Shown here one piece after another: positions 1-64,000 of a stretch of DNA of 64,000 bases. Made by a program: the position numbers and the translations under genes. How positions within the stretch are numbered: the first letter of the stretch is position 1; each line of letters opens with the position of its first letter. Source of the stretch: Myxococcus dinghuensis (GTDB taxonomy: Bacteria > Myxococcota > Myxococcia > Myxococcales > Myxococcaceae); NCBI RefSeq assembly GCF_024198235.1, contig NZ_JAKCFB010000039.1, forward strand, positions 1 to 64,000, in the 5' to 3' direction. A model generated the notes under the pieces. It made no database searches. It had not been told where the DNA came from and worked only from the letters and a program-made list of their open reading frames with translations.

Positions 1-109
1 CCGCCCTGTCGTCAGCTCGAGGTCGACCCAGCTTCTTCTTGGGGCGAGGAGGAGGGAGCAAGGGAGCCACGCGCTGCCAGAAGGCGTCGGGGACGAGTTC
101 GCGATCCAT
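1..109 (-). CDS. IS5-family transposase, N-terminal fragment cut by left window edge
   Basis: Only the first 36 codons lie in the window. The protein begins MDRELVPDAFWQRVAPLLPP and continues PRPKKKLGRPRADDR, the usual opening of the IS4/IS5-type transposase helix-turn-helix domain (DUF4096 family). The catalytic DDE domain would lie off the left edge, so completeness cannot be judged. The start is the ATG at 109. The stretch to about 175 should contain the end of the insertion sequence, but with only one end visible I could not define the terminal inverted repeat or a target duplication. The identification rests on this short but characteristic N-terminus. Confidence 0.75.
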   Translation of the reverse strand, partial: MDRELVPDAFWQRVAPLLPPPRPKKKLGRPRADDRA

Positions 110-276
110 GCCCCTCAACCTGGGGCTCGTCCCCACCTGCGACCAGTCCATTCCTGACTTTCGTTAGGGGCTGTGAGTGGGCCCTCCCGTGGTTCTCGTC
201 GACTTCACGCGCAGTCGTCGCCGCGAAGCCATACAGCCGCTGGTGCGTTTCAGTTCAGCGCGGGAGGGAAGTCACT

Positions 277-298
277 GAAGACCCCAGCATGGGTCTTC
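277..298 (-). terminator. Hairpin downstream of sppA
   Basis: Perfect 8-bp inverted repeat GAAGACCC / GGGTCTTC with a 6-nt loop, 26 nt beyond the sppA stop codon. There is no T-run on the minus strand, so it is either a stem that protects the mRNA end or a weak intrinsic terminator. It also separates sppA from the insertion-sequence end. Confidence 0.5.
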
Positions 299-323
299 CA
301 TTCCCTGCCACGCGCGCCGGACG

Positions 324-2072
324 TCACGTCTCGTCGGAGACGAGCCAGCTCCACTTCCCCGCCTGGGCCTCCAGTTCGGCCACCATCCCCCGCTCTCCAC
401 CCGTCAGCGTCCACGCGAGCGGGCAGAAACCATACGTCTGGGGATGGGCCGCGCCCATGAGCAGCTTGAGCAAGGACAGACGTCCCGCGCCGCGCCCGTA
501 GGTCTTCAGCTCGAAGTCTCCGGGGGCCACCTTCGCCAGGGACAGCGCGTGGCGGCAGGCCTCCTCGAAGCTGCCGATCCGATCCACCAGGCCCGCGTCC
601 TTCGCGCGGAGCCCCGAGTACACCCGGCCCTCGGCCAGGGCGTGGATCTCCTCCTTCGTCCGCCCCCGCGCCTTCGCCACGTGCCCCAGGAAGGACTGGT
701 ACATCTCCTCGACGTCCGCCTCCAGCGCCGCCCGCTCCCCTTCCGTGAAGGCGCGGGAGAAGGACAACAGCCCCGCGTTCGCGCCGCGCGTCAGCAGCGT
801 CCGGTGGATGCCCAGCTTCGCCAAGAGCCCGGAGACGTCGAACTTGCCCGCGAACACGCCGATGGAGCCCACCACCGCGTGCGGCGCGCTCCACAGCTCC
901 TTCGCCCCCAACGCCACCATGTACCCCGCGCTGGCGCAGACCTGGTCCATGTAGGCGATCACCGGCTTCTTGCGCGCCACCCGCTGGACGACCTCCAGCA
1001 TCTCCTCAGAGGCGATGGCCGCCCCACCCGGGCTCGTCACGTGCAACAGGATGGCCCTGGCCCGCTTGTCCCGCCCCGCCGCCCGGAGCGCCTTCACCAC
1101 CGCGGCGGACGTGGCCATCCGCCCCCCCGGGTTGCCCTTGCCCGGCACGATGACGCCCGTCACGGACACCAGCGCCAGCCGGGGCCGGCGCCGCAGCCGT
1201 CGCCATGGCACCGGCGGGAACGGCAGCGTGCCCAGGTACGTGTCCAGCGGCTCCAGCTCCGTCTCGTCGTCCTCGTCCGCCCCGGCCTCCACCAGCCCCA
1301 GGTGCCTGGGCAGGTCCGACTCGCTCACCAGGCCGTCGACCAGGCCCACCGCGAGCGCCCGCTGGGCGCTGAAGGGCCCCTGGTCGATGAGCGCCCGGAC
1401 CTCGTCGGGCGTCTTGCGCCGGCCCCCCGACACCGCGTCCACCAGCACTCCGTAGCGCTCGTCCAGGAAGGACTCCACCGTCCGCCGCTGGATGTCCGAC
1501 AACTGGGGCAGCGTGAACAGCTCGGGGGCCGTCTTGTAGTCGCCCCGCCGCACGAACTGGGGCCGGATGCCCAGACGCGACAGTCCCTCGCCCAGCGATG
1601 ACGATTCGGCCGCATACCCCACCAGCTCCAGCCGCCCCATGGGGGGCATGAGCACCTCGTCCGCGGCGCACATCAGCGCGTAGGTGTCCGTGTCCACCAT
1701 CACCGCCCAGGCCACCACCCGCTTGCCCCGGGCGCGGAAGTCCGCCAGCAGGGCCACCAGGGCCTCGCGCTTCGCCGAGGACATCCCCACGCCCTCGAGC
1801 TCCAGGAAGATGCCCTTCACCTTCGGGTCCCGGGCCAACAGCCCCAGCGCCTCGCCGAAACGCTCCAACGAGGTGATGTCGGCCGGCTCCGGCCGCTCGC
1901 CCCCCAGGGAGAACCGAGGGCGACGCCGCTCCCGGTAGGTGGGCTCCCCCGTCAGCCGGAACCGCACGTAGGCGGGCCGATAGCGGGCGCCGAACATCCG
2001 GAAGGGGGCGCCCAGCAGGGTGCGCAGGAGGAGCAGCAGGTTGGCGAGGGCGATGAAGGGCAGGCGCAGCAT
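324..2072 (-). CDS. sppA: Signal peptide peptidase SppA, 67-kDa type (S49 serine protease)
   Basis: Inner-membrane protease that degrades cleaved signal peptides using a Ser/Lys dyad. The 582-residue product has the tandem S49 layout of the long SppA form (E. coli about 618 residues): a hydrophobic N-terminal segment (about 5-22), an N-terminal S49 half with the expected catalytic Lys in GDYKTA (K180), and a C-terminal half with the nucleophile in CASAGYM (S381). The start at 2072 (MLRLPFIALANLLLLLRTLL) gives the membrane anchor. A longer open frame exists upstream but would run over the divergent gene at 2178. The divergent spacing of 105 bp implies separate promoters. The key residues are intact. 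Confidence 0.93.
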   Translation of the reverse strand: MLRLPFIALANLLLLLRTLLGAPFRMFGARYRPAYVRFRLTGEPTYRERRRPRFSLGGERPEPADITSLERFGEALGLLARDPKVKGIFLELEGVGMSSAKREALVALLADFRARGKRVVAWAVMVDTDTYALMCAADEVLMPPMGRLELVGYAAESSSLGEGLSRLGIRPQFVRRGDYKTAPELFTLPQLSDIQRRTVESFLDERYGVLVDAVSGGRRKTPDEVRALIDQGPFSAQRALAVGLVDGLVSESDLPRHLGLVEAGADEDDETELEPLDTYLGTLPFPPVPWRRLRRRPRLALVSVTGVIVPGKGNPGGRMATSAAVVKALRAAGRDKRARAILLHVTSPGGAAIASEEMLEVVQRVARKKPVIAYMDQVCASAGYMVALGAKELWSAPHAVVGSIGVFAGKFDVSGLLAKLGIHRTLLTRGANAGLLSFSRAFTEGERAALEADVEEMYQSFLGHVAKARGRTKEEIHALAEGRVYSGLRAKDAGLVDRIGSFEEACRHALSLAKVAPGDFELKTYGRGAGRLSLLKLLMGAAHPQTYGFCPLAWTLTGGERGMVAELEAQAGKWSWLVSDET

Positions 2073-2177
2073 GGCGTCCCGGGGCGGATGTGGGCGTCCT
2101 GGCGCCGTACTGGACAACACTCGGCGTGTGCAAGCCCTGTTCAGCGCCCCCGTTGGGTCGTGATAGCCTCCCCCGCC

Positions 2178-2531
2178 ATGCGAAATCTCACCCTTGCCCG
2201 ACTCCTCCTGGCCCTCGCCCTCGCGACGGGCGGCGCGGCGTTGGCCCAGCCCCGCAAGAAGGTCCAGGACTTCCAGACGCCCCACGAGGTGACCGCCGAG
2301 GAGCGCGAGGCGGCCAAGCAGCGGGCCATGGGCAGCAACCTCACCGCCTTCGGCAAGGACATGGAGACCAAGTCCAAGCCCTTCCCCTGGAAGGCCACGG
2401 GCCTCGCGGGCCTCGTGTTCCTGGCCACCCTCCCCTTCGCGTTCCGCGCCTACCGGAGCACCACGAAGGAGATCAGCGACTCGAACACCTTCGGCAACAA
2501 CTCCGCGCGCGGCGACGACGAGGCCGCCTGA
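2178..2531 (+). CDS. Small exported single-span membrane protein of unknown function
   Basis: The 117-residue product has a clear signal peptide (about 1-23, ending ALAQ), a charged middle segment and one transmembrane helix near residues 77-93 (TGLAGLVFLATLPFAF), then a short hydrophilic tail rich in Asn, Gly and Asp. No enzymatic motif is visible. It is transcribed divergently from sppA and ends 16 bp from the convergent rtcA. The start is the ATG at 2178 that produces the signal peptide; in-frame codons further upstream would overlap the sppA promoter. I do not recognise a named family; its linkage to a membrane protease may be coincidental. Confidence 0.75.
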   Translation: MRNLTLARLLLALALATGGAALAQPRKKVQDFQTPHEVTAEEREAAKQRAMGSNLTAFGKDMETKSKPFPWKATGLAGLVFLATLPFAFRAYRSTTKEISDSNTFGNNSARGDDEAA

Positions 2532-2536
2532 CCCGC

Positions 2537-2560
2537 CTCCCCGGCGCTCAGGCCGGGGAG
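2537..2560. terminator. Bidirectional hairpin between convergent genes
   Basis: Perfect 9-bp inverted repeat CTCCCCGGC / GCCGGGGAG with a 6-nt loop. It begins 6 bp after the stop of the small membrane protein and overlaps the last codons of rtcA. Its position between converging genes suggests a shared terminator. Confidence 0.6.
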
Positions 2561-3621
2561 ACCTCCACCGCGCCCGCTCCGTCGACCCGGACACGGACGG
2601 GCAGGAAGCGCTCCACCACCCGGGCGTGGGTCGTCAGGTGGTCGGTGACCCGCGCCGCCGTGAAGCGCGTCGTCCCAGGGGACGCGGGCCCCAGCCGCCC
2701 CGAGGCCAGCAACGCCGCGGGCAACAGGATCTGATCGGCGAGGTGCTCGTCCAGCGCCCCACCGGTCTCCATGAACCGCACCAGTTCCTCCCCCGCCTCC
2801 CGGCCCACGTCCTCGGCGGGACGCCCCCGCTCTCCCAGCGCGGTGAAGCCCGCGATGGTGTGCTCGAACTGCGCCAGCACGAACGTGACGGTGCCCGTGG
2901 AGCGGCTGACCGGCAGGGGGCGGTTCTCTGCCTCGGCCAGGATGCCCCGCTCCCGCAGGGCCACCACCGCCGCGCGCGACTGGCGCTCGGCGATGCCGAA
3001 CGGCAGGCCTCCCACGAAGGACGAGACGTGGACCTCCCGCAACATGCCTCGCGCGGGCAGCTCCACCAGCAGCGGCGGCTCCTGGGGCGCGCCGACCTCC
3101 GCGACCATCTCTCCCGCGCCCTCCGGATAGAACCCCGCATGCGGCATGGTGAGCTGCACCGGCAGCCCGTACGCGCGGGCCACCGGCTGCCACACCGTGG
3201 CGAGGTAGTGGAAGCTGGGGCTGTGCGGCAGGTGCGTGCCGCCCCGAAGGGTCAGCCGCCCTCCCCCCGCGAGCGCCAGGGGATACACGAGGCACTGGAA
3301 CAGGAGCGGCGTGCTCCCGGCGGTCCCCACCTCCACGAGATAATCCCCCGCGCGCACCGGCGACGGCGTGAAGGACAGCTCGGAGGCGCCCACGCTCGCC
3401 CCCTCACTGGTGCCGCCCAGCGCCTCCGCCCCCCGCACACAAGCCAGGTGTTGGGGCCGCAAGCCGCTGGGCTCACGCCGGGCACGCAGGCGGGTGAGGT
3501 GGAAGGGCCGGCCGGTGATGAGCGACAACGACAGCGCGGAGCGGAGGATCTGCCCTCCCCCCTCGCCCTCGCTCCCGTCGAGCCGAACCCACCCGTGCTC
3601 GGGTTCCTGCGTGCCGCTCAT
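2548..3621 (-). CDS. rtcA: RNA 3'-terminal phosphate cyclase RtcA
   Basis: ATP-dependent enzyme that converts a 3'-phosphate RNA end to a 2',3'-cyclic phosphate through a covalent His-AMP intermediate. The 357-residue length fits the family (E. coli 338). Visible landmarks are the N-terminal GSEGEGGGQILRSAL block, the GGT segment near 128-130, and near the C-terminus DHLTTHARVVERFLPV. There H328 aligns with the adenylated histidine of E. coli RtcA (HLLTNIAVVERFLPV). The start at 3621 (MSGTQEPE) has a GGGAGG Shine-Dalgarno just upstream; an ATG five codons earlier is less well placed. No RtcB ligase or RtcR activator is adjacent, so it is not in the classical rtc operon here. Confidence 0.93.
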   Translation of the reverse strand: MSGTQEPEHGWVRLDGSEGEGGGQILRSALSLSLITGRPFHLTRLRARREPSGLRPQHLACVRGAEALGGTSEGASVGASELSFTPSPVRAGDYLVEVGTAGSTPLLFQCLVYPLALAGGGRLTLRGGTHLPHSPSFHYLATVWQPVARAYGLPVQLTMPHAGFYPEGAGEMVAEVGAPQEPPLLVELPARGMLREVHVSSFVGGLPFGIAERQSRAAVVALRERGILAEAENRPLPVSRSTGTVTFVLAQFEHTIAGFTALGERGRPAEDVGREAGEELVRFMETGGALDEHLADQILLPAALLASGRLGPASPGTTRFTAARVTDHLTTHARVVERFLPVRVRVDGAGAVEVSPA

Positions 3622-3705
3622 GTCCCTCCCATCCATCCCTGGTGTCCCCGCGGGGCGGGCAAAGCCTAACAGCAACCCGCGGACATCTCCCGTCAGACTT
3701 CCCGC

Positions 3706-5658
3706 TCACCCGCCCTGGGCGTCCAGCGCGGGCAGCACGCCCACCTGGATGAAGCTCGGGTGCGCCGCGGAGGTGTAGACGCGGTGGAAGGCGCGCGTGA
3801 AGTCCGACTCCTTCGCCTCGAAGATGTTGGGCACGAAGGTCTGCGGGTTGCGGTCGATGAACGGGAACCAACTCGACTGGACCTGGATCATCACCCGGTG
3901 CCCCCGCTGGAAGGTGTGGAAGACGTCGTTGATCGTGTACCGCACCTTCGTCACCTCGCCCGGCTTGAAGGGCTTGGGCGTGCTGAAGCCGTCCCGGAAC
4001 CGGCCGCGGAACGGCTCGCCGCGAACCAGGGTCTGCTGGTGGCCGCGGTTCGGCTTGCCCTTCTCCGGGATGCCGCCCTTCTTCACCCCCTGGGGCGTGC
4101 CCGGGGTGACGTCCACGAGCTTCACCACCCAGTCCGCATCCGAGCCCGTGGTGGACACCCACAGCTCGGCCTCGAGCGGCCCCGCGACGGTCAGGTCCTC
4201 CTCCAGGGGCTCGGTCTGGAACACCACGACGTCCGGGCGGGTCGCCGCGAAGCGCTGGTCCTCCGTCATGTACGTCGAGCTCCAGTGGGTGGAGATCTCC
4301 TTCGTGTAGGGCACGGGCTTGTTCGGGTCGCTGAGGTACTCGGCGAAGGACTCCGCGCTTCCCGTGGGCGCCTGGGTGGACAGGCCGCCCTTGGGCTGGA
4401 AGAACAGCTTCGTCGGCCGGGCGTTCTTCGGCGGCCACGCGTCGAGCTGGCGCCAGCGGTTGGCGCCCGTCTCGAACACCATCGCCTCCGGCAGCGCCGG
4501 CTTCTCCCCCTCCTTCAGGTGGTGCTTGAAGAAGGCGAGCGACAGGTCCGCGTAGGTGTCGCTGGTCCGGAAGCCGAAGTCCGCGTCACCGAGCGACGAG
4601 CCCTCCGTGCGGATCCATCCACCGTGCGACCACGGCCCCATGATGATGGAGTTGGAGATGCCGGGGTTCTGCTTCTCGATGGCCGCGTAGGTGCGCAGCG
4701 GTCCGTAGAGGTCCTCGGTGTCGAACCAGCCGCCCACCACCAGCACCGCGGCCTTGATGTTCTTCAGGTTCGGCAGCAGGTTCCGCGCCTGCCAGAAGGC
4801 GTCGTAGTTGGGGTGCGCGACGATGTCCTTCCAGAACGCCACCTCCCCCTTGAGGTGCTTCGACTCGGCGTTGGGCAGCGGCCCCAGGTCCATGAAGAAC
4901 TGGTAGCCGTCCGGCGTGCCGTGCTCGAAGAAGTCCCACTCCTCGCTGTCCGTGGGCTTGGGCCGGGGCTGCCCGAAGGTCGAGAAGAAGTTGAACGCCA
5001 GCGTCAGGTTGAAGGCACCGTTGCGGTGCATGTCGTCGCCGATGAACCAGTCGGCGATGGGCGCCTGCGGAGACACGGCCTTGAGCGCGGGGTGCGAATC
5101 GATGGCGCCCGCGGACGTGTAGAAGCCGGGATACGAGCCGCCCCACTGCCCCACGCGTCCGTTGTTGAACGGCACCCGATTCACCAACCATTCGATGGTG
5201 TCGTACGTGTCCGTGCTCTCGTCCGTGTCCTTGGGCCCGCTCTTCTTCGGCTTGTGGGGGCGGACGTTGACGAACTCGCCCTCGGACATGTGGGCGCCAC
5301 GCACGTCCTGGAAGACGAAGATGAAGCCTTCCTTCTCGAACGCCTCCGTGTGCCCCAGGCTCGCCTTGTACCGGTCCAGGCCGTACGGGGCGACGCTGTA
5401 GGGCGTGCGCTCCATCAGGATGGGGTAGCGCCTGGTCGCGGACGCATCCACCGGGACATAGACGGAGGTGAACAGCTTCACGCCGTCCCGCATGGGGATG
5501 TGGAACTCGTACTTCGTGTACCGCGAGCGGACCCGCTCCGCCCGTTCAGGCGACTGGGCGCCCGGGGCCTTCGAGGGGGTGGGGTTCGCCTGCGCCCGCG
5601 CCACACCGGCGAGGGAGAACATCAGGAGTGCCGCGAGAAGACGGGACACGGAGGACAT
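3706..5658 (-). CDS. Exported CocE/NonD-family hydrolase (X-Pro dipeptidyl-peptidase S15 type)
   Basis: Alpha/beta hydrolase of the CocE/glutaryl-7-ACA acylase group, which act on esters, amides or X-Pro peptides. The 650-residue protein opens with a signal peptide (about 1-23, ending ARAQA), so it acts outside the cytoplasm. The catalytic triad can be read: nucleophile S175 in GQWGGSYPG, D313 in GGWFDTED and H345 in GPWSHGGW. The C-terminal jelly-roll domain characteristic of the family follows (about residues 410-645). The start at 5658 has AGGAG 6 nt upstream. It is co-oriented with rtcA (84 bp downstream), but a functional link is not evident. The true substrate cannot be told from sequence. 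Confidence 0.88.
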   Translation of the reverse strand: MSSVSRLLAALLMFSLAGVARAQANPTPSKAPGAQSPERAERVRSRYTKYEFHIPMRDGVKLFTSVYVPVDASATRRYPILMERTPYSVAPYGLDRYKASLGHTEAFEKEGFIFVFQDVRGAHMSEGEFVNVRPHKPKKSGPKDTDESTDTYDTIEWLVNRVPFNNGRVGQWGGSYPGFYTSAGAIDSHPALKAVSPQAPIADWFIGDDMHRNGAFNLTLAFNFFSTFGQPRPKPTDSEEWDFFEHGTPDGYQFFMDLGPLPNAESKHLKGEVAFWKDIVAHPNYDAFWQARNLLPNLKNIKAAVLVVGGWFDTEDLYGPLRTYAAIEKQNPGISNSIIMGPWSHGGWIRTEGSSLGDADFGFRTSDTYADLSLAFFKHHLKEGEKPALPEAMVFETGANRWRQLDAWPPKNARPTKLFFQPKGGLSTQAPTGSAESFAEYLSDPNKPVPYTKEISTHWSSTYMTEDQRFAATRPDVVVFQTEPLEEDLTVAGPLEAELWVSTTGSDADWVVKLVDVTPGTPQGVKKGGIPEKGKPNRGHQQTLVRGEPFRGRFRDGFSTPKPFKPGEVTKVRYTINDVFHTFQRGHRVMIQVQSSWFPFIDRNPQTFVPNIFEAKESDFTRAFHRVYTSAAHPSFIQVGVLPALDAQGG

Positions 5659-5787
5659 GCACGCTCCTGGTCGAGGGAGGGCGACATTGTGGGGGACATC
5701 GGGAACCGGTGGAAACCACCAAGATTCCGCGGCCCCAACCATCGAGGTCGCCCTTTCTTCCCGGAACCTACACGTCGGCCCCCGTCC

Positions 5788-7183
<1,396 letters not shown>

Positions 7184-7194
<11 letters not shown>

Positions 7195-8527
7195 GCGCCA
7201 CCTCGCGCTCCCGCACGGGGGCCAGCGACTCCGAGGGCGGCTCACGGGGCAGCAGCAACTCCGCCACACACCCGCCGCGCTCGGCGTTGCGCAGCGTCAC
7301 CTCCCCCCCGTGCTGACGGGCCAACGCGCGGGCCACGGTGAGCCCCAGCCCGGAGCCCCGCGCCTTCGACGTCACCCCCGCCTCGAACACCCGAGCCCCC
7401 AGCTCCGGAGAAATCCCCGCGCCCGAGTCGCGGATGGACACCCGCACCTCGCCCAGGCTGTTCGCGTCGACCTCCACCTCGACGAGGCCCTCGCGGGGGC
7501 TGGCATCGATGGCGTTGAGCAGCAGGTTCATCAACACCTGCTTCACCTTCCGTGGGTCGCACCGCGCAAGCACCGGCAGCTCTCCCACGCGGACCAGCCG
7601 GACGACGTGCTCGGCGGCGACGCCCTCGTGGAGCACCAGCGCCTGATCACACAGCGCCCCGATGTCCACCTCGCTGATGGACAGCGGGACCAGGGGACGC
7701 GAGAAGTTGAGGAACTCCTCCAGGATGCCCTGCATGCGCGTCACCTCGGACTGGAGGACCTCCAGCCGCTCCGTGGGCTGGGCCCTCCCCGTCTCCCGCG
7801 CCATCAACTGCGAGAGCCCCTTCACGGTGGCCAGGGGGTTCTTCAGCTCGTGGGCGATCTCCGCCGACAGCGCCTCCAGCGTCCGCGCGTGGACGCGATG
7901 GGTGGCCAGCAGCTCGTCGCGCTGCGTGAAGACATCGGTGAGCATGTCATCGAAGGTACCGCGGATCGCCGCGCCGACGACGTTCGCCGCGAGGACCAGG
8001 AGCGGCATGGTGATGGCCACGGCGATGAGCATCTCCCGGGGCGGCTCGCCCAGGAACGACAGGTGCAGGTTCGGAATCCAGCCGCACAGATGGGTCGCCG
8101 ACAACAGCGACAACAACACGAGCTCCTTCACGATGAGGAGGTTGCGCTGGCGCGCGGGGAGCACGGCCGCGCCGACGAAGGCCAACGGCAGGAGGAGCGG
8201 CAGCAACGGACTGGCGAGCCCCCCCGTTCCCAGCGTCAGGCTCTGCTCGAGGAGGATGCCCACCCCCAGGTTGAACGGCACGCTGCGCGAGGTGAAGCCG
8301 TGGCGCTTGAACCGCTTGAGCTCGATGAAGAAGAACTTCAGCGCGATGAAGACCTGCGCCACCATCCAGTAGTAGCGCCACCGGGCCCCATCCGCGAGCG
8401 TGGCCCCCGCGACCGCCGCCATCAACACCAGCCCGCCATAGGCCCGCAGCCGCACCATGCGACCGAAGACCCGGCCGATGTGCTTCATCTGGATGTCGTT
8501 GAAGCTGCGGCGCGCGCGTGCGTCCAT
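7184..8527 (-). CDS. Membrane-bound sensor histidine kinase (HisKA-HATPase)
   Basis: Partner kinase of the overlapping NtrC-like regulator. The 447-residue protein has about six hydrophobic helices in residues 30-190 with no sizeable periplasmic sensor domain, so it probably senses a membrane-linked signal. The transmitter follows: H-box SAEIAHELKNPLA with H226, N-box NLLLNAIDAS, G1 DSGAGI and G2 GSGLGL. This N-box/H-box style matches NtrB/AtoS-like kinases that pair with sigma-54 activators. The start at 8527 (MDARARRSF) has GAGGA upstream and lies 23 bp after the oxidoreductase stop codon. An upstream in-frame extension would run across that gene and is rejected. Confidence 0.92.
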
Positions 8528-8550
8528 GGCGTCCTCGCTCGGGGCGGCCT

Positions 8551-9249
8551 TCAGCTCGCCGCGGGATGGGACCGGGCGCCCGCGGAGGTTCCGAGCACGG
8601 TGAGCTCCGCGTTCTCGACGACGCGATTCGGCGCGCCATGGCGCGCGACCTCCAGCATCGCCCGCCCCACCGCCTCGGTGTTCGTCACGTACGCGGGCGC
8701 CACCCGCTTCAGGAGCGGATAGAGCGGCGAGAAGACGGCGTAGATGGCGCGGTACCACCCCGTCCTCGACACGACCCCGTGCATCGGCTGGATGAAGGCC
8801 GGTCGGAACATGTACGACGCCCCGAACGGGAGCTGGAGCAGCGCGTTCTCCGTCGCGCCCTTCACCCGCGCCCACATCGCCCGCCCCCGCTCCGTGCTGT
8901 CCGTGCCCGCGCCCGACACGTAGATGAACGTCATCCCCGGGTTGAGGCGGACCAGCGTCCGCGCGGCGGCCAGCGTCAGGTCATAGGTGATGCGCCGGTA
9001 GTCCGGCTCGCGCATGCCCGCCGCGGAGACGCCCAGGCAGAAGAAGCACGCATCGAACCCCGAGAGCTGCGCCTCCACCTCCGCGTAGTCGTGGAGGTCC
9101 GAGCGAACCAGCTCCCGCAGCTTGTCGTGCCGCTGCCCCGTCGCGGAGCGCCCGACGGCGAGGACCTCCTCCACGTCCGGCGCGAGCAGGCACTCCCGCA
9201 GCACGCCCTGCCCGACCATGCCCGTCGCACCGAAGAGCACCACCTTCAT
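8551..9249 (-). CDS. NAD(P)-binding Rossmann oxidoreductase (HTATIP2/NmrA-like atypical SDR)
   Basis: The 232-residue protein begins with a dinucleotide-binding fold, VVLFGATGMVGQGVLREC, in which the GATGMVG turn is the atypical short-chain dehydrogenase glycine motif. Downstream are CFFCLGVSAAG and FIYVSGAGTDSTERG, typical of HTATIP2-like NAD(P)-binding proteins, followed by K in WARVKGATE at the catalytic Lys position. There is no signal peptide or membrane anchor. Its ATG overlaps the stop of the upstream hydrolase gene (ATGA), so the two are translationally coupled. The substrate is unknown. It might process a product of the preceding hydrolase (inference). Confidence 0.82.
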   Translation of the reverse strand: MKVVLFGATGMVGQGVLRECLLAPDVEEVLAVGRSATGQRHDKLRELVRSDLHDYAEVEAQLSGFDACFFCLGVSAAGMREPDYRRITYDLTLAAARTLVRLNPGMTFIYVSGAGTDSTERGRAMWARVKGATENALLQLPFGASYMFRPAFIQPMHGVVSRTGWYRAIYAVFSPLYPLLKRVAPAYVTNTEAVGRAMLEVARHGAPNRVVENAELTVLGTSAGARSHPAAS

Positions 9250-10448
9250 GGCTGACCTCCCGGCTCCACCGACGTCACGACGCCATCCATCCCCGTCGAC
9301 AGCACCGGGTGCTGCTGCGCCGTCTCCCACGACAACTCCGGCCACCACTTGGCGTGGAGGTCCGCGGAGGTCGGCTCGAAGCTCTCTCCCGGCCGGGGCA
9401 ACACCAGGCGCACGGAGGCGTCCCGCGCGGCGGCGACCGTGCGTTCACCCGGCTCGGTCCAGCCGTGGTACGCGAGTCCGAACAAGGCCCAGTGGACGGG
9501 AAGCATCACCTTCCCCCGTAGCATCTGGTGTGCCAGCACGGCCTGCTCCGGTCCGATGTGCCAGTCCGGCCAGGCCCGGTGGTACTGGCCGGTTTCGATC
9601 ATCGTCAGGTCGAAGGGCCCGAACCGCTCGCCGATGTCCCGCATCGCGGGGAACAGGCCCGTGTCGCCGGAGTAGTACACGCGGTGGGTGGGGCCCACGA
9701 GGGCATAGCCCGCCCAGAGCGTGGCGTCCTTGTCGAACAGGAACCTTCCGGACGCATGCCGCGCGGGCGTGGCCACGACCTCCAAGCCCCCCACCCGCGT
9801 GCGCTCCCACCAGTCGAGCTCCACGATGCGCTCCGGAGGAATCCCCCAGGACTCGAGGTGGGCGCCGATCCCCAGCGGGACGATGAAGGTCGTCTTCCAG
9901 TCCTTCATCGCCACCAGTGTCCCGTGGTCCAGGTGGTCATAGTGGTCATGGGAGATGACCACGGCGTCGATGGCGGGCAGGTCCCGCAAGGCGACGGGCA
10001 CGGGGAACCAGCGGCGCGGCCCCACCCAGGTGAAGGGCGACACACGCTCGCTCCACACCGGGTCCGTGAGGATGCGGTGGCCATCCAGCTCCACGAGCAT
10101 CGTGGAGTGCCCCAGCCACGTGACGCGCAACCCCGTGGACGGCGGCGTGTCGAACCGCTTCGGGTCGATGGGCTCCACCGCGAGCGGTTGCTCGGGGCTC
10201 GTGTGCGGGCTCGCCCGCGCCATGCCCGCGAACATGTCCCACACGTGGTTCACCAACGGCTGGGGGTTGTGGAAGGAGCCGTCCTTCCACTGGGGCGAGC
10301 GCTCCATGCGCTCCCTCCGGGCGCCCTGGGCCTTCTTGCCGAAGGCGGTGTAGCCGTCCGCGAGGGCGAAGAGCACGCCCAGCACCACCACTCCGCCCAG
10401 CGCCAGCGCGCTCCGGCGCACCACGCGCCGCCAACCCGTCGTCTTCAT
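9246..10448 (-). CDS. Membrane-anchored metallo-beta-lactamase-fold hydrolase (NAPE-PLD-like)
   Basis: The 400-residue protein has a single N-terminal anchor (about 13-30, ALALGGVVVLGVLFALA) and then a metallo-beta-lactamase fold. The metal ligands are visible: TWLGHSTMLVE, ISHDHYDHLDH (HxHxDH), ATPARHASGR, YSGDTG and the late PVHWALF. The LGHS motif and overall layout resemble the NAPE-PLD/UlaG-like branch that hydrolyses phosphodiesters, including phospholipids. The protein therefore probably works on the periplasmic face. The start at 10448 overlaps the tetR stop codon (ATGA), so it is coupled to the repressor gene. The exact substrate is not inferable. Confidence 0.86.
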   Translation of the reverse strand: MKTTGWRRVVRRSALALGGVVVLGVLFALADGYTAFGKKAQGARRERMERSPQWKDGSFHNPQPLVNHVWDMFAGMARASPHTSPEQPLAVEPIDPKRFDTPPSTGLRVTWLGHSTMLVELDGHRILTDPVWSERVSPFTWVGPRRWFPVPVALRDLPAIDAVVISHDHYDHLDHGTLVAMKDWKTTFIVPLGIGAHLESWGIPPERIVELDWWERTRVGGLEVVATPARHASGRFLFDKDATLWAGYALVGPTHRVYYSGDTGLFPAMRDIGERFGPFDLTMIETGQYHRAWPDWHIGPEQAVLAHQMLRGKVMLPVHWALFGLAYHGWTEPGERTVAAARDASVRLVLPRPGESFEPTSADLHAKWWPELSWETAQQHPVLSTGMDGVVTSVEPGGQP

Positions 10449-11047
10449 CGGGATGCTCCCAGGGGCATGCAGAGGGCGCGAACCGCGACCCCCATCCCCT
10501 CCTTGAAGGCCTCGCGCGACGCGGAGGCATACTTCAGCCCCCGGGCCGTCGCGTTCAGCGTGTCCGCGAGCTGTCTCGCGCTCAGTCCCACGGGTTTGTA
10601 GGCCGCCACCAATCCCGAGGCGCGGATCGCCTTCGTCACCGCGTCCAGGAACTGCGCCTCGTGACGGGGCACCAGGTCCTTCAGGGCACCGCCCGCAGCC
10701 TCGCCCAGGTCGGACGCGTCCGCGCCCATCGTGCCGGCGAACCGCCCCACCCACGCGTCGAAGGCCCCCGACAGCCGGGCCTCCAACGGGAGGGACTCGT
10801 CCCCCAGACACGCCTCCACCTGCCGCGCGGAGGTCTCCAGCACGTGCTCGAGCGTCTCCCGGAAGAGGGCCTCCTTCGTCGCGAAGTGCAGGTACAGCCC
10901 CTGCCGCGAGACGTCGGCCGCGCGAGCGACCTCGTCCATCGAGGCCTTCCGGAAGCCGAAGCGGAGGAACACGGTGATCGCCGCGTCCAACAGCCGCCGG
11001 CGACGCGCGTCCTCCACCGGCTTCGCGATGTTCTTCGGATCCACCAT
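10445..11047 (-). CDS. TetR-family transcriptional repressor
   Basis: The 200-residue protein carries a TetR_N helix-turn-helix at about residues 15-60 (MDEVARAADVSRQGLYLHF), then an all-helical ligand-binding domain that I cannot assign to a ligand class. The start at 11047 (MVDPKN) is chosen because the alternative ATG at 11065 lies inside the palindrome at 11058-11085. No good Shine-Dalgarno precedes 11047. A promoter in the palindrome would give a very short or no leader, so leaderless translation is possible. As first gene of the stack, with the hydrolase overlapping its stop codon, it probably autoregulates the whole five-gene unit. Confidence 0.9.
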   Translation of the reverse strand: MVDPKNIAKPVEDARRRRLLDAAITVFLRFGFRKASMDEVARAADVSRQGLYLHFATKEALFRETLEHVLETSARQVEACLGDESLPLEARLSGAFDAWVGRFAGTMGADASDLGEAAGGALKDLVPRHEAQFLDAVTKAIRASGLVAAYKPVGLSARQLADTLNATARGLKYASASREAFKEGMGVAVRALCMPLGASR

Positions 11048-11057
11048 CCTGGACAGA

Positions 11058-11085
11058 TTTGACAAGTTGGACCCAACTTGTCAAA
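11058..11085. promoter_or_regulatory. Perfect palindrome at the tetR start: probable TetR operator
   Basis: Perfect 13-bp arms TTTGACAAGTTGG / CCAACTTGTCAAA separated by AC. Each arm also contains a -35-like TTGACA. Read on the minus strand, the promoter would start transcription close to the tetR ATG at 11047. Length and symmetry suit a TetR dimer pair, so autorepression of the stack is the simplest reading. Confidence 0.8.
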
Positions 11086-11111
11086 CCCATCCACGACACA
11101 CCAACCGGCGT

Positions 11112-11345
11112 TCAGCGAGGCGCCGACCGACCGCCCTCGAGGACCCGCAGCGTGGCGCGGCGGCCCTGGCGGCCGGGCTGGCTGGCGGCGGCCTGCTTTC
11201 CCCGCTTCGCGGTCGCACGAGGAGCCGCCCTCGCGGGAGCACGTCCCTTGGCGACCTTGCGCGCGCCCGTCATGCCCTCCGCGGCACCCCGCTTCTTCGG
11301 CAGGGGGAGCGGCAGGCAGAAGAACAGGTACATGTCGAACAGCAT
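11112..11345 (-). CDS. Small basic Lys/Ala/Arg-rich hypothetical protein
   Basis: The 77-residue reading frame starts MLFDMYLFFCLPLPLPKK and continues as a Lys/Ala/Arg/Pro-rich tail (ARKVAKGRAPARAAPRATAK), reminiscent of histone-H1-like or other nucleic-acid-binding tails. Third codon positions are almost all G or C, as in neighbouring real genes, and an AAGAGG sequence sits 4 nt before the ATG. It lies on the minus strand just upstream of the tetR palindrome. There is no recognisable domain and the hydrophobic N-terminus is odd for a DNA-binding protein. It could be a non-coding frame that happens to be open. Confidence 0.45.
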   Translation of the reverse strand: MLFDMYLFFCLPLPLPKKRGAAEGMTGARKVAKGRAPARAAPRATAKRGKQAAASQPGRQGRRATLRVLEGGRSAPR

Positions 11346-11606
11346 GGGGCCTCTTCGCCTTCTCGGGTGCGCACGGGAGTGTGCGCGGGTTTCATGAGCA
11401 ATGACGGTGCCACCCAGCGACCGCCCGCCCACCTCCCAATCCAGGACGACCAGGAGGCGAGCGGAAGGTGCCACGGCGTGACAGGCGCCATCGTGAAGAA
11501 GCATGAAGATGCCATGGTGAAAGGCCCTCCTCCGCTCGCGAGGAAGGCCATCGCCACGAGCGTGCGCACCTTTCCCTCGGAACGCCTCGTCCCACCGCCC
11601 GCGGGT

Positions 11607-11639
11607 GCCGGGCTTCCGGCGGGGTGCCGGATTTCCGGC
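11607..11639. promoter_or_regulatory. Tandem dyads, candidate enhancer sites for a sigma-54 activator
   Basis: Two near-identical dyads, GCCGG-GCTT-CCGGC (11607-11620) and GCCGG-ATTT-CCGGC (11626-11639), each preceded by GGGT. They are spaced 19 bp centre to centre, about two helical turns. They lie about 90 and 110 bp upstream of the start expected from the -24/-12 element at 11697, the usual distance for activator binding. The rest of the gene-free stretch 11346-11765 shows no other clear element. Confidence 0.6.
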
Positions 11640-11696
11640 AGGGTCGTCGCGTGGGCCTCCGACACCTCCCACGCGCCCACCACCTCCCGGTCGTCA

Positions 11697-11711
11697 TGGC
11701 ATGAGCCTTGC
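11697..11711 (+). promoter_or_regulatory. Sigma-54 (-24/-12) promoter of the exporter operon
   Basis: TGGCATGAGCCTTGC matches the consensus TGGCACG-N4-TTGC with GG (11698-11699) and GC (11710-11711) at the required spacing; the only mismatch is T for C at one position of the -24 box. Predicted transcription start near 11723 leaves a 43-nt leader with GAGGAGAG before the ATG at 11766. Confidence 0.7.
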
Positions 11712-11765
11712 CAACCCGGCAGGCGACACCGTGGGGGCGTGCCCGCGGCCTCGAGGAGAGACTCC

Positions 11766-12830
11766 ATGCGACGTGCCGTCGTCCTGTTCGTGGTGCTGGT
11801 GGTGGCACTCGCCACTCTGCTGGGCGTGCGCATCCTCAAGGAGCGTCGTGCCGCGGAGGGTCCCCCCGGGGGCTCGGGGGTGGTGGAGGGCACGGCGGTG
11901 GACGTGCGCTCGCGCCTCAACGCCCGCGTGCTGACGCGCCCCGTGGAGGAAGGCGCGCGGGTCCAGAAGGATGCGGTCCTCGTCACCCTGGACTGCACGG
12001 AGCCGGAGGCCGGGCTGAGCGAGGCCACCGCCCGACTGGCCGTGGCCCAGGCCCAGGCCGCGTCCGCCCAGGCGCAGGCGGTGGCGGCGGGACGCACCAG
12101 CGAGGCGGTGGCGGCCCAGGCCGAGGGCAGCGCTTCGCAGATCGCCTCCCTCGCGGACCAGCACGGCCTCGCGCAGCGCCAGGCGGATCGCCTCAAGCAG
12201 ATGGGCGAGGCGACGACGGAGGCCTCGCTGGACCAGGCGCGGGCCCAGGCGGAATCCCTGGCGCAGCAACTGGCCGCGGCGCGCCACGCGAGCACCGCGG
12301 CCAGTCGTCAGGCGCGGGCGGCCACGGAGCAGCAGAACGCCAGCCTCCAGGCCGCGGAGGCCGCGCTGCGGGGCATCCAGGCCGCCGAGGCCGCCGTCCG
12401 TCGCGCCCAGGTCTCCGTGTCGGAGTGTGAGCTGCGCGCGCCCATCTCCGGCACCGTGGAGACGCTCGCGCTGGAGGTCGGGGAACTGGCGTTGCCCGGC
12501 GGCGTGGTGGCGCGGCTGGTGGACACGCATCGCCCCAAGGCCACCTTCTATCTGCCCAACGCGGAGCTGGCGGCGGCGAAGCCCGGCCAGGCCGCCACGG
12601 TGCGCGCGGACGCCTATCCCGACCGCACCTTCCAGGCCCGCGTCGTCACCGTGGCGCGCGAGGCGGCCTTCACGCCGCGCAACGTGCAGACGCGCAGCGA
12701 CAGGGACCGGCTCGTCTATCCCGTGGAGGTCCGCATCGACGCGCCCGAGGACGTCCTGCTCCCCGGCATGCCCGTGGACATCACCCTGGGGCCCGTGAAC
12801 GAACCCGCGGTGGCGGAGCAGCACCCATGA
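11766..12830 (+). CDS. HlyD/EmrA-type membrane-fusion (periplasmic adaptor) protein
   Basis: Adaptor that links an inner-membrane ABC exporter to the outer membrane. The 354-residue protein has one N-terminal membrane anchor (about 4-20), a biotinyl-lipoyl half-motif (GTAVDVRSRLNARVLTRPVE), and a long Ala/Gln-rich helical hairpin (about residues 75-215, many AQAQA segments). The second lipoyl half and beta-barrel follow (CELRAPISGTVETLALEVGE; PNAELAAAKPGQAATV). This is the YbhG/HlyD_D23 layout. The start at 11766 has GAGGAGAG 5 nt upstream. Its stop overlaps the ATG of the first ATPase gene (ATGA). No TolC-type outer-membrane gene is in the window. Confidence 0.9.
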   Translation: MRRAVVLFVVLVVALATLLGVRILKERRAAEGPPGGSGVVEGTAVDVRSRLNARVLTRPVEEGARVQKDAVLVTLDCTEPEAGLSEATARLAVAQAQAASAQAQAVAAGRTSEAVAAQAEGSASQIASLADQHGLAQRQADRLKQMGEATTEASLDQARAQAESLAQQLAAARHASTAASRQARAATEQQNASLQAAEAALRGIQAAEAAVRRAQVSVSECELRAPISGTVETLALEVGELALPGGVVARLVDTHRPKATFYLPNAELAAAKPGQAATVRADAYPDRTFQARVVTVAREAAFTPRNVQTRSDRDRLVYPVEVRIDAPEDVLLPGMPVDITLGPVNEPAVAEQHP

Positions 12831-13588
12831 GCGCCGAGGCTGCCGTGGACGTGGAGCTGAAGGACGTGCGCCGCGCGTTCGGCGCCACCCAGGCCCTGCG
12901 CGGCGTGTCGCTGGCCGTCCACGCGGGCGAGGTCTACGGGTTGGTGGGGCCGGATGGTGCGGGGAAGACCACCAGCATCCGGTTGATGGCGGGGCTGCTC
13001 CTGCCGGACGCGGGTCAGGTGCGGACCCTGTCGGAGGATCCCGCGGCACCGCGCTCGCACGTGCGCGAGTCACTGGGGCTCGTCCCGCAGCGGAACACGC
13101 TCTACGGGGACCTGAGCGTCGAGGAGAACCTGCGCTTCTTCGCCAGGCTCTTCGCATTGTCGAAGGAGGACTTCGCGGAGCGGCGCGCGCGCCTGCTCGA
13201 CATCACCCGGCTGGGGCGCTTCACGGACCGACGCGCGGACGCGCTGTCGGGCGGCATGTACAAGAAGCTGGCGCTGGCGTGTGCCCTGCTCCACCGCCCC
13301 CGCGTGCTGCTGCTGGACGAGCCCACCAACGGCGTGGACCCCGTGAGCCGCCGCGAGCTGTGGGAGCTGCTCTACGGCCTCGTCCACGAGGGCATGACGC
13401 TCATCGTCTCCACGCCGTACATGGACGAGGCGGCGAGGTGTCACCGCGTGGGCCTGCTCTACGCGGGAGAGCTCATCGCGCAGGGCGCGCCCCGGGAGCT
13501 GACGCGGGCGCACGGGGTCGCGGCCTCCGACTTCGAGGCGGTGTTCCTCGCGCTGGTGGAGAAGCACACGGGCGGGAGGGCCGCATGA
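12827..13588 (+). CDS. ABC exporter ATPase 1 (CcmA/YbhF-type)
   Basis: The 253-residue ATP-binding subunit has Walker A GPDGAGKTT (41-49), a Q-loop in VPQRNTLYGDLS, signature LSGGMYKK, Walker B VLLLDEPT and the switch region beginning STPYMDEA, where the usual switch His is not evident after the D-loop. GPDGAGKTT rather than GPNG is typical of the N-terminal half of YbhF-like fused ATPases. Here that half is encoded by its own gene and the second half by the next gene. It overlaps both neighbours by 4 bp and is the second gene of the operon. It probably pairs with ATPase 2 as an asymmetric dimer. Confidence 0.9.
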   Translation: MSAEAAVDVELKDVRRAFGATQALRGVSLAVHAGEVYGLVGPDGAGKTTSIRLMAGLLLPDAGQVRTLSEDPAAPRSHVRESLGLVPQRNTLYGDLSVEENLRFFARLFALSKEDFAERRARLLDITRLGRFTDRRADALSGGMYKKLALACALLHRPRVLLLDEPTNGVDPVSRRELWELLYGLVHEGMTLIVSTPYMDEAARCHRVGLLYAGELIAQGAPRELTRAHGVAASDFEAVFLALVEKHTGGRAA

Positions 13589-14523
13589 GCCCGGCCATCG
13601 AGGTGCGCCACCTGACCCGCCGCTTCGGCGACTTCGTCGCCGTGGACGACGTGAGCTTCGACGTCGGCGTGGGGGAGATCTTCGGCTACCTGGGGGCCAA
13701 CGGCGCGGGCAAGTCGACCACCATCCGGATGCTGTGCGGCCTGCTGACCCCGTCCAGCGGCGGGGCCCGCGTCGCCGGCTTCGACGTGGGGAGCGAACCC
13801 GAGCGGGTGAAGGCCGGCATCGGGTACATGTCCCAGAAGTTCTCGCTGTACCTGGACCTGAGCGTCCGCGCGAACCTGGAGTTCTTCGCCTCCGCCTACG
13901 GGGCCCAGGGACGGACGCTCAGCACGCGCATCGCGGAGATGGTGGAGCGCATGGGCCTGGGCGCCGTCGAGGACGCGGTGACGGGCTCGCTCCCCGGGGG
14001 ACTCCAGCAGCGCGTGGCGCTCGCGAGCGCCGTGCTGCACCGCCCCCGCATCGTGTTCCTCGACGAACCCACCGCGGGGGTCGACCCGGTCCAACGGCGC
14101 ACGTTCTGGGCGCTGATTCGCGACCTCGCCGCGCAGGGCACCACCGTCTTCGTCACCACCCACTACATGGACGAAGCCGAGAACTGCGCCCGCATCGGCA
14201 TCATGGTGGACGGGAAGCTGGTGGCGCTCGACACACCCACGGGCCTGAAGAGGACCCATGCGCCCGGGCGCGTGCTCGAGGTGCGGGGCCCCCGACTCTC
14301 CGTCGCCCTGGACGCCTTGAAGGGCACCCCCGGCGTCCTCGACGTGAGCCGCTTCGGCGCGGGCGCGACGGTGCGGGTGGACCCGGAGCGCATGGCCCCC
14401 GAGGCGCTGGCCGCGTGGCTGCGCGCGCGCGGTGTGGACCCGCTGGAGATGGAGGAGTCCGCGCCGACGCTGGACGACGTCTTCCTGGCGCTCACCGCCC
14501 GGGCCCAAAGGGGGGACGACTGA
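13585..14523 (+). CDS. ABC exporter ATPase 2
   Basis: The 312-residue ATPase has Walker A GANGAGKST (37-45), a Q-loop at YMSQKFSLY, a degenerate signature SLPGGLQQR (Pro in place of Ser in LSGGQ), Walker B IVFLDEPT and switch His in VTTHYMDEAE. About 75 extra C-terminal residues form the small regulatory domain common in drug-export ATPases (ending TLDDVFLALTARAQ). It overlaps ATPase 1 by 4 bp and the next permease by 1 bp. The complementary defects (no clear switch His in ATPase 1, altered signature here) suggest one fully active and one degenerate ATP site. Confidence 0.9.
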   Translation: MSPAIEVRHLTRRFGDFVAVDDVSFDVGVGEIFGYLGANGAGKSTTIRMLCGLLTPSSGGARVAGFDVGSEPERVKAGIGYMSQKFSLYLDLSVRANLEFFASAYGAQGRTLSTRIAEMVERMGLGAVEDAVTGSLPGGLQQRVALASAVLHRPRIVFLDEPTAGVDPVQRRTFWALIRDLAAQGTTVFVTTHYMDEAENCARIGIMVDGKLVALDTPTGLKRTHAPGRVLEVRGPRLSVALDALKGTPGVLDVSRFGAGATVRVDPERMAPEALAAWLRARGVDPLEMEESAPTLDDVFLALTARAQRGDD

Positions 14524-15665
14524 TGACGACGCCCACACGACGCGGGTCGGCCACCCTCGGACGCATCCTCGCGATGGCGGGCAAGGAGGTGCTGCACATC
14601 CGCCGCGACATCCGCACGCTCTACCTCGCCCTGGCGATGCCCGTGCTGATGCTGGTGCTGTTCGGCTTCGGCATCAGCTTCGACGTGGACCACCTGGAGC
14701 TGGCCGTGGTGGACCAGGACCGCACGGACCTGTCCCGAGCGCTGGTGCGCCAGGTCACCGCGTCCGGTGAGTTCGTCGCCATCGAGGATGGCACCTCCCC
14801 GGAGGCCGCGCTCCAGCAGCTCCGACGGGGCCACGCCGCCGGAGTGCTGCTCCTCCCACACGGCTTCGCCGAGGACGTGCAGCGTGGCACGGCGCAGGTC
14901 CAGCTCCTGGTGGATGGCGCCGACGGGAACACCGCCACCCAGGCGCTCGCCAAGGCCCAGGCGCTGGTGGAGGTGGCGAGCCGCCAGCTCCTCGGCGCTG
15001 GCGCGCCGGTGCAAGCCCCGCCGCTCGAGGTCCGGGTCCGGACGCTGTTCAACCCGGATGCGCGGTCCGCGATGTTCCTGGTACCGGGACTCGCGGCGTA
15101 CCTGCTGGCCATCGTCGCGGTCATCATCACCGCGCTGACGGTGGCCCGCGAGTGGGAGCGGGGCTCCATGGAGCAGCTCTTCGCCACGCCGGTGGGGCGC
15201 CTCGAAATCGTGGTGGGGAAGCTGCTGCCCTATCTCGGCATCGGCGTGCTCCAGGTGCTGCTCGTGCTGACGGTCGGCGCGTGGGTGTTCGACGTGCCGG
15301 TGCGCGGCAGCCTCGTGGCGCTGGGACTGGGCGCCCTGCTCTTCCTGGTGGGCATGCTCGGGCAGGGCCTGCTCATCTCGGTGGTGACCCGCAACCAGAT
15401 GGTGGCGACCCAGGTGGCGACCATCTCCTCGGTGCTGCCGTCGATGCTGCTGTCCGGCTTCATCTTCCCCATCGAGAACCTGCCCCTCCCGCTCAAGGTC
15501 ATCAGCACGGTGATTCCAGCGCGGTACTTCGTGTCGACGCTGCGCGGAGTGCTGCTGCGCGGCAACGGCCTGGACGTGCTCTGGCCCCAGTTGCTGGCGC
15601 TGGCGCTCTTCGCGGTGTTCGTCCTCGTGCTGGCCACGCGGCGCTTCCAACGGCGACTGGACTGA
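14523..15665 (+). CDS. ABC-2-type export permease 1 (YbhS-like)
   Basis: The 380-residue membrane subunit has a TM helix after about residue 35 (LYLALAMPVLMLVLFGFGISF), then a large periplasmic domain containing the family-typical VVDQDRTDLSR. A C-terminal cluster of five helices (about residues 180-375) follows, with the EWERGSMEQLFATPVGRLEI coupling segment (E-R-G-T/S-motif) and the ending IPARYFVSTLRGVLLRGN. This is the ABC2_membrane_3 architecture of YbhS/YbhR. TGATG overlap with ATPase 2 couples translation. With permease 2 it should form the heterodimeric channel. Confidence 0.9.
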   Translation: MTTPTRRGSATLGRILAMAGKEVLHIRRDIRTLYLALAMPVLMLVLFGFGISFDVDHLELAVVDQDRTDLSRALVRQVTASGEFVAIEDGTSPEAALQQLRRGHAAGVLLLPHGFAEDVQRGTAQVQLLVDGADGNTATQALAKAQALVEVASRQLLGAGAPVQAPPLEVRVRTLFNPDARSAMFLVPGLAAYLLAIVAVIITALTVAREWERGSMEQLFATPVGRLEIVVGKLLPYLGIGVLQVLLVLTVGAWVFDVPVRGSLVALGLGALLFLVGMLGQGLLISVVTRNQMVATQVATISSVLPSMLLSGFIFPIENLPLPLKVISTVIPARYFVSTLRGVLLRGNGLDVLWPQLLALALFAVFVLVLATRRFQRRLD

Positions 15666-15681
15666 GGAAAGGCACGAGGCC

Positions 15682-16818
15682 ATGCATCCGCTCCTGGTGC
15701 AGTACCGCGCGGTGGTCGTGAAGGAGGTCCGGCAGACGGTGAGGGATCGCCGGGTCATGGCGCTGCTCACCATCGCGCCGCTGGTCCAGCTCTTCGTCCT
15801 GGGCTTCGCGGTGAACTTCGACGTGCGCCATGTCCCCACCGTGGTCGTGGACCAGGACCGGACGGTGGAGAGCCGCGACTACGCCCGAGCGCAGCTCGCC
15901 GGGGACACCCTGGACCTGAAGGCCGAGCTGCGGGACGAGCACGCGGCGGAGGAGGCCCTGGAAGATGGCCGGGCGTCGGTGGCGCTCGTCCTTCCTCGGG
16001 ACTTCCAGAAGGACGTGCTCCGGGGCCAGGGCGCGCAGGTCCAGGCCCTCGTGGATGGCTCGGACCCGACACGCTCGGGCGTCGCCTCCGACGCGGTGGC
16101 GCGCTTCGCGGCCCTGCGCGCGACCCAGCTCCTCCAGGCGCAGGCCCGGGCCCAGGGCACGTCCGTGCCGAGGGCCCCCGTGGCCCTGGTCCCCCGCGTG
16201 CTCTACAACCCGGAGCTGTCCACGTCCGTCTACGTGGTGCCCGGCATCGCCGCGATGCTCCTGCTCATCGTCACCACGGTCATCATGGCCATGGGGCTGT
16301 CACGCGAGCGTGAGACGGGGACGCTCGAGCAGCTCCAGGTGACACCGCTGCGCCCCGGCATCCTGATGGCGGGCAAGGTGACTCCGTTCCTCGTCATCGG
16401 CCTGGTGGACGTGGGGCTGGCGCTGAGCGTGGGCGCGTGGGTGTTCGGCGTCCCCCTGCGGGGCAGCCTCGTCCTGGTCGCCGTGGCCACCCTCTTCTAT
16501 CTGCTGTCCACGTTGGGCGTGGGCCTGCTCATCGCGACCGTGAGCCGGACCCAGCAACAGGCCTTCGTGGGCGGCTTCCTGTTCGTCCTCCCGGCCGTCC
16601 TCCTGTCGGGGGTGATGAGCCCGATCCGCGCGATGCCGGACTGGCTCGCGGTCGTCACGTACGTGAACCCGGTGCGCTACTACGTCGAAGTGCTCCGGGG
16701 CTCGTTGCTCAAGGACGCCGGACTGCCGGACCTGTGGCGCCAGCTCGTCATGCTGGCCGCCTTCGGCACCGTGGTCATGTCGGTGGCCGCGCGCCGCTTC
16801 CACAAGACCTCCGCCTGA
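15682..16818 (+). CDS. ABC-2-type export permease 2 (YbhR-like)
   Basis: The 378-residue paralogue of permease 1 has the same order: an N-terminal helix (MALLTIAPLVQLFVLGFAVNF), a periplasmic domain with VVDQDRTVESRD, and five C-terminal helices with the cytoplasmic coupling element RERETGTLEQLQVTPLRP and the NPVRYYVEVLRGSLLKD end motif. It starts 17 bp after permease 1 and completes the five-gene exporter operon (adaptor, two ATPases, two permeases), equivalent to E. coli ybhGFSR with split ATPase halves. The exporter probably moves hydrophobic drugs or a metabolite; the substrate cannot be inferred. Confidence 0.9.
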   Translation: MHPLLVQYRAVVVKEVRQTVRDRRVMALLTIAPLVQLFVLGFAVNFDVRHVPTVVVDQDRTVESRDYARAQLAGDTLDLKAELRDEHAAEEALEDGRASVALVLPRDFQKDVLRGQGAQVQALVDGSDPTRSGVASDAVARFAALRATQLLQAQARAQGTSVPRAPVALVPRVLYNPELSTSVYVVPGIAAMLLLIVTTVIMAMGLSRERETGTLEQLQVTPLRPGILMAGKVTPFLVIGLVDVGLALSVGAWVFGVPLRGSLVLVAVATLFYLLSTLGVGLLIATVSRTQQQAFVGGFLFVLPAVLLSGVMSPIRAMPDWLAVVTYVNPVRYYVEVLRGSLLKDAGLPDLWRQLVMLAAFGTVVMSVAARRFHKTSA

Positions 16819-16986
16819 ACGGGCGCGCTCACGGCGGGGGGCCGTTGGAGCGGCGGTCGGGCCCGGGACGGACTCACCGGACGAGCGCCCGACGCCATCG
16901 GGGACCCGGTGCGCGCGCCCTGGAGCCCTCGCCCCCTCCGTCTGTGACTGGAAAGCCCGGCGGCGCTGCGTTACAGCCCGCCCTGC

Positions 16987-18285
16987 ATGGGTCAAACCGC
17001 CGACGCCCCCTCCCCTTCATTCTCCGTCTTCAGGCACCGCGACTTCCGCCTCTACCAGATCGCCCGTCTGTGCGCGGTGCTGGCCATGCAGATCGAGTCG
17101 GTGGCCATCGGCTGGCAGGTCTACGAGGTGACGGGCAGCGCCCTCGCGCTTGGCTACACGGGGCTGTCGCAGTTCGTGCCGTTCCTCTCCTTCTGTCTGG
17201 TGGGAGGCCAGGTCGCCGACCGGTTCGACCGGCGGAAGATCCTCGCCATCTGCCAGGGCGTGATGCTGCTGTGCAGCCTGGCGCTCCTGGCCTTCTCCCT
17301 GGGCCACGTCCGGGACGTGCGCTTCGTCTACGGCGTGCTCATCGTGTTCGGCACCGCGCGCGCCTTCTACGCGCCCGCGGGCTCCGCGCTCACCCCGCAC
17401 CTGGTGCCCAAGGACGAGCTGACGCGCGCCGTCGCCGTGAACTCGACCACGTGGCAGGTGGCCACCATCGCCGGCCCCGCGGTGGGTGGCGTCCTCTATG
17501 GCTGGGCTGGTCCCACGGGGGCCTATGTCGGCTCGGCGACGCTGTGCGCGCTCACGGTGGTGTGGATCCTCTCGCTGAAGGTGCGGACCGGCCGGGCCTC
17601 CACGCAGCCCCTCTCCTTCTCCACGCTCGTCGCGGGCCTGGGCTTCGTGCGCCGTCAGCGGATGCTCCTGGGGAGCATCACCCTGGACCTGTTCGCGGTG
17701 CTCCTCGGCGGCGCGGTGGCGCTGCTCCCCATCTACGCGCGGGACGTGCTGCACACCGGCCCCTGGGGCCTGGGGCTGCTCCGGTGCGCCCCCGCGGCCG
17801 GCGCCGCCATCGTCGCCGTCGCCCTCGCCATGCGGCCCCTGGGCGGCAGGGCGGGATGGAAGATGTTCGCCGCCGTGGCCGTCTTCGGCACCGCCACCTG
17901 CGTGTTCGGCATGAGCCGCTCCCTGCCACTCTCCCTGGTGGCGCTGGCCATCGCGGGCGCCGCCGACATGGTCAGCGTGGTCGTTCGTCACACCCTGGAG
18001 CTGATGTCCACCCCCGACGAGATGCGAGGCCGCGTGGGCGCGGTGAACATGATGTGCGTCGGCGCCTCCAACGAGCTGGGTGAGTTCCGCGCGGGCTGGC
18101 TCGCCGAACACGTGGGCGCCGTGCCCGCCGTGGTGTCGGGCGCGCTCGGGACGCTGCTCGTGGTGGCCATCTGGGTCTGGGCCTTCCCCGAGCTGCGCCG
18201 CGTGGACCGCCTGGAGACGGCGGCCCGTTCCACCCAGCCCGAAGCCCCGGAGCCCGAGCCCGCCACGACCCAGGCCGCGGGCTGA
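16987..18285 (+). CDS. MFS exporter, EntS-like (MFS_3)
   Basis: The 432-residue 12-helix major-facilitator protein opens FSVFRHRDFRLYQIARL, the standard beginning of the enterobactin-exporter/MFS_3 group. It has the cytoplasmic loop motif GGQVADRFDRRKIL between helices 2 and 3 and a signature PAGSALTPHLVPKDELTRAV in the first half. The C-terminus is a Pro/Glu tail. It lies 168 bp downstream of the ABC exporter operon, on the same strand, with no obvious terminator between them that I can define, so it may be a separate unit or a read-through passenger. The substrate is unknown; siderophore or drug export is typical of the family. Confidence 0.88.
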   Translation: MGQTADAPSPSFSVFRHRDFRLYQIARLCAVLAMQIESVAIGWQVYEVTGSALALGYTGLSQFVPFLSFCLVGGQVADRFDRRKILAICQGVMLLCSLALLAFSLGHVRDVRFVYGVLIVFGTARAFYAPAGSALTPHLVPKDELTRAVAVNSTTWQVATIAGPAVGGVLYGWAGPTGAYVGSATLCALTVVWILSLKVRTGRASTQPLSFSTLVAGLGFVRRQRMLLGSITLDLFAVLLGGAVALLPIYARDVLHTGPWGLGLLRCAPAAGAAIVAVALAMRPLGGRAGWKMFAAVAVFGTATCVFGMSRSLPLSLVALAIAGAADMVSVVVRHTLELMSTPDEMRGRVGAVNMMCVGASNELGEFRAGWLAEHVGAVPAVVSGALGTLLVVAIWVWAFPELRRVDRLETAARSTQPEAPEPEPATTQAAG

Positions 18286-18374
18286 CGCCGCGCCCGGGCC
18301 CCCCGGCCAGGGGGACTGCCTCAAAACGCGCAATCCGCGTACACTGGCAATTCCCCTACCGGAGGTCCATCTCG

Positions 18375-18632
18375 ATGCAGAAGCGGATGCTGATGCTGTG
18401 CCTGGCGTTGGGTTTGACGGCGTGCGGCCCCCAGACGGCCGAGGAGTCCACCGAGCCGTCGACGGAGAGCGCCACGCAGTCCCTCGAGCTGCCTCCCGGC
18501 CCCACCGTCTGTGACATGGACGGCTGCCCCTCCGGGATGTGCGCCACCCGGGTGGGCATCAACGCGATGTGTCCGGGCGGCTACATGTACTACTGCTCGA
18601 CCATCGTCCCCGGGCAGACCCGCTGCATCTGA
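18375..18632 (+). CDS. Small Cys-rich lipoprotein
   Basis: The 85-residue product has a lipoprotein signal (lipobox LTAC, lipidated Cys about residue 17), an acidic Ser/Thr/Glu spacer and a C-terminal Cys-rich module. That module has CDMDGC, then two single Cys, and YYC and RC near the end, six Cys in all, enough for three disulphides. GGAGG lies 8 nt before the ATG at 18375. No known domain is recognised; such mini-lipoproteins are abundant in myxobacteria. It is followed by a strong hairpin, so it is probably monocistronic. Confidence 0.82.
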   Translation: MQKRMLMLCLALGLTACGPQTAEESTEPSTESATQSLELPPGPTVCDMDGCPSGMCATRVGINAMCPGGYMYYCSTIVPGQTRCI

Positions 18633-18651
18633 CGTGCGAAGGAAGGCACGA

Positions 18652-18674
18652 GCGGACGGCGCCAGGCCGTCCGC
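18652..18674. terminator. Bidirectional terminator hairpin
   Basis: Perfect 9-bp inverted repeat GCGGACGGC / GCCGTCCGC with loop GCCAG, 19 bp after the Cys-rich lipoprotein stop and 21 bp from the stop of the convergent zinc-ribbon gene. It can serve both. Confidence 0.7.
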
Positions 18675-18695
18675 CCCGTGTCCCGAGAGGCCCGC

Positions 18696-18890
18696 TCAGG
18701 CGCGAGCACCCTCGTAGCTGACGCGCAGGCCCTGGTGCGTCACGGTGATGAGGGGCCGCCCGAGCCAGCCACAGTGCTTGCAGACCCCGCTCGGCCCGGC
18801 CGCCGTGACACGAACCGGCAGGTCGGCCGCGCAGAGGGGGCAACCTTCGGGAATCATGAAGTCGCGCGATGCGGTGGGTGCTTCGGTCAT
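18696..18890 (-). CDS. Small zinc-ribbon protein
   Basis: The 64-residue protein has two CxxC knuckles, CPLC and CKHC, 20 residues apart (GCPLCAADLPV and GVCKHCGWLGRP), the arrangement of a rubredoxin-like or treble-clef zinc ribbon. The remainder is beta-rich (LITVTHQGLRVSYE). There is no enzymatic motif and no signal peptide. The start at 18890 (MTEAPTAS) lies 86 bp beyond the stop codon of the larger PLP-enzyme gene on the same strand, so the two may be co-transcribed. The family is not recognised by name. Confidence 0.7.
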   Translation of the reverse strand: MTEAPTASRDFMIPEGCPLCAADLPVRVTAAGPSGVCKHCGWLGRPLITVTHQGLRVSYEGARA

Positions 18891-18976
18891 GCGTTCGACG
18901 TAACGCAGGAACGAGCCCACGCAACGCGCCTCCCCGGGAGCGAGGGGCCGACCGAGCCCCCCACCCACCGCCCCGC

Positions 18977-20197
18977 TCACAGGCCGTCGAGCAGCTTGCG
19001 GAAGGCGCGGGAGATCTCCACGTCGCTCAGCGTGTCCACGCCCGAGCTCATGGTGAACTCCGCCTCGAGGACGCCGGGGACACGCGTCGGGCCGAAGCCT
19101 CCCGCCAGCCAGATGCGGTCCTCGCGCGCGACGCGGAACAACTGCCGTCGCAGCGCGTCGATGTCTGCCCGCACGAAGACGCGGAACATGTTCGTCGGGA
19201 CGGGGCGCGGCAGCACGGTGAGCCGGCTGTCCGCGGCGAGCGCCTCCGAGAGGGACTTCGCGCGGCGCACCTGCGCGGGGATGCGCTCGAGCGCACCATC
19301 CAGCCGCATGGCCGCGGACGCAACGTAGGGATAGAGGTGGAAGATGTCGCCACCATGCCGGTGCCGCCAGATGCGCGCCTCGCGGATGAAGTCGCGTCCG
19401 CCCACCAGCATCGCCCCGCCCAGCGCGCCCACCGTCTTGTAGAAAGACACGTAGACGGAGTCGAAGCCCTTGCAGATCTCCGGCAGGGGGCGGCCGTAGT
19501 ACGGCTGGCACTCCCACAGCCGCGCGCCATCCATGTGCAGCTTCACGCCCCGGGACTGGCAGGTCTGCTTGAGCTCCTCGAGCTGCTCCCACGTCTGGAG
19601 CTGCCCCCCGAGCCAGCGCACCGGCAGCTCCACGCTCACGGTCCCCAGCGGCTCGCGCGCGTCCCGGACGTCGCCGGCGAGCAGCGGGCGCGTCCAGGGC
19701 GAGAGGATGACGTCGTGCAGTTGGTGCAGGACGACATGGCTGCTGTCCTCGTGCAGCACGTGGTGCGAGGACGGATGGACCCCCACGTTCCGGTTGCGCC
19801 CCGCGTCCGCGTAGATGCGCAGCGCGATGAGCTGCCCCATCGTGCCCGTGGGCATGAAACACCCCGCCTCGAAGCCCAGCAGGTCCGCGACCTTCTTCTC
19901 GAAGGACTGGATCAGCTCGGCGTTGCCGTAGAAGTCCTCGCGCACGCCCTGGCGCTGGATCCACTCGCCAATCCGCACCAGCTCCGGGCCGGGGTCGGGC
20001 GACGGCGCACCGGACACGAAGCCCCGGCACGCCCTGCGGACCTCCTCCATCTGCTCGCGCGTGGGCTGCGCCGTCGCCGGTACGGGAGCGGGAGCCGCCG
20101 CCGCGCGCGCCTCGCCTCCACCGGCCAGCAAGGCGCTGCCCGCGAGGAGGCTGGAGAGGGAGAGGAACTCACTGCGGCTGAATCGATGAGGGGTCAT
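18977..20197 (-). CDS. Exported threonine-aldolase-like PLP enzyme
   Basis: Fold-type I PLP enzyme of the beta-eliminating lyase / low-specificity threonine aldolase family. The landmarks are FYGNAELI, MPTGTMGQL (PLP phosphate region), HMDGARLW with D223 (pyridine-N ligand) and FYKTVGALGGAML with the Schiff-base lysine K254. The 406-residue protein is longer than cytosolic L-threonine aldolases (about 340) because of an N-terminal leader, RFSRSEFLSLSSLLAGSALL followed by Gly/Ala-rich sequence. It resembles a Tat/Sec signal, with Arg-Ser in place of a twin Arg. If exported, PLP loading before Tat export would make sense. The catalytic residues are intact. Confidence 0.85.
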   Translation of the reverse strand: MTPHRFSRSEFLSLSSLLAGSALLAGGGEARAAAAPAPVPATAQPTREQMEEVRRACRGFVSGAPSPDPGPELVRIGEWIQRQGVREDFYGNAELIQSFEKKVADLLGFEAGCFMPTGTMGQLIALRIYADAGRNRNVGVHPSSHHVLHEDSSHVVLHQLHDVILSPWTRPLLAGDVRDAREPLGTVSVELPVRWLGGQLQTWEQLEELKQTCQSRGVKLHMDGARLWECQPYYGRPLPEICKGFDSVYVSFYKTVGALGGAMLVGGRDFIREARIWRHRHGGDIFHLYPYVASAAMRLDGALERIPAQVRRAKSLSEALAADSRLTVLPRPVPTNMFRVFVRADIDALRRQLFRVAREDRIWLAGGFGPTRVPGVLEAEFTMSSGVDTLSDVEISRAFRKLLDGL

Positions 20198-20413
20198 GAG
20201 GCACTCGCGGCGAAGAGGGAACCCGACCCGGGGGACCGTAGTATGGCGTCCCGCACGCACGCAGGGATTCCCACATCCGGACGGCCGTTCCCACGAGCGG
20301 ACCGGGCGCCGAGGTGGCCGGGCCCCGCGCGACACACGCCAATCCCTGACGCGCCGCGATATCGGCGGAAATAACCAGACATGACGCACTGCAATGCTGA
20401 ATCAGGCTTCATG

Positions 20414-20428
20414 TTCTGGTGCCCAGAA
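20414..20428. promoter_or_regulatory. Hairpin TTCTGG-TGC-CCAGAA upstream of the lipase gene
   Basis: Perfect 6-bp arms, flanked by TGAATCAGG and CCTGAATCA, which extend the symmetry imperfectly. The 400-bp gene-free region 20198-20597 is noticeably richer in A+T than its surroundings and holds this dyad and the one at 20490. It probably contains the promoter and operators of the plus-strand lipase unit. Confidence 0.4.
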
Positions 20429-20489
20429 ACCTGAATCACCCTTCAACTCCATTTGCGGTCCGGACCGTGCGTTTGGTACGTATCGCGCA

Positions 20490-20514
20490 CTTGCGACACA
20501 GTTGTGTTCGCAAG
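20490..20514. promoter_or_regulatory. Dyad CTTGCGACACA / TGTG(T)TCGCAAG upstream of the lipase gene
   Basis: Eleven-base arms with one bulged T and a 2-nt centre, about 85 bp before the lipase start. Operator-like length and symmetry. I could not place a convincing -35/-10 pair next to it. Confidence 0.45.
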
Positions 20515-20597
20515 TCGGGGCCTCTTCCGTCGTGGTGTCACGGAGGGCGTGCTCGCTATCCCCACAGCATCAGCTAGCGATTGCATCGGAGCTACAC

Positions 20598-22037
20598 ATG
20601 GCAACGCGTCGCATGGATATCCGCGCGGTGGTGGCTGTCGTCGGCCTGGTCGGAGTGGCATGCTCGAACCAGGAGCCCGGAGGAGAACAGCCCGGGCCCG
20701 GCACGCAGGTCCCCGCGGCGGTGAAGGCCTGCCGCGACCGCATCGCGGCGAAGACGGCGGAGGTCGAGGCGGCGGGCATCGACATCGCCACCTGGTCCAT
20801 CCAGGACGCGTCGGAGATGAAGGAGCTCACCACCACGACGCCGCAGAACCAGGACAACTACCTGTCCTACGACGGCAAGTACCGCCCGGTGACGAACCAC
20901 CCGGGCTGCGCGGTGGACAACCTCTACTACGACAAGACGAACACCACGGGCTCCACGCCGTACGTCGACGGGAACAACGACGGCAAGTGGACGGGCAACT
21001 CCGCGTTCGGAGGTCCCAACGCCGCCACGGGCTTCCTGCCGGGAGATCGCGCGAAGATCCCCGGCTATCCCTGTGCCGCCAAGGAGTACACGCAACCCAA
21101 CGAGGACACGTCCAAGCCCATCATCGTCCTCGTACACGGCAACTCCACCCGGCCGCACACCTGGGAGAAGTTCATCCTGCCGCCGGGCACCCCGCCCACC
21201 ACCGCGTACGAGAACGTCCAGTTCACCGCGGACACCACCGCGCGGGACCAACTGGCGGAGAAGCTGATCGCCGCGCACTACCGCGTCATCGCGGTGGACT
21301 TCCGCACGGACGTGGTGACGAGCATCGACCCGTCCGCCAACAGCACCACGCAGAACTCCTCCGGCAACATCGACCACGGCTGGTCGACGCCCATCCTCCA
21401 GTCGCTGCTGAAGGCGGTGATGAAGGACCAGCCGAACCGGAAGGTGGCCCTCATCGCGCACTCGCTCGGCGTAACGGTGGCGCGTGACGCCCTGCGCCGC
21501 ATGTACGTGGAGTGGCAGGCGGGCAAGGCGGGCGCCATCAACCCCTTCCCCCAGGTGAGCCACGTCATCCTCGGCTCGGGCGCCAACCACGGCGTGTCCA
21601 CGTATGACCCGGCCCTGGGCTCGCTGTGCGCCACCAACACGACGATGCGCGGGACCATCGTCTGCGAGATGGGCAGCCGGTCCAACTACGTGCAGACCTA
21701 CTTCCACAAGCCGCTCAACGGCCCGCGCGACCTGTTCGCCACGCCGTGCGCGGACGGCGACTACGCCTTCGGCAAGACGGGCCAGTGCGGCGAGAACGTC
21801 GTGAAGTACTACACCATCACGATGACGGACAAGGAGAAGGGCACCAACTACCAGGACCTCTACGTGTCCGAGGCCGCGTCGCGCATCGAGATGGATGGCT
21901 GCGTCACCAACACGCTCACCACGCTGACCGACTACGACACGAGCGGCTACTTCAACAAGGGCTTCATCGCGAACCACTTCGGCTCGCTGCGCTCCAGCTC
22001 CGGGCTCGACCTGGCGATGCGCTACCTCGCCGAGTAG
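20598..22037 (+). CDS. Secreted lipase / PhaZ7-like polyhydroxybutyrate depolymerase, lipoprotein
   Basis: Alpha/beta hydrolase of 479 residues with a lipobox-like signal (GVAC, Cys about 22), hence extracytoplasmic and probably lipid-anchored. Key features are the oxyanion strand IIVLVHGNS (about 175-183), the nucleophile elbow AHSLG with S289, and a probable catalytic His in NHFGS about 20 residues from the end. Order and spacing resemble the PhaZ7 PHB depolymerase and the related Lipase_2 group (AHSMG box; late GHF histidine). The assignment to PHB rather than triglyceride is inference, supported by the adjacent porin-like, symporter and 3-hydroxybutyrate dehydrogenase genes. An alternative start at 20613 would keep the lipobox. 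Confidence 0.8.
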   Translation: MATRRMDIRAVVAVVGLVGVACSNQEPGGEQPGPGTQVPAAVKACRDRIAAKTAEVEAAGIDIATWSIQDASEMKELTTTTPQNQDNYLSYDGKYRPVTNHPGCAVDNLYYDKTNTTGSTPYVDGNNDGKWTGNSAFGGPNAATGFLPGDRAKIPGYPCAAKEYTQPNEDTSKPIIVLVHGNSTRPHTWEKFILPPGTPPTTAYENVQFTADTTARDQLAEKLIAAHYRVIAVDFRTDVVTSIDPSANSTTQNSSGNIDHGWSTPILQSLLKAVMKDQPNRKVALIAHSLGVTVARDALRRMYVEWQAGKAGAINPFPQVSHVILGSGANHGVSTYDPALGSLCATNTTMRGTIVCEMGSRSNYVQTYFHKPLNGPRDLFATPCADGDYAFGKTGQCGENVVKYYTITMTDKEKGTNYQDLYVSEAASRIEMDGCVTNTLTTLTDYDTSGYFNKGFIANHFGSLRSSSGLDLAMRYLAE

Positions 22038-22132
22038 TCCCGTCGTCCCCGCGTCATCCCTCCAGAGAGCCCGGCCCGCCCTCGTGCGCGGGCCGGCTCC
22101 CGCGTCCCTCCCCTCCAGTCCCGAGTTCCTCC

Positions 22133-23545
22133 ATGAAGCGATTCCCGTTCGCCGCGTCCCTCTGCGCGCTGGCCCTGGGCTCCGCGCCCGCGGGTTGGGC
22201 CCAGGCCTCCGACTCCACGCCCGCCTCCCCCGCTCCGTCCGCCGACGCGGCCCAGGCCTCCGCCGACCCCACCACCGCGGGAGCCCCCGACGCGCCCAAG
22301 CCCACGGAGCCGGAGGCCGCGACCACGCCCGAGGAGATGGCGGGCACGGCCGAGGTCATCGACAACCGCCCGCCCCCCGTGGTCCGCCCCCGCATCGCGG
22401 TGGGCAACGAGACCTTCTACGTGAAGCCCGTCCTCGCGCTCGCGGGCGGCGTCCACGTGGAGAACCTCATCCAGACGCTCAACCGCAACCGTGAGAGCCG
22501 CGCGACGACGGTGGCGCTCACCCGGTTCGGCTTCGAGGGCCGCCTGGGCCAGTACGTCTCGTTCCGCAGCGAGTTCGAGCGCAACATCCGCGCCCACGGC
22601 TCCGGCGTGTGGGAGGGGACCGCGTCCTTCAGCGTGAGAGACCAGGTCATCCGGCTGCAGCGCTGGAACGCCACGCTCGAGGCGGGCATCGTCGTGGACC
22701 CGGCCAGCGTGGACTACATCTCGACCCACATCGCGGACACGCTCCTGGCGGACAAGTACACCCGCGATCCGCTGCTCTACAGCGGATTCAACCGGGGCCA
22801 GGGGGCGCAGGCCTCGTACGACTGGAAGGGCTTCCGGGTGGGCCTGGGCTTCACCGCCGCCAACCCGCTCAGCACCTCCAGTTCGTACCAGGTGGGCGGC
22901 ACGTTCGGCGGCGGCAGCCGCTTCTGGGAGCGACCCCTGGCCAACTACCGCAACGGCCAGCCGGATGACGACCTGCACTTCCAGGTCATCAGCCCCTCGC
23001 TGACGTACACCCACGAGCTGTTCGAGGTGAAGGCGATGGCCCAGGTCTTCGACGTGAACTACCAGACCAGTTCGCGCACGGACCCGCTGCTGCACGGCAA
23101 CAACCTGCGCGGCAACGCGCTGCTCAAGCTGCACACGAACGTGGGCATCCCGCTGTTCATCACCCCGTTCTTCAACTTCGCCCGCGTCCAGAACGACGTG
23201 GCCAACGCCACTCCGGGCTTCGCGGACACGCTGCTGGGCACCCACTACACGGCGACGACCGTCGGCGCGGGCATGGACATCAACTTCGAGGGGCGCTCGG
23301 GCATCGGCGTCCAGTTCAACCGCGTGGCGGACCGCTCGCCCACCTACGTCGCCGCGACGGGGGAGCTGCCGGCCACCGAGCCCATCACCCGCACCACCCA
23401 GTTCTTCCTCAACGTGGGCGGCACCTACTGGTTCACCGAGGACGTGGCGCTGGGCGCGCGCTACGCCCGCTACCAGAAGAAGCAGGACGGCATCGAGGAC
23501 GAGATCGACGCGTCGTACTTCATGACGCTCCGCCTGCTGCTCTAA
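22133..23545 (+). CDS. Outer-membrane beta-barrel (porin-like) protein
   Basis: The 470-residue protein begins with a signal peptide (about 1-23, ending GWAQA), an Ala/Pro/Thr-rich linker to about residue 80, and then alternating amphipathic strands typical of a barrel (TFYVKPVLALAGGVHVENLI; RFGFEGRLGQYVSFRSEFE). It ends ASYFMTLRLLL, close to the C-terminal aromatic/hydrophobic signal of outer-membrane proteins although the last residue is Leu. Overall it resembles the phosphate-selective porin O/P type. It starts 95 bp after the lipase gene and precedes the symporter by 61 bp, so uptake of small products released by the secreted hydrolase is a reasonable role (inference). Confidence 0.78.
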   Translation: MKRFPFAASLCALALGSAPAGWAQASDSTPASPAPSADAAQASADPTTAGAPDAPKPTEPEAATTPEEMAGTAEVIDNRPPPVVRPRIAVGNETFYVKPVLALAGGVHVENLIQTLNRNRESRATTVALTRFGFEGRLGQYVSFRSEFERNIRAHGSGVWEGTASFSVRDQVIRLQRWNATLEAGIVVDPASVDYISTHIADTLLADKYTRDPLLYSGFNRGQGAQASYDWKGFRVGLGFTAANPLSTSSSYQVGGTFGGGSRFWERPLANYRNGQPDDDLHFQVISPSLTYTHELFEVKAMAQVFDVNYQTSSRTDPLLHGNNLRGNALLKLHTNVGIPLFITPFFNFARVQNDVANATPGFADTLLGTHYTATTVGAGMDINFEGRSGIGVQFNRVADRSPTYVAATGELPATEPITRTTQFFLNVGGTYWFTEDVALGARYARYQKKQDGIEDEIDASYFMTLRLLL

Positions 23546-23606
23546 TCCCACCGCGACGGCACGACACCCCAGGCGACGCGCGCGACCGAAAGCGGGAGGA
23601 GACGTC

Positions 23607-24977
23607 ATGGAAACACCGGCACACGAGCAGCGGGACTCCATCTTGAAGGTGGCGGTGGCGAGCTTCATCGGCACCGCCATCGAGTGGTACGACTTCTTCC
23701 TCTACGGGACGGCGGCGGCGCTGGTGTTCAACCGGCTGTTCTTCCCCTCCTTCGACCCGCTCACCGGGACGATGGCCGCCTTCGGCACCTTCGCGGTGGG
23801 CTTCGTCGCGCGTCCGCTCGGAGGGGTCGTCTTCGGCCACTATGGCGACCGCCTGGGGCGCAAGGCCATGCTGAGCGCCACGCTGATGCTGATGGGCGTG
23901 GCGACGTTCGCCGTGGGGCTCCTGCCCACCTACGAGCGCGTGGGCGCCTGGGCCCCCGCCCTGCTCGTCCTGCTGCGCCTCATCCAGGGCTTCGGGCTGG
24001 GCGGCGAGTGGGGCGGCGCCGTGCTGATGGCGGTGGAGCACGCCCCCGCGCACCGGCGCGGCTTCTACGGGAGCTGGCCGCAGATGGGCGCGCCCGCGGG
24101 GCTGCTCGTGGCCACCGCGGTGTTCAACGTCTTCTCCCGGATGCCCGAGGCGGACTTCATCGCCTGGGGCTGGCGCGTGCCCTTCCTGCTCAGCGCCGTC
24201 CTCATCGGCATGGGGGTCTTCATCCGGCTGAAGGTGGCCGAGTCCCCCGTGTTCCGCGCCCGGCCCAAGCAGGAGGCGCACGAGTCGCTGCCGGTCCTCG
24301 ACGCGCTCCGCCAGTACCCCCGGCAGATCCTCCTCGCGATGGGGGCGCGCTTCGCGGAGAACGGCTTCTTCTACATCATCACCACGTTCGTCCTGTCCTA
24401 CGGCACCGAGCGCCTGGGGCTGCCCCGCACCACCATCCTGAATGGCGTGCTGGTGGCGACGACCGTGCACCTGGTGGCCATCCCCACCTTCGGCGCCGCG
24501 TCCGACCGCTTCGGGCGGCGCCCCGTGTACCTCGCGGGCGCGCTGGGCTGCGGGCTGATGGCCTTCCCGTTCTTCTGGCTCGTCGACACCCGCGAGGCGG
24601 GGCTCATCACCGCCGCCATCACCCTGGGCATCGTGGCGCACGCGGCGATGTACGGGCCGCAGGCCAGCTTCTTCTCGGAGCTGTTCGGCACGAAGGTGCG
24701 CTACAGCGCGGCGTCGCTCGGCTATCAGCTCGCCTCGGTGTTCGCGGGCGGCCTGTCCCCCGTCGTCGCCACCGCGCTGCTGGCCCGCTCGGGGGGACAG
24801 TCGTGGCCGGTGTCGCTCTACATGGTCGCGCTGGCCGTCGTCACCCTCGTCTCCGTCTGGCTGTCCGCGGAGACCTTCCGGGCTCGACTCACGGAGGAGG
24901 CGCCCGTCGCCGGCGCCCCCGAGACGCCCGTCAGCGAGCCGTCCAGCCGCAGTCCATCACCTGCGCGGACCCCGTGA
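23607..24977 (+). CDS. MHS-family metabolite/H+ symporter (MFS)
   Basis: The 456-residue 12-helix transporter has the hallmark MHS beginning GTAIEWYDFFLYGTAAALVF, then GHYGDRLGRKAML between helices 2 and 3 and LLRLIQGFGLGGEWGGA. Relatives (ShiA, ProP, KgtP, CitA) take up organic acids or osmolytes with protons. A GGGAGGAG Shine-Dalgarno lies before the ATG at 23607. It is third in the plus-strand run after the lipase and barrel genes. Its last 47 bp overlap the end of the convergent 3-hydroxybutyrate dehydrogenase-like gene. Context suggests 3-hydroxybutyrate or a similar short hydroxy acid as substrate, but sequence alone does not show this. Confidence 0.9.
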   Translation: METPAHEQRDSILKVAVASFIGTAIEWYDFFLYGTAAALVFNRLFFPSFDPLTGTMAAFGTFAVGFVARPLGGVVFGHYGDRLGRKAMLSATLMLMGVATFAVGLLPTYERVGAWAPALLVLLRLIQGFGLGGEWGGAVLMAVEHAPAHRRGFYGSWPQMGAPAGLLVATAVFNVFSRMPEADFIAWGWRVPFLLSAVLIGMGVFIRLKVAESPVFRARPKQEAHESLPVLDALRQYPRQILLAMGARFAENGFFYIITTFVLSYGTERLGLPRTTILNGVLVATTVHLVAIPTFGAASDRFGRRPVYLAGALGCGLMAFPFFWLVDTREAGLITAAITLGIVAHAAMYGPQASFFSELFGTKVRYSAASLGYQLASVFAGGLSPVVATALLARSGGQSWPVSLYMVALAVVTLVSVWLSAETFRARLTEEAPVAGAPETPVSEPSSRSPSPARTP

Positions 24978-25707
24978 TGCCGCCCGCGGCGTCCGAGCAC
25001 AGGAACGAGACGTAGGCGGCGACCTCCTCGGGCTCCAGCAGCCGCTTCACCGCCGCGGGGGCGAGCATGACCTTCTCCACCACGTCCGTCTCCGAGAGGC
25101 CGTGGACGCGGGCCTGGTCGGCGATCTGCTTCTCCACCAGGGGCGTGCGCACGTAGCTGGGGCACACCGCGTTCACCGTCACGCCCTTGTCGGCGGCCTC
25201 CAGGGCCACCGTCTTCGTCAGGCCCATGAGTCCGTGCTTCGCGGACACGTAGGCGGACTTGTAGGGCGAGGCCACCAGCCCGTGGAGCGAGGACATGTTG
25301 ATGATGCGTCCCCACCGGCGCGCGTACATGAGCGGCAGCGCGTGGCGCGTCAGCACGAAGGGCCCCACGAGCATGATGCGGATGAGCTGCTCCCAGCGCT
25401 CCTCGGGGAACTCCTCCACCGGCGCCACGTGCTGGACGCCCGCGTTGTTGACGAGGATGTCCAGCCGCCCCCACTCCTTCTCGGCCCTCGCGACCAGGGC
25501 GCGGCACTCCTCGCGGGAGGACACGTCCACGCGTTGGAACCGCGCGCCCGGCAGCCGCGCCGCGGCCGCGGCCCCCGCCGCCTCGTCGAGGTCCGCCAGC
25601 AGCACCCGCACGCCCTGGCCCGCCAGCGACTCCGCCACCGCCAGGCCGATGCCGTTCGCCGCCCCCGTCACGAGCGCGGTCCGACCTGAAGCTGAATTCA
25701 CATTCAT
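24931..25707 (-). CDS. bdhA: 3-Hydroxybutyrate dehydrogenase-like SDR
   Basis: Classical short-chain dehydrogenase of 258 residues. It has the NAD-binding GAANGIGLAVAESL, acidic residue DLDE after strand 2 (NAD preference), NNAGVQH, catalytic Ser in MSSLHG, YxxxK in YVSAKHG, and CPSYVRTPLVEKQI. The NNAGVQHVAPVEEFP and C-terminal GSAQVMDCGWTAR (usual form GA-x-x-x-DGGWTA) blocks are those of D-3-hydroxybutyrate dehydrogenases, which convert 3-hydroxybutyrate to acetoacetate with NAD. The start at 25707 (MNVNSASGRTALVTG) fits the family length (about 260). It converges on the symporter gene with a 47-bp overlap. One oddity is Cys in place of the usual Gly in that C-terminal block. Confidence 0.88.
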   Translation of the reverse strand: MNVNSASGRTALVTGAANGIGLAVAESLAGQGVRVLLADLDEAAGAAAAARLPGARFQRVDVSSREECRALVARAEKEWGRLDILVNNAGVQHVAPVEEFPEERWEQLIRIMLVGPFVLTRHALPLMYARRWGRIINMSSLHGLVASPYKSAYVSAKHGLMGLTKTVALEAADKGVTVNAVCPSYVRTPLVEKQIADQARVHGLSETDVVEKVMLAPAAVKRLLEPEEVAAYVSFLCSDAAGGITGSAQVMDCGWTAR

Positions 25708-25809
25708 GCCGACATCGTGATGGAAGCGGGGCCCGGGGGCAATGCCGCGCGTACGTGCCGCACCACGCCTTGAAGTGCGCGGCGCGTCCGCGCCATCGTG
25801 TCCCTTCCC

Positions 25810-27582
25810 ATGTCGCAGAACGCCTCACCCGCGGGCCCTTGGTGGCGGTGGCCGCGCTCACTCGTGCTCGCGCTGGCGCTCGGCACCCTGGTGTCGCTGC
25901 CCTCCCTCCGGGTGGGGCTGCTGCTCGACGACCTGGTCCACCGGCTCGTGCTCTCCGGACGGATGGCGTCCATGGGGGACTGGGGCCCCCTGACGCTCTA
26001 TGAGTTCGTGGGCGCGCCGCGCGCCGAGCCGGTGCGGCTGAGGGAGGCCGGCCTGCTGCCGTGGTGGGCGTCGGACTCGCTGACCGTGCGCTTCTTCAGG
26101 CCCGTCCCGAGCGCGCTGCTCAGCGTCGACACCTGGCTCTTCGGCGAAGCGCCCTTCCCCGCCCACCTGCACAGCCTCGCGTGGTACCTGGCGCTGGTGG
26201 CCCTGGTGGGCTGGCTGCACCGGCGGCTCCTCCCCGGTGCCATCGCGGCGCTCGCGACCGCGGTCTACGCCATCGCGAGCGCCCACATGTTCCCCGTGGC
26301 GTGGCTCGCCTCCCGCCATCCGCTCGTTTCAGGCGTCCTGGGCCTGCTCGCCTTCGCGGCGTACCTGCGCGAGCGCGAGGACGGCTGGCGCCCCGGGCGC
26401 ATCCTCTCCCCGCTCGCGTTGCTGGCGGCGCTCCTGTCCGGCGAGGTGGCGCTCGGCACGGCCGCGATGCTGGGCGTGTACGAGGGGCTCGGGCGGAGGG
26501 AGGGGTGGCGCGTCGCGTGCTCCAGGCTCGCGCCCCATGGGCTGCTCGTCCTCGGATACCTCACGTGGTACCTGGGCCAGGGCTACGGGGCCCATGGCAG
26601 CGGCGGCTATCTGGATCCCCTCGCCGCGCCGGGAACGGTCCTCGTCACCGTCCTCCAGCGCGTGCTCATCCTCATGGGCGAGCTGCTCGTGGCGACACCC
26701 TCGGACGTCGCGGCGGGGCTGCCCGCGCTCCACGCGGGGTTCGCGGCCTGGGGTGCCCTCTGCGCCCTGGGGGCCTTGCTCCTGCTGCGGAGCCTGTGGG
26801 GGCGGCTGGGTGTGACGGAGCGGAGGACGTTGAGCTGGTTGCTGCCCGGGGGGCTCGTGGCCACCCTCCCCGGGGCGGTGGGCATCGTCGGCGGGCGGGT
26901 GCTGATGCTCCCGCTCGTCGCGGGCAGCGCCTTGGCGGCCGTGCTGATGGCGCGCGGATGGGAGGCCTTCCGGGATGACTCCGCCACGCGGGGCGCCAGA
27001 CGGCGCGCGTTCCTCGGCGTGGCGGTGCTCGCGCTGGGGCACCTGGCCCTGGCGCCCCTGTTCCGGGTCGGCCTGGGGGTCGCGCTCGCGCGCATCGCGG
27101 AGGCCCAGTGGCGCATCGCGCGGGAGGCGCCCCACTGCGACGGGACACTCGTCATGGTGGCCGCGTCCGATCCGACCGTCGCCCTCTACGTCCCCGCCGC
27201 GATGGTGCTCCTGGGGCGCGAGCCCCGCGGCTTCCGGCTGCTGAGCGCGGCCCCACACGACCACGTCCTGGAGCGGACCTCCGACTCCTCCTTCGACCTG
27301 GTGGTCCGCGCCGCCCCGCGGCAGCCGGGCTTCTGGGAGCAGGTCAACCGGGCCTCGGCGCCGCCGGCCGGGACGCGCCTGGCGCTGGGCGACCTGCGCG
27401 TCACGGTGGCCGAGGCGGACGAGGGAGGCTTCACCCGCGCGCACTTCGACTTCGGCCGCCCCCTGGAGTCGAAGGACCTGTGCTTCGTCACCTGGCGCGG
27501 AGAGGGGCTCCAGGCGGTCTCGCTCCCACCCCCGGGTGGACACCTGGAGCTGCCGTTCCAGCGCGGTCCCGCAGGGCTCTGA
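25810..27582 (+). CDS. Multi-spanning membrane protein, GT-C-glycosyltransferase-like
   Basis: The 590-residue protein has about ten or more hydrophobic helices through residue 430 and a soluble C-terminal domain of about 160 residues. The first lumenal loop contains an acidic pair in LLLDDLVHR, like the DD/DE motif of GT-C dolichol- or polyprenyl-dependent glycosyltransferases, and the second loop RFFRPVPSALLSVDTWLFG matches the RP-containing loop of that class. The family is not firmly recognised. An in-frame GTG at 25798 is an alternative start; neither has a good Shine-Dalgarno. It is divergent from bdhA by 102 bp. Confidence 0.75.
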   Translation: MSQNASPAGPWWRWPRSLVLALALGTLVSLPSLRVGLLLDDLVHRLVLSGRMASMGDWGPLTLYEFVGAPRAEPVRLREAGLLPWWASDSLTVRFFRPVPSALLSVDTWLFGEAPFPAHLHSLAWYLALVALVGWLHRRLLPGAIAALATAVYAIASAHMFPVAWLASRHPLVSGVLGLLAFAAYLREREDGWRPGRILSPLALLAALLSGEVALGTAAMLGVYEGLGRREGWRVACSRLAPHGLLVLGYLTWYLGQGYGAHGSGGYLDPLAAPGTVLVTVLQRVLILMGELLVATPSDVAAGLPALHAGFAAWGALCALGALLLLRSLWGRLGVTERRTLSWLLPGGLVATLPGAVGIVGGRVLMLPLVAGSALAAVLMARGWEAFRDDSATRGARRRAFLGVAVLALGHLALAPLFRVGLGVALARIAEAQWRIAREAPHCDGTLVMVAASDPTVALYVPAAMVLLGREPRGFRLLSAAPHDHVLERTSDSSFDLVVRAAPRQPGFWEQVNRASAPPAGTRLALGDLRVTVAEADEGGFTRAHFDFGRPLESKDLCFVTWRGEGLQAVSLPPPGGHLELPFQRGPAGL

Positions 27583-27699
27583 ACACTCCGCGCGCGCGGC
27601 TGTGCATGAGCCGACGGGCCGCCCCGGAGGGCCGTTGTGGAGGCGCCGCGTTCCGCGCCGGAATCATGGGCGTCACGACCTCCAGCCCCCTTCGTGCCC

Positions 27700-28800
27700 A
27701 TGACGCCATTCCAGACGCTCCGCTCCTTCCTCACGCCGCTGCTCGCCTTCGCCCCGCTGTGCCTCGTCGCCTGCAACGACGACGATGACGACGACCAGCC
27801 CAATCCCACCACCACGGACGCCGTGGTGATGACGCGCAACATCTACCTCGGCGGCGACATCTTCCGGCTCGCCAGCGCCACGACGCCGGAGCAGATCCCC
27901 GTGGTCGCCGCGGAGCTGTACGAGACGGTGCAGGCCACCAACTTCCCCGAACGGGCCAAGGGGCTCGCGGATGAAATCCAGGCCGCCAACCCCGCGTTGA
28001 TCGGCCTCCAGGAGGTCTCCATCTACCGGACGCAGCACCCGAGCGACGGCTCCCCGCCCGAGTCGCCGGACGCCACGAACGTGACGTACGACTTCCTCGC
28101 CATCCTGATGACGGAGCTGCAGTCGCGCGGCCTCAACTACCGCGTGGCGGCGAAGGTACAGAACGCCGACGCGGAGCTGCCCGCGGCCCTGTCCGGAAAC
28201 CCCACGGACCTCACCGACGTGCGCCTCACGGACCAGGACGTCATCCTCACCCGGGGCGACGTGCAGATCGCCAACGTAGTGACGGGCAACTACGACTACA
28301 TGCAGGAGGTGCCCGCCGGGGGCACGACGCTGGGCTTCAAGCGCGGCTTCACCAAGGTGGACGCCACGCTGGACGGGGCGCGGTTCACCTTCGTGAACAC
28401 GCACCTGGAGGACCTGGTCCCGGGCAACGAGAACCAGGCCTCGGAGCTGCTCGGCCTGGTGGGCGCCTTCGAGCGGCCCGTCATCGTCGTGGGGGACATG
28501 AACACGGGCCCCGGCACGCGGCAGGACGCGTATGACAGCCTCACCGGAGCCTCGACGGGGCTCGTCGACGCCTGGACCCGCGTGGGGTCCGGCGACGGCT
28601 TCACGTGCTGCCTGAGCGAGACCGTCAACGACGCCACGCCCGACTTCACGCAGCGCATCGACCTGGTGCTCTACACCGGCGACGGCATCGAGCCGGTGTC
28701 CGCCCAGGTCGTGGGCAACCAGACCGCGGACCGCTCCGCGTCGGGGCTCTGGCCCTCCGACCACGCGGGGCTCGTGGTGACGTTCCGCCTGAACCGCTGA
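27700..28800 (+). CDS. Endonuclease/exonuclease/phosphatase-family lipoprotein
   Basis: The 366-residue protein carries a lipoprotein signal (lipobox CLVAC) followed directly by Asn and six Asp residues, then an EEP fold. The metal and phosphate motifs are all visible: VVMTRNIYLGGD, GLQEV, FVNTHLED, VVGDMNTGPG and a final SDHAGLVVTF with the catalytic Asp-His. The fold covers DNase I, sphingomyelinase and inositol phosphatases. An exported, lipid-anchored enzyme is more likely to attack extracellular DNA or phospholipids than intracellular targets, but specificity is not readable. The start at 27700 places the signal peptide correctly; upstream extension would destroy it. Confidence 0.88.
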   Translation: MTPFQTLRSFLTPLLAFAPLCLVACNDDDDDDQPNPTTTDAVVMTRNIYLGGDIFRLASATTPEQIPVVAAELYETVQATNFPERAKGLADEIQAANPALIGLQEVSIYRTQHPSDGSPPESPDATNVTYDFLAILMTELQSRGLNYRVAAKVQNADAELPAALSGNPTDLTDVRLTDQDVILTRGDVQIANVVTGNYDYMQEVPAGGTTLGFKRGFTKVDATLDGARFTFVNTHLEDLVPGNENQASELLGLVGAFERPVIVVGDMNTGPGTRQDAYDSLTGASTGLVDAWTRVGSGDGFTCCLSETVNDATPDFTQRIDLVLYTGDGIEPVSAQVVGNQTADRSASGLWPSDHAGLVVTFRLNR

Positions 28801-28811
28801 AGGACGGGGCC

Positions 28812-28856
28812 CTGGGGCTTGGAGGACTCCCGGCGCAGGGAGTATTCAAGCCCCAG
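28812..28856 (+). promoter_or_regulatory. Nested hairpin abutting the start codon of the symporter gene
   Basis: Outer arms CTGGGGCTTG (28812-28821) and CAAGCCCCAG (28847-28856) pair perfectly over 10 bp, and inside them ACTCCC/GGGAGT forms a second stem with loop GGCGCA. The structure begins 12 bp after the preceding stop and ends on the base before the ATG at 28857. It could terminate the lipoprotein transcript or fold over the ribosome-binding region of the next gene. Confidence 0.65.
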
Positions 28857-29861
28857 ATGCCACTCCGCCTCATCCAGCGGCTCGCCCGCGACTGGTTCCT
28901 GCTGGGCATGCTCTGCGCCGTCGGGCTCGCCCTCCTCTTCCCGGACTTCGGGCGCGAGGGCGGCGCGATGCACGCCGACGTCGTCACCAACGTGGGCATC
29001 TTCCTCGTGTTCTTCCTGCACGGCCTGGGGATGCCCCCCGGGAACCTCAAGGCCGGAGCGCTCCAGTGGCGGCTGCACCTGCTGGTGCAGTCGTTCACGT
29101 TCATCGTGTTCCCCCTGCTGTGGGTCGTCCTCGACCAGCTCTTCGGCGCGCTCCTCCCCGCGGACCTGTCGCTCGGCTTCCTGTTCCTGTGCGCCGTCCC
29201 CTCCACCATCTCCTCGTCGGTGGCCATGACGGGTGTGGCCCGGGGGAACGTGGCGGGGGCCATCTTCAACGCCAGCCTCTCCAGCCTGCTGGGCATCGTC
29301 TTCACGCCCCTCATCCTCGGGCTGCTCGCGAGCACCACGGGCCAGTCCCTGTCCCTGGGGCCCGCCATCCTCAAGCTGTCCGTGCTGCTCCTGCTCCCCA
29401 TCGCCCTGGGGCAGTTGCTGCGCCCGCTGCTGGGGTCCGCGTTCGCCCGCTACCGCAAGTACACCAACGGCGTCGACCGGCTCTTCATCCTCGTGCTGGT
29501 CTACGCCTCCTTCTGTGACTCGGTGGCGTCCGGGACCTTCCGCGCCCACGGCGCCGGCATCGTGGCGACCACGCTCGCGGGCGCGGCGCTCATCCTCGCC
29601 CTGGTCCTGGGCCTGAGCACCCTTTCGGCCCGGCGGCTGGGCTTCTCCAAGGAGGATGAGATCGCCGCCGTCTTCTGTGGCTCCAAGAAGACGCTGGCGT
29701 CGGGCGTCCCCATGGCGCGGCTGCTCTTCGGAGCACATCCCGCGCTGGGGCTCGTCGTCCTCCCGCTCATGTTCTATCACCAGCTCCAACTGCTGGTCTG
29801 CTCGGTGCTCGCGGAGCGCTATGCCGCGAGGATGTCATCCCCTGGAGTGGGTGCTCCATAG
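28857..29861 (+). CDS. Bile-acid:sodium symporter-family transporter (SBF-like, YfeH type)
   Basis: The 334-residue protein has about ten transmembrane helices and the SBF-like core: FFLHGLGMPPGNLKAG after helix 2, FLFLCAVPSTISSSVAMTGVARGN (crossover region with conserved Ser/Pro), and near the end FCGSKKTLASGVPMA. Members of this group (E. coli YfeH) are putative sodium-coupled transporters whose substrates are mostly unknown. The ATG at 28857 is directly preceded by a strong nested hairpin and lacks a clear Shine-Dalgarno at normal distance; GGGAG lies 14 nt away inside the stem. The MarR-GNAT gene follows after 19 bp. Confidence 0.86.
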   Translation: MPLRLIQRLARDWFLLGMLCAVGLALLFPDFGREGGAMHADVVTNVGIFLVFFLHGLGMPPGNLKAGALQWRLHLLVQSFTFIVFPLLWVVLDQLFGALLPADLSLGFLFLCAVPSTISSSVAMTGVARGNVAGAIFNASLSSLLGIVFTPLILGLLASTTGQSLSLGPAILKLSVLLLLPIALGQLLRPLLGSAFARYRKYTNGVDRLFILVLVYASFCDSVASGTFRAHGAGIVATTLAGAALILALVLGLSTLSARRLGFSKEDEIAAVFCGSKKTLASGVPMARLLFGAHPALGLVVLPLMFYHQLQLLVCSVLAERYAARMSSPGVGAP

Positions 29862-29880
29862 TCCCCGCGGAGGCAACGAC

Positions 29881-30816
29881 ATGGCGAAGGAACGGTACGA
29901 GCAGCACCTCGCGGCGTTCAGGCACTTCAACCGCTTCTACACCCACAAGATCGGCATCCTGGACAAGGAGTTCCTCCACAGCGAGTTCTCCCTCACGGAG
30001 GCGCGCGTCATCTTCGAGCTGTTCCAACGGGAGAGGCCGACGGCCGCCGAGCTGAGCCGGGACCTGGGACTGGACCCGGGCTACCTGAGCCGCCTCTTGC
30101 GCCGGCTGAGCACGTTGGGCCTGCTCGCGAAGGAGACGTCGGCGACGGACGGGCGCCAGCAGTTGATGAAGCTGACCCGCAAGGGTGAGGCGGCGCTCGC
30201 GCGGCTGAACACCAGCTCCAACAACGAGATCGGCGCGCTGCTCATGCCCCTGCCCCCGCCGGACCAGCAGCGGCTCCTGGAGGCGATGCACACCATCCAG
30301 CGGCTGCTCGGGGGGACGTCCGCGCGAAAGGACGAGGCGCCCTACACCCTGCGCCCCCATCGGCCCGGGGACATCGGCTGGGTCGTCCACCGGCACGGCG
30401 CCCTGTACGCGCAGGAGTACGGCTGGGACGAGAGCTTCGAGGCCCTGGTGGCGGACATCGCCTCCCGGTTCCTGCGCCACTACGACCCCCAGCGCGAGCG
30501 GTGCTGGATCGCCGAGAAGGACGGGCAGAACGTCGGCTCCGTCTTCCTGGTCAAGGAGTCGAAGACGGTCGCCAAGCTGCGCATGCTCATCGTGGAGCCC
30601 GCGGCGCGCGGGCTGGGCCTGGGCAAGCGGCTGGTGGACGAGTGTGTCCGCTTCGCCCGCGAGGCCGGCTACCGGAAGGTGCGCCTGTGGACGGACCCGC
30701 AGCTCCACGCCGCCCGTCGCCTCTACGAGCAGGCGGGCTTCGTCCTCGTCAAGACCGAGCCCCACGACGCGTTCGGCAAGGGGCTCATCGGCCAGACGTG
30801 GGAGTTGACCCTGTGA
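29881..30816 (+). CDS. MarR-family regulator fused to GNAT acetyltransferase
   Basis: The 311-residue two-domain protein. Residues about 1-145 are a MarR winged helix (TAAELSRDLGLDPGYLSRLLRRLS recognition segment and wing with ATDGRQQLMKLTRKG). Residues about 165-311 are a GNAT domain with the acetyl-CoA loop ARGLGLGKRLVDECVRFA and the YEQAGF end motif. The fusion is a known bacterial architecture thought to couple sensing or detoxification with transcription. It begins 19 bp after the SBF-like transporter gene on the same strand, so it may regulate that transporter, and it ends at a hairpin facing a convergent protease gene. Ligand and acetyl acceptor are unknown. Confidence 0.9.
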   Translation: MAKERYEQHLAAFRHFNRFYTHKIGILDKEFLHSEFSLTEARVIFELFQRERPTAAELSRDLGLDPGYLSRLLRRLSTLGLLAKETSATDGRQQLMKLTRKGEAALARLNTSSNNEIGALLMPLPPPDQQRLLEAMHTIQRLLGGTSARKDEAPYTLRPHRPGDIGWVVHRHGALYAQEYGWDESFEALVADIASRFLRHYDPQRERCWIAEKDGQNVGSVFLVKESKTVAKLRMLIVEPAARGLGLGKRLVDECVRFAREAGYRKVRLWTDPQLHAARRLYEQAGFVLVKTEPHDAFGKGLIGQTWELTL

Positions 30817-30822
30817 GGCGAC

Positions 30823-30853
30823 GGCGCGACCACTGGCACCTCGTGGCCGCGCC
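30823..30853. terminator. Hairpin between convergent genes
   Basis: Arms GGCGCGACCAC and GTGGCCGCGCC pair over 11 bp with one mismatch around a 9-nt loop, starting 6 bp after the MarR-GNAT stop and ending 27 bp before the protease stop. Probable shared terminator. Confidence 0.55.
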
Positions 30854-30880
30854 GCGCCCTTTCAGCTCACGCCACCCGCA

Positions 30881-33238
30881 TCAGTTGATGCAGGTGATGG
30901 CGCTCGCCTTGCCGAAGCAGGCGTTGCTGCTGGCCGGGATGACGGTGTAGCAGGTCCTGCGGCCCGTCATGGCCTCGGTGTCCGAGTAGGTCGTGCCGGT
31001 GACGGTGGCGATGCGGGTCTTGCCGTAGCTCTCCGCGTTGACGCCGTCCGACTTCATCACCCAGTACTGGGTCGCGCCGGTGACGGCGCCCCAGCTCAGC
31101 GCCGCGGAGTTGGTGCCCGGCGTGACGGTGAGGGTCGCCGGAGCGGCCGTGGGGCCCCCCGCGCAGCCGCTGTTGACCGCCGCCGGCGTGGTGCAGGCGA
31201 TGCCGTGGCGGTTGAAGGCGGCGTAGATGGCCGTCATGTGCGGCGTGCCGTTGTTGATGTTGCCGTCGTCGTCGTCCGCGGCCAGCCACTGCTTGTAGCC
31301 GTTCGTCGCCGCACAGCCATCCGCCGTGCCGGCGGTGCAGTTACATGCGTGCCAGGAGCCGATGTTGCCGCTGCCCTGGTAGAACAGCTTGTTGCCGATG
31401 TTCAGCGCCGTGTTGGCGTCGAAGCTGAACGGCGCGGCCGTCAGGTCGCGCTTGATGAAGTCCCAGGCGGCCTGGCGCACCGGGGAGGCGGCGCAGTGCA
31501 CCTGGCGGCTGCACGGGCCCGTGCCGGTGGAGCAGCGGGTGCAGACGAAGTTCTGCGGGGTGGTGGGCGTGGCCGGGCTGTGGGCCGCGTAGTCCGCGTC
31601 ACGCACGCCGGAGCAGTTGGTCGCGCACCACGCGGTGCCCGTCTGCGCCTCGTTCACGTTGTAGCCCGTGCCGTCCGCGGTCATGCCGCAGCCGTTGTTG
31701 ATGGTCTGGAAGAAGCCGAAGCCCACGCACGAGGCCGGCAGGCGGTAGATGGCGGCGATGTCCGCGTAGGCCTCGCTGGAGTTGCTCAGCGTGCCCGCCA
31801 CGTCGTTGTCGTCCATGCCGTGGCCCCACTCGTGGTCGAACACGGCGGCGATCTCACCCGTGTTCCGGCAGCCACCGCCGGAGCGGTAGAAGTTGACCGT
31901 CGAGCCGTTCCAGAAGGCGTTGCAGGTGCTGGTGATGTTCACGTTGGCCGTCATCTGGCCGTTCAGCCACGTGTTCGTCGGCAGCCAGCCGCGCGCCAGG
32001 TGGGCGATGCGGTTGAGCTCGTAGAACGCGCTGCGGGCCGCCGGCGTGTTGTTCGGCGCCGGCGTGCAGTCGTGGTCCCCGTTCGTGCCGCCCAGGTTGA
32101 GGTTGGGCGCGCCGGTGAAGCTGAGCGCACCGCAGGAGTCGCTGATGCGGATGTACTTGCCGTTCAGCGTGGTGGTGATGGAGGTGCCGGAATAGCCCGC
32201 GTACGTGCCGGCGCTGTTCGTGTACACACCCGAGGCGATGTTGGCCCACGGCATGGGCGTGTTGGGCTGCATCACGCCGCAGGTCGCGGGGTTGGTGCAG
32301 GAGGTGGCCAGGCCCGTGTTGGTGAGCGGGTACACGCCACCGACGACGTTGCCGTCGAGGTAGTGGTTGTCGTCCTCGAGCGCCAGCACGTCGCCGGTGA
32401 GGGCGTCCACCGTCACCTTCCAGCGCTCCAGCTCACCGTCCAGCTGGATGCCATAGCTCCAGACGAGCTGGTGCGACTGGCCCTTGCCGAAGCCGCCGCC
32501 GGGCACGTGGACCGGGGTGAACTCCAGCGTGGCGTCCTTCCACAGCGTCGGCGGGCTCTCATAGAGGCCGAAGCGCTCGTTGCCGATGACCATGGCCCGG
32601 TCCCCGTCGACGAGGGGAACCGCGGAGCCCTCGACGTTGCTCCAGGACTCGGTGCCCAGCAGCACGAGGTTGCCGTGGCTGATGGTCGCCGCGATGCGGC
32701 CATAGCGCACCGGGACGCCCCGCTGCTCCTGCGGGAAGGACAACTGCCACAGGTCCTCGTTGATCTGCTCCACGCGGGCCGCGCCGATCTGCAGCGTGTC
32801 CACGCCGAGCGCCGCGCGGTTCGCGTCGATGAACTTGAGCACGAGGTCCGCGACCACGGCCTCGTCCACCCTCGTCACCGAGCGGCCCAGCGACCGCCCC
32901 ACGCTGTTCAGGGTCAGCTTGTTGCCCACGCCGTTGCCCGGGATGATGGGCACGGCGCCCTGGATGTTCGTCGTCGTGCCGGTGACGACATCGACGTAGA
33001 TCTCGAAGTCCTTGCCGTTCCGCGCGAAGAAGTCCTGCCAGATCTTCGCCGCATCCGGGCCCAGCTTCGGCAATGCCTCGTTCAGGGTGACCTGCCCGCT
33101 GGGCAAGGTCAGCTCCGGCTTGAAGAACGCCTGGCTGGCCAGGGCGCTCTTGCTGTTGGTGTCGGTGGGCGTGAATGCCCACACCTGCGATGTCGCCATC
33201 ACTGCCATACAAACAGCGGCTTTCACCACGCTGCGCAT
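30881..33238 (-). CDS. Secreted zinc metalloprotease (gluzincin, thermolysin/fungalysin-like) with FN3 domain
   Basis: The 785-residue protein has a signal peptide (about 1-21), a fungalysin/thermolysin-type propeptide (about 40-320, ending with a PepSY-like stretch containing DALTGDVLALEDDNHY), and a catalytic domain. The zinc site is FDHEWGHGMDDND (HExxH near residue 467), with the third ligand Glu in SSEAYADIAAIY about 20 residues later. Many Cys follow (CATNCSG, CTRCSTGTGPCSR), implying disulphides, and a fibronectin-III-like domain ends the protein (TLTVTPGTNSAALSWGAV). AAGGAG lies 7 nt before the ATG. This fits predatory myxobacteria. The exact M-family is uncertain. Confidence 0.86.
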   Translation of the reverse strand: MRSVVKAAVCMAVMATSQVWAFTPTDTNSKSALASQAFFKPELTLPSGQVTLNEALPKLGPDAAKIWQDFFARNGKDFEIYVDVVTGTTTNIQGAVPIIPGNGVGNKLTLNSVGRSLGRSVTRVDEAVVADLVLKFIDANRAALGVDTLQIGAARVEQINEDLWQLSFPQEQRGVPVRYGRIAATISHGNLVLLGTESWSNVEGSAVPLVDGDRAMVIGNERFGLYESPPTLWKDATLEFTPVHVPGGGFGKGQSHQLVWSYGIQLDGELERWKVTVDALTGDVLALEDDNHYLDGNVVGGVYPLTNTGLATSCTNPATCGVMQPNTPMPWANIASGVYTNSAGTYAGYSGTSITTTLNGKYIRISDSCGALSFTGAPNLNLGGTNGDHDCTPAPNNTPAARSAFYELNRIAHLARGWLPTNTWLNGQMTANVNITSTCNAFWNGSTVNFYRSGGGCRNTGEIAAVFDHEWGHGMDDNDVAGTLSNSSEAYADIAAIYRLPASCVGFGFFQTINNGCGMTADGTGYNVNEAQTGTAWCATNCSGVRDADYAAHSPATPTTPQNFVCTRCSTGTGPCSRQVHCAASPVRQAAWDFIKRDLTAAPFSFDANTALNIGNKLFYQGSGNIGSWHACNCTAGTADGCAATNGYKQWLAADDDDGNINNGTPHMTAIYAAFNRHGIACTTPAAVNSGCAGGPTAAPATLTVTPGTNSAALSWGAVTGATQYWVMKSDGVNAESYGKTRIATVTGTTYSDTEAMTGRRTCYTVIPASSNACFGKASAITCIN

Positions 33239-33365
33239 GCGGTGCTCCTTCACGGGGAGAAGGATCAACGACCGGGGACCCCGTGCTGGCTCCGGCATGG
33301 AACCAGGAATCCCCGGGTTGCGCATAATTCAGTTTTACTCCGAGTGCGCCCGCATAAAACCGAGG

Positions 33366-33387
33366 GACTGTCGGGAAGTGGACAGTC
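33366..33387. promoter_or_regulatory. Inverted repeat GACTGTC-N8-GACAGTC between MCP and protease genes
   Basis: Perfect 7-bp arms with an 8-nt spacer, 128 bp upstream of the protease start and 79 bp past the MCP stop. It could be an operator for the protease or an end structure for the MCP transcript. An A+T-rich patch at about 33327-33360, between it and the protease gene, may hold the promoter. Confidence 0.4.
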
Positions 33388-33465
33388 TCCGTCGCGGCGC
33401 GGTGCGTCCGCCCTTTCGCCACACCGCGTCGCGCGGTTGTGGCACCATTGGAGATTTCCCCCAGG

Positions 33466-35358
33466 TCAGACGCGATAGGTGGCGGCCACCTTCTCCATGC
33501 GGAGGGCCACCTCACGCAGCGCGGCGGTCATCTGCTGCGCGTTGCGCAATCCGGCCATCGTCTCCTCCATCATCCGGGACAGGTCGGTGACGGCGGTGAA
33601 GATCTGCGAGACGCCGGCGCTCTGCTGGGTGACGGCGGCGGCGATCTGCTTCGCGGCGGCGACGTTGTCGTGGACGATTCCGACCAGCTCCCGGAGGCTC
33701 CCGCCGCTGGCCTGGACCTGGGAAAGCCCCACCTCGGCGCCCTCCTGGCTCTGCTCGGCCATCTTGACGGAGCCCTGGATGGAGACGCGGATGTCGTCGA
33801 GGATCTCCTTCACGCGGCTGGTGGAGGAGATGGACTGGTCGGCGAGGCTGCGAATCTCCCGGGCCACGACGCCGAAGCCCTTGCCGTGCTCGCCGGAGCG
33901 GGCCGCCTCGATGGCCGCGTTGAGCGCGAGCATGTTGGACTGGTCCGCCAGGTCCTTCACCGTCTGGGTGATGCCGCCAATCTGGCGCGTGCGCTCGTTG
34001 AGGGCGGAGATGCTGGCCACCATCCGCCCCACCTGCTCGCGAAGCTGCTCGAAGCCCTGGAGGCTGGCGGCCACGGTCTGCTCACCCGCGCGCCCCACCT
34101 CCTGCGAGCGCTCCGCCACGCCGAGCACCGCCTGCGAGCGCTCCGCCGCCATCCGCGACGTCTGTTCGATCTCCCGCGCCGTCTCCTGCGTCTCGTGGAG
34201 GGCGGCGGCCTGGCGCGACAGGTTGCCCTCCTGCTGGGCGGCGGCGGCCGTGAGGTCCGCGACGGTCCGGCCCAGCACGCGCGTGCCCTCCTGGAGCTCG
34301 CGGTTGGACTCCCGCAGGTGGTCCATCATCTGGGAGAACGTGAGGGCCAGCTGCCCCACCTCGTCCCGGCGGTCGACCAACTCCACGCGCTGGGTCAGGT
34401 CCCCCTCGCGGACGACGCGGGCCACGACCTCGCTCAGCTGGGTGATGGGCCGCGTCGTGCCCCGGGCCAGGGCGAACGCGCCCGCGCCCGCCACGGCGAG
34501 CGACAGCAGGGTGATCGTCACCGACAGCGTCTCCGCCGTGTCGAGGGGCGCGTAGGCCTCCTCGGGCTCGACGGTCGCCACGAAGCGCCAGCCGTCCCCC
34601 ACGTCCCTGGCGTGGGTCTCGTTGATGGACTCCACCTGGACCACGTCCGAGGTGCGCGCGGCCCCCCCCTCCTGGCTGTCGAAGAGCGTCTCGCCCTCCA
34701 CGCCCTTCACCTCCAGGGCGAAGCTGCCCAGGCCTCGCGAGCGGGCGCGCTCCAGCGCGGGCGCGACCACGCCCCGGACCTGGCCCCACTCGAAGGGCGC
34801 CAGCAGCACGCCGATCCGCGCGCCGCTCAGGGGGCTGAGGATGGGCACCGCGAGCGGCAGCACGACCTGCCCGAAGTAGGGGTCCTCCCGGGTGAAGCCG
34901 CGGATGTCCTGGTGCCCCGTCAGCGCCGCGCGGAACCACGCCGCCGCGAGGACGTCCTTCTCGTGTCCGGCGTAGGCCTGGAGCAGCCGGGGGTCGCTCG
35001 CCGACACGGCCTGCCCCTCCTCCGTGAAGAGCACGAGCCCCGCGAAGGACGGGTGGCGCTTCTCGAGCGAGGCCAGCACCGCGTCGCTCTTCTCGTAGGT
35101 GTCGAACAGGAGCGCGCCACGGATGATGGAGTCCTCCGCCCAGCTGCGGACGTTCGCCTCGCGCTCCGAGAGCGCGGTCTCCACCACGTCACGCAGGTGC
35201 TGGGCCTCCGCGCGGAGCGAGGCGTTGATCTGCTCCTGGATGAGGTCGAAGACGAAGACGCGCCCCAGGACGTTGAGGGGCAGGAGCGTGCACAGGGTGA
35301 GCGCGCAGACGGCCGCCATGAGGCGGGTCTGAAGCGAGAAGCGATCCAGGAAGCGCAT
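33466..35358 (-). CDS. Methyl-accepting chemotaxis protein with dCache-like sensor
   Basis: The 630-residue chemoreceptor has TM1 (about 13-33), a periplasmic region of about 250 residues compatible with a double-Cache ligand-binding domain, TM2 (about 282-300), HAMP ([22 protein letters not shown]) and a cytoplasmic coiled-coil signalling domain. The hairpin tip reads [20 protein letters not shown] then [15 protein letters not shown], the conserved contact site for CheW/CheA. No che genes are adjacent, so it must feed a pathway encoded elsewhere. It starts 22 bp after the stop of a small exported sensor-like gene on the same strand and is probably co-transcribed with it. Confidence 0.93.
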
Positions 35359-35380
35359 GGGGCTCGGAGACGAAGAGGTT

Positions 35381-35917
35381 TCAGAGATCCAGCAGGGAGA
35401 GGCTGAAGGTGACGGCGCCGATGACCCGGCCCGCGTCCCGGATGGGCAGGGAGACCTGGACGACGTAGGTCAGCGACGAGTCGTCGAAGAAGGGCTTCTC
35501 CGTCAGCGCCACGCCCCGCGTGAACGGGACCTGGAACTTCGCCTCGTCCCCCTGCCAGTAGTCGGACGGGCGGCGCGTGGCCCCCACCAGCCCCCCGAGC
35601 TTGTCCATCACGAAGGACTCGGCCAGGCGGCGCCCCAGCGCCTGCTGGTGCCGGACGAGGAGCTTCGAGCACGCCGACCCGAGGACCTCCTTCTTCAAGG
35701 GCGTGAGCTGCGACGTCGCCTGCCAGGCCTCGTCCCGCTCGCGCACGGTGTCCAGCGACACGCCCCGCGCGTTCTGCGCGCGCACGGCCTCGACGATCTG
35801 CGGGTCCGCCGCCAGCCGTGACAACGCCGGCATGAGACGTTCGACCTTCGCGAGCTGCGCGGCCCCATCCGGAGGCACCCCCGCGAGCAGCGTGAACACG
35901 ACACCAGTCCAGTGCAT
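35381..35917 (-). CDS. Small exported PDC/Cache-like sensory protein
   Basis: The 178-residue protein has a hydrophobic leader (about 2-20), then a helix-rich segment ([22 protein letters not shown]) and a beta-rich part ending [25 protein letters not shown]. That closing resembles the last strands of a PDC/Cache domain (usual form S-x-P-V/I-x-D-x-x-G-x-V-I-G-V/A). The helix plus Cache ending without any transmitter suggests a stand-alone periplasmic ligand-binding protein. Its stop lies 22 bp from the MCP start, so it may present ligand to that receptor (inference). The start at 35917 is chosen for the leader and an upstream GAGG; a GTG one codon earlier is possible. The 223-bp stretch to 36140 holds no gene I can see. 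Confidence 0.68.
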
Positions 35918-36140
35918 CCCGACCTCGTCACATCCGCGATGACTCGGCGGGAACGGCCCCCTCCTCCGCCGGCGGACGGGTCGGAACAATACATGAATGA
36001 AACATCACCCGTGAGCAGGCGAGAGCGACGGCCCCCCGCCCCCCGTCACCCCGAGTGCCCGCCTGCATTCATCCGAGACATCGTGGGTCGATGACGACAC
36101 ATCCGTTCACCTGGATGTCACACGGCACGAAGAGCGGATT

Positions 36141-36836
36141 TCAGCGAGCAAGCTGGGCGAAGTGATGCGCCAGTCGCTGGAGCAACTCGGTATTTTCCTT
36201 TTCGGCGGCCTTCAGCCTGGGCAGTTGCGACTTCAACTCCGCGAGGTCCTTGCCGCGCTGCTTCAAATCCTCGGCGCCCAGCTCCAGCCAGTGGCCGAGC
36301 TCCGCCGCGGTCAGCTCCAGGTGGAACTGGAAGCCATACGAGCCGCCCAGGCGGAAGGCCTGCTGGACGTAGCGGTCCGTGGAGGCGAGCAGCGTCGCGC
36401 CGGGCACGGGCTTGAAGGTGTCACCGTGCCAGTGGGCGACGGTCGACTTCGGGCGCGCCCCGGCGATGACCTCGTCCTCCAGGCCCTCCTTCGTCCAGCG
36501 CACGGGCGCGGCGCCCACCTCGAAGCCATTCTTGCCGGGGAACACCTCCGCGCCGGCGGCCGCGGCCAGCATCTGCGCCCCGAGGCAGAAGCCCAGGCAC
36601 GGGCGCTCGTTGGCGAGCCGCTCCAGGAGGATGGCCAGCTCGTCGCGGAGGAAGGGGTGCTGGTCGGCCTCGTAGACGCCCATGGGGCCGCCCATCACCA
36701 CCACCAGCTCCGCGTCCACGTCCTCGCGGCGCACGGCGCGGAAGCGGTTCACCAGCGTGAAGCCCACCTCCTCCAACGCCGGTCCCAGCAGCCCGACGCC
36801 CTCGTGCTCCTCGTGCTGATACACCACGGCTCGCAT
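36141..36836 (-). CDS. Class I glutamine amidotransferase-like protein
   Basis: The 231-residue stand-alone GATase1 domain resembles the glutaminase half of GMP synthase. The oxyanion/nucleophile elbow GFCLGAQML contains the catalytic Cys, and FQFHLEL supplies the His-x-Glu of the triad; VVMGGPMGVYE matches the first loop. The usual synthetase domain is absent, so it belongs to the GuaA-like stand-alone amidotransferases (some hydrolyse gamma-glutamyl amines). The C-terminal 50 residues are charged and helical. The ATG at 36836 has GGGAGG 8 nt upstream; a GTG at 36842 would be too close to it. It lies 58 bp downstream of tesB on the same strand. Confidence 0.87.
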   Translation of the reverse strand: MRAVVYQHEEHEGVGLLGPALEEVGFTLVNRFRAVRREDVDAELVVVMGGPMGVYEADQHPFLRDELAILLERLANERPCLGFCLGAQMLAAAAGAEVFPGKNGFEVGAAPVRWTKEGLEDEVIAGARPKSTVAHWHGDTFKPVPGATLLASTDRYVQQAFRLGGSYGFQFHLELTAAELGHWLELGAEDLKQRGKDLAELKSQLPRLKAAEKENTELLQRLAHHFAQLAR

Positions 36837-36894
36837 CGTCACGACCTCCCTGCGCGTTCCACGCCGACGGAGCCTAGCGGAAACCCGGCCCGCG

Positions 36895-37785
36895 TCAGGG
36901 CCCGGACTTCACCGCCCGCCGCGCCGGATCGACGATGCGCAGGAGGCCCTCCTGGGCCACGGAGGCGACGAGGCGGCCGTCGCGCGTGTAGATGGAGCCA
37001 CGCGCCAGGCCCCGGGCATTGGCCGCCCACGGGCTGTCCATGACGTAGAGCAGCCAGTCGTTGACGCGCAGGTCGCCGTGGAACCACAGGGCGTGGTCCA
37101 GGCTGGCGCCGATGATGTCCGGCTTGAAGAAGCTGGTCCCGTGCGGGAGCAGCGCGGTGCTGATGAGGTTGAAGTCGGACGCGTACGCCAGCACGTACTT
37201 GTGCACCTGCGGGTCGTCCGGGAGCTGGCCGTCCGCGCGGAACCAGACGGCCTTGGACGGGGCGTGCGGCGTGGGGTTGAACGGGTCCACGTACGCCACG
37301 GGCCGCATCTCGATGGGCTTGGCGCACAGGAACTTGTCGCGCAGCCGCTCCGGGATGCGGTGCGCCTGGCGGCGCAGCAGGTCCATCTCCGTCTCGAGCG
37401 ACTCCGGCGGCGGCACGTCCGGCATGGACGACTGGTGCGCGAAGCCGGGCTCGTCCCCCTGGAACGACGCCATCAGGGTGAAGATGGGCTGCCCCTTCTG
37501 GATGGCCACGATGCGGCGCGTGGTGAAGCTGCCGCCGTCCCGCACCCGGTCCACCGTGTAGACGACGGGGACGCTCGCGTCGCCCGCCCGCAGGAAGTAG
37601 CCGTGCATCGAGTGCACGTGGCGCTCCGCCTCCACCGTCTGGCTCGCCGCCGAGAGCGCCTGCCCCAGCACCTGCCCACCGAAGAGCTGGCGGAAGCCCA
37701 GGTCCTGGCTCTTCCCGCGAAACAGGTTTTCTTCGATGGCCTCCAGCTTGAGGAGCTCCAGCAGCTCATCCAGGACACGACTCAT
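36895..37785 (-). CDS. tesB: Acyl-CoA thioesterase II, TesB
   Basis: Hydrolyses medium- and long-chain acyl-CoA to free acid and CoA. The 296-residue double-hotdog protein opens LEAIEENLFRGKSQDLGFRQ and GGQVLGQALSAA, typical of TesB. It retains the catalytic Asp in SLDHALWFH and the Gln in SVAQEGLLRI, equivalent to E. coli D204 and Q278. Length matches E. coli TesB (286). The start is the ATG at 37785, with GGAGAGACCTCC upstream. The gene is divergent from a BASS transporter across a 305-bp region rich in inverted repeats. Confidence 0.93.
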   Translation of the reverse strand: MSRVLDELLELLKLEAIEENLFRGKSQDLGFRQLFGGQVLGQALSAASQTVEAERHVHSMHGYFLRAGDASVPVVYTVDRVRDGGSFTTRRIVAIQKGQPIFTLMASFQGDEPGFAHQSSMPDVPPPESLETEMDLLRRQAHRIPERLRDKFLCAKPIEMRPVAYVDPFNPTPHAPSKAVWFRADGQLPDDPQVHKYVLAYASDFNLISTALLPHGTSFFKPDIIGASLDHALWFHGDLRVNDWLLYVMDSPWAANARGLARGSIYTRDGRLVASVAQEGLLRIVDPARRAVKSGP

Positions 37786-37813
37786 GGAGGTCTCTCCTAT
37801 CCGACCCCCCGGG

Positions 37814-37868
37814 GCCCTGTCTCGGGGACAGTGAGCGCCCGGGCGGCGAGACGGGAATGAGACAGGGC
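37814..37868. promoter_or_regulatory. Cluster of dyads upstream of tesB
   Basis: GCCCTGTCTC (37814-37823) and GAGACAGGGC (37859-37868) are perfect 10-bp inverted copies. Between them lie CTGTC/GACAG (37817-37831) and the palindrome CGCCCGGGCG (37836-37845). The cluster begins 28 bp before the tesB start, where a repressor or a leader structure would act. Confidence 0.45.
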
Positions 37869-37949
37869 GCTCGCCCGGGAGCGGACGTTCGTCCTCCCGC
37901 CGAGGGACCTCGACCGCGCCGCGTGTCCTCCCGACACCATGAAACACGA

Positions 37950-37964
37950 TGACGCCAGGCGTCA
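37950..37964. promoter_or_regulatory. 15-bp palindrome TGACGCC-A-GGCGTCA
   Basis: Perfect 7-bp arms around a single base, in the middle of the tesB/BASS divergent region and 127 bp before the transporter start. It has the size of a typical dimeric-regulator operator. The remainder of 37786-38090 shows no coding sequence. Confidence 0.45.
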
Positions 37965-38090
37965 CCCGCATGTCAGGCAAATCGCAACAGGATGGCTTGA
38001 AGCGGGACGCCCAACTGCGCGACGCTCGCGGCATTTCCCGACAACGCGACCCAGGTGGCGACGGGTGACCCAACCAACCATGGGGGGAAC

Positions 38091-38993
38091 ATGCAGTCCA
38101 ATGTCCTGACGACCGTGCTGATGCCGTTGTCCCTCGCCATCATCATGCTCGGCCTGGGGTTGTCGCTGACGCTGGAGGACTTCAAGCGCGTCATCGTCTA
38201 CCCGCGCGCGGTGATCCTGGGCCTCGTGGTCCAGATGCTGGTGCTGCCGCTGGTCTGCGCCCTCATCGCGCACGCCTTCGGCATGGGGCCGGAGCTGGCG
38301 GTGGGGTTGATGTTGCTGGCGGCGTCACCGGGGGGCGCCACGGCGAACCTCTTCAGCCACCTGGCCCGGGGAGACGTCGCGCTCAACATCACGCTGACCG
38401 CGGTCAACAGCGCGCTGACCATCTTCACCCTGCCCCTCATCGTGAACCTGTCGATGATGCACTTCATGGGCGAGGGCCGCGCCATGCCCATGCAGTTCGA
38501 CAAGATGGTGCAGGTGATGGTCATCGTGCTGGGGCCGGTGAGCCTGGGCATGCTGGTCCGCTCGCGCAAGCCCGGCATCGCCCTGCGCCTGGACAAGCCC
38601 ATCCGCATCCTCTCCGCCGCGTTCCTCGCGCTCATCGTCGCGGCGGCCGTCTTCAAGGAGCGCGAGCACGTGGGGTCGTACTTCCAGCAGGTCGGGCTCG
38701 CGGCGCTGGCGTTCAACGTGGCCAGCCTGGGGATCGGCTTCGTGGCGCCGCTCCTGTTCCGCCTGCCCCGGCGTCAGGCGGTGGCCATCGGGATGGAGAT
38801 CGGCATCCACAACGGCATCCTGGCCATGACCATCGCCATGAGCCCGCTGCTGCTCGACAACGCGACGATGGCCATCCCGCCCGCCATCTACAGCATCATC
38901 ATGTACTTCACGGCGGCGGCCTTCGGTTACGGGGTGACGCGGCTGCAGGCCCCCGAGCCCGAGGCGGCCGACGCCACGCCCAGCCAGACCTGA
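38091..38993 (+). CDS. BASS-family (bile acid:Na+ symporter) transporter
   Basis: The 300-residue membrane protein has about nine or ten helices. The core motif LMLLAASPGGATANLFSHLARGD (SPGG-x-x-x-N, the sodium/substrate crossover) and the later EIGIHNGILAMTIA are diagnostic of the BASS/SBF family. A GGGGGG sequence precedes the ATG at 38091, better than an upstream in-frame start at 38055. Family members carry bile acids, pyruvate or other organic anions with sodium. It differs from the SBF-like protein at 28857, so the window has two distinct members of this superfamily. Confidence 0.9.
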   Translation: MQSNVLTTVLMPLSLAIIMLGLGLSLTLEDFKRVIVYPRAVILGLVVQMLVLPLVCALIAHAFGMGPELAVGLMLLAASPGGATANLFSHLARGDVALNITLTAVNSALTIFTLPLIVNLSMMHFMGEGRAMPMQFDKMVQVMVIVLGPVSLGMLVRSRKPGIALRLDKPIRILSAAFLALIVAAAVFKEREHVGSYFQQVGLAALAFNVASLGIGFVAPLLFRLPRRQAVAIGMEIGIHNGILAMTIAMSPLLLDNATMAIPPAIYSIIMYFTAAAFGYGVTRLQAPEPEAADATPSQT

Positions 38994-39042
38994 GCCTCCG
39001 GGCTCCGTCGTCGTCCCCCCCCCGCCCCGAGGTCGTCCCGAG

Positions 39043-40035
39043 ATGATGTCTTCGCGTCTGCCGCCATGCCTCCGTCCGCTGTGTCTCGTGCTGGGCCTGT
39101 CGCTCCCCGCGGCGGCCCAGACGTCCGCCGCGACGCCGGAGCTCCCCCCTGTCGCGCCCACGGCCCCTCCGGAGGTGACGCCGCCGAGCGAGCCTCCCCC
39201 GCCCATCCCCCGCGCCATCCCCGACGTGCGGGTCTACCTCTCGAGCCTCAACGTCTTCCGCTACAACCCGCTGGGGCTGGAGTCGCAGAACCGGCTGGTG
39301 GCGCAGAAGCGGCTGTTCGACAGCCCGTCGGTGTTGCTGCGCGACACCTTCGTCAACGCCGCGCTGAGCCTGAAGCTCAGCCCCGCCTCGTACAAGATCG
39401 GCCCCACGGTGGACATCCAGCCGCTCGCGGTGCTCAACGTGCGCGCCGGCTACGAGTACATGCAGTTCTTCGGCACCATGGGCTTCCTCCAGTCGTTCCC
39501 GGATGCCTTCCGGGACTTCTCCGACGACATCCGCCAGGACGGGGAGGACGGGGCCTACAGCACCACGGGCCACCACTTCTTCATCGAGCCCACGCTCCAG
39601 GCGAAGGTGCGGTCCATCGCGCTGCGCACCAAGTTCGCCATCGAGTACTGGAACGTGGACCTGCGCGACGGCGGGACGACCTTCTACGAGGCCACGCCGG
39701 ACACGCTCGTGCCGGGCAAGGGCTGGCTCTTCGCCAACGACACGGACCTCATCTGGCTGGGCACGCAGTGGACCGTGGGCCTGCGCTACAGCGCCGTCTG
39801 GCCCCGCTACGACGAGGCCCAGGGCGTCCCGGAGGGCACGTCCGCGAACAACAGCCACATGCGCGTGGGGCCGCTGGTGGCCTACGCCTTCAACACGGAC
39901 GAGGGCACGCGCTTCAACCGCCCCACCGTGCTCGCCAACGTGGCCTGGTACCTGAAGCACCCCAACCGCGAGGAGGCGCTGCCGTACCTGCTCGTCGGCT
40001 TCGCGTTCAACTCGGACATCGTGAGCAGCCGCTAG
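39043..40035 (+). CDS. Outer-membrane beta-barrel-like hypothetical protein
   Basis: The 330-residue protein has a signal peptide (about 1-26, ending AAAQ), a Pro-rich linker (about 27-62, PPVAPTAPPEVTPPSEPPPP) and then repeated amphipathic strands separated by turns, as in a 10- to 12-stranded barrel (LKLSPASYKIGPTVDIQPLA; QWTVGLRYSAVW; FNRPTVLANVAWYLKH). It lacks the terminal Phe of a classical barrel signal, ending FNSDIVSSR. It lies 49 bp after the BASS gene on the same strand and may be co-transcribed. No family is recognised; transport or surface structure are equally possible. Confidence 0.7.
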   Translation: MMSSRLPPCLRPLCLVLGLSLPAAAQTSAATPELPPVAPTAPPEVTPPSEPPPPIPRAIPDVRVYLSSLNVFRYNPLGLESQNRLVAQKRLFDSPSVLLRDTFVNAALSLKLSPASYKIGPTVDIQPLAVLNVRAGYEYMQFFGTMGFLQSFPDAFRDFSDDIRQDGEDGAYSTTGHHFFIEPTLQAKVRSIALRTKFAIEYWNVDLRDGGTTFYEATPDTLVPGKGWLFANDTDLIWLGTQWTVGLRYSAVWPRYDEAQGVPEGTSANNSHMRVGPLVAYAFNTDEGTRFNRPTVLANVAWYLKHPNREEALPYLLVGFAFNSDIVSSR

Positions 40036-40164
40036 GTCCGGAGGGGGGCGCGGTCCTGGACCCGTCGGAGCCAGAGAGCCCGTCCGCGCGGGAAGCGCTC
40101 GCGGGCCATCCGACGCCACCCCGGAGCGGGGGGCGTCCTCGCACGTCGTCCTCGTGGGACGGCG

Positions 40165-40659
40165 TCAGTCGTGGTCGTGCCCGTGGCCTTCCGGCCCGTG
40201 CGCGTGACCGTGCTCCAGCTCCTCGGCGGTGGCGGCGCGCACGTCGCGCACGGTGATGTCGAAGTGGAGCGTCTTGCCCGCGAGCGGATGGTTGAAGTCC
40301 ACCATCACCGTCTTCTCGCGGATCTCCTTGACGGTGACCTCCATCTCGTTGCCCTCGTCGTCGCTGGCGAACAGCTCGCCGCCGACCTCGAGCGTCAGGT
40401 CCTCCGGGAAGGAGTCGCGGGGGACCTCCTCGATGCCGTCCGGATCGTACTCGCCGTAGCCCTCGTCCGGCGTGATGACGACCTTCAGGGAGTCGCCCTT
40501 CGTCTTCCCCTCCAGGGCCTTCTCCAGGCCCGGGACGATCTCTTCGTGGCCCTGCAGGTAGACGAGGGGCTCGTCGCCCTCGCTCTCGTCCACCACCTTG
40601 CCATCGCCCAGGTGCAGCTTGAAGTCGATGGAGACGACACTGTCCTTCGTGATTTTCAT
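40165..40659 (-). CDS. slyD: SlyD-type FKBP peptidyl-prolyl isomerase/chaperone
   Basis: The 164-residue cytoplasmic FKBP accelerates prolyl isomerisation. It starts MKITKDSVVSIDFKLHLGDG and has the SlyD layout: FKBP core (VYLQGHEEIVPGLEKALEGK), insert-in-flap chaperone domain at about residues 70-130 (EGYGEYDPDGIEEVPRDSF) and a His-rich metal-binding tail (about 148-164, with HGHAHGPEGHGHD). The tail predicts nickel or other metal binding, as in E. coli SlyD. The start at 40659 fits the family. It is 75 bp downstream of the DEDD exonuclease gene. Confidence 0.93.
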   Translation of the reverse strand: MKITKDSVVSIDFKLHLGDGKVVDESEGDEPLVYLQGHEEIVPGLEKALEGKTKGDSLKVVITPDEGYGEYDPDGIEEVPRDSFPEDLTLEVGGELFASDDEGNEMEVTVKEIREKTVMVDFNHPLAGKTLHFDITVRDVRAATAEELEHGHAHGPEGHGHDHD

Positions 40660-40733
40660 GGCGCCCTCATAGCGCAGGCGGCTGGCCGGCGCCCTCAACA
40701 TCTGCATCACCGCTCGAAACCCGACGCAACGCT

Positions 40734-42167
40734 TCAGGGGTCGGGACGCGCGGCCCTTGCGCGCAGGTCCAGGGAGGGGGTGCGCGCGCCGCGCTCGATG
40801 CGCCCCTCCAGCCGGACGATGCGGCGCCGGTGGTCCTCCGGCAACTCGGCCGCCGCGGACTTCCTCGCGTGCTCCAGCGCCTGGCGGAGGTCCTTGAGGG
40901 CGTGCTCGTACAGCTTCGCGAGCTCCAGGTGCAGCGTGGCGGCCTGGAAGCCCCGCGCCGTCTCCAGCGCCTGGAGCAGGTGGTTCGCCGCGGCCATGGG
41001 TTCGCCGGCCATGCGCGCCAGGCGGGAGGCCAGGGCCAGCGCCTCGATGCCCACGTTGCCGGGCCCCCGGGCCGCGGCGCGCGCGAAGGCCCGGGCCCGC
41101 GCGTGGTCCCCCGCGCGCAGGGCCACGCCCGCGAAGCCCAGGAGGTCCCGGGGGTCCTCGCTCGCGAACGCCGAGCCCCCGTCCGCCCCCGCCCGGAAGC
41201 GGCGCCCCAGCTCTCCGAGCAGCGCCGCGAGCAGCAGCAGGTCGTTGGCGTTGTGCTCCAGCACCGGCGTCAGCGAGGCGCCATCCCCTCCGCGCAGGTA
41301 GCGGAAGTACAGCTCCGGGATGAGCGCCCCATCCACGTCGTCCACCCGGCGATAGCCGAGCACCTGCTCCTCCATGTGCACCAGCCGCGTCCCCGCGCCC
41401 CGGTGCTTGAAGACGCGGCGGGCGCAGTGCAGCAGGTCCAGGTGGGGCAGCTCCCGGGGCGTCGTGACGCGGTTGAGGACGAAGCGGGTGCGCAGGAGCG
41501 GCCAGTCGAAGCTCTTGCCGTTGAACGTCACCAGACAGGACGCGTGGGCCATGCGCGCGGCGAGCCACCGGAGCATGGGGGCCTCCTCCCCCAGCTTGCG
41601 CAGGAAGAGCTGGCGCACCCGCAGCGAGCGCCCCTCGAACCAGGCGACGCCCACCAGGAAGGGCACCGTGCCCGTGCCTCCCGCGAGCCCCGTGGTCTCC
41701 GTGTCGAGGAAGAGCATCCGCTGGAAGTCCACCGCCGCCAGGTCCTCGTGCAGCGCGAGGCTGGCGATGAGCGACGCCTCCACGTCCAGCGCCCCCGCCA
41801 CGGGGGCCGAGCCGTGGTGGTGGTCGGGGGGGAGCAGCTGCTCGCAGACGTGGAGCGTCCCGTGCGGCGTCTCCTCCGGGACCACGGGGAGCGGCTTCGG
41901 CGGCGGGCGCGGGGCCTCGGCGCGGCGGGCCTGCGTCTGCGTTTGACGCTGGGACCAGTCCGCCAGCATGCGCCGCAGGGACTCGATGCGCGGGTCCTGG
42001 GGACGGGGTGGCTCCGGCGCCGCCTCGACGACGGCGGGCTCCGGGGGGGAAGGCGCGGAGGGCCCCGCCTCGTCACGAGGAGCCTCGGGCGCGACGACGG
42101 AGCGAGCGGGGGCCTTGCTCCCCGGCCCCACGCCCGACAACCGCGCCAGCTTGCGCTTGAGGTCCAC
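40734..42167 (-). CDS. mrfB: DEDD exonuclease with TPR-like tail (YprB/MrfB family)
   Basis: The 477-residue protein has a disordered Pro/Ala-rich N-terminus (about 20-100), an RNase H-like DEDD exonuclease (about 145-330) and a helical TPR-like C-terminus (about 340-470). The catalytic acids sit in FLDTETTGLAGG (D155, E157), FNGKSFDWPLL and HNANDLLLL. In Bacillus the equivalent YprB/MrfB is the exonuclease partner of helicase MrfA in repair of mitomycin C adducts. Here the start (GTG, 42167) is 19 bp after the stop of an MrfA-like helicase on the same strand, the same gene pairing. The Bacillus role is family knowledge; function here is inferred. Confidence 0.87.
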   Translation of the reverse strand: MDLKRKLARLSGVGPGSKAPARSVVAPEAPRDEAGPSAPSPPEPAVVEAAPEPPRPQDPRIESLRRMLADWSQRQTQTQARRAEAPRPPPKPLPVVPEETPHGTLHVCEQLLPPDHHHGSAPVAGALDVEASLIASLALHEDLAAVDFQRMLFLDTETTGLAGGTGTVPFLVGVAWFEGRSLRVRQLFLRKLGEEAPMLRWLAARMAHASCLVTFNGKSFDWPLLRTRFVLNRVTTPRELPHLDLLHCARRVFKHRGAGTRLVHMEEQVLGYRRVDDVDGALIPELYFRYLRGGDGASLTPVLEHNANDLLLLAALLGELGRRFRAGADGGSAFASEDPRDLLGFAGVALRAGDHARARAFARAAARGPGNVGIEALALASRLARMAGEPMAAANHLLQALETARGFQAATLHLELAKLYEHALKDLRQALEHARKSAAAELPEDHRRRIVRLEGRIERGARTPSLDLRARAARPDP

Positions 42168-42186
42168 GCGCGTCGCGCCTCCCGCT

Positions 42187-44604
<2,418 letters not shown>

Positions 44605-44694
44605 GGGGCGGGCACTGTACAGACGTATACCGGACCGGACAACGCGAACGGTGGCGACGCACCCGGGACGCGACTCGGCTAGGGTGCCGCGCCC

Positions 44695-45948
44695 GTGGTC
44701 CTCGCCCTCGCCATCTTCGTCTTCACCTACATCTTCATCGCCGGCGCCCGGCTCCCCTTCCTCAAGCTGGACAGGCCCGGCGGCGCGCTGCTCGGCGCCG
44801 TGCTGATGGTCGTCTGCGGGGTCGTCACGCCCGCGGAGGTCTTCAACCACAGCGAGGATCCGGCCCGCCACGCCATCGACGCGGACACCATCGTCCTGCT
44901 GCTGGGGATGATGCTGCTGGCGGCCTACCTGTCGCAGGCGGCCTTCTTCCGCACCGCGGGGGCCTGGGCCGTGCGCCGCGCGCGGACGCCCCAGGTGCTG
45001 CTGGTGGCCGTGACGTTCATCTCCGGGGCGCTGTCCGCGTTCCTCGTCAACGACACCGTGTGCCTGATGCTCACGCCGCTGGTGCTCGCCACGGTGGAGG
45101 AGGCGAAGCTGCCGCCGGTGCCGTACCTGCTGGCGGTGTGCATGGGCAGCAACAGCGGCTCCGTGGCCACGTTCACCGGCAACCCGCAGAACATGCTCAT
45201 CCAGGGGGCGTCCGGGCTGCCCTACTCGACCTTCGCCGCGTACATGGCGCTGCCCGCCATCCTCTCCACCGCCATCGTCGCGGGCGCCCTGCTCTTCCTC
45301 TTCCGCTACGACCTCCCCGTCTTCCGGTTCGAGCCCCGCCCGCCGCCGCCGCCCGTGGACCGGGGGCTGCTCGCGCTGACGATGGTGGTGCTCGCGGGCG
45401 TGGTGGGGGCCTTCTTCCTGGGCCTGCCCATGAGCTGGAGCGCGCTCGCGGGCGCCGCCTGCGTCATGGCCCTGTCGCGCCGCGAGCCGCGCGAGGCCCT
45501 GGACCGCGTGGACTGGGTGCTGCTGCTGTTCTTCTCCAGCCTCTTCGTGGTCGTCTACGGCGTGAACAAGCACGGCTGGGCGGAGGAGATCCGCCTCCTG
45601 TTCGCGCCGATGATGCAGGGGCCGGCCTGGAAGGAGACGCTCGGCTTCGCGGGGCTGACGCTGGTGGCGTCCAACCTCTTCAGCAACGTGCCGTTCGTCA
45701 TGCTCGCGCGCAGCTGGGTGCCCACGCTCCAGAACGTGGAGCTGGGCTGGCACGTGCTCGCGCTGGGGTCCACGCTGGCCGGCAACCTGACGCTGGTGGG
45801 CAGCGTGGCCAACCTCATCGTCTTCGAGGCCGCGCGCGGCAAGGTCAACATGACCTTCATGAACTACCTGCGCGTGGGACTGCCCGTCACGCTCATCAGC
45901 TTCGTGGCGGGCCTGGCGGTGCTCCTCGCGGAGCACGCGCTGTTCTGA
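44695..45948 (+). CDS. SLC13/ArsB-NhaD-type ion permease
   Basis: The 417-residue protein has about eleven helices of the ion-transporter superfamily (CitMHS/ArsB/NhaD). The two re-entrant hairpin motifs are visible: SGALSAFLVNDTVCLMLTPLV with SNSGSVATFTGNPQNML in the first half, and SNLFSNVPFVMLARSW with GNLTLVGSVANLIVFE in the second. These bind sodium and substrate in relatives. It starts with GTG at 44695 (VVLALAIFVFTYIF would be the leader), divergent from mrfA by 90 bp. The substrate may be arsenite, sodium/proton or a dicarboxylate; this cannot be chosen from motifs. Confidence 0.87.
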   Translation: MVLALAIFVFTYIFIAGARLPFLKLDRPGGALLGAVLMVVCGVVTPAEVFNHSEDPARHAIDADTIVLLLGMMLLAAYLSQAAFFRTAGAWAVRRARTPQVLLVAVTFISGALSAFLVNDTVCLMLTPLVLATVEEAKLPPVPYLLAVCMGSNSGSVATFTGNPQNMLIQGASGLPYSTFAAYMALPAILSTAIVAGALLFLFRYDLPVFRFEPRPPPPPVDRGLLALTMVVLAGVVGAFFLGLPMSWSALAGAACVMALSRREPREALDRVDWVLLLFFSSLFVVVYGVNKHGWAEEIRLLFAPMMQGPAWKETLGFAGLTLVASNLFSNVPFVMLARSWVPTLQNVELGWHVLALGSTLAGNLTLVGSVANLIVFEAARGKVNMTFMNYLRVGLPVTLISFVAGLAVLLAEHALF

Positions 45949-45969
45949 GGTTGGAGGACGGCGACGGGC

Positions 45970-46803
45970 TCACTCCGGATCCGGGTCGGGAAGTTCGCCC
46001 GGCGCGAGGTCCGGCTCGGGCGGCTTCGCCGGCGCCTGCCAGGTGGGCGCGACGGTGTCCGGGGGCGCCGACGACACGGGCGTCTCCGGCAGCGGCGGGC
46101 CCCCCTTGCGGTCCTTCGGCGTGAGGTCCTTCACGAAGTCCACGGCCACCTGGTCCAACATGGCCGTCATCGCCTGGCGGAAGAGGTCCGGGTTCTTGCC
46201 GACCTTGAAGGGGTCCAGGTGCGAGGCCCCCTCCACCACCTGGTCCACCTCGAATGGACGGCGCCACACCTCGGAGCGGCCGTCCAGGGTGAACATCCGC
46301 CCGTAGCCGCGCAGGAAGGCGCCCGCGTGGCCCTTCTTGCTGCGCATGCCGAACTCCTGCACCACGAACTCGACGATGGTGTCCGCCCCCAGGGGCGTCA
46401 CCATGTCGTAGTCCGGCGCGTTCGCGGGCACCTCCTCCACGAGGAAGCTCTCCAGCACGGACGCCACGCGTGCGGGGTCCACCGTGAACGTCCAGGGCGC
46501 CTCGTGCGGTAGCTGTGACAGCGTGTTCACGCGCAGCCGCTCGGACACCTCGAACCGCGTCACCGCCTGCTGGAGCTTCACGGTGAGGCGACGGTCCGCC
46601 TCCACGGGTTCGAGCTTCTTGAGCTTCCCGCCGTATGCGGAGTCTTCGCGGAAGACGAAGCTCTTGGGGCCTGCGCCATCCTCGATGCGGGAGATGAAGG
46701 CGGGGCGGCGCACGCGGTCCAGGTCCGCGCCGGCCAGCCGCTGGGAAGCGCAGCCCACCGTGGAGAGCGCCAGCGCGAGAAGGGGAAGGAGGCTTCGCGT
46801 CAT
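45970..46803 (-). CDS. Lipoprotein of unknown function
   Basis: The 277-residue protein has a lipoprotein signal peptide with lipobox STVGC (Cys 18). The mature part is mixed alpha/beta, including DTIVEFVVQEFGMRSKK and AFLRGYGRMFTLDGRSEVWR, a pattern like lipoproteins that build a small beta-sandwich. It ends in a Pro-rich, acidic tail (about residues 225-277). No catalytic motif is seen. It is convergent with the ion permease (21 bp between stop codons) and divergent from the MshEN gene by 90 bp. The start at 46803 is the only one that yields the signal peptide. Confidence 0.8.
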   Translation of the reverse strand: MTRSLLPLLALALSTVGCASQRLAGADLDRVRRPAFISRIEDGAGPKSFVFREDSAYGGKLKKLEPVEADRRLTVKLQQAVTRFEVSERLRVNTLSQLPHEAPWTFTVDPARVASVLESFLVEEVPANAPDYDMVTPLGADTIVEFVVQEFGMRSKKGHAGAFLRGYGRMFTLDGRSEVWRRPFEVDQVVEGASHLDPFKVGKNPDLFRQAMTAMLDQVAVDFVKDLTPKDRKGGPPLPETPVSSAPPDTVAPTWQAPAKPPEPDLAPGELPDPDPE

Positions 46804-46893
46804 GGAGGGAGATCTACCCCATTACGCCCCCTGCCGCCCCTTCCCCACCCGTCCTGGTCGGTCGCCTGCAGTCCAGCCGGGGCGCTGGCTGGT

Positions 46894-47670
46894 ATGCTCG
46901 CGGGCGTGAATCCACCGTCTTCTCCCGTTCCTCCCGCCTCGGGCCGCAAGCGCCGGCTCGGGGAGATCCTCATGGACGCGGGCCTCCTGTCGGAGACCCA
47001 GCTCCGGTCCGCGCTCGCCGAGCAGCGCAAGTGGGGGGGCCGCCTGGGCCTCACGCTGGTGCAGATGGGCTTCGTGGACGAGAGCTCCATGGTCCACGCG
47101 CTGTCGCGGCAGTTGGCCATCCCCACGGTCGACCTGGAGAACCTGGCCCCCTCGGCCATCGCGATGCAGGCGCTGCGCGTGGACATCGCCGAGCGCTACA
47201 CCGTGTTCCCCACGGCCGCCGAGCCCGCAAGCAAGCTGCTCACCGTCGCCACGTCGGACCCGACGAACGTCGAGTCCCTCCAGGAGCTGGCGTTCCACAC
47301 CGGCCAGCGAATCCAGGTCGTCGTGGCCAGCGCCTCGTCCATCGAGCGCTCCATCCGCCGGCACTACCACGGGGAGATCACCTCCGCGACGGCCTCGCCC
47401 CTCGTCTTCGGCATCGAGGAGTCGACCTTCGAGCTGGCCCCGCCCGCCGAGCCGCTGGAGATGATCCCGGCCAACCGCGGGGGCGGCGCGCCGGCCTCCG
47501 GCCCCCAGCGGGAGAACGAGCTGACCCAGCGCGTGGCGGTGCTCACGCAGCAGGTGGCGGACCTGGAGCGCATGGTGGCGCAGCAGGCGCGCTCCCTGCG
47601 CGCGATGCTGGAGCTGCTGGAGACGCGCGGGCTGGTCACCCGCGACGACTACCTCGCGAAGGTGCGCTGA
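46894..47670 (+). CDS. Stand-alone MshEN-domain protein, probable cyclic-di-GMP receptor
   Basis: The 258-residue protein consists of an MshEN/GspE N-terminal domain without the ATPase that normally follows in PilB, GspE and MshE. Both copies of the cyclic-di-GMP-binding motif RLGxxLxxxG(L/V)(L/V)xxxxLxxxLxxQ are readable: RLGEILMDAGLLSETQLRSA with LAEQ, and RLGLTLVQMGFVDESSMVHA with LSRQ. The domain continues to about residue 155. A linker and a C-terminal coiled coil (about 210-250, ENELTQRVAVLTQQVADLER) suggest oligomerisation or partner docking. Ligand binding is inferred from the motif. A GTG at 46906 is an alternative start. Confidence 0.83.
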   Translation: MLAGVNPPSSPVPPASGRKRRLGEILMDAGLLSETQLRSALAEQRKWGGRLGLTLVQMGFVDESSMVHALSRQLAIPTVDLENLAPSAIAMQALRVDIAERYTVFPTAAEPASKLLTVATSDPTNVESLQELAFHTGQRIQVVVASASSIERSIRRHYHGEITSATASPLVFGIEESTFELAPPAEPLEMIPANRGGGAPASGPQRENELTQRVAVLTQQVADLERMVAQQARSLRAMLELLETRGLVTRDDYLAKVR

Positions 47671-47675
47671 CCTCC

Positions 47676-47698
47676 GCCCCGGGGGCGACGCCCGGGGC
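47676..47698. terminator. Bidirectional GC-rich hairpin
   Basis: Perfect 8-bp arms GCCCCGGG / CCCGGGGC with a 7-nt loop, 5 bp after the MshEN gene stop and 5 bp before the stop of the convergent cyclic-nucleotide-domain gene. Likely shared terminator. Confidence 0.65.
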
Positions 47699-47703
47699 AC
47701 GCC

Positions 47704-49695
47704 TCACACGAGGATGAGGTCCTCGTCTCCCTCGGACGACTCCATCGCGGAGGCCGCGAGCGCGCCGAGCACCTGCTCCGTGCGACGCAGCCGCTCGTCG
47801 CTCAGCTCGGACACGAGCACGAGGATCTGCGGATGGCTGGAGATGAGCGCGTCGAAGTCCTCCCGGGGCAGGCGCAGCAGCGTGGTGTGCCGGGTGGATG
47901 TCACCGTCGCGGTGGCGGGCACCTTCTGGAGCAGGGAGATCTCCCCGAACAGGTCGCCCTCCTTCAGCCGCGTCAGCAGGTGGCCGTCCTTGCGGACCTC
48001 CACCTCCCCCGACAGGAGCACGTACAGGCCGTCCGTGCGATCACCGTCGCGGATGATGACCGCGTCGCGCTCGACGTCGCGCGCGCGGAAGCGCTCGACC
48101 AGCGTGCGGCGGTCCTTCCGGTTGAACAGCCGGAACAGCGCCGACGTGTTCATGACGTTGGTCAGCATGCGCTGACGCACGAACTTCTTGAGGGCCTTCG
48201 CCACCTGCGGGTGGTTGCGCGAGAGGCCCGCGAGCACCGGCGCGGAGATCTCCAACAACTGCGCGTCGTCGGACGCGGCCTCCACGGAGGCGGTGCGAGG
48301 GGCGCCGGACAGCAGCGCCATCTCCCCGAAGAACGCCCCACCCTCGAGCGTCGCCAGCTCCTGGCGCTTCCCGTCCTCCATCCGGAAGACGCGGACGCTG
48401 CCCTCGCAGATGACGTAGAAGGCGTCGCCGTGGCTGCCCTGCTCGATGATGCGATCGCCCACGCCGAAGCGGCGCAGCGGGCAGCGCTCGAACAGCTCGA
48501 TGAAGGCCTCGCGCGGCAGGTCCGAGAACAGGGGAATGGCGGGCAGCGCGTCGAGCGAGGGGGACTCCGAGGAGACCTCTTCGGTGAGGCTGAAGACCTC
48601 CTCTTCCTCGGCCACGCCCAGGTCCACCTGGCGCTGGTGCAGACCGGCCTGGGCCGCCAGCTCCACCGCGTGGAGCAGCGAGTCGGCCTCCAACTCCAGC
48701 TCGGTGAAGGACGAGGGCCCGGACACGGCGCGGAGCGAGGCCCCCAGCTCTCGTGACACCTCGCGGAACGGCATGGCCGTGGCACCGGCGGGGGGCTGAC
48801 CGTCCGAACGACGTGGACGAAGGCCCGGCGGCGCGAACGCGGGCGGCGCGGAAGGCGGGTCGATGACCGTGGGCACCCGAGGCGTCTCCACCACCGCCGA
48901 GTCGGCGATGTTCGAGGAGAGCGCCTGCCAACGTCCGCCGCCGGGTGAACGCGACGCGGCGGCCGTGTCCCTCGCCCCCGCGGCCGTTCCCCCGGAGGCC
49001 GACACGGGCTGTTCCCGGGACGCGGCACGCGGAGCGAGCCCTGGAGGGAGCGTGCTCCCCTCCCGGCGCGACCCCACCACCGGAGCGGGCGCGGAGGCCA
49101 CGGGCGCGGCGCTCAGAACGGGCGCATCCGCCTCCAGCGTCAGGTCGATCTCCACCGGGGACGGTGGGGCGTCAGCCGTGCCGGAGCCCGGCTGGAGCGC
49201 CACGCTGACGGAGTGGACGACCTCCTCTTCGCCCGCGGGCTCGGAGCCGGGTGTCGTCTCCAAGGCGCCGGGCGCGACGACGGGCTGCGATGAGGCCTTC
49301 GTCGCAGGCGGCGGCTCGGGCGGCGGCGCCGAGGAGAGCGCGCCACGGGAGGCGGTACTGGACCTCGCGCCCGCGGGGGTGCCCCGCCGCGCGTAGAGGT
49401 CCGCGAGCATCTGCTGGACGCCGCTGTGCGACGGATCGAGCTCGAGGATGAGCTTGCTCGCGGCGATGGCGCGCGGGAGGAAGCCCTCCTTCGCGAAGCC
49501 CTCGGCGGCGGAGTGGTAGGCGGAGATGGCCCGCTCTCGCTCGCCCGCCTTCGCCCAGGCATCCCCCGTCCGCAGTCGCGACTGGTGGTCCCTGGGCTCC
49601 AGGCGGCAGAAGTCCTCGTAGAGCTCGGCGGCCCGCGAGAAGCGCCCCTTGGTGAAGGCCTCCGCGGCCTTGTCCTTGAGCTGACGTGCTTCCAT
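47704..49695 (-). CDS. TPR protein with two cyclic-nucleotide-binding domains
   Basis: The 663-residue cytoplasmic protein has TPR-like helices (about 1-105, GRFSRAAELYEDFCRLEPRD), a long Ala/Pro/Ser-rich linker (about 110-370) and two CNB domains. The first (about 385-505) has a good phosphate-binding cassette, FFGEMALLSGAPRTASVEA; the second (about 520-645) has LFGEISLLQKVPATATVTS, where the cassette Arg is replaced by Ala-Thr. There is no DNA-binding or kinase domain, so it probably acts as a sensor scaffold; cAMP or cGMP binding is inferred for domain 1. The ATG overlaps the TAA of the HEAT gene by one base (TAATG), so translation is coupled. Confidence 0.88.
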   Translation of the reverse strand: MEARQLKDKAAEAFTKGRFSRAAELYEDFCRLEPRDHQSRLRTGDAWAKAGERERAISAYHSAAEGFAKEGFLPRAIAASKLILELDPSHSGVQQMLADLYARRGTPAGARSSTASRGALSSAPPPEPPPATKASSQPVVAPGALETTPGSEPAGEEEVVHSVSVALQPGSGTADAPPSPVEIDLTLEADAPVLSAAPVASAPAPVVGSRREGSTLPPGLAPRAASREQPVSASGGTAAGARDTAAASRSPGGGRWQALSSNIADSAVVETPRVPTVIDPPSAPPAFAPPGLRPRRSDGQPPAGATAMPFREVSRELGASLRAVSGPSSFTELELEADSLLHAVELAAQAGLHQRQVDLGVAEEEEVFSLTEEVSSESPSLDALPAIPLFSDLPREAFIELFERCPLRRFGVGDRIIEQGSHGDAFYVICEGSVRVFRMEDGKRQELATLEGGAFFGEMALLSGAPRTASVEAASDDAQLLEISAPVLAGLSRNHPQVAKALKKFVRQRMLTNVMNTSALFRLFNRKDRRTLVERFRARDVERDAVIIRDGDRTDGLYVLLSGEVEVRKDGHLLTRLKEGDLFGEISLLQKVPATATVTSTRHTTLLRLPREDFDALISSHPQILVLVSELSDERLRRTEQVLGALAASAMESSEGDEDLILV

Positions 49696-51806
49696 TACCG
49701 GGCCCCCTCGGAGGCCGTTCCCTCCTTCGCCAGCGCCGCGCCCGCCGCCTCGCGGACGCTGCGGAAGTAGTCGCTCTTGAGCGCGTCCAGCGACTCCGCA
49801 TGGTTGCCGACGCCCATCTTCCGCAGCGCCGTCGCCGCCGCGGCGCGCACCTCCGGCAGGTCGTGGAACAAGTCCCTCGCCACCGCGTCCGCGGACTGCG
49901 CGTCGCCCAACTCACCCAGCGCCAGCAGCACGTCCCGCCGCGCGACGCTGTTCGTCTCGTCCAGCGCCTTGACCAGCGTGGGGATGGCGTCCTTCGCGCG
50001 CAGCCGCCCCAGCAGCCCGGCCGCGAGCGCCGCCTCCGCCCCACCCTCGCGCACCACGACCTGGAGCGCCTCGGAGGCGCCCGCCGGCACGCCGGAGCCC
50101 TTCGACAAGGCATCGAGGACGATGATCTTCTCGCTCCCCATCTTCGGGAGCATCTCCATCAACGCGGCCTGCCCCGCTTCGCCCGACACCGCCAGCGCCA
50201 GGGCCACCGTCTTCTGCATGTCGCGCTCGGGCTCGACCAGGCTCGCCTTCGCGATGGCGACGCCCCCGGGCCCGACATGCGCCAGGCCGACCAGCGCCGC
50301 CGTGCGCAGCACGACGCTCGAGTCCTGCGAGTAGCCCTGCAGGAGCTCCAGCGCGCCAGGGGCCTTCAGGGTGCCGAGCGCGCGCAGGACGGTCGCCAAC
50401 GGCGCCAGCCGCTCCGCGTCGACATCGTCGAACAGCTCCGTGGGCACGCGGGGCTTGACCACCGGACGCCCGGACTCCCGTGCGCGCGCGGCGTTGAGGG
50501 CCTTCACGCGCTCGAAGAGCGAGGTGTGGCGCGAGGAGCGCTCGTCCACGTTCGACCGGCCCAGGGACGCGGTCGCGGGGTCATAACCGGACGCATAGCT
50601 CTCCGGCAGCTTCTGGGTGACCCAGTCGGTGCGCAGGGACTCCAGCCCCTTCGACTCCTGCTCGTAGAGCTTCTGGAGCTGCGGGACGACGGAGGCATCG
50701 CCGATGGCGGCCACCGCCTCCACCGCGAGCATCCGCAGCGCGACGTCGTTCTGACCGAGCCAGGGCGTCACCTTGGCGAGCAGCGGCTGGGCCGCCGGCC
50801 CCAGACCGATGACGGCCTGAAGTCCCGTCGCCGCCGTGGCGGGCTTGGCGAGTCGCTCGCCGATGGCCTCGGCCGAACAGCCACCGCGCGAGCGCATCGC
50901 CTCCGCCGCGGCGAGCGCATCCACGGGGGCGCCGTCGAGGGCGACCGCGCACAGCGCCGAGTCCGTCTCCGGCGTGCGGGGGAAGGACAGGATGGCGTCG
51001 ATGGCCAGCGGACTCACCGCGCTCTTCTCCACCGCGACGGCCTGGAGCCGCGGAGCGGCGGCGGGATCCTGCAGCTTCATCAAGGCGGTGAGCGCGGACT
51101 CGCGCAGCTCCGGGAAGCTCTCGTCCAGCAGCAACGCGATGGCGCCGACCGCGCGCTTGTCCCCGGCGTCTCCCAGGCCGCGCACGGCGGCGGCGGCGAG
51201 GATGACCTGACTGTCCCGCACGAGCGGGAGGAGCCGGTTCACCGCCTCGGCGCGCCCGCTCTTGCCGAGCTCCTCCGCCGCGCCCACCCGCTCGGGCAGC
51301 GCGCCCTCGGTGAGCGTCAGCAGGTTGCGGTCCCACTGCCCCTTGGCCTCGGCGGCGACGACCTCCGCCATGGCCCCCGGGACGTTGGCGCTCTTGAGCG
51401 CCTGGACGATGACCTGGCGCGTGGTGCGCCCGCGACGCCCGTACTGGAGCGTGAGGTACGCCTTCGCCTTGTCGTTCTTCACCTTGGACAGCGCCATGGC
51501 GGCGCGGCCCTGGACCTCTTCGTCCGAGTCCTCCAGCAGCTCGCCCAACAGGTCGACGATGCGAGGATCCTGGCTCGCACCGAGGGCCGCCGCGGCCTCC
51601 GCGCGAACGATCGCGGAGAGGTCCTTGGCCGCGCGGGTGAAGAGGACGAGGTCGTCCGCATTCCCCTGCTCGGCCAGCTTCTTCACCGCGAGGGCGCGGA
51701 CCTCCGGTCGAGGACTCTGGAGGTCGGCAAGGAGTTGATCACGGCTGCCGTTGCATCCGACAACCAGGGCCAACATGAGTAGGAAAGGGCGCGTGCCGGT
51801 TCGCAT
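49695..51806 (-). CDS. HEAT-repeat lipoprotein
   Basis: The 703-residue protein has a signal peptide and lipobox LVVGC (Cys 18), then almost entirely HEAT/PBS-lyase-type repeats. Units of about 30-35 residues contain motifs such as EVRALAVKKLAEQGNADDL, IVRAEAAAALGASQDPRIVD and EVQGRAAMALSKVKNDKAKA. It probably forms a long superhelix at a membrane surface that binds other proteins. Lipid anchoring puts the solenoid in the periplasm or on the cell surface, unusual given that its coupled partner looks cytoplasmic. It is the first gene of a two-gene unit that follows rluB by 83 bp. Confidence 0.87.
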   Translation of the reverse strand: MRTGTRPFLLMLALVVGCNGSRDQLLADLQSPRPEVRALAVKKLAEQGNADDLVLFTRAAKDLSAIVRAEAAAALGASQDPRIVDLLGELLEDSDEEVQGRAAMALSKVKNDKAKAYLTLQYGRRGRTTRQVIVQALKSANVPGAMAEVVAAEAKGQWDRNLLTLTEGALPERVGAAEELGKSGRAEAVNRLLPLVRDSQVILAAAAVRGLGDAGDKRAVGAIALLLDESFPELRESALTALMKLQDPAAAPRLQAVAVEKSAVSPLAIDAILSFPRTPETDSALCAVALDGAPVDALAAAEAMRSRGGCSAEAIGERLAKPATAATGLQAVIGLGPAAQPLLAKVTPWLGQNDVALRMLAVEAVAAIGDASVVPQLQKLYEQESKGLESLRTDWVTQKLPESYASGYDPATASLGRSNVDERSSRHTSLFERVKALNAARARESGRPVVKPRVPTELFDDVDAERLAPLATVLRALGTLKAPGALELLQGYSQDSSVVLRTAALVGLAHVGPGGVAIAKASLVEPERDMQKTVALALAVSGEAGQAALMEMLPKMGSEKIIVLDALSKGSGVPAGASEALQVVVREGGAEAALAAGLLGRLRAKDAIPTLVKALDETNSVARRDVLLALGELGDAQSADAVARDLFHDLPEVRAAAATALRKMGVGNHAESLDALKSDYFRSVREAAGAALAKEGTASEGAR

Positions 51807-51889
51807 CGGTCTCCGCCGAGGGAAACAGGGAAGAGTCGCAGGGGGTTATATCAACGAGCCCCCTGCCGCCCAATCCACAGTGCGATGCG

Positions 51890-54295
51890 TCAGCGCGGCT
51901 TGCGAGGCCCCTTGGAAGGTTGGCCGAAGCGGCCCTTCGGAGCCTTGCTGTTCCAGCGAGCCGAGCCCCCGTCGAGCTTCTTCTTCTTCCAGTCCTGGAA
52001 CTCCCCGGACTTCCGGCTCTCACCGGCACCCTCCGCGGAGCGACGACCGGAGGCTCCGGCGCGCACGACCCGCTCGCGAGGCGAGCCGTTGTCGTCGTAG
52101 GGCTTCCACTCCTTGCGAGCCGGACGGTCGGCGCCACCACTGGAGCGGGCGCCGCCCTCCTTCCGCGGCGGACGGGACGCACCGCCCTCGTCGCCCCCCC
52201 CGCTCCACTCACGTCGAGCGGGACGGCCCGCCGCGCCACCGAAGCGGGAACCGCCACTGCGCTCGGCACGGCCCTCGCCACCGAAGCGGGAACCGCCACT
52301 GCGCTCGGCACGACCCTCGCCGCCGAACCGCGAGCCCGCGCGCGGAGGACGACCCTCGCCACCAGCCCGAGGACCGCTGCGCTCGGCACGACCCTCGCCG
52401 CCGAAGCGGGAACCGCCACTGCGCTCGGCGCGAGCCTCGCCACCGAAGCGCGAGCCCGCGCGCGGAGGACGACCCTCGCCGCCAGCCCGGGGACCACTGC
52501 GCTCGGCGCGACCCTCGCCGCCGAAGCGGGAACCGCCACTGCGCTCGGCACGAGCCTCACCGCCGAAGCGCGAGCCCGCGCGCGGAGGACGATCCTCGCC
52601 GCCAGCACGAGGACCACTGCGCTCGGGACGACCCTCGCTCCCGAAGCGCGAACCCGCGCGAGGAGGACGACCCTCGCCGCCGAAGCGAGACCCGCCGCTC
52701 CGCTCGGCACGGTCCTCGCCACCAGCCCGGGGACCGCGACCCGCGCCGCCGAAGCGAGACCCACCGCTCCGCTCGGCACGGTCCTCGCCGCCAGCCCGAG
52801 GACCGCGACCCGCGCCGCCGAAACGGGACCCGCCACTGCGCTCGGGACGACCTTCGCCGCCGAAGCGCGAACCGCCGGCCCGAGGGGCACGCCCCTCACC
52901 GCCGAAACGAGAACCACCGCTCCGCTCGGCGCGAGCCTCACCACCGAAGCGCGAGCCGCCACTGCGCTCGGGACGACCTTCGCCGCCGAAGCGCGAACCC
53001 GCGCGCGGCGGGCGACCCTCGCCACCAGCCCGAGGACCCCCGCGCTCGGCGCGACCCTCGCCACCGAAGCGGGAACCACCACTCCGCTCACCCCGGTCGG
53101 AACGCGCCTTGGCGCCCGCGCCATCGAAACGAGCCGCACCGGCGCGAGCGGGACGGCCCTCGCCGCGAGCCCCACCGAAGCGCGAACCCCCCTCGCCGCC
53201 GGACTTCCACTCGCGACGCTGCGGGCGCTCCCCCCCCGCCCCTTCCGCGCGGGGACCGCGCGAACGGGCCGGAGCCTCGTCATCGCCGCTCCACTCGCGG
53301 CGCGCGGGACGTCCCTCCGCCGAAGCACCACGGGACCGCCCGAAGCGCGCCAGGCTGGAGCCACCCTCCCCGGCCGGCTTCCACGACGAGCGCTTCTCGC
53401 CCGCACCCGCGCGAGCCGGGGCCTTGCGAGCAGACCGCTCGGCCGACTTGCGCGGCGCCGGGGCGTCGTCGTCCATCGACAGCTCGTCCTCGTCCGACTC
53501 ATCGAAGCCCGGAGCCGCGCGCCCGTGGCGTCGGGGCGGCAGCCGCAGCGACGTCGACGGCGGCGTGGCCTTCCCGTCGGACACGGCGTTGAGCAGGTCC
53601 ACCTCGGAGGTCTTCAGCGGGCGCAGCTCGCCCGGACGCAGCCCCTCGACGCCCACGCCCGCATAGGCCGGGCGGAACAGGCGCACCACCGGGTGCCCCA
53701 CCGCGGCGCACAGGCGCTTGATGAGGTGGGGGCGGCCCTCGGCCACCACGATCTTCAGCCAGGTGTTCTTCTCGGCCGCCTCGAACACGTCCACGGAGAC
53801 CGGCGTCGCCATGCCGTCCTCCAGCCGGACGCCGCCGCGCAGCTTGTCCAGCGTGGCCTTGTCCGGCACGCCCTTCACCTTCGCGAGGTACGTGCGCGGC
53901 ACCTGGAAGCTCGGGTGCGTGAGCTTGTGCGCCAGGGCCCCGTCGTCCGTGAAGAGCAGCGCGCCCTCGGCGTCGTAGTCCAGGCGGCCCACCGGGAACA
54001 GGCGTTTGCCCGTCTCCTCCACGTAGCTGGCCACCGTCGGCCGCCCCTGGGGATCCGACAGCGTCGTCACCACGCCCACCGGCTTGTAGAGCAGGAAGTA
54101 GGACGTCTCATCCGGCGGCGTGACGAGCTTTCCGTCCACCGAGACCAGGTCCGTCCCGGGCTCCACCCTGCTCCCCAGCTCCGTCACCGTCGTGTTGTTC
54201 ACCGCCACGCGGCCCGCGGTGATCAGCTCTTCTGCATGCCGGCGCGAAGCCACTCCCGCGCGGGCCAGGTACTTCTGTAGTCGTTCGGCCGCCAT
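51890..54295 (-). CDS. rluB: RluB/RsuA-type rRNA pseudouridine synthase with long repetitive RGG-like tail
   Basis: The core (about 1-250) is a complete 23S/16S pseudouridine synthase. It has an S4 RNA-binding domain (ERLQKYLARAGVASRRHAEE), then the catalytic domain with GRLDYDAEGALLF (nucleophile D106), YLAKVKGVPD and LKIVVAEGRPHLIKRLCAAVG. RluB isomerises U2605 of 23S rRNA in E. coli. About 550 further residues form a low-complexity Arg/Gly/Ser/Glu tail with 17 SRFG copies, e.g. GGSRFGGEGRAERS, ending in a basic segment DWKKKKLDGG and KGPRKPR. Normal RluB is about 290 residues. The start at 54295 has AAGGAAGAG upstream, and the gene follows scpAB as in many bacteria. Confidence 0.92.
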   Translation of the reverse strand: MAAERLQKYLARAGVASRRHAEELITAGRVAVNNTTVTELGSRVEPGTDLVSVDGKLVTPPDETSYFLLYKPVGVVTTLSDPQGRPTVASYVEETGKRLFPVGRLDYDAEGALLFTDDGALAHKLTHPSFQVPRTYLAKVKGVPDKATLDKLRGGVRLEDGMATPVSVDVFEAAEKNTWLKIVVAEGRPHLIKRLCAAVGHPVVRLFRPAYAGVGVEGLRPGELRPLKTSEVDLLNAVSDGKATPPSTSLRLPPRRHGRAAPGFDESDEDELSMDDDAPAPRKSAERSARKAPARAGAGEKRSSWKPAGEGGSSLARFGRSRGASAEGRPARREWSGDDEAPARSRGPRAEGAGGERPQRREWKSGGEGGSRFGGARGEGRPARAGAARFDGAGAKARSDRGERSGGSRFGGEGRAERGGPRAGGEGRPPRAGSRFGGEGRPERSGGSRFGGEARAERSGGSRFGGEGRAPRAGGSRFGGEGRPERSGGSRFGGAGRGPRAGGEDRAERSGGSRFGGAGRGPRAGGEDRAERSGGSRFGGEGRPPRAGSRFGSEGRPERSGPRAGGEDRPPRAGSRFGGEARAERSGGSRFGGEGRAERSGPRAGGEGRPPRAGSRFGGEARAERSGGSRFGGEGRAERSGPRAGGEGRPPRAGSRFGGEGRAERSGGSRFGGEGRAERSGGSRFGGAAGRPARREWSGGGDEGGASRPPRKEGGARSSGGADRPARKEWKPYDDNGSPRERVVRAGASGRRSAEGAGESRKSGEFQDWKKKKLDGGSARWNSKAPKGRFGQPSKGPRKPR
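52234..53190 (-). repeat. Degenerate coding repeats in the rluB tail
   Basis: Seventeen copies of an SRFG unit and its RAERSG/RPPRAG spacers are encoded here, spaced about 13-30 codons apart. The nucleotide sequence GGAAGCGGGAACCGCC and close variants recurs, and longer blocks of about 120 bp (for example near 52350-52500 and 52480-52620) are near-duplicates. This is consistent with expansion by slippage or unequal crossing-over. Confidence 0.85.
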
Positions 54296-54322
54296 TACTC
54301 TTCCTTCTTCATGCTCTGCCCG

Positions 54323-55330
54323 TCACTCGGGCTTGGGCCCCTCGGCACCCGTCTCGGGTGGCGGGGGCGTGTCCAGGACGCTGGAGCTGACCTTCGTCGT
54401 CCGGTCAGCCGCCTCGATGGCTTCTTCCAGCTCCTCTAGCGCGGCTTCACTCGCCGCGGCGTTCTTTTCCATCCGCTTCGTGAAACCCGGGTCCGATAGT
54501 GTCTCCACCGTCCCCGCCGCCGGCGGCGCCGGCTGGGCTTCCTTCTCCACGATGTCCCGATGCTCCTGCGTCAGCTCGTGGAACTCCCGCAGTGTCGGCA
54601 GGGCCGACAGGTCCTTCAGCGCGAAGAACTCCAGGAATTCACGCGTAGTCCCATAGAGGATGGGTCGCCCCACCTCCTCGCGCTTGCCCAGGATCTTGAC
54701 GAGCTTGCGGTCGATCAATGCCTTGAGGACGGCCCCACAGTCCACTCCTCGAATGTCCTCCAGCTCCGGCCGGGTGACGGGCTGGCGGTAGGCGATGATG
54801 GCCAGGGTCTCCACGGCGGCCCGGGTGAGTCGCTGGGGCTTCACCCGCAGGTAGCGGCGGACGTACTCGCCCGAGTGGGGGTCGGTGCGGAACTGCCACC
54901 CTCCGGCGACCTCGTACAGGACGATGCCGCTGATGCCGTCCCGGTGGATGCCGGAAAGCTGGTTGAGGGCCTCGGCGATGAGCTCCCGGTCGATGCCGGT
55001 GGCCTGGAACAGCTCGTCCACGCTCAGGGGGCGCTCGGCGACGAAGAGGACGCTCTCGATGACCGTGCGGATGCGGTCCGGGGAGAGCTTGCGGCTCTTG
55101 GCGACGAGCTTCTCGAAGGACGTCTCGAGGTCGGGGGTCGCGTCCGCGTCCTCCTCGATGGCGACGGCATCCACCTCGTCCAGCTCGTCCGCCGGGCCGG
55201 GCCCGGTGACGGCGGCGATCTCCTCCTCGGAGAAGGGGCTCGGGCCCCCGGACGCGACCTCGCTCGCCTCCACCTCCTCGACCGGGGGCGCGGCGTTCTT
55301 GCCCTTCCGTCCGTTCCTACCGGTAGTCAC
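54323..55330 (-). CDS. scpB: Segregation and condensation protein B, ScpB
   Basis: Winged-helix subunit of the SMC-ScpAB condensin complex, which compacts and segregates the chromosome. The 335-residue product has the conserved core at about residues 80-260: IRTVIESVLFVAERPLSVDE, YVRRYLRVKPQRLTRAAVET, LAIIAYRQPVTRPELEDIRG and GRPILYGTTREFLEFFALKD. Acidic and disordered extensions flank it (1-75 and 265-335), making it longer than the Bacillus protein (197). The GTG at 55330 overlaps the scpA stop by 14 bp, so the two subunits are translationally coupled. rluB follows 27 bp later. Confidence 0.95.
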   Translation of the reverse strand: MTTGRNGRKGKNAAPPVEEVEASEVASGGPSPFSEEEIAAVTGPGPADELDEVDAVAIEEDADATPDLETSFEKLVAKSRKLSPDRIRTVIESVLFVAERPLSVDELFQATGIDRELIAEALNQLSGIHRDGISGIVLYEVAGGWQFRTDPHSGEYVRRYLRVKPQRLTRAAVETLAIIAYRQPVTRPELEDIRGVDCGAVLKALIDRKLVKILGKREEVGRPILYGTTREFLEFFALKDLSALPTLREFHELTQEHRDIVEKEAQPAPPAAGTVETLSDPGFTKRMEKNAAASEAALEELEEAIEAADRTTKVSSSVLDTPPPPETGAEGPKPE

Positions 55331-56186
55331 TCTCGTCGACCTCCGTGGGGACCAGCCGCTCCAGGGCGTCCCCGTTGGGCAGCAACAGGATGGGACCCAA
55401 CGGCTCGTCCTGTACCACGCGGATGAGGCGCCGTTTCACCATCTCGAGGATGGCCAGGAAGGTGATGACCACCTCCTGCCGGGTCCGGGTCTCCGTCTCG
55501 GAGAACAAGCTCTCGAAGAGCACCTGTCCCTGGGGGCGCAGGCGCTCGACGATGCGCAGGATGGCCTCGGAGAGCGTCACCCGCTCGCGCACCACCTCGT
55601 GCTGCAGCTTGGGCTGCAGGCGCTCCAGGACCCGGTCCAACGCCTCGATGAGCTTGAGGACGCTGAACTCCTGGAGCCCCACCTCGTCCTCGGGGATGGG
55701 GACCGCCTCCACCGGCACGCTGCGCGCGAAGACGTCTCGCCCGAGGATGTCCTGCATCCCCAGGTGCTCGGCGGCGTCCTTGTACTTCTGGTACTCGAGC
55801 AGGCGCCGCACCAGCTCCGCGCGCGGGTCCTCCGCCTCCTCCACCGCCGCCAGCGCCTCGCCGCCCTCCGGCACCGCCACCGCGTCCTGCCGGGGCAGGA
55901 GCATGCGGCTCTTGAGGTGGGCCAGGGTGGACGCCATCACCAGGAACTCCCCGGCGATGTCGAGGTTGATCTCCCGCATCCGCTCCAGGTGCTCGAGGTA
56001 CTTCTCCGTGATGAGCGCCAGGGGGATGTCGAAGATGTCGACCCGATGCTCCTTGATGAGATGGAGCAGCAGGTCCAGCGGACCCTCGAAATTGGGCAGC
56101 GCGACGCGGAAGGAGTCGCCCGGTGTGCGGGGCAACTCCCCTTCAGGGAGGGCGTCGTCCGCCGGTGAGCGGGGACTGTCACTCAC
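55317..56186 (-). CDS. scpA: Segregation and condensation protein A, ScpA (kleisin)
   Basis: Kleisin that bridges the SMC heads and binds ScpB. The 289-residue protein has the N-terminal head-neck motif FEGPLDLLLHLIKEHRVDIF, then DIPLALITEKYLEHLE and ASTLAHLKSRMLLP. The C-terminal winged helix includes ETRTRQEVVITFLAILEMVK. The start is GTG at 56186 (VSDSPRSP); no better ATG lies nearby. The order scpA-scpB-rluB is the conserved arrangement of many bacteria. trpS lies 151 bp upstream on the same strand with no clear terminator between. Confidence 0.95.
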   Translation of the reverse strand: MSDSPRSPADDALPEGELPRTPGDSFRVALPNFEGPLDLLLHLIKEHRVDIFDIPLALITEKYLEHLERMREINLDIAGEFLVMASTLAHLKSRMLLPRQDAVAVPEGGEALAAVEEAEDPRAELVRRLLEYQKYKDAAEHLGMQDILGRDVFARSVPVEAVPIPEDEVGLQEFSVLKLIEALDRVLERLQPKLQHEVVRERVTLSEAILRIVERLRPQGQVLFESLFSETETRTRQEVVITFLAILEMVKRRLIRVVQDEPLGPILLLPNGDALERLVPTEVDESDYR

Positions 56187-56337
56187 CGGTGGACCCTGGG
56201 TGCCCTTCTGGCTGTCGGTGGCGGCGCGTCATCGATTCTGCCGGCCTCGAGCGCGAGCCGGGGGGACACACCTCCTTAACAGTGGCTCCCAGGTGGGTCA
56301 AACAATCGACCGTGAACACCCGTTCAGACACCCTGTT

Positions 56338-57387
56338 TCAGGGGATGCCCACGGCCTTGCGAACCTGGTCCATCAGGCGGGACGCCTCGGCCCGGGCCCG
56401 GCTGGCGCCGTCCTGGAGGATGCGGTCCAGCTCCGCCGGGTCGGCCGACAGCTCGGCGTAGCGCTTGCGCGCGGGACCGAACGTGGTGTGGAGCGCTTCG
56501 AGCAGGAGCTTCTTGTACTCCCCGTAGCCCTTGCCCCCTGCCCTCCACGACGTCTCCACGTCGCGGAACTCGGACTCCGGGAGCACGACCTTCAAGAGGT
56601 CATAGAGCGGCACGTCGCTGGCCAGGGAGGCATCCGACGGCTTGTCGCCGGGCACCGGCTTGGGCGCCTCGACGGGCGTCGAGTCCGTCTTGATGGACAT
56701 GACGCGCTTCTTCAGCTCCTTCTCGTCCCCGAACAGGTCCAGCGTGTTCCCGTAGGACTTGGACATCTTGCGTCCGTCGATGCCGGGCACCGTCTGGGTC
56801 GTGCTCTGGATGCGCGCCGAGGGCAGCTTGAGGATGCCGGGGGCGTGCCCGCGCTCCTTGCCCTCGGGGTCCGCGGGGTCGTACCCCGGCACGTACTGCA
56901 CGTTGAACTTCACGGCCCAGTCACGGGCGAACTCGATGTGCTGGATCTGGTCCTTGCCCACGGGCACTTCGTCCGCGCTGTAGAGCAGGATGTCGGCGGC
57001 CATCAGCACCGGATAGGCGAAGAGGCCGAAGTCCGGGCTCTTCCCCTGCGCGACCTTGTCCTTGTAGCTGTGCGCGCGCTCCAGGTGCGCCACCGGCGTG
57101 ACGACGCCCAGGATCCAGTTGAGCTCGAGCACTTCCTTCACGTCGCTCTGACGGAAGAGCACCGCCTTCTTCGGATCCAACCCGAGCGCCAGATAGGAGA
57201 GCGCGGCGTCGCGTGTCAGCTCGAGCGCGCGCTTCGGGTCGCGGACCTCGTTGAGCGAGTGGTAGTTCGCGATGAAGTAGTAGGCCTGATCGGCCTCGTC
57301 CTGAAGCTGCACGAACTGACGGATCGCGCCGTAGTAGTTGCCGATGTGCAGCTTTCCGGAGGACTGCACGCCTGAGAGGATCCGCAT
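56338..57387 (-). CDS. trpS: Tryptophanyl-tRNA synthetase
   Basis: Charges tRNA-Trp. The 349-residue class Ic synthetase has the HIGH-type signature KLHIGNYYG (12-20) and KMSKS (207-211), separated by the Rossmann insert, as expected; length matches the bacterial family (about 330-350). The start at 57387 (MRILSGVQSSG) precedes the HIGH motif by 13 residues, the usual spacing. An upstream in-frame extension has no conserved sequence. It is divergent from a DUF4388 gene across 296 bp that include the inverted repeat at 57432. Confidence 0.95.
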   Translation of the reverse strand: MRILSGVQSSGKLHIGNYYGAIRQFVQLQDEADQAYYFIANYHSLNEVRDPKRALELTRDAALSYLALGLDPKKAVLFRQSDVKEVLELNWILGVVTPVAHLERAHSYKDKVAQGKSPDFGLFAYPVLMAADILLYSADEVPVGKDQIQHIEFARDWAVKFNVQYVPGYDPADPEGKERGHAPGILKLPSARIQSTTQTVPGIDGRKMSKSYGNTLDLFGDEKELKKRVMSIKTDSTPVEAPKPVPGDKPSDASLASDVPLYDLLKVVLPESEFRDVETSWRAGGKGYGEYKKLLLEALHTTFGPARKRYAELSADPAELDRILQDGASRARAEASRLMDQVRKAVGIP

Positions 57388-57431
57388 GTCGGTTTCCGAG
57401 TCGGGAGACGGGGGCGGGAGCGCCTGGGCCT

Positions 57432-57455
57432 GATACCCCGCGTGTATCGGGTATC
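57432..57455. promoter_or_regulatory. Inverted repeat GATACCC-N10-GGGTATC in the trpS upstream region
   Basis: Perfect 7-bp arms around CGCGTGTATC, 45 bp before the trpS start. The loop contains a further TATC. This could be an operator or part of the trpS leader. The rest of 57388-57683 has no further element I can support. Confidence 0.4.
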
Positions 57456-57683
57456 TGACGGACGTCGGTGGTTCGCACACCCGACGCACCCCTGCAACCT
57501 TCGATTGCCTCGGAGAGACACCGCCGGACACCCGGTGGCCTGGCGCGACTCTGCTTGGAAAATTGCGCCCCGCACGAAAATCCCGAGGAGTTTCAGGCGG
57601 TTGCGGATTGAGCCTCGGTGGGTGGAGCGGTACCCTGATCTCCCCACCAGCGAGCAACCTCACCCCCGGGAGGTCGAAACAGC

Positions 57684-58868
57684 ATGGAGCCATTCAAGGG
57701 AAGTCTCGCCAGTTATCGCCTGCAGATGGTGATGCCGCCCCTGTTCACGACGGCCGGGGTGGAGGGGACGCTGCGCGTGGAGCGCGGGGCCGTGCGTCGC
57801 TGCTTCCAGGTGAAGGACGGCTTCCTGGTGGGCGAGAGTTCGAACGACCCTCGCGAGCATCTGGCCCAGGTGCTGGTGAACCTGCGCATCCTGGACGCGC
57901 CCCGAGCAGCGGCGGCCTTCGAGGCGGCGGAGGGCGCGGGCACGCCGTACGGCACCTTCCTCGTGCAGCGCTGCTTCGTGGAGCTGCCCCGGCTCATCGA
58001 GGCGATGGAGCACAAGGCGCGCGAGGCGCTCTTCGACTGCTATGGCTGGGAGTCGGGCGAGGTGGAGTTCACGCCGAAGCTGCCGCCCGCGTCCCGCGCG
58101 GTGGGGTTGAAGCTGTCGCTCAGCGGCATGCACCGGGACGCGGTGACACGGCTGCGCGAGTGGAACGTGTTCCGCGACGTCTTCCCGCACTTCGACGCCA
58201 CGTTCCGGGTGTTCCGCGAGTTCGCGGTGGAGACCTTCTCCGAAGAGGAGGACCGCCTGCTGGAGCTGGCCGCGAGTGGCGCGACGCTCGGGGAGATGCT
58301 GGCCACGGCCAAGGAGGCGCCGCTGTTCGCCGCGAGGTGGATCCTCCACCTGTACCGCCGTGGCGCGCTGGCGCCGAGGCTCCCCAAGGGCCCGAAGGTG
58401 GGAGAGGCGGCGGAGCTCGCGGAGCTGTTGAGCCTGGTAAAGCGCTTCCTGGAGGCGGGCAAGTACGACCACGCGGTGGCGCTGGCGGGACAGATTCTCG
58501 AGCGGGGCCCCGTGCCCGAGGCCCACGCCCTCTACCGCGAGGCCGAGGTCCGGTTGACGTTGGCCCTGAGCGACGAGCTGTTCGCCCTGGATGGCCGCCT
58601 CGTCTTCGAGCCCATCCCCCGCCCCACTCCGGCGCAGCTCACGGCGGACGACCTGTACCTGTACTCGAAGCTGCGCGGCAGTCGGAGCATCCGCCAGGCG
58701 CTGCGCACGGCGGCCATGGGGGAGCTGGCCGCGTCGCGCTCCGTCCACCGGCTGATGGCCTCCGGCCTGATTCGCGTCGCCGCGCTCCCGAGCTCGGATT
58801 CCTCCGCCGAGGACCGCAACTCGGGCGCGGAGCCATTCAGCCCATCCGCGGCGAACCTCGGAGCCTGA
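57684..58868 (+). CDS. DUF4388 (PATAN-like) regulatory protein
   Basis: The 394-residue protein begins FKGSLASYRLQMVMPPLFTT, then GTLRVERGAVRRCFQVKDGF, the start of the DUF4388/PATAN domain that occurs in myxobacterial signalling and gliding-motility proteins. It continues with the helical part (ARAAAAFEAAEGAGTPYGTF; LFDCYGWESGEVEFTP). The C-terminal half (about 150-375) is helical with no catalytic motif. There are no membrane helices. A function in motility or c-di-GMP signalling is only suggested by the family. The gene is transcribed divergently from trpS. Confidence 0.82.
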   Translation: MEPFKGSLASYRLQMVMPPLFTTAGVEGTLRVERGAVRRCFQVKDGFLVGESSNDPREHLAQVLVNLRILDAPRAAAAFEAAEGAGTPYGTFLVQRCFVELPRLIEAMEHKAREALFDCYGWESGEVEFTPKLPPASRAVGLKLSLSGMHRDAVTRLREWNVFRDVFPHFDATFRVFREFAVETFSEEEDRLLELAASGATLGEMLATAKEAPLFAARWILHLYRRGALAPRLPKGPKVGEAAELAELLSLVKRFLEAGKYDHAVALAGQILERGPVPEAHALYREAEVRLTLALSDELFALDGRLVFEPIPRPTPAQLTADDLYLYSKLRGSRSIRQALRTAAMGELAASRSVHRLMASGLIRVAALPSSDSSAEDRNSGAEPFSPSAANLGA

Positions 58869-58892
58869 GCCACTCATCGCGGCGCGGCGTCG

Positions 58893-59378
58893 TCACCTCC
58901 CCGCGCCGCTTGCCTGGGAAGCCAGATATGCCTCCAGCGTCCGGCGAGCGGGATCGATCAACCAGACGTGCCCCACACCTTCGCGGCGATAGACCGGCAG
59001 CTTGCGGAACCGGTCCACGGACTCGGTGCTGGGCGATAGCACTTCGCACACCCAATCCGGAGCCAGCGTCAGCCAAGGGGCGTCGCTCGGGGGTTCGGCC
59101 ATTCGCGCGCGCCGCCAGCCCGCCACGTCGGGGACGACGACGTCAGGCCCCAAGTGGAGCTCCGGCTCGTCCAGGAACCACCACCCGTCCGGCCCGTCGC
59201 GCCCGAACTCGAACGGCAGCATGAGCAAGGCCCCCAGGCGGCTCGCCACACGCAGATGCCTGGGCACGGGCCGTGGAGATGCATAGAGCGCGTCATCGAC
59301 GATCTCCCCCACCCACCCGACAGGTAACGCCTCGATGTCCTCGTACGTCGCTGGCTTCTTCCGGTCACCCCGCCCCAT
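58893..59378 (-). CDS. Uma2-family PD-(D/E)XK nuclease-fold protein
   Basis: The 161-residue protein has the Uma2 pattern: PATYEDIEALPVGWVGEIVDD at the start, PRPVPRHLRVASRLGALLML, then the nuclease core LGPDVVVPDVAGWRRAR (metal-binding Asp) and APDWVCEVLSPSTESVDR (E-x-x-S-P-S-T, with the acidic residue), and YRREGVGHVWLIDPARRTLE. It is shorter than common Uma2 members (about 180-220) because the C-terminal part after the last strand is brief. The biological role of Uma2 proteins is unclear. It stands alone between a DUF4388 gene (convergent, 24 bp) and xerD. Confidence 0.86.
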   Translation of the reverse strand: MGRGDRKKPATYEDIEALPVGWVGEIVDDALYASPRPVPRHLRVASRLGALLMLPFEFGRDGPDGWWFLDEPELHLGPDVVVPDVAGWRRARMAEPPSDAPWLTLAPDWVCEVLSPSTESVDRFRKLPVYRREGVGHVWLIDPARRTLEAYLASQASGAGR

Positions 59379-59501
59379 GCACGCCTCCCGTCATGGAACC
59401 CATCAGGTCCCATCCCTAACACCCCATCCGAGAGGGTGTCTACCTGTGACATCGGCAGTCTCGCGGGCGCCCTGACACGTCCTGCCGGGACGGGGCGCGC
59501 T

Positions 59502-60437
59502 CTAGCTCCCCGTCCGGGCGGTCTTCTTCCGCGCCTTGGGGACGAACACGTCGCTGCGCGGGTGGAACTCGTCGTAGACGGAGCGCAGCCGCGCGCTGTT
59601 GACGTGGGTGTAGATCTGCGTGGTCGACAGGTCCGCGTGCCCCAGCATCTGCTGGACGGCGCGCAGGTCCGCGCCCCGCTCCACCAGGTGCGTGGCGAAC
59701 GAGTGCCGCAGCTTGTGGGGCGACAGCGGCTTGCGGATGCCGGCCTTGAGCGCGTAGCGCTTGAGCAGCTTCCAGAACCCCTGTCGGGTGAAGCCCGAGC
59801 CCCGGGGCGTGACGAACAACGCGCGGGACTCGCGCCGCTTGAGCAACGCCGGCCGCGACGCCGCCAGGTACTCGCGCACCTTCTCCACCGCCACGCTCCC
59901 CAACGGGACGATGCGCTCCTTGGAGCCCTTGCCCTTGGCGACCAGGTAGCCCGCGCTCAACTGCACGTCGTTGACGCCCAGGCCACACAGCTCGCTCACG
60001 CGCAGCCCCGTGGCGTAGAGCACCTCGATCATCGCCTTGTCGCGCAGCCCCGTGGACGTGCGCTCGTCGGGGGCCGCGAGCAACTGCTCCACCTCCTCCA
60101 GCGTCAGGAACGAGGGCAGCTTGCGCGCCGAGCGCGGCGTATCCACGTCCTCGGTCGGATCCTTGTCGGCCATCCGCTCCGCGACCAGGAAGCGGTGGAA
60201 GCCCCGGAGCGCGGCGAGGTGCCGGGCCTGGCTGCGCTTGCCCAGGCCGCTCTTCGTGAGCGACGACAGGTGCGCCGTCACGTCCTCCTGCCGGGCGCGC
60301 GTCGCGTCGTCGACGCCGCGAGCCCGCAGGTCCTCGAAATAGACCGTGAGGTCCGCGGCATAGGCGTCCACCGTCTTGCCGGACAGACCCCGCTCCGCGC
60401 GGATGAACGCGATGAACGCGTCGAGCAACCCTTCCAT
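59502..60437 (-). CDS. xerD: Site-specific tyrosine recombinase XerD
   Basis: Resolves chromosome dimers at dif with XerC. The 311-residue protein has the SAM-like N-terminal domain (about 1-95) and a complete catalytic set: R146 in TGLRVSEL, K173 in GKGSKER, H241 and R244 in SPHKLRHSFATH, H267 in MLGHADLST and Y276 in TQIYTHV. The KLRHSFATHLVERGADLRAV stretch and KGSKERIVPLG favour XerD over phage integrases. There is no adjacent phage or integron. The start at 60437 (MEGLLDAFIAFIRAERG) fits the family length of about 300. Confidence 0.93.
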   Translation of the reverse strand: MEGLLDAFIAFIRAERGLSGKTVDAYAADLTVYFEDLRARGVDDATRARQEDVTAHLSSLTKSGLGKRSQARHLAALRGFHRFLVAERMADKDPTEDVDTPRSARKLPSFLTLEEVEQLLAAPDERTSTGLRDKAMIEVLYATGLRVSELCGLGVNDVQLSAGYLVAKGKGSKERIVPLGSVAVEKVREYLAASRPALLKRRESRALFVTPRGSGFTRQGFWKLLKRYALKAGIRKPLSPHKLRHSFATHLVERGADLRAVQQMLGHADLSTTQIYTHVNSARLRSVYDEFHPRSDVFVPKARKKTARTGS

Positions 60438-60482
60438 GCGCGCAAGGCTAGCGGAGCCGCGCGCCGAGGCAACCCGACGACC

Positions 60483-61469
60483 TCACGCCCCGGGCCGCCC
60501 CGTCTCACCGGCCGAGCCCTGCTCCAGCGCCTGGACCACCCAGGGCCAGCCCACCAGGATGTTGCCGGGCGAGCGCAGGCAGGCATCCGCCACCGCCAGC
60601 ACCTCCGCGGGCCGGGAGCGCACCGCCAGCGCCAGGTGACGCCCCAGGAACGGATACGGCAGGTAGCTCAGGTTGTGATGGCGCACCGGCACCCAGCTCA
60701 GCGTGGGCCGCCCCGTCCAGCGCTCCACCGCGTACGCCACCGCCGACGCCAGCACCTCCACCGCATACAGCGGCAGGCGGAACGCGCTCACCACGAAGGC
60801 CACCAGCGCGGAGGCGGCCACCGCGCCCGCGAACGACGACCCCACCAGGCAGCTCCACACCACCATGGGCACCACGCTGGTGACGATGGCCGCGGTCTGC
60901 ACCCGCCACACCGACGGGCCCCGCCCCGCGGCGATGCTCGCGATGCTGCCCACCGACAGCCCCGACACGACGCCCAGGCAGATCCCCACCGCCACCCCCG
61001 CCCCGCCGCCCTGCTGCGCTCCGAAGGCCCCGGCCGCCGTCGCATGCAAGCCCACCAGCATGGACAGACTCGCCAGCGAGCCCAGCATCACCCCCGCCGC
61101 GAGCCCCGACACCAACGCCAGCACCAGGCCCGCGGCGGAACAACACAACGCCGACAAGACCCAGCCACCGTGGATGGGAATGCCCGCGGAGGTCATCGCG
61201 AGCCCTCCCAGCGCCGTCGCCAGGGGCGAGCCCACCACCAGCAGCAACAGCATCCGCCGGACGAAGAGCCCCGCGGCGAGAGCGCCCTCGGCCTGCTCCC
61301 GCCAGAGTTGGCCGATACGGCCCCCTGGCGAGGCAATGCCCGCGGCGCGGAGCCTGTAGTGCAGGTCCACCGGACGGAACATCAATAGCAACAGCAACGT
61401 GATCGGTGCGGGAACGTGCTGCAGCACGTCCGCGCGAGCAGGAACTGCGCCCCCCTGTGGTCGTCCCAA
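60483..61469 (-). CDS. Multi-spanning membrane protein of unknown function
   Basis: The 328-residue product from a TTG start at 61469 has a strong GGAGG-type sequence 8-12 nt upstream. An ATG at 61382 (MFRPVDLHYRLRAAG) would give 299 residues and is a fair alternative. About seven or eight hydrophobic, Ala/Gly/Val-rich segments follow (LFVRRMLLLLVVGSPLATAL; LVLALVSGLAAGVMLGSLAS; VVPMVVWSCLVGSSFAGAVA). The C-terminus is soluble (FLGRHLALAVRSRPAEVLAV). No transporter signature is recognised. It ends 45 bp from the xerD start on the same strand. Confidence 0.72.
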   Translation of the reverse strand: MGRPQGGAVPARADVLQHVPAPITLLLLLMFRPVDLHYRLRAAGIASPGGRIGQLWREQAEGALAAGLFVRRMLLLLVVGSPLATALGGLAMTSAGIPIHGGWVLSALCCSAAGLVLALVSGLAAGVMLGSLASLSMLVGLHATAAGAFGAQQGGGAGVAVGICLGVVSGLSVGSIASIAAGRGPSVWRVQTAAIVTSVVPMVVWSCLVGSSFAGAVAASALVAFVVSAFRLPLYAVEVLASAVAYAVERWTGRPTLSWVPVRHHNLSYLPYPFLGRHLALAVRSRPAEVLAVADACLRSPGNILVGWPWVVQALEQGSAGETGRPGA

Positions 61470-61496
61470 GGTGGCCCCCCCCCTCCAGTTCGGGTT

Positions 61497-62108
61497 TCAG
61501 TCCCCCAGCCTACCCTTGCCCTCCCGGAGGATTTCAAGCGTGTCGCCGATGAGTGAAACGACGGTGGAAGGTTCGTTCAACGTCACCCCGCCATCGAGGA
61601 TGAGGTCCAGGCCATGGCCCAGGGCCATCTTGATGTCCTTCGCGTCCGTGAGCGGCTCACCCTCGGTGTCGGTCACGGACGTCGTCACGAGCGGACGGCC
61701 GAGCGCCCTCGCCAGCTCCCGCGCCAGGGGGGCATCCGGGACCCGGATCCCCACCTGCTTCTGTCGGGACATCATCAGGTCGGGCACCAGCCGCGTCGCC
61801 TCGAGGATGAAGGTGAACGCACCCGGAGTGAGCCCCTTCATCGTGCGATACGCGAAATTGCTGACGTGGGCGTAGCGGGCGACGTCGGACAGGTCCGGGC
61901 AGAGGAAGGACAGGGGCTTCTTCTTGTCGCGCCCCTTGAGCTGGTAGAGCCGCTCGATGGCCTTCTTCGAGCCCAGGTCGCACCCCATGCCGTAGTACGT
62001 GTCCGTCGGGTAGGCGATGAGCCCGCCCCGCTCGAGCACCTCCACCGCCCGCTGCACGTGCCGGGGAGACGGGTGCTCCAAGTCCACCTCGAGGATGGGT
62101 GCGGCCAT
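61497..62108 (-). CDS. yciO: YciO/YrdC-domain protein (TsaC/Sua5 superfamily)
   Basis: The 203-residue single-domain YrdC-fold protein has the nucleotide-binding core AYPTDTYYGMGCDLGSKKAI, then KGRDKKKPLSFLCPDLSDVA and LTPGAFTFILEAT. Matches to E. coli YciO outside the shared TsaC core (LCPDLSDVARYAHVSNFAYR against MCRDLSELSTYSFVDNVAFR) point to the YciO branch rather than TsaC itself, which makes threonylcarbamoyl-AMP for tRNA t6A. It is also near YciO in length (206). It lacks the extra Sua5 domain. It lies 35 bp downstream of the antiporter gene. Confidence 0.88.
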   Translation of the reverse strand: MAAPILEVDLEHPSPRHVQRAVEVLERGGLIAYPTDTYYGMGCDLGSKKAIERLYQLKGRDKKKPLSFLCPDLSDVARYAHVSNFAYRTMKGLTPGAFTFILEATRLVPDLMMSRQKQVGIRVPDAPLARELARALGRPLVTTSVTDTEGEPLTDAKDIKMALGHGLDLILDGGVTLNEPSTVVSLIGDTLEILREGKGRLGD

Positions 62109-62143
62109 GATGTCGTCGTGCCTCCTGGGGATGCCCCCTGAGC

Positions 62144-63442
62144 CTACGCCGTTCCCGGCGCGTCGTCCGCGCGGACTTCACCGCTGGCCGTCAGCGCCTT
62201 GCGCGTGAGGACCGGCCCCACCAGCTCATGGGTGGTGATCATGGCCACGATGAGCACCTCCACCTGGGCGCCGAAGGACGGGAACGTCCTCGCCACCAGG
62301 GCCGCCAGGCCGAAGGTGACGCCCGCCTGGGAGATGAGCCCCATCCACAGGTAGCGCTCGAGGCGGGGATCGTCCGAGGGCGCGAAGCGCCGACAGGCGA
62401 ACCAGATGGCCGCGCCCCGCAGCACCACCAGCAGGAGCGCCGCCGGGCCCACCGTCATCAGCGTGTCCAGCTTGAGCCCCGCCCCCGCCGCCGCGAAGAA
62501 GAGCGCGAACACCGGCAGGCCCGCGCGCTGGATGGCGTGGTGGATGCGCTCGCCCTCCCGCTCGTCCAGGTTCGCGATGAGCGCCCCGGCCGCCAGCGAC
62601 ACCAGCAGCGGCGACAGGTGCAGCCGCGTGCCGCCCTCCGCCGCGGCGAACGACAGGCCCACCAGGAACAGGGGCAGCTCCCGCTTCACCCCTCGCATGT
62701 AGACGAGCATCGCCACCGCGAGCAGCGCCCCCACGGCCACGGAGCCGAACAGCTCCCAGCCCACGCCCCCCACCAACCCCGCCACGTCGAACCCACCCCC
62801 GAAGCTGGCCCGCGTCAGGCCCGCCGCCAGCGCGAAGGCCACCATGACGAACAGGTCGCCGATGATGACCAGCGCCATGAGGAACTCGGTGAAGGAGCCG
62901 CGCGCGCTCGTCTCCTGGACGATGGCGATGGTGACCGTGGGCGAGAACGACACCACCACCGTCGACAGGAGCGCGCTGACCGCGAGCGCCTGGGGCAGCG
63001 TCATGGGGGACAGGAACGGCAACACCGGCTTGAGCGCGAAGGTCGCGCCGAAGCACACCAGGAACGTCACCCCGCACACGCCCGCGCACAGGAGCGACAC
63101 CCGCGCCCCCACCCGGCGGATGAGGCCCAGCCGCAGCTCCGTGCCGGCCACCAGCGCGATGAGGCTCACCGCCAGCCCCTTCACCAGGTCCAACCCCTTC
63201 ACGCCCTCGCCCGGGATGAACCCCAGCGCGTAGGGCCCCACCGCCACGCCCACCAGCAGGTAGCCCGTGAGCCGGGGCAGGCCCAGCCCCTTGGCCACCT
63301 TGCCCGCGAACAGCCCGCACAGCAGCAGCGCCCCAGCCGCCAGCGTCACCGGCGTGCCCGCGTCCGCGCGCAGCACCTGCGCCCGGCTGATGATGGCCAG
63401 CAGCCCCATCAGCAGCAGCAACCGCACCACCGCGCCCTTCAT
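62144..63442 (-). CDS. Cation/proton antiporter, CPA2-like (KefB/Na+-H+ exchanger fold)
   Basis: The 432-residue protein has about twelve helices. The N-terminal half shows the family start (LRADAGTPVTLAAGALLLCG) and GLPRLTGYLLVGVAVGPYALG, typical of monovalent cation:proton antiporters. The helix-5 pair SFTEFLMALVIIGDLFVMVAF corresponds to the ion-binding D region (II-G-D). It lacks a RCK/TrkA-N regulatory domain at the C-terminus. Its ATG overlaps the stop of the upstream gene (ATGA), which is itself antiporter-like, so the two are likely expressed as a pair. Confidence 0.87.
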   Translation of the reverse strand: MKGAVVRLLLLMGLLAIISRAQVLRADAGTPVTLAAGALLLCGLFAGKVAKGLGLPRLTGYLLVGVAVGPYALGFIPGEGVKGLDLVKGLAVSLIALVAGTELRLGLIRRVGARVSLLCAGVCGVTFLVCFGATFALKPVLPFLSPMTLPQALAVSALLSTVVVSFSPTVTIAIVQETSARGSFTEFLMALVIIGDLFVMVAFALAAGLTRASFGGGFDVAGLVGGVGWELFGSVAVGALLAVAMLVYMRGVKRELPLFLVGLSFAAAEGGTRLHLSPLLVSLAAGALIANLDEREGERIHHAIQRAGLPVFALFFAAAGAGLKLDTLMTVGPAALLLVVLRGAAIWFACRRFAPSDDPRLERYLWMGLISQAGVTFGLAALVARTFPSFGAQVEVLIVAMITTHELVGPVLTRKALTASGEVRADDAPGTA

Positions 63443-64000
63443 GTCGCCACCTCCACGCCGGGCGTCGGCGCGGGGGCCGGAGGCGTCGCGGCGCGCACGA
63501 CCTGGCGGAACGCCTGTCCCGCGAGCAGCTCGTTCACCACCGCGCCCACCACCACCACGTCCAGCACGCGGCGCGCGAGGCCGCCGGGGACCAGTTGCCC
63601 GTATTCGGCCACCAGGCACAGCGCGAGCCCGCCCTGCGCGATGAGCGCGTAGCCCAACCGGGGCGGCAGCTCGAGCGCGCCGCCCACCAGCCGCTGCGCG
63701 AACCCGCCGCCCACCACCTTCCCCAGGAAGCGCAGGCCCACGAAGCCGGGCACCAGCGCCCAGGCCGCCCAGTCGCGCGTGTACACGCCGCAGCCCACCA
63801 GGAACACCAGCACCAGGAACACCGGCCGCTCCACGCGGCCCAGCGCGCGCGCCACCCGCTCCACCGTCCTGCCCCCCACCAGCGCCAGCGTGGCACCGCA
63901 CGCCACGCCCGCCAGCAGCGCGGACACCCGCAGGTACGCCGCCGCGCCCCCCACCAGCGCCACCATCCCCAGCGTCACCGTGGTCAGCTCCGCCGGGTCG
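63439..64000 (-). CDS. Antiporter-like membrane protein, C-terminal part cut by the right edge
   Basis: The frame is open to the window edge, so the start lies outside. The visible 186 residues have about six hydrophobic helices and the closing pattern of a Na+/H+ exchanger domain: PVFLVLVFLVGCGVYTRDWA, VPGFVGLRFLGKVVGG and LIAQGGLALCLVAEYGQLVP, which matches the last ion-translocating helices (QGG at helix 11). It overlaps the downstream antiporter gene by 4 bp. A GTG at 63978 would begin too late to give a whole protein. It is probably a second, full-length antiporter; the pair may form a hetero-oligomer (inference). Confidence 0.75.
   Translation of the reverse strand, partial: DPAELTTVTLGMVALVGGAAAYLRVSALLAGVACGATLALVGGRTVERVARALGRVERPVFLVLVFLVGCGVYTRDWAAWALVPGFVGLRFLGKVVGGGFAQRLVGGALELPPRLGYALIAQGGLALCLVAEYGQLVPGGLARRVLDVVVVGAVVNELLAGQAFRQVVRAATPPAPAPTPGVEVAT

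Follow-up and report, generated by a model that had tools for sequence, protein, structure and literature searches.

Organization of the exporter locus

What switches on the exporter operon that begins at the ATG at position 11766, and is its activator encoded in the same locus? The window analyzed here is a stretch of 64,000 nucleotides from the 10.4 Mb genome of Myxococcus dinghuensis, and all positions refer to it. The initial annotation had proposed a sigma-54 promoter with two enhancer-like dyads upstream of this operon and had named a neighboring NtrC-type regulator as the candidate activator. The operon comprises five genes:

11766-12830, plus strand: HlyD-family membrane fusion protein (nearest model PRK03598, below cut-off)
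12827-13588, plus strand: ABC ATPase 1 (nearest NCBIfam model RbbA, below cut-off)
13585-14523, plus strand: ABC ATPase 2 (nearest model RbbA, below cut-off)
14523-15665, plus strand: ABC-2-type permease 1 (nearest model RbbA, below cut-off)
15682-16818, plus strand: ABC-2-type permease 2 (nearest model RbbA, below cut-off)

The minus strand carries a small open reading frame (ORF), TetR, MBL-fold and NAD-binding genes, a histidine kinase, a response regulator and an S15 peptidase. The locus had been described as a drug-export operon; the exporter genes are there, while the word "drug" goes beyond the models matched, which are those of RbbA and HlyD secretion and are all matched below cut-off. 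The cut-off of the RbbA equivalog NF033858 is not passed by the single genes, which score 221-281 bits against 1050. The nearest models liken the system to RbbA-type ABC-2 exporters, from which it differs in that its ATPases and permeases are separate genes, and we take it to be linked to YbhGFSR, which is under TetR control, and YhiI-RbbA-YhhJ of E. coli.

A conserved sigma-54 site upstream of the exporter

11697-11711, plus strand: predicted sigma-54 -24/-12 promoter of the exporter operon, TGGCATGAGCCTTGC (core kept across orthologues; predicted start ~11723)

The GG of this site occupies 11698-11699 and the GC 11710-11711, exactly the -24/-12 spacing that had been claimed for it. Compared with the sigma-54 consensus TGGCACG-N4-TTGC(T/A), as given in the available portions of two papers (PMC7910581, PMC9765219), the site has two departures (C to T, and the final W to C). 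The genome has one match to rpoN (PF04552) above cut-off, and a scan of 11000-11900 for sigma-70-type promoters found nothing. In M. xanthus, cells reportedly do not survive the loss of sigma-54 (PMC12316311). Exact copies of TGGCA-N6-TTGC number two in the 64-kb window, against 0.41 expected for the window as a whole (two or more were reached in 7 of 100 shuffles); both lie in the intergenic region 11346-11765, pointing away from each other. Loose sigma-54 matches with up to two mismatches are rarer in the window than chance predicts (118 versus 160).

A family search of 96 genomes, with a cut-off of at least 70% identity, placed an orthologue of the HlyD gene in 24 genomes of four genera, the window's own included. 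The alignments comprise 23 upstream regions; G056, whose contig stops after 189 upstream bases, was left out. The core GGCA-N6-TTGC is present at all 24 exporter loci, in the 23 by alignment and in G056 by pattern. The site spans 15 gap-free columns, of which eight do not vary across the 23 regions, exactly those of GGCA and TTGC; by comparison, invariant columns number 7 of 47 between the dyads and the site and 7 of 46 between the site and the ATG. This invariant core in orthologues supports the claim of a sigma-54 promoter for the exporter. The all-or-none switching that had been read from it does not follow, as sigma-54 control means activator dependence. A 699-residue open frame spans the region, and we considered coding constraint as a cause of the conservation; judged by eye it is unlikely, because many gaps in the alignment have lengths that are not divisible by three.

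A second, divergent site and a small conserved ORF

The second exact TGGCA-N6-TTGC of the window had not been reported in the initial annotation. The features on this side are as follows:

11398-11412, minus strand: predicted divergent sigma-54 -24/-12 site, TGGCACCGTCATTGC, facing the small ORF and the two-component genes (start predicted at ~11386)
11112-11345, minus strand: small conserved ORF of 77 amino acids, the first gene after the divergent site
11058-11085, no strand assigned: perfect 28-bp palindrome, TTTGACAAGTTGG-N2-CCAACTTGTCAAA, at the start of the TetR gene, a probable TetR operator
10445-11065, minus strand: TetR-family regulator, between the small ORF and the kinase, found in 7 of the 23 loci

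Read from 11412 to 11398, the divergent site shows a single departure (G to C) from the published consensus in the form quoted above. Its TGGCA-N6-TTGC is kept in 23/23 exporter loci and in seven of seven relatives that lack the exporter, and 11 of its 15 columns are invariant in the 23 aligned regions. Between this site and the first dyad, the same alignment contains only four gap-free columns, none of them invariant. The presence of a second, divergent sigma-54 site implies that the two-component genes are probably autoregulated.

The small ORF encodes a hydrophobic start, a basic middle of variable length and an LRVLEGGR motif near a mostly conserved end; no NCBIfam model matches it. Such an ORF was picked in all 30 loci examined by N-terminal patterns seen in the loci earlier, and the C-terminal motif is missing from those of G014 and G015. 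Differences by codon position amount to 11869/10180/12470 over all counted columns, to 1953/1120/1523 in the first 15 columns and to 2185/1730/3070 in the last 14. The case that this ORF is conserved is made by its presence in 30/30 loci and its conserved ends, not by the codon-position counts.

In at least six compact loci (G014, G015 and G040-G043) the small ORF is the only gene that fits between divergent site and kinase; in these relatives, at the level of sequence, predicted back-to-back sigma-54 promoters would serve the two-component genes and an effector. Between divergent site and kinase, the window's lineage has the TetR, MBL and NAD-binding genes as well as the probable TetR operator. 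With three interposed genes and a palindrome in the way, the reach of the divergent promoter to the kinase is only putative in this lineage.

Tandem dyads between the two sites

11604-11620, no strand assigned: predicted enhancer dyad 1, GGTGCCGGGCTTCCGGC (outer part variable among relatives)
11623-11639, no strand assigned: predicted enhancer dyad 2, GGTGCCGGATTTCCGGC (GGTGYCGG-N4-CCGRC in the 23 aligned loci; the pattern also occurs in G056)
11659-11663, no strand assigned: possible third half-site, CCGAC (CCGRC kept in 23/23)

The two 14-bp dyad cores, GCCGGGCTTCCGGC at 11607-11620 and GCCGGATTTCCGGC at 11626-11639, lie 19 bp apart where they had been described. Measured from the dyad centers, the predicted start lies approximately 109 and 90 bp downstream, and the -24 element of the exporter-side site approximately 84 and 65 bp downstream. 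Activator sites typically lie 80-150 bp upstream of -12/-24 regions, according to the portion of the source available (PMC7910581); dyad 1 falls inside this range and dyad 2 somewhat nearer.

The rarity of the dyads was considered as evidence and rejected, as neither the dyad alone nor the loose tandem pattern is rarer than its controls. GCCGG-N4-CCGGC with one mismatch allowed occurs 22 times in the 64-kb window, where 30 are expected; GGTGCCGG-N2-TTCCGGC with two mismatches occurs twice against 0.84 expected, a number reached in 18 of 100 shuffles. Genome-wide, the longer dyad has eight matches and its reversed control nine, and the loose tandem pair is found at one place in 10.4 Mb compared with two forward and two reverse control matches. 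When the tandem pattern was made stricter, as a 33-bp motif modelled on this site itself, it matched only here, and its control matched nowhere. Since such dyads are common by chance in this GC-rich genome, their weight comes only from conservation.

This conservation is seen in the orthologues, where the dyads are kept upstream of the exporter-side site; 14 of their 35 columns are invariant in the 23 aligned regions, dyad 1 keeping only part of its columns. We built a composite pattern of dyad and sigma-54 site from these loci; 28 of the 96 genomes have a single match to it each, and its reversed control matches in none of the 96. These 28 genomes consist of the 24 exporter loci and four genomes without the exporter. 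Together with their recurrence beside some distant homologues of the regulatory pair (below), this supports the reading of the dyads as candidate tandem enhancers.

The kinase-regulator pair stays with the dyads

5788-7194, minus strand: NtrC-type response regulator/enhancer-binding protein (receiver, AAA+ with GAFTGA, Fis-type HTH)
7184-8527, minus strand: membrane histidine kinase (start inferred from relatives)

The regulator matches PF00072, PF00158 and PF02954 above their cut-offs. GAFTGA lies at its residues 222-227 and is invariant in three aligned regulators, and its HTH is near-invariant in dyad-bearing loci. From the overlap of the two genes we infer that the kinase pairs with this regulator. 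A TGG-x-x-SP stretch in the kinase, invariant in 17 sequences, resembles the GGXXNPF given as the ubiquinone motif of RegB in the accessible part of the source, a likeness that is only a hint (PMC8191878). The pair adjoins the exporter in 23/23 loci with context; these same loci differ in their S15 peptidase, NAD-binding, MBL and TetR genes.

Nine same-genus genomes lack a HlyD orthologue in the 96-genome search. Two of them (G062 and G074) also lack a close kinase homologue, and the other seven keep kinase and regulator. In all seven the dyad, the divergent site, the small ORF and the kinase-regulator pair are retained. The exporter-side site is intact in four of the seven, has one base changed in its -24 element in G077, and was searched for in G059 and G066 and not found. 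This is the pattern expected if the exporter-side site serves the exporter and the remainder serves the two-component genes, and it makes available a natural deletion series, in which the exporter has been lost and its promoter is decaying. These seven were among 20 kinase-bearing regions fetched; in the other 13, which are distant, a sigma-54 threshold of 8 of 11 returned many weak sites, most of them probably due to chance.

Some distant loci carry other exporters

A wider search for kinase homologues, covering the best 80 of 83 relatives, gave at least 79 loci, and in 73 of those listed the regulator lies next to the kinase. Among these 73, all five exporter genes are divergently placed in 29 and some of them in 18; nine have too little sequence, and 17 have no exporter genes despite at least 4 kb of room. 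Three exporter-less distant loci were examined, those of G006 and G012 and a paralogous locus of G068, and all carry MacB/FtsX-type permeases on the plus strand.

Sixty distant loci from these best 80 of 83 relatives had kinase identity below 50% over a match of at least 300 residues and enough sequence for scanning. We defined the tandem motif as YCGG-N4-CCGR pairs 17-26 bp apart and scanned 900 nt. Such pairs occur in 15/60 distant loci, against 0.14 by shuffling, and in 7/12 close loci, against 0.0. Six of the 15 had been looked at beforehand and nine were not used in choosing the motif; the 15 are not independent, as six are Corallococcus. One of the nine, L159, is apparently the G012 locus, with FtsX-type cargo. 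Strong sigma-54 sites are present on the plus side in 13/60 distant loci (0.2 by shuffling) and on the minus side in 6/60 (0.45 by shuffling). No strong plus-side site lies within 700 nt in 47/60, and no tandem pair within 900 nt in 45/60. At one of the loci without a site, L124, an outer-membrane efflux gene fills the scanned space.

In six Corallococcus loci and one Myxococcaceae MAG, the second dyad of a tandem pair is CGGAAATCCGAACA without variation and lies upstream of TGGCAYG-N4-GTGCT. Taken together, the distant loci suggest that the type of dyad follows the regulator and not the class of exporter.

Two further observations were made in this set. The outer membrane efflux protein gene of L124 (7576-8895) lies directly upstream of the kinase on the same strand; with it, the three-part exporter would be complete and would sit beside its sensor. 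L111 carries a myxobacterial locus in a database record named "Comamonas sp. KCTC 72670", which is probably mislabelled.

Which regulator acts at the control region

We propose that 11346-11765 is a divergent sigma-54 control region in which the local two-component activator, bound at the dyads, drives both promoters; from the comparative sequence evidence we put the probability of this reading at about 0.85. The main competing explanation accepts both sigma-54 promoters and holds that a different enhancer-binding protein binds the dyads, the neighboring regulator acting elsewhere. There are grounds for taking it seriously, as the Myxococcota are described as a phylum with many enhancer-binding proteins in the part of the source available (PMC12316311), and Nla28 controls efflux genes in M. 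xanthus, as its paper states in the text accessible (PMC9765219). It is nevertheless unlikely in view of the unbroken synteny of the pair with the exporter, the company that this dyad type keeps with regulator homologues in distant genomes, where G012 has MacB/FtsX-type permeases instead, and the joint persistence of regulator and dyad in 7/7 genomes after exporter loss. The synteny and the dyads beside distant homologues likewise favor the earlier choice of the 5788-7194 regulator as the probable activator.

TetR-family regulators commonly control exporters, and the TetR-family gene at 10445-11065 lies 0.7 kb from the exporter, so that the exporter might be governed mainly by derepression. 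Half-sites related to the palindrome occur in the six other TetR-bearing loci, with both halves in five of the six. When 900 bp were scanned in the seven loci with up to two mismatches allowed, half-sites were found only at the TetR start and none near the exporter promoter, and the gene itself is restricted to less than a third of the exporter loci (7/23). Distribution and operator position speak against TetR as the main control, which we regard as very improbable. The suggestion that 11697-11713 is a repressor operator and no promoter, prompted by a CA after the site that completes the inverted repeat TGGCA-N7-TGCCA in the window and several relatives, deserves almost no credence, since at other loci the right arm appears as TTGCGA, TTGCTG or TTGCCG and the left arm as CGGCA, and the second arm is not kept whereas GGCA-N6-TTGC is.

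Two other elements were noted in the intergenic region. The sequence GTGAAGAAGCATGAAG at 11493-11508 contains TGAAGA twice, 10 bp apart. All 17 same-genus exporter loci whose upstream sequence is long enough keep it, G079 with a single base changed; it takes the form GTGAAAAARGATGAAG in 7/7 exporter-less relatives and has no match in the six loci of other genera. At 11464-11474 lies the AAGGTGCCAC element, which on the other strand resembles a sigma-54 site with the wrong spacing; CAAGGTGCCA is exact in 16/17 same-genus loci, and the window has G for its first C.

Proposed mechanism

In the divergent control region that we favor, the kinase (7184-8527) would phosphorylate the regulator (5788-7194), which would then bind the tandem GGTGYCGG-N4-CCGRC dyads at 11604-11639 and open sigma-54 RNA polymerase at both back-to-back promoters. 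The promoter at 11697-11711 would express the HlyD-ABC-ABC-permease-permease exporter. The promoter at 11412-11398 would express the small ORF and then, by read-through, the kinase and regulator, which it would reach directly in compact relatives. Such read-through would produce a self-reinforcing switch through autoregulation, and most likely the pump and its sensor are switched on together. Because the N-terminal half of the kinase looks hydrophobic by eye, our guess is that its signal is membrane-borne.

A bolder and rather doubtful extension would make the pair, along with its tandem YCGG-N4-CCGR enhancers, a regulatory cassette found throughout the Myxococcota, into which varied ABC exporters, RbbA-type or MacB/FtsX-type, are plugged, with the kinase sensing a lipid-soluble ligand or the membrane quinone pool and the fast-evolving small protein modulating the kinase. 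ZraP, reported to repress ZraSR, would be a model for the last of these roles. Apart from this extension, the sequence comparison as it stands links predicted sigma-54 control to ABC exporters across the Myxococcota.

Comparison with known systems

No earlier description of this module appears among the literature matches listed, which comprise titles and abstracts with few subscription journals covered. Two known systems resemble it in part. In Salmonella and Escherichia coli, ZraR acts on divergent sigma-54 promoters for its own operon zraSR and for the effector gene zraP, as set out in the portion of the source available (PMC4987338). The likeness lies in a single response regulator that serves its own operon and an effector from divergent sigma-54 promoters; the ZraP effector is a zinc-binding periplasmic chaperone, whereas here it is an ABC exporter, and the two-component genes come after a small ORF. 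The regulator at 5788-7194 scores below the ZraR equivalog cut-off (369.5 versus 760 bits), and the comparison with ZraSR-ZraP concerns the way of working only.

The Nla28 regulon of M. xanthus includes the RND/ABC efflux locus MXAN7147 and the Cus efflux locus MXAN989, as described in the accessible text of the paper (PMC9765219). It shares with the present locus sigma-54-type efflux promoters, an enhancer-binding protein, tandem half-sites and a myxobacterial host. Nla28 recognizes the half-site CT(C/G)CG(C/G)AG in a dispersed regulon, according to the same text, whereas here the dyad is different, there is one composite site per genome, and the regulator is linked to its own site. As the layout of ZraSR-ZraP and the control of efflux by Nla28 are already known, what is new here is the combination of own activator, enhancer and cargo, which makes the locus a concrete and testable regulon with candidates for activator, binding site, two promoters and cargo in one place.
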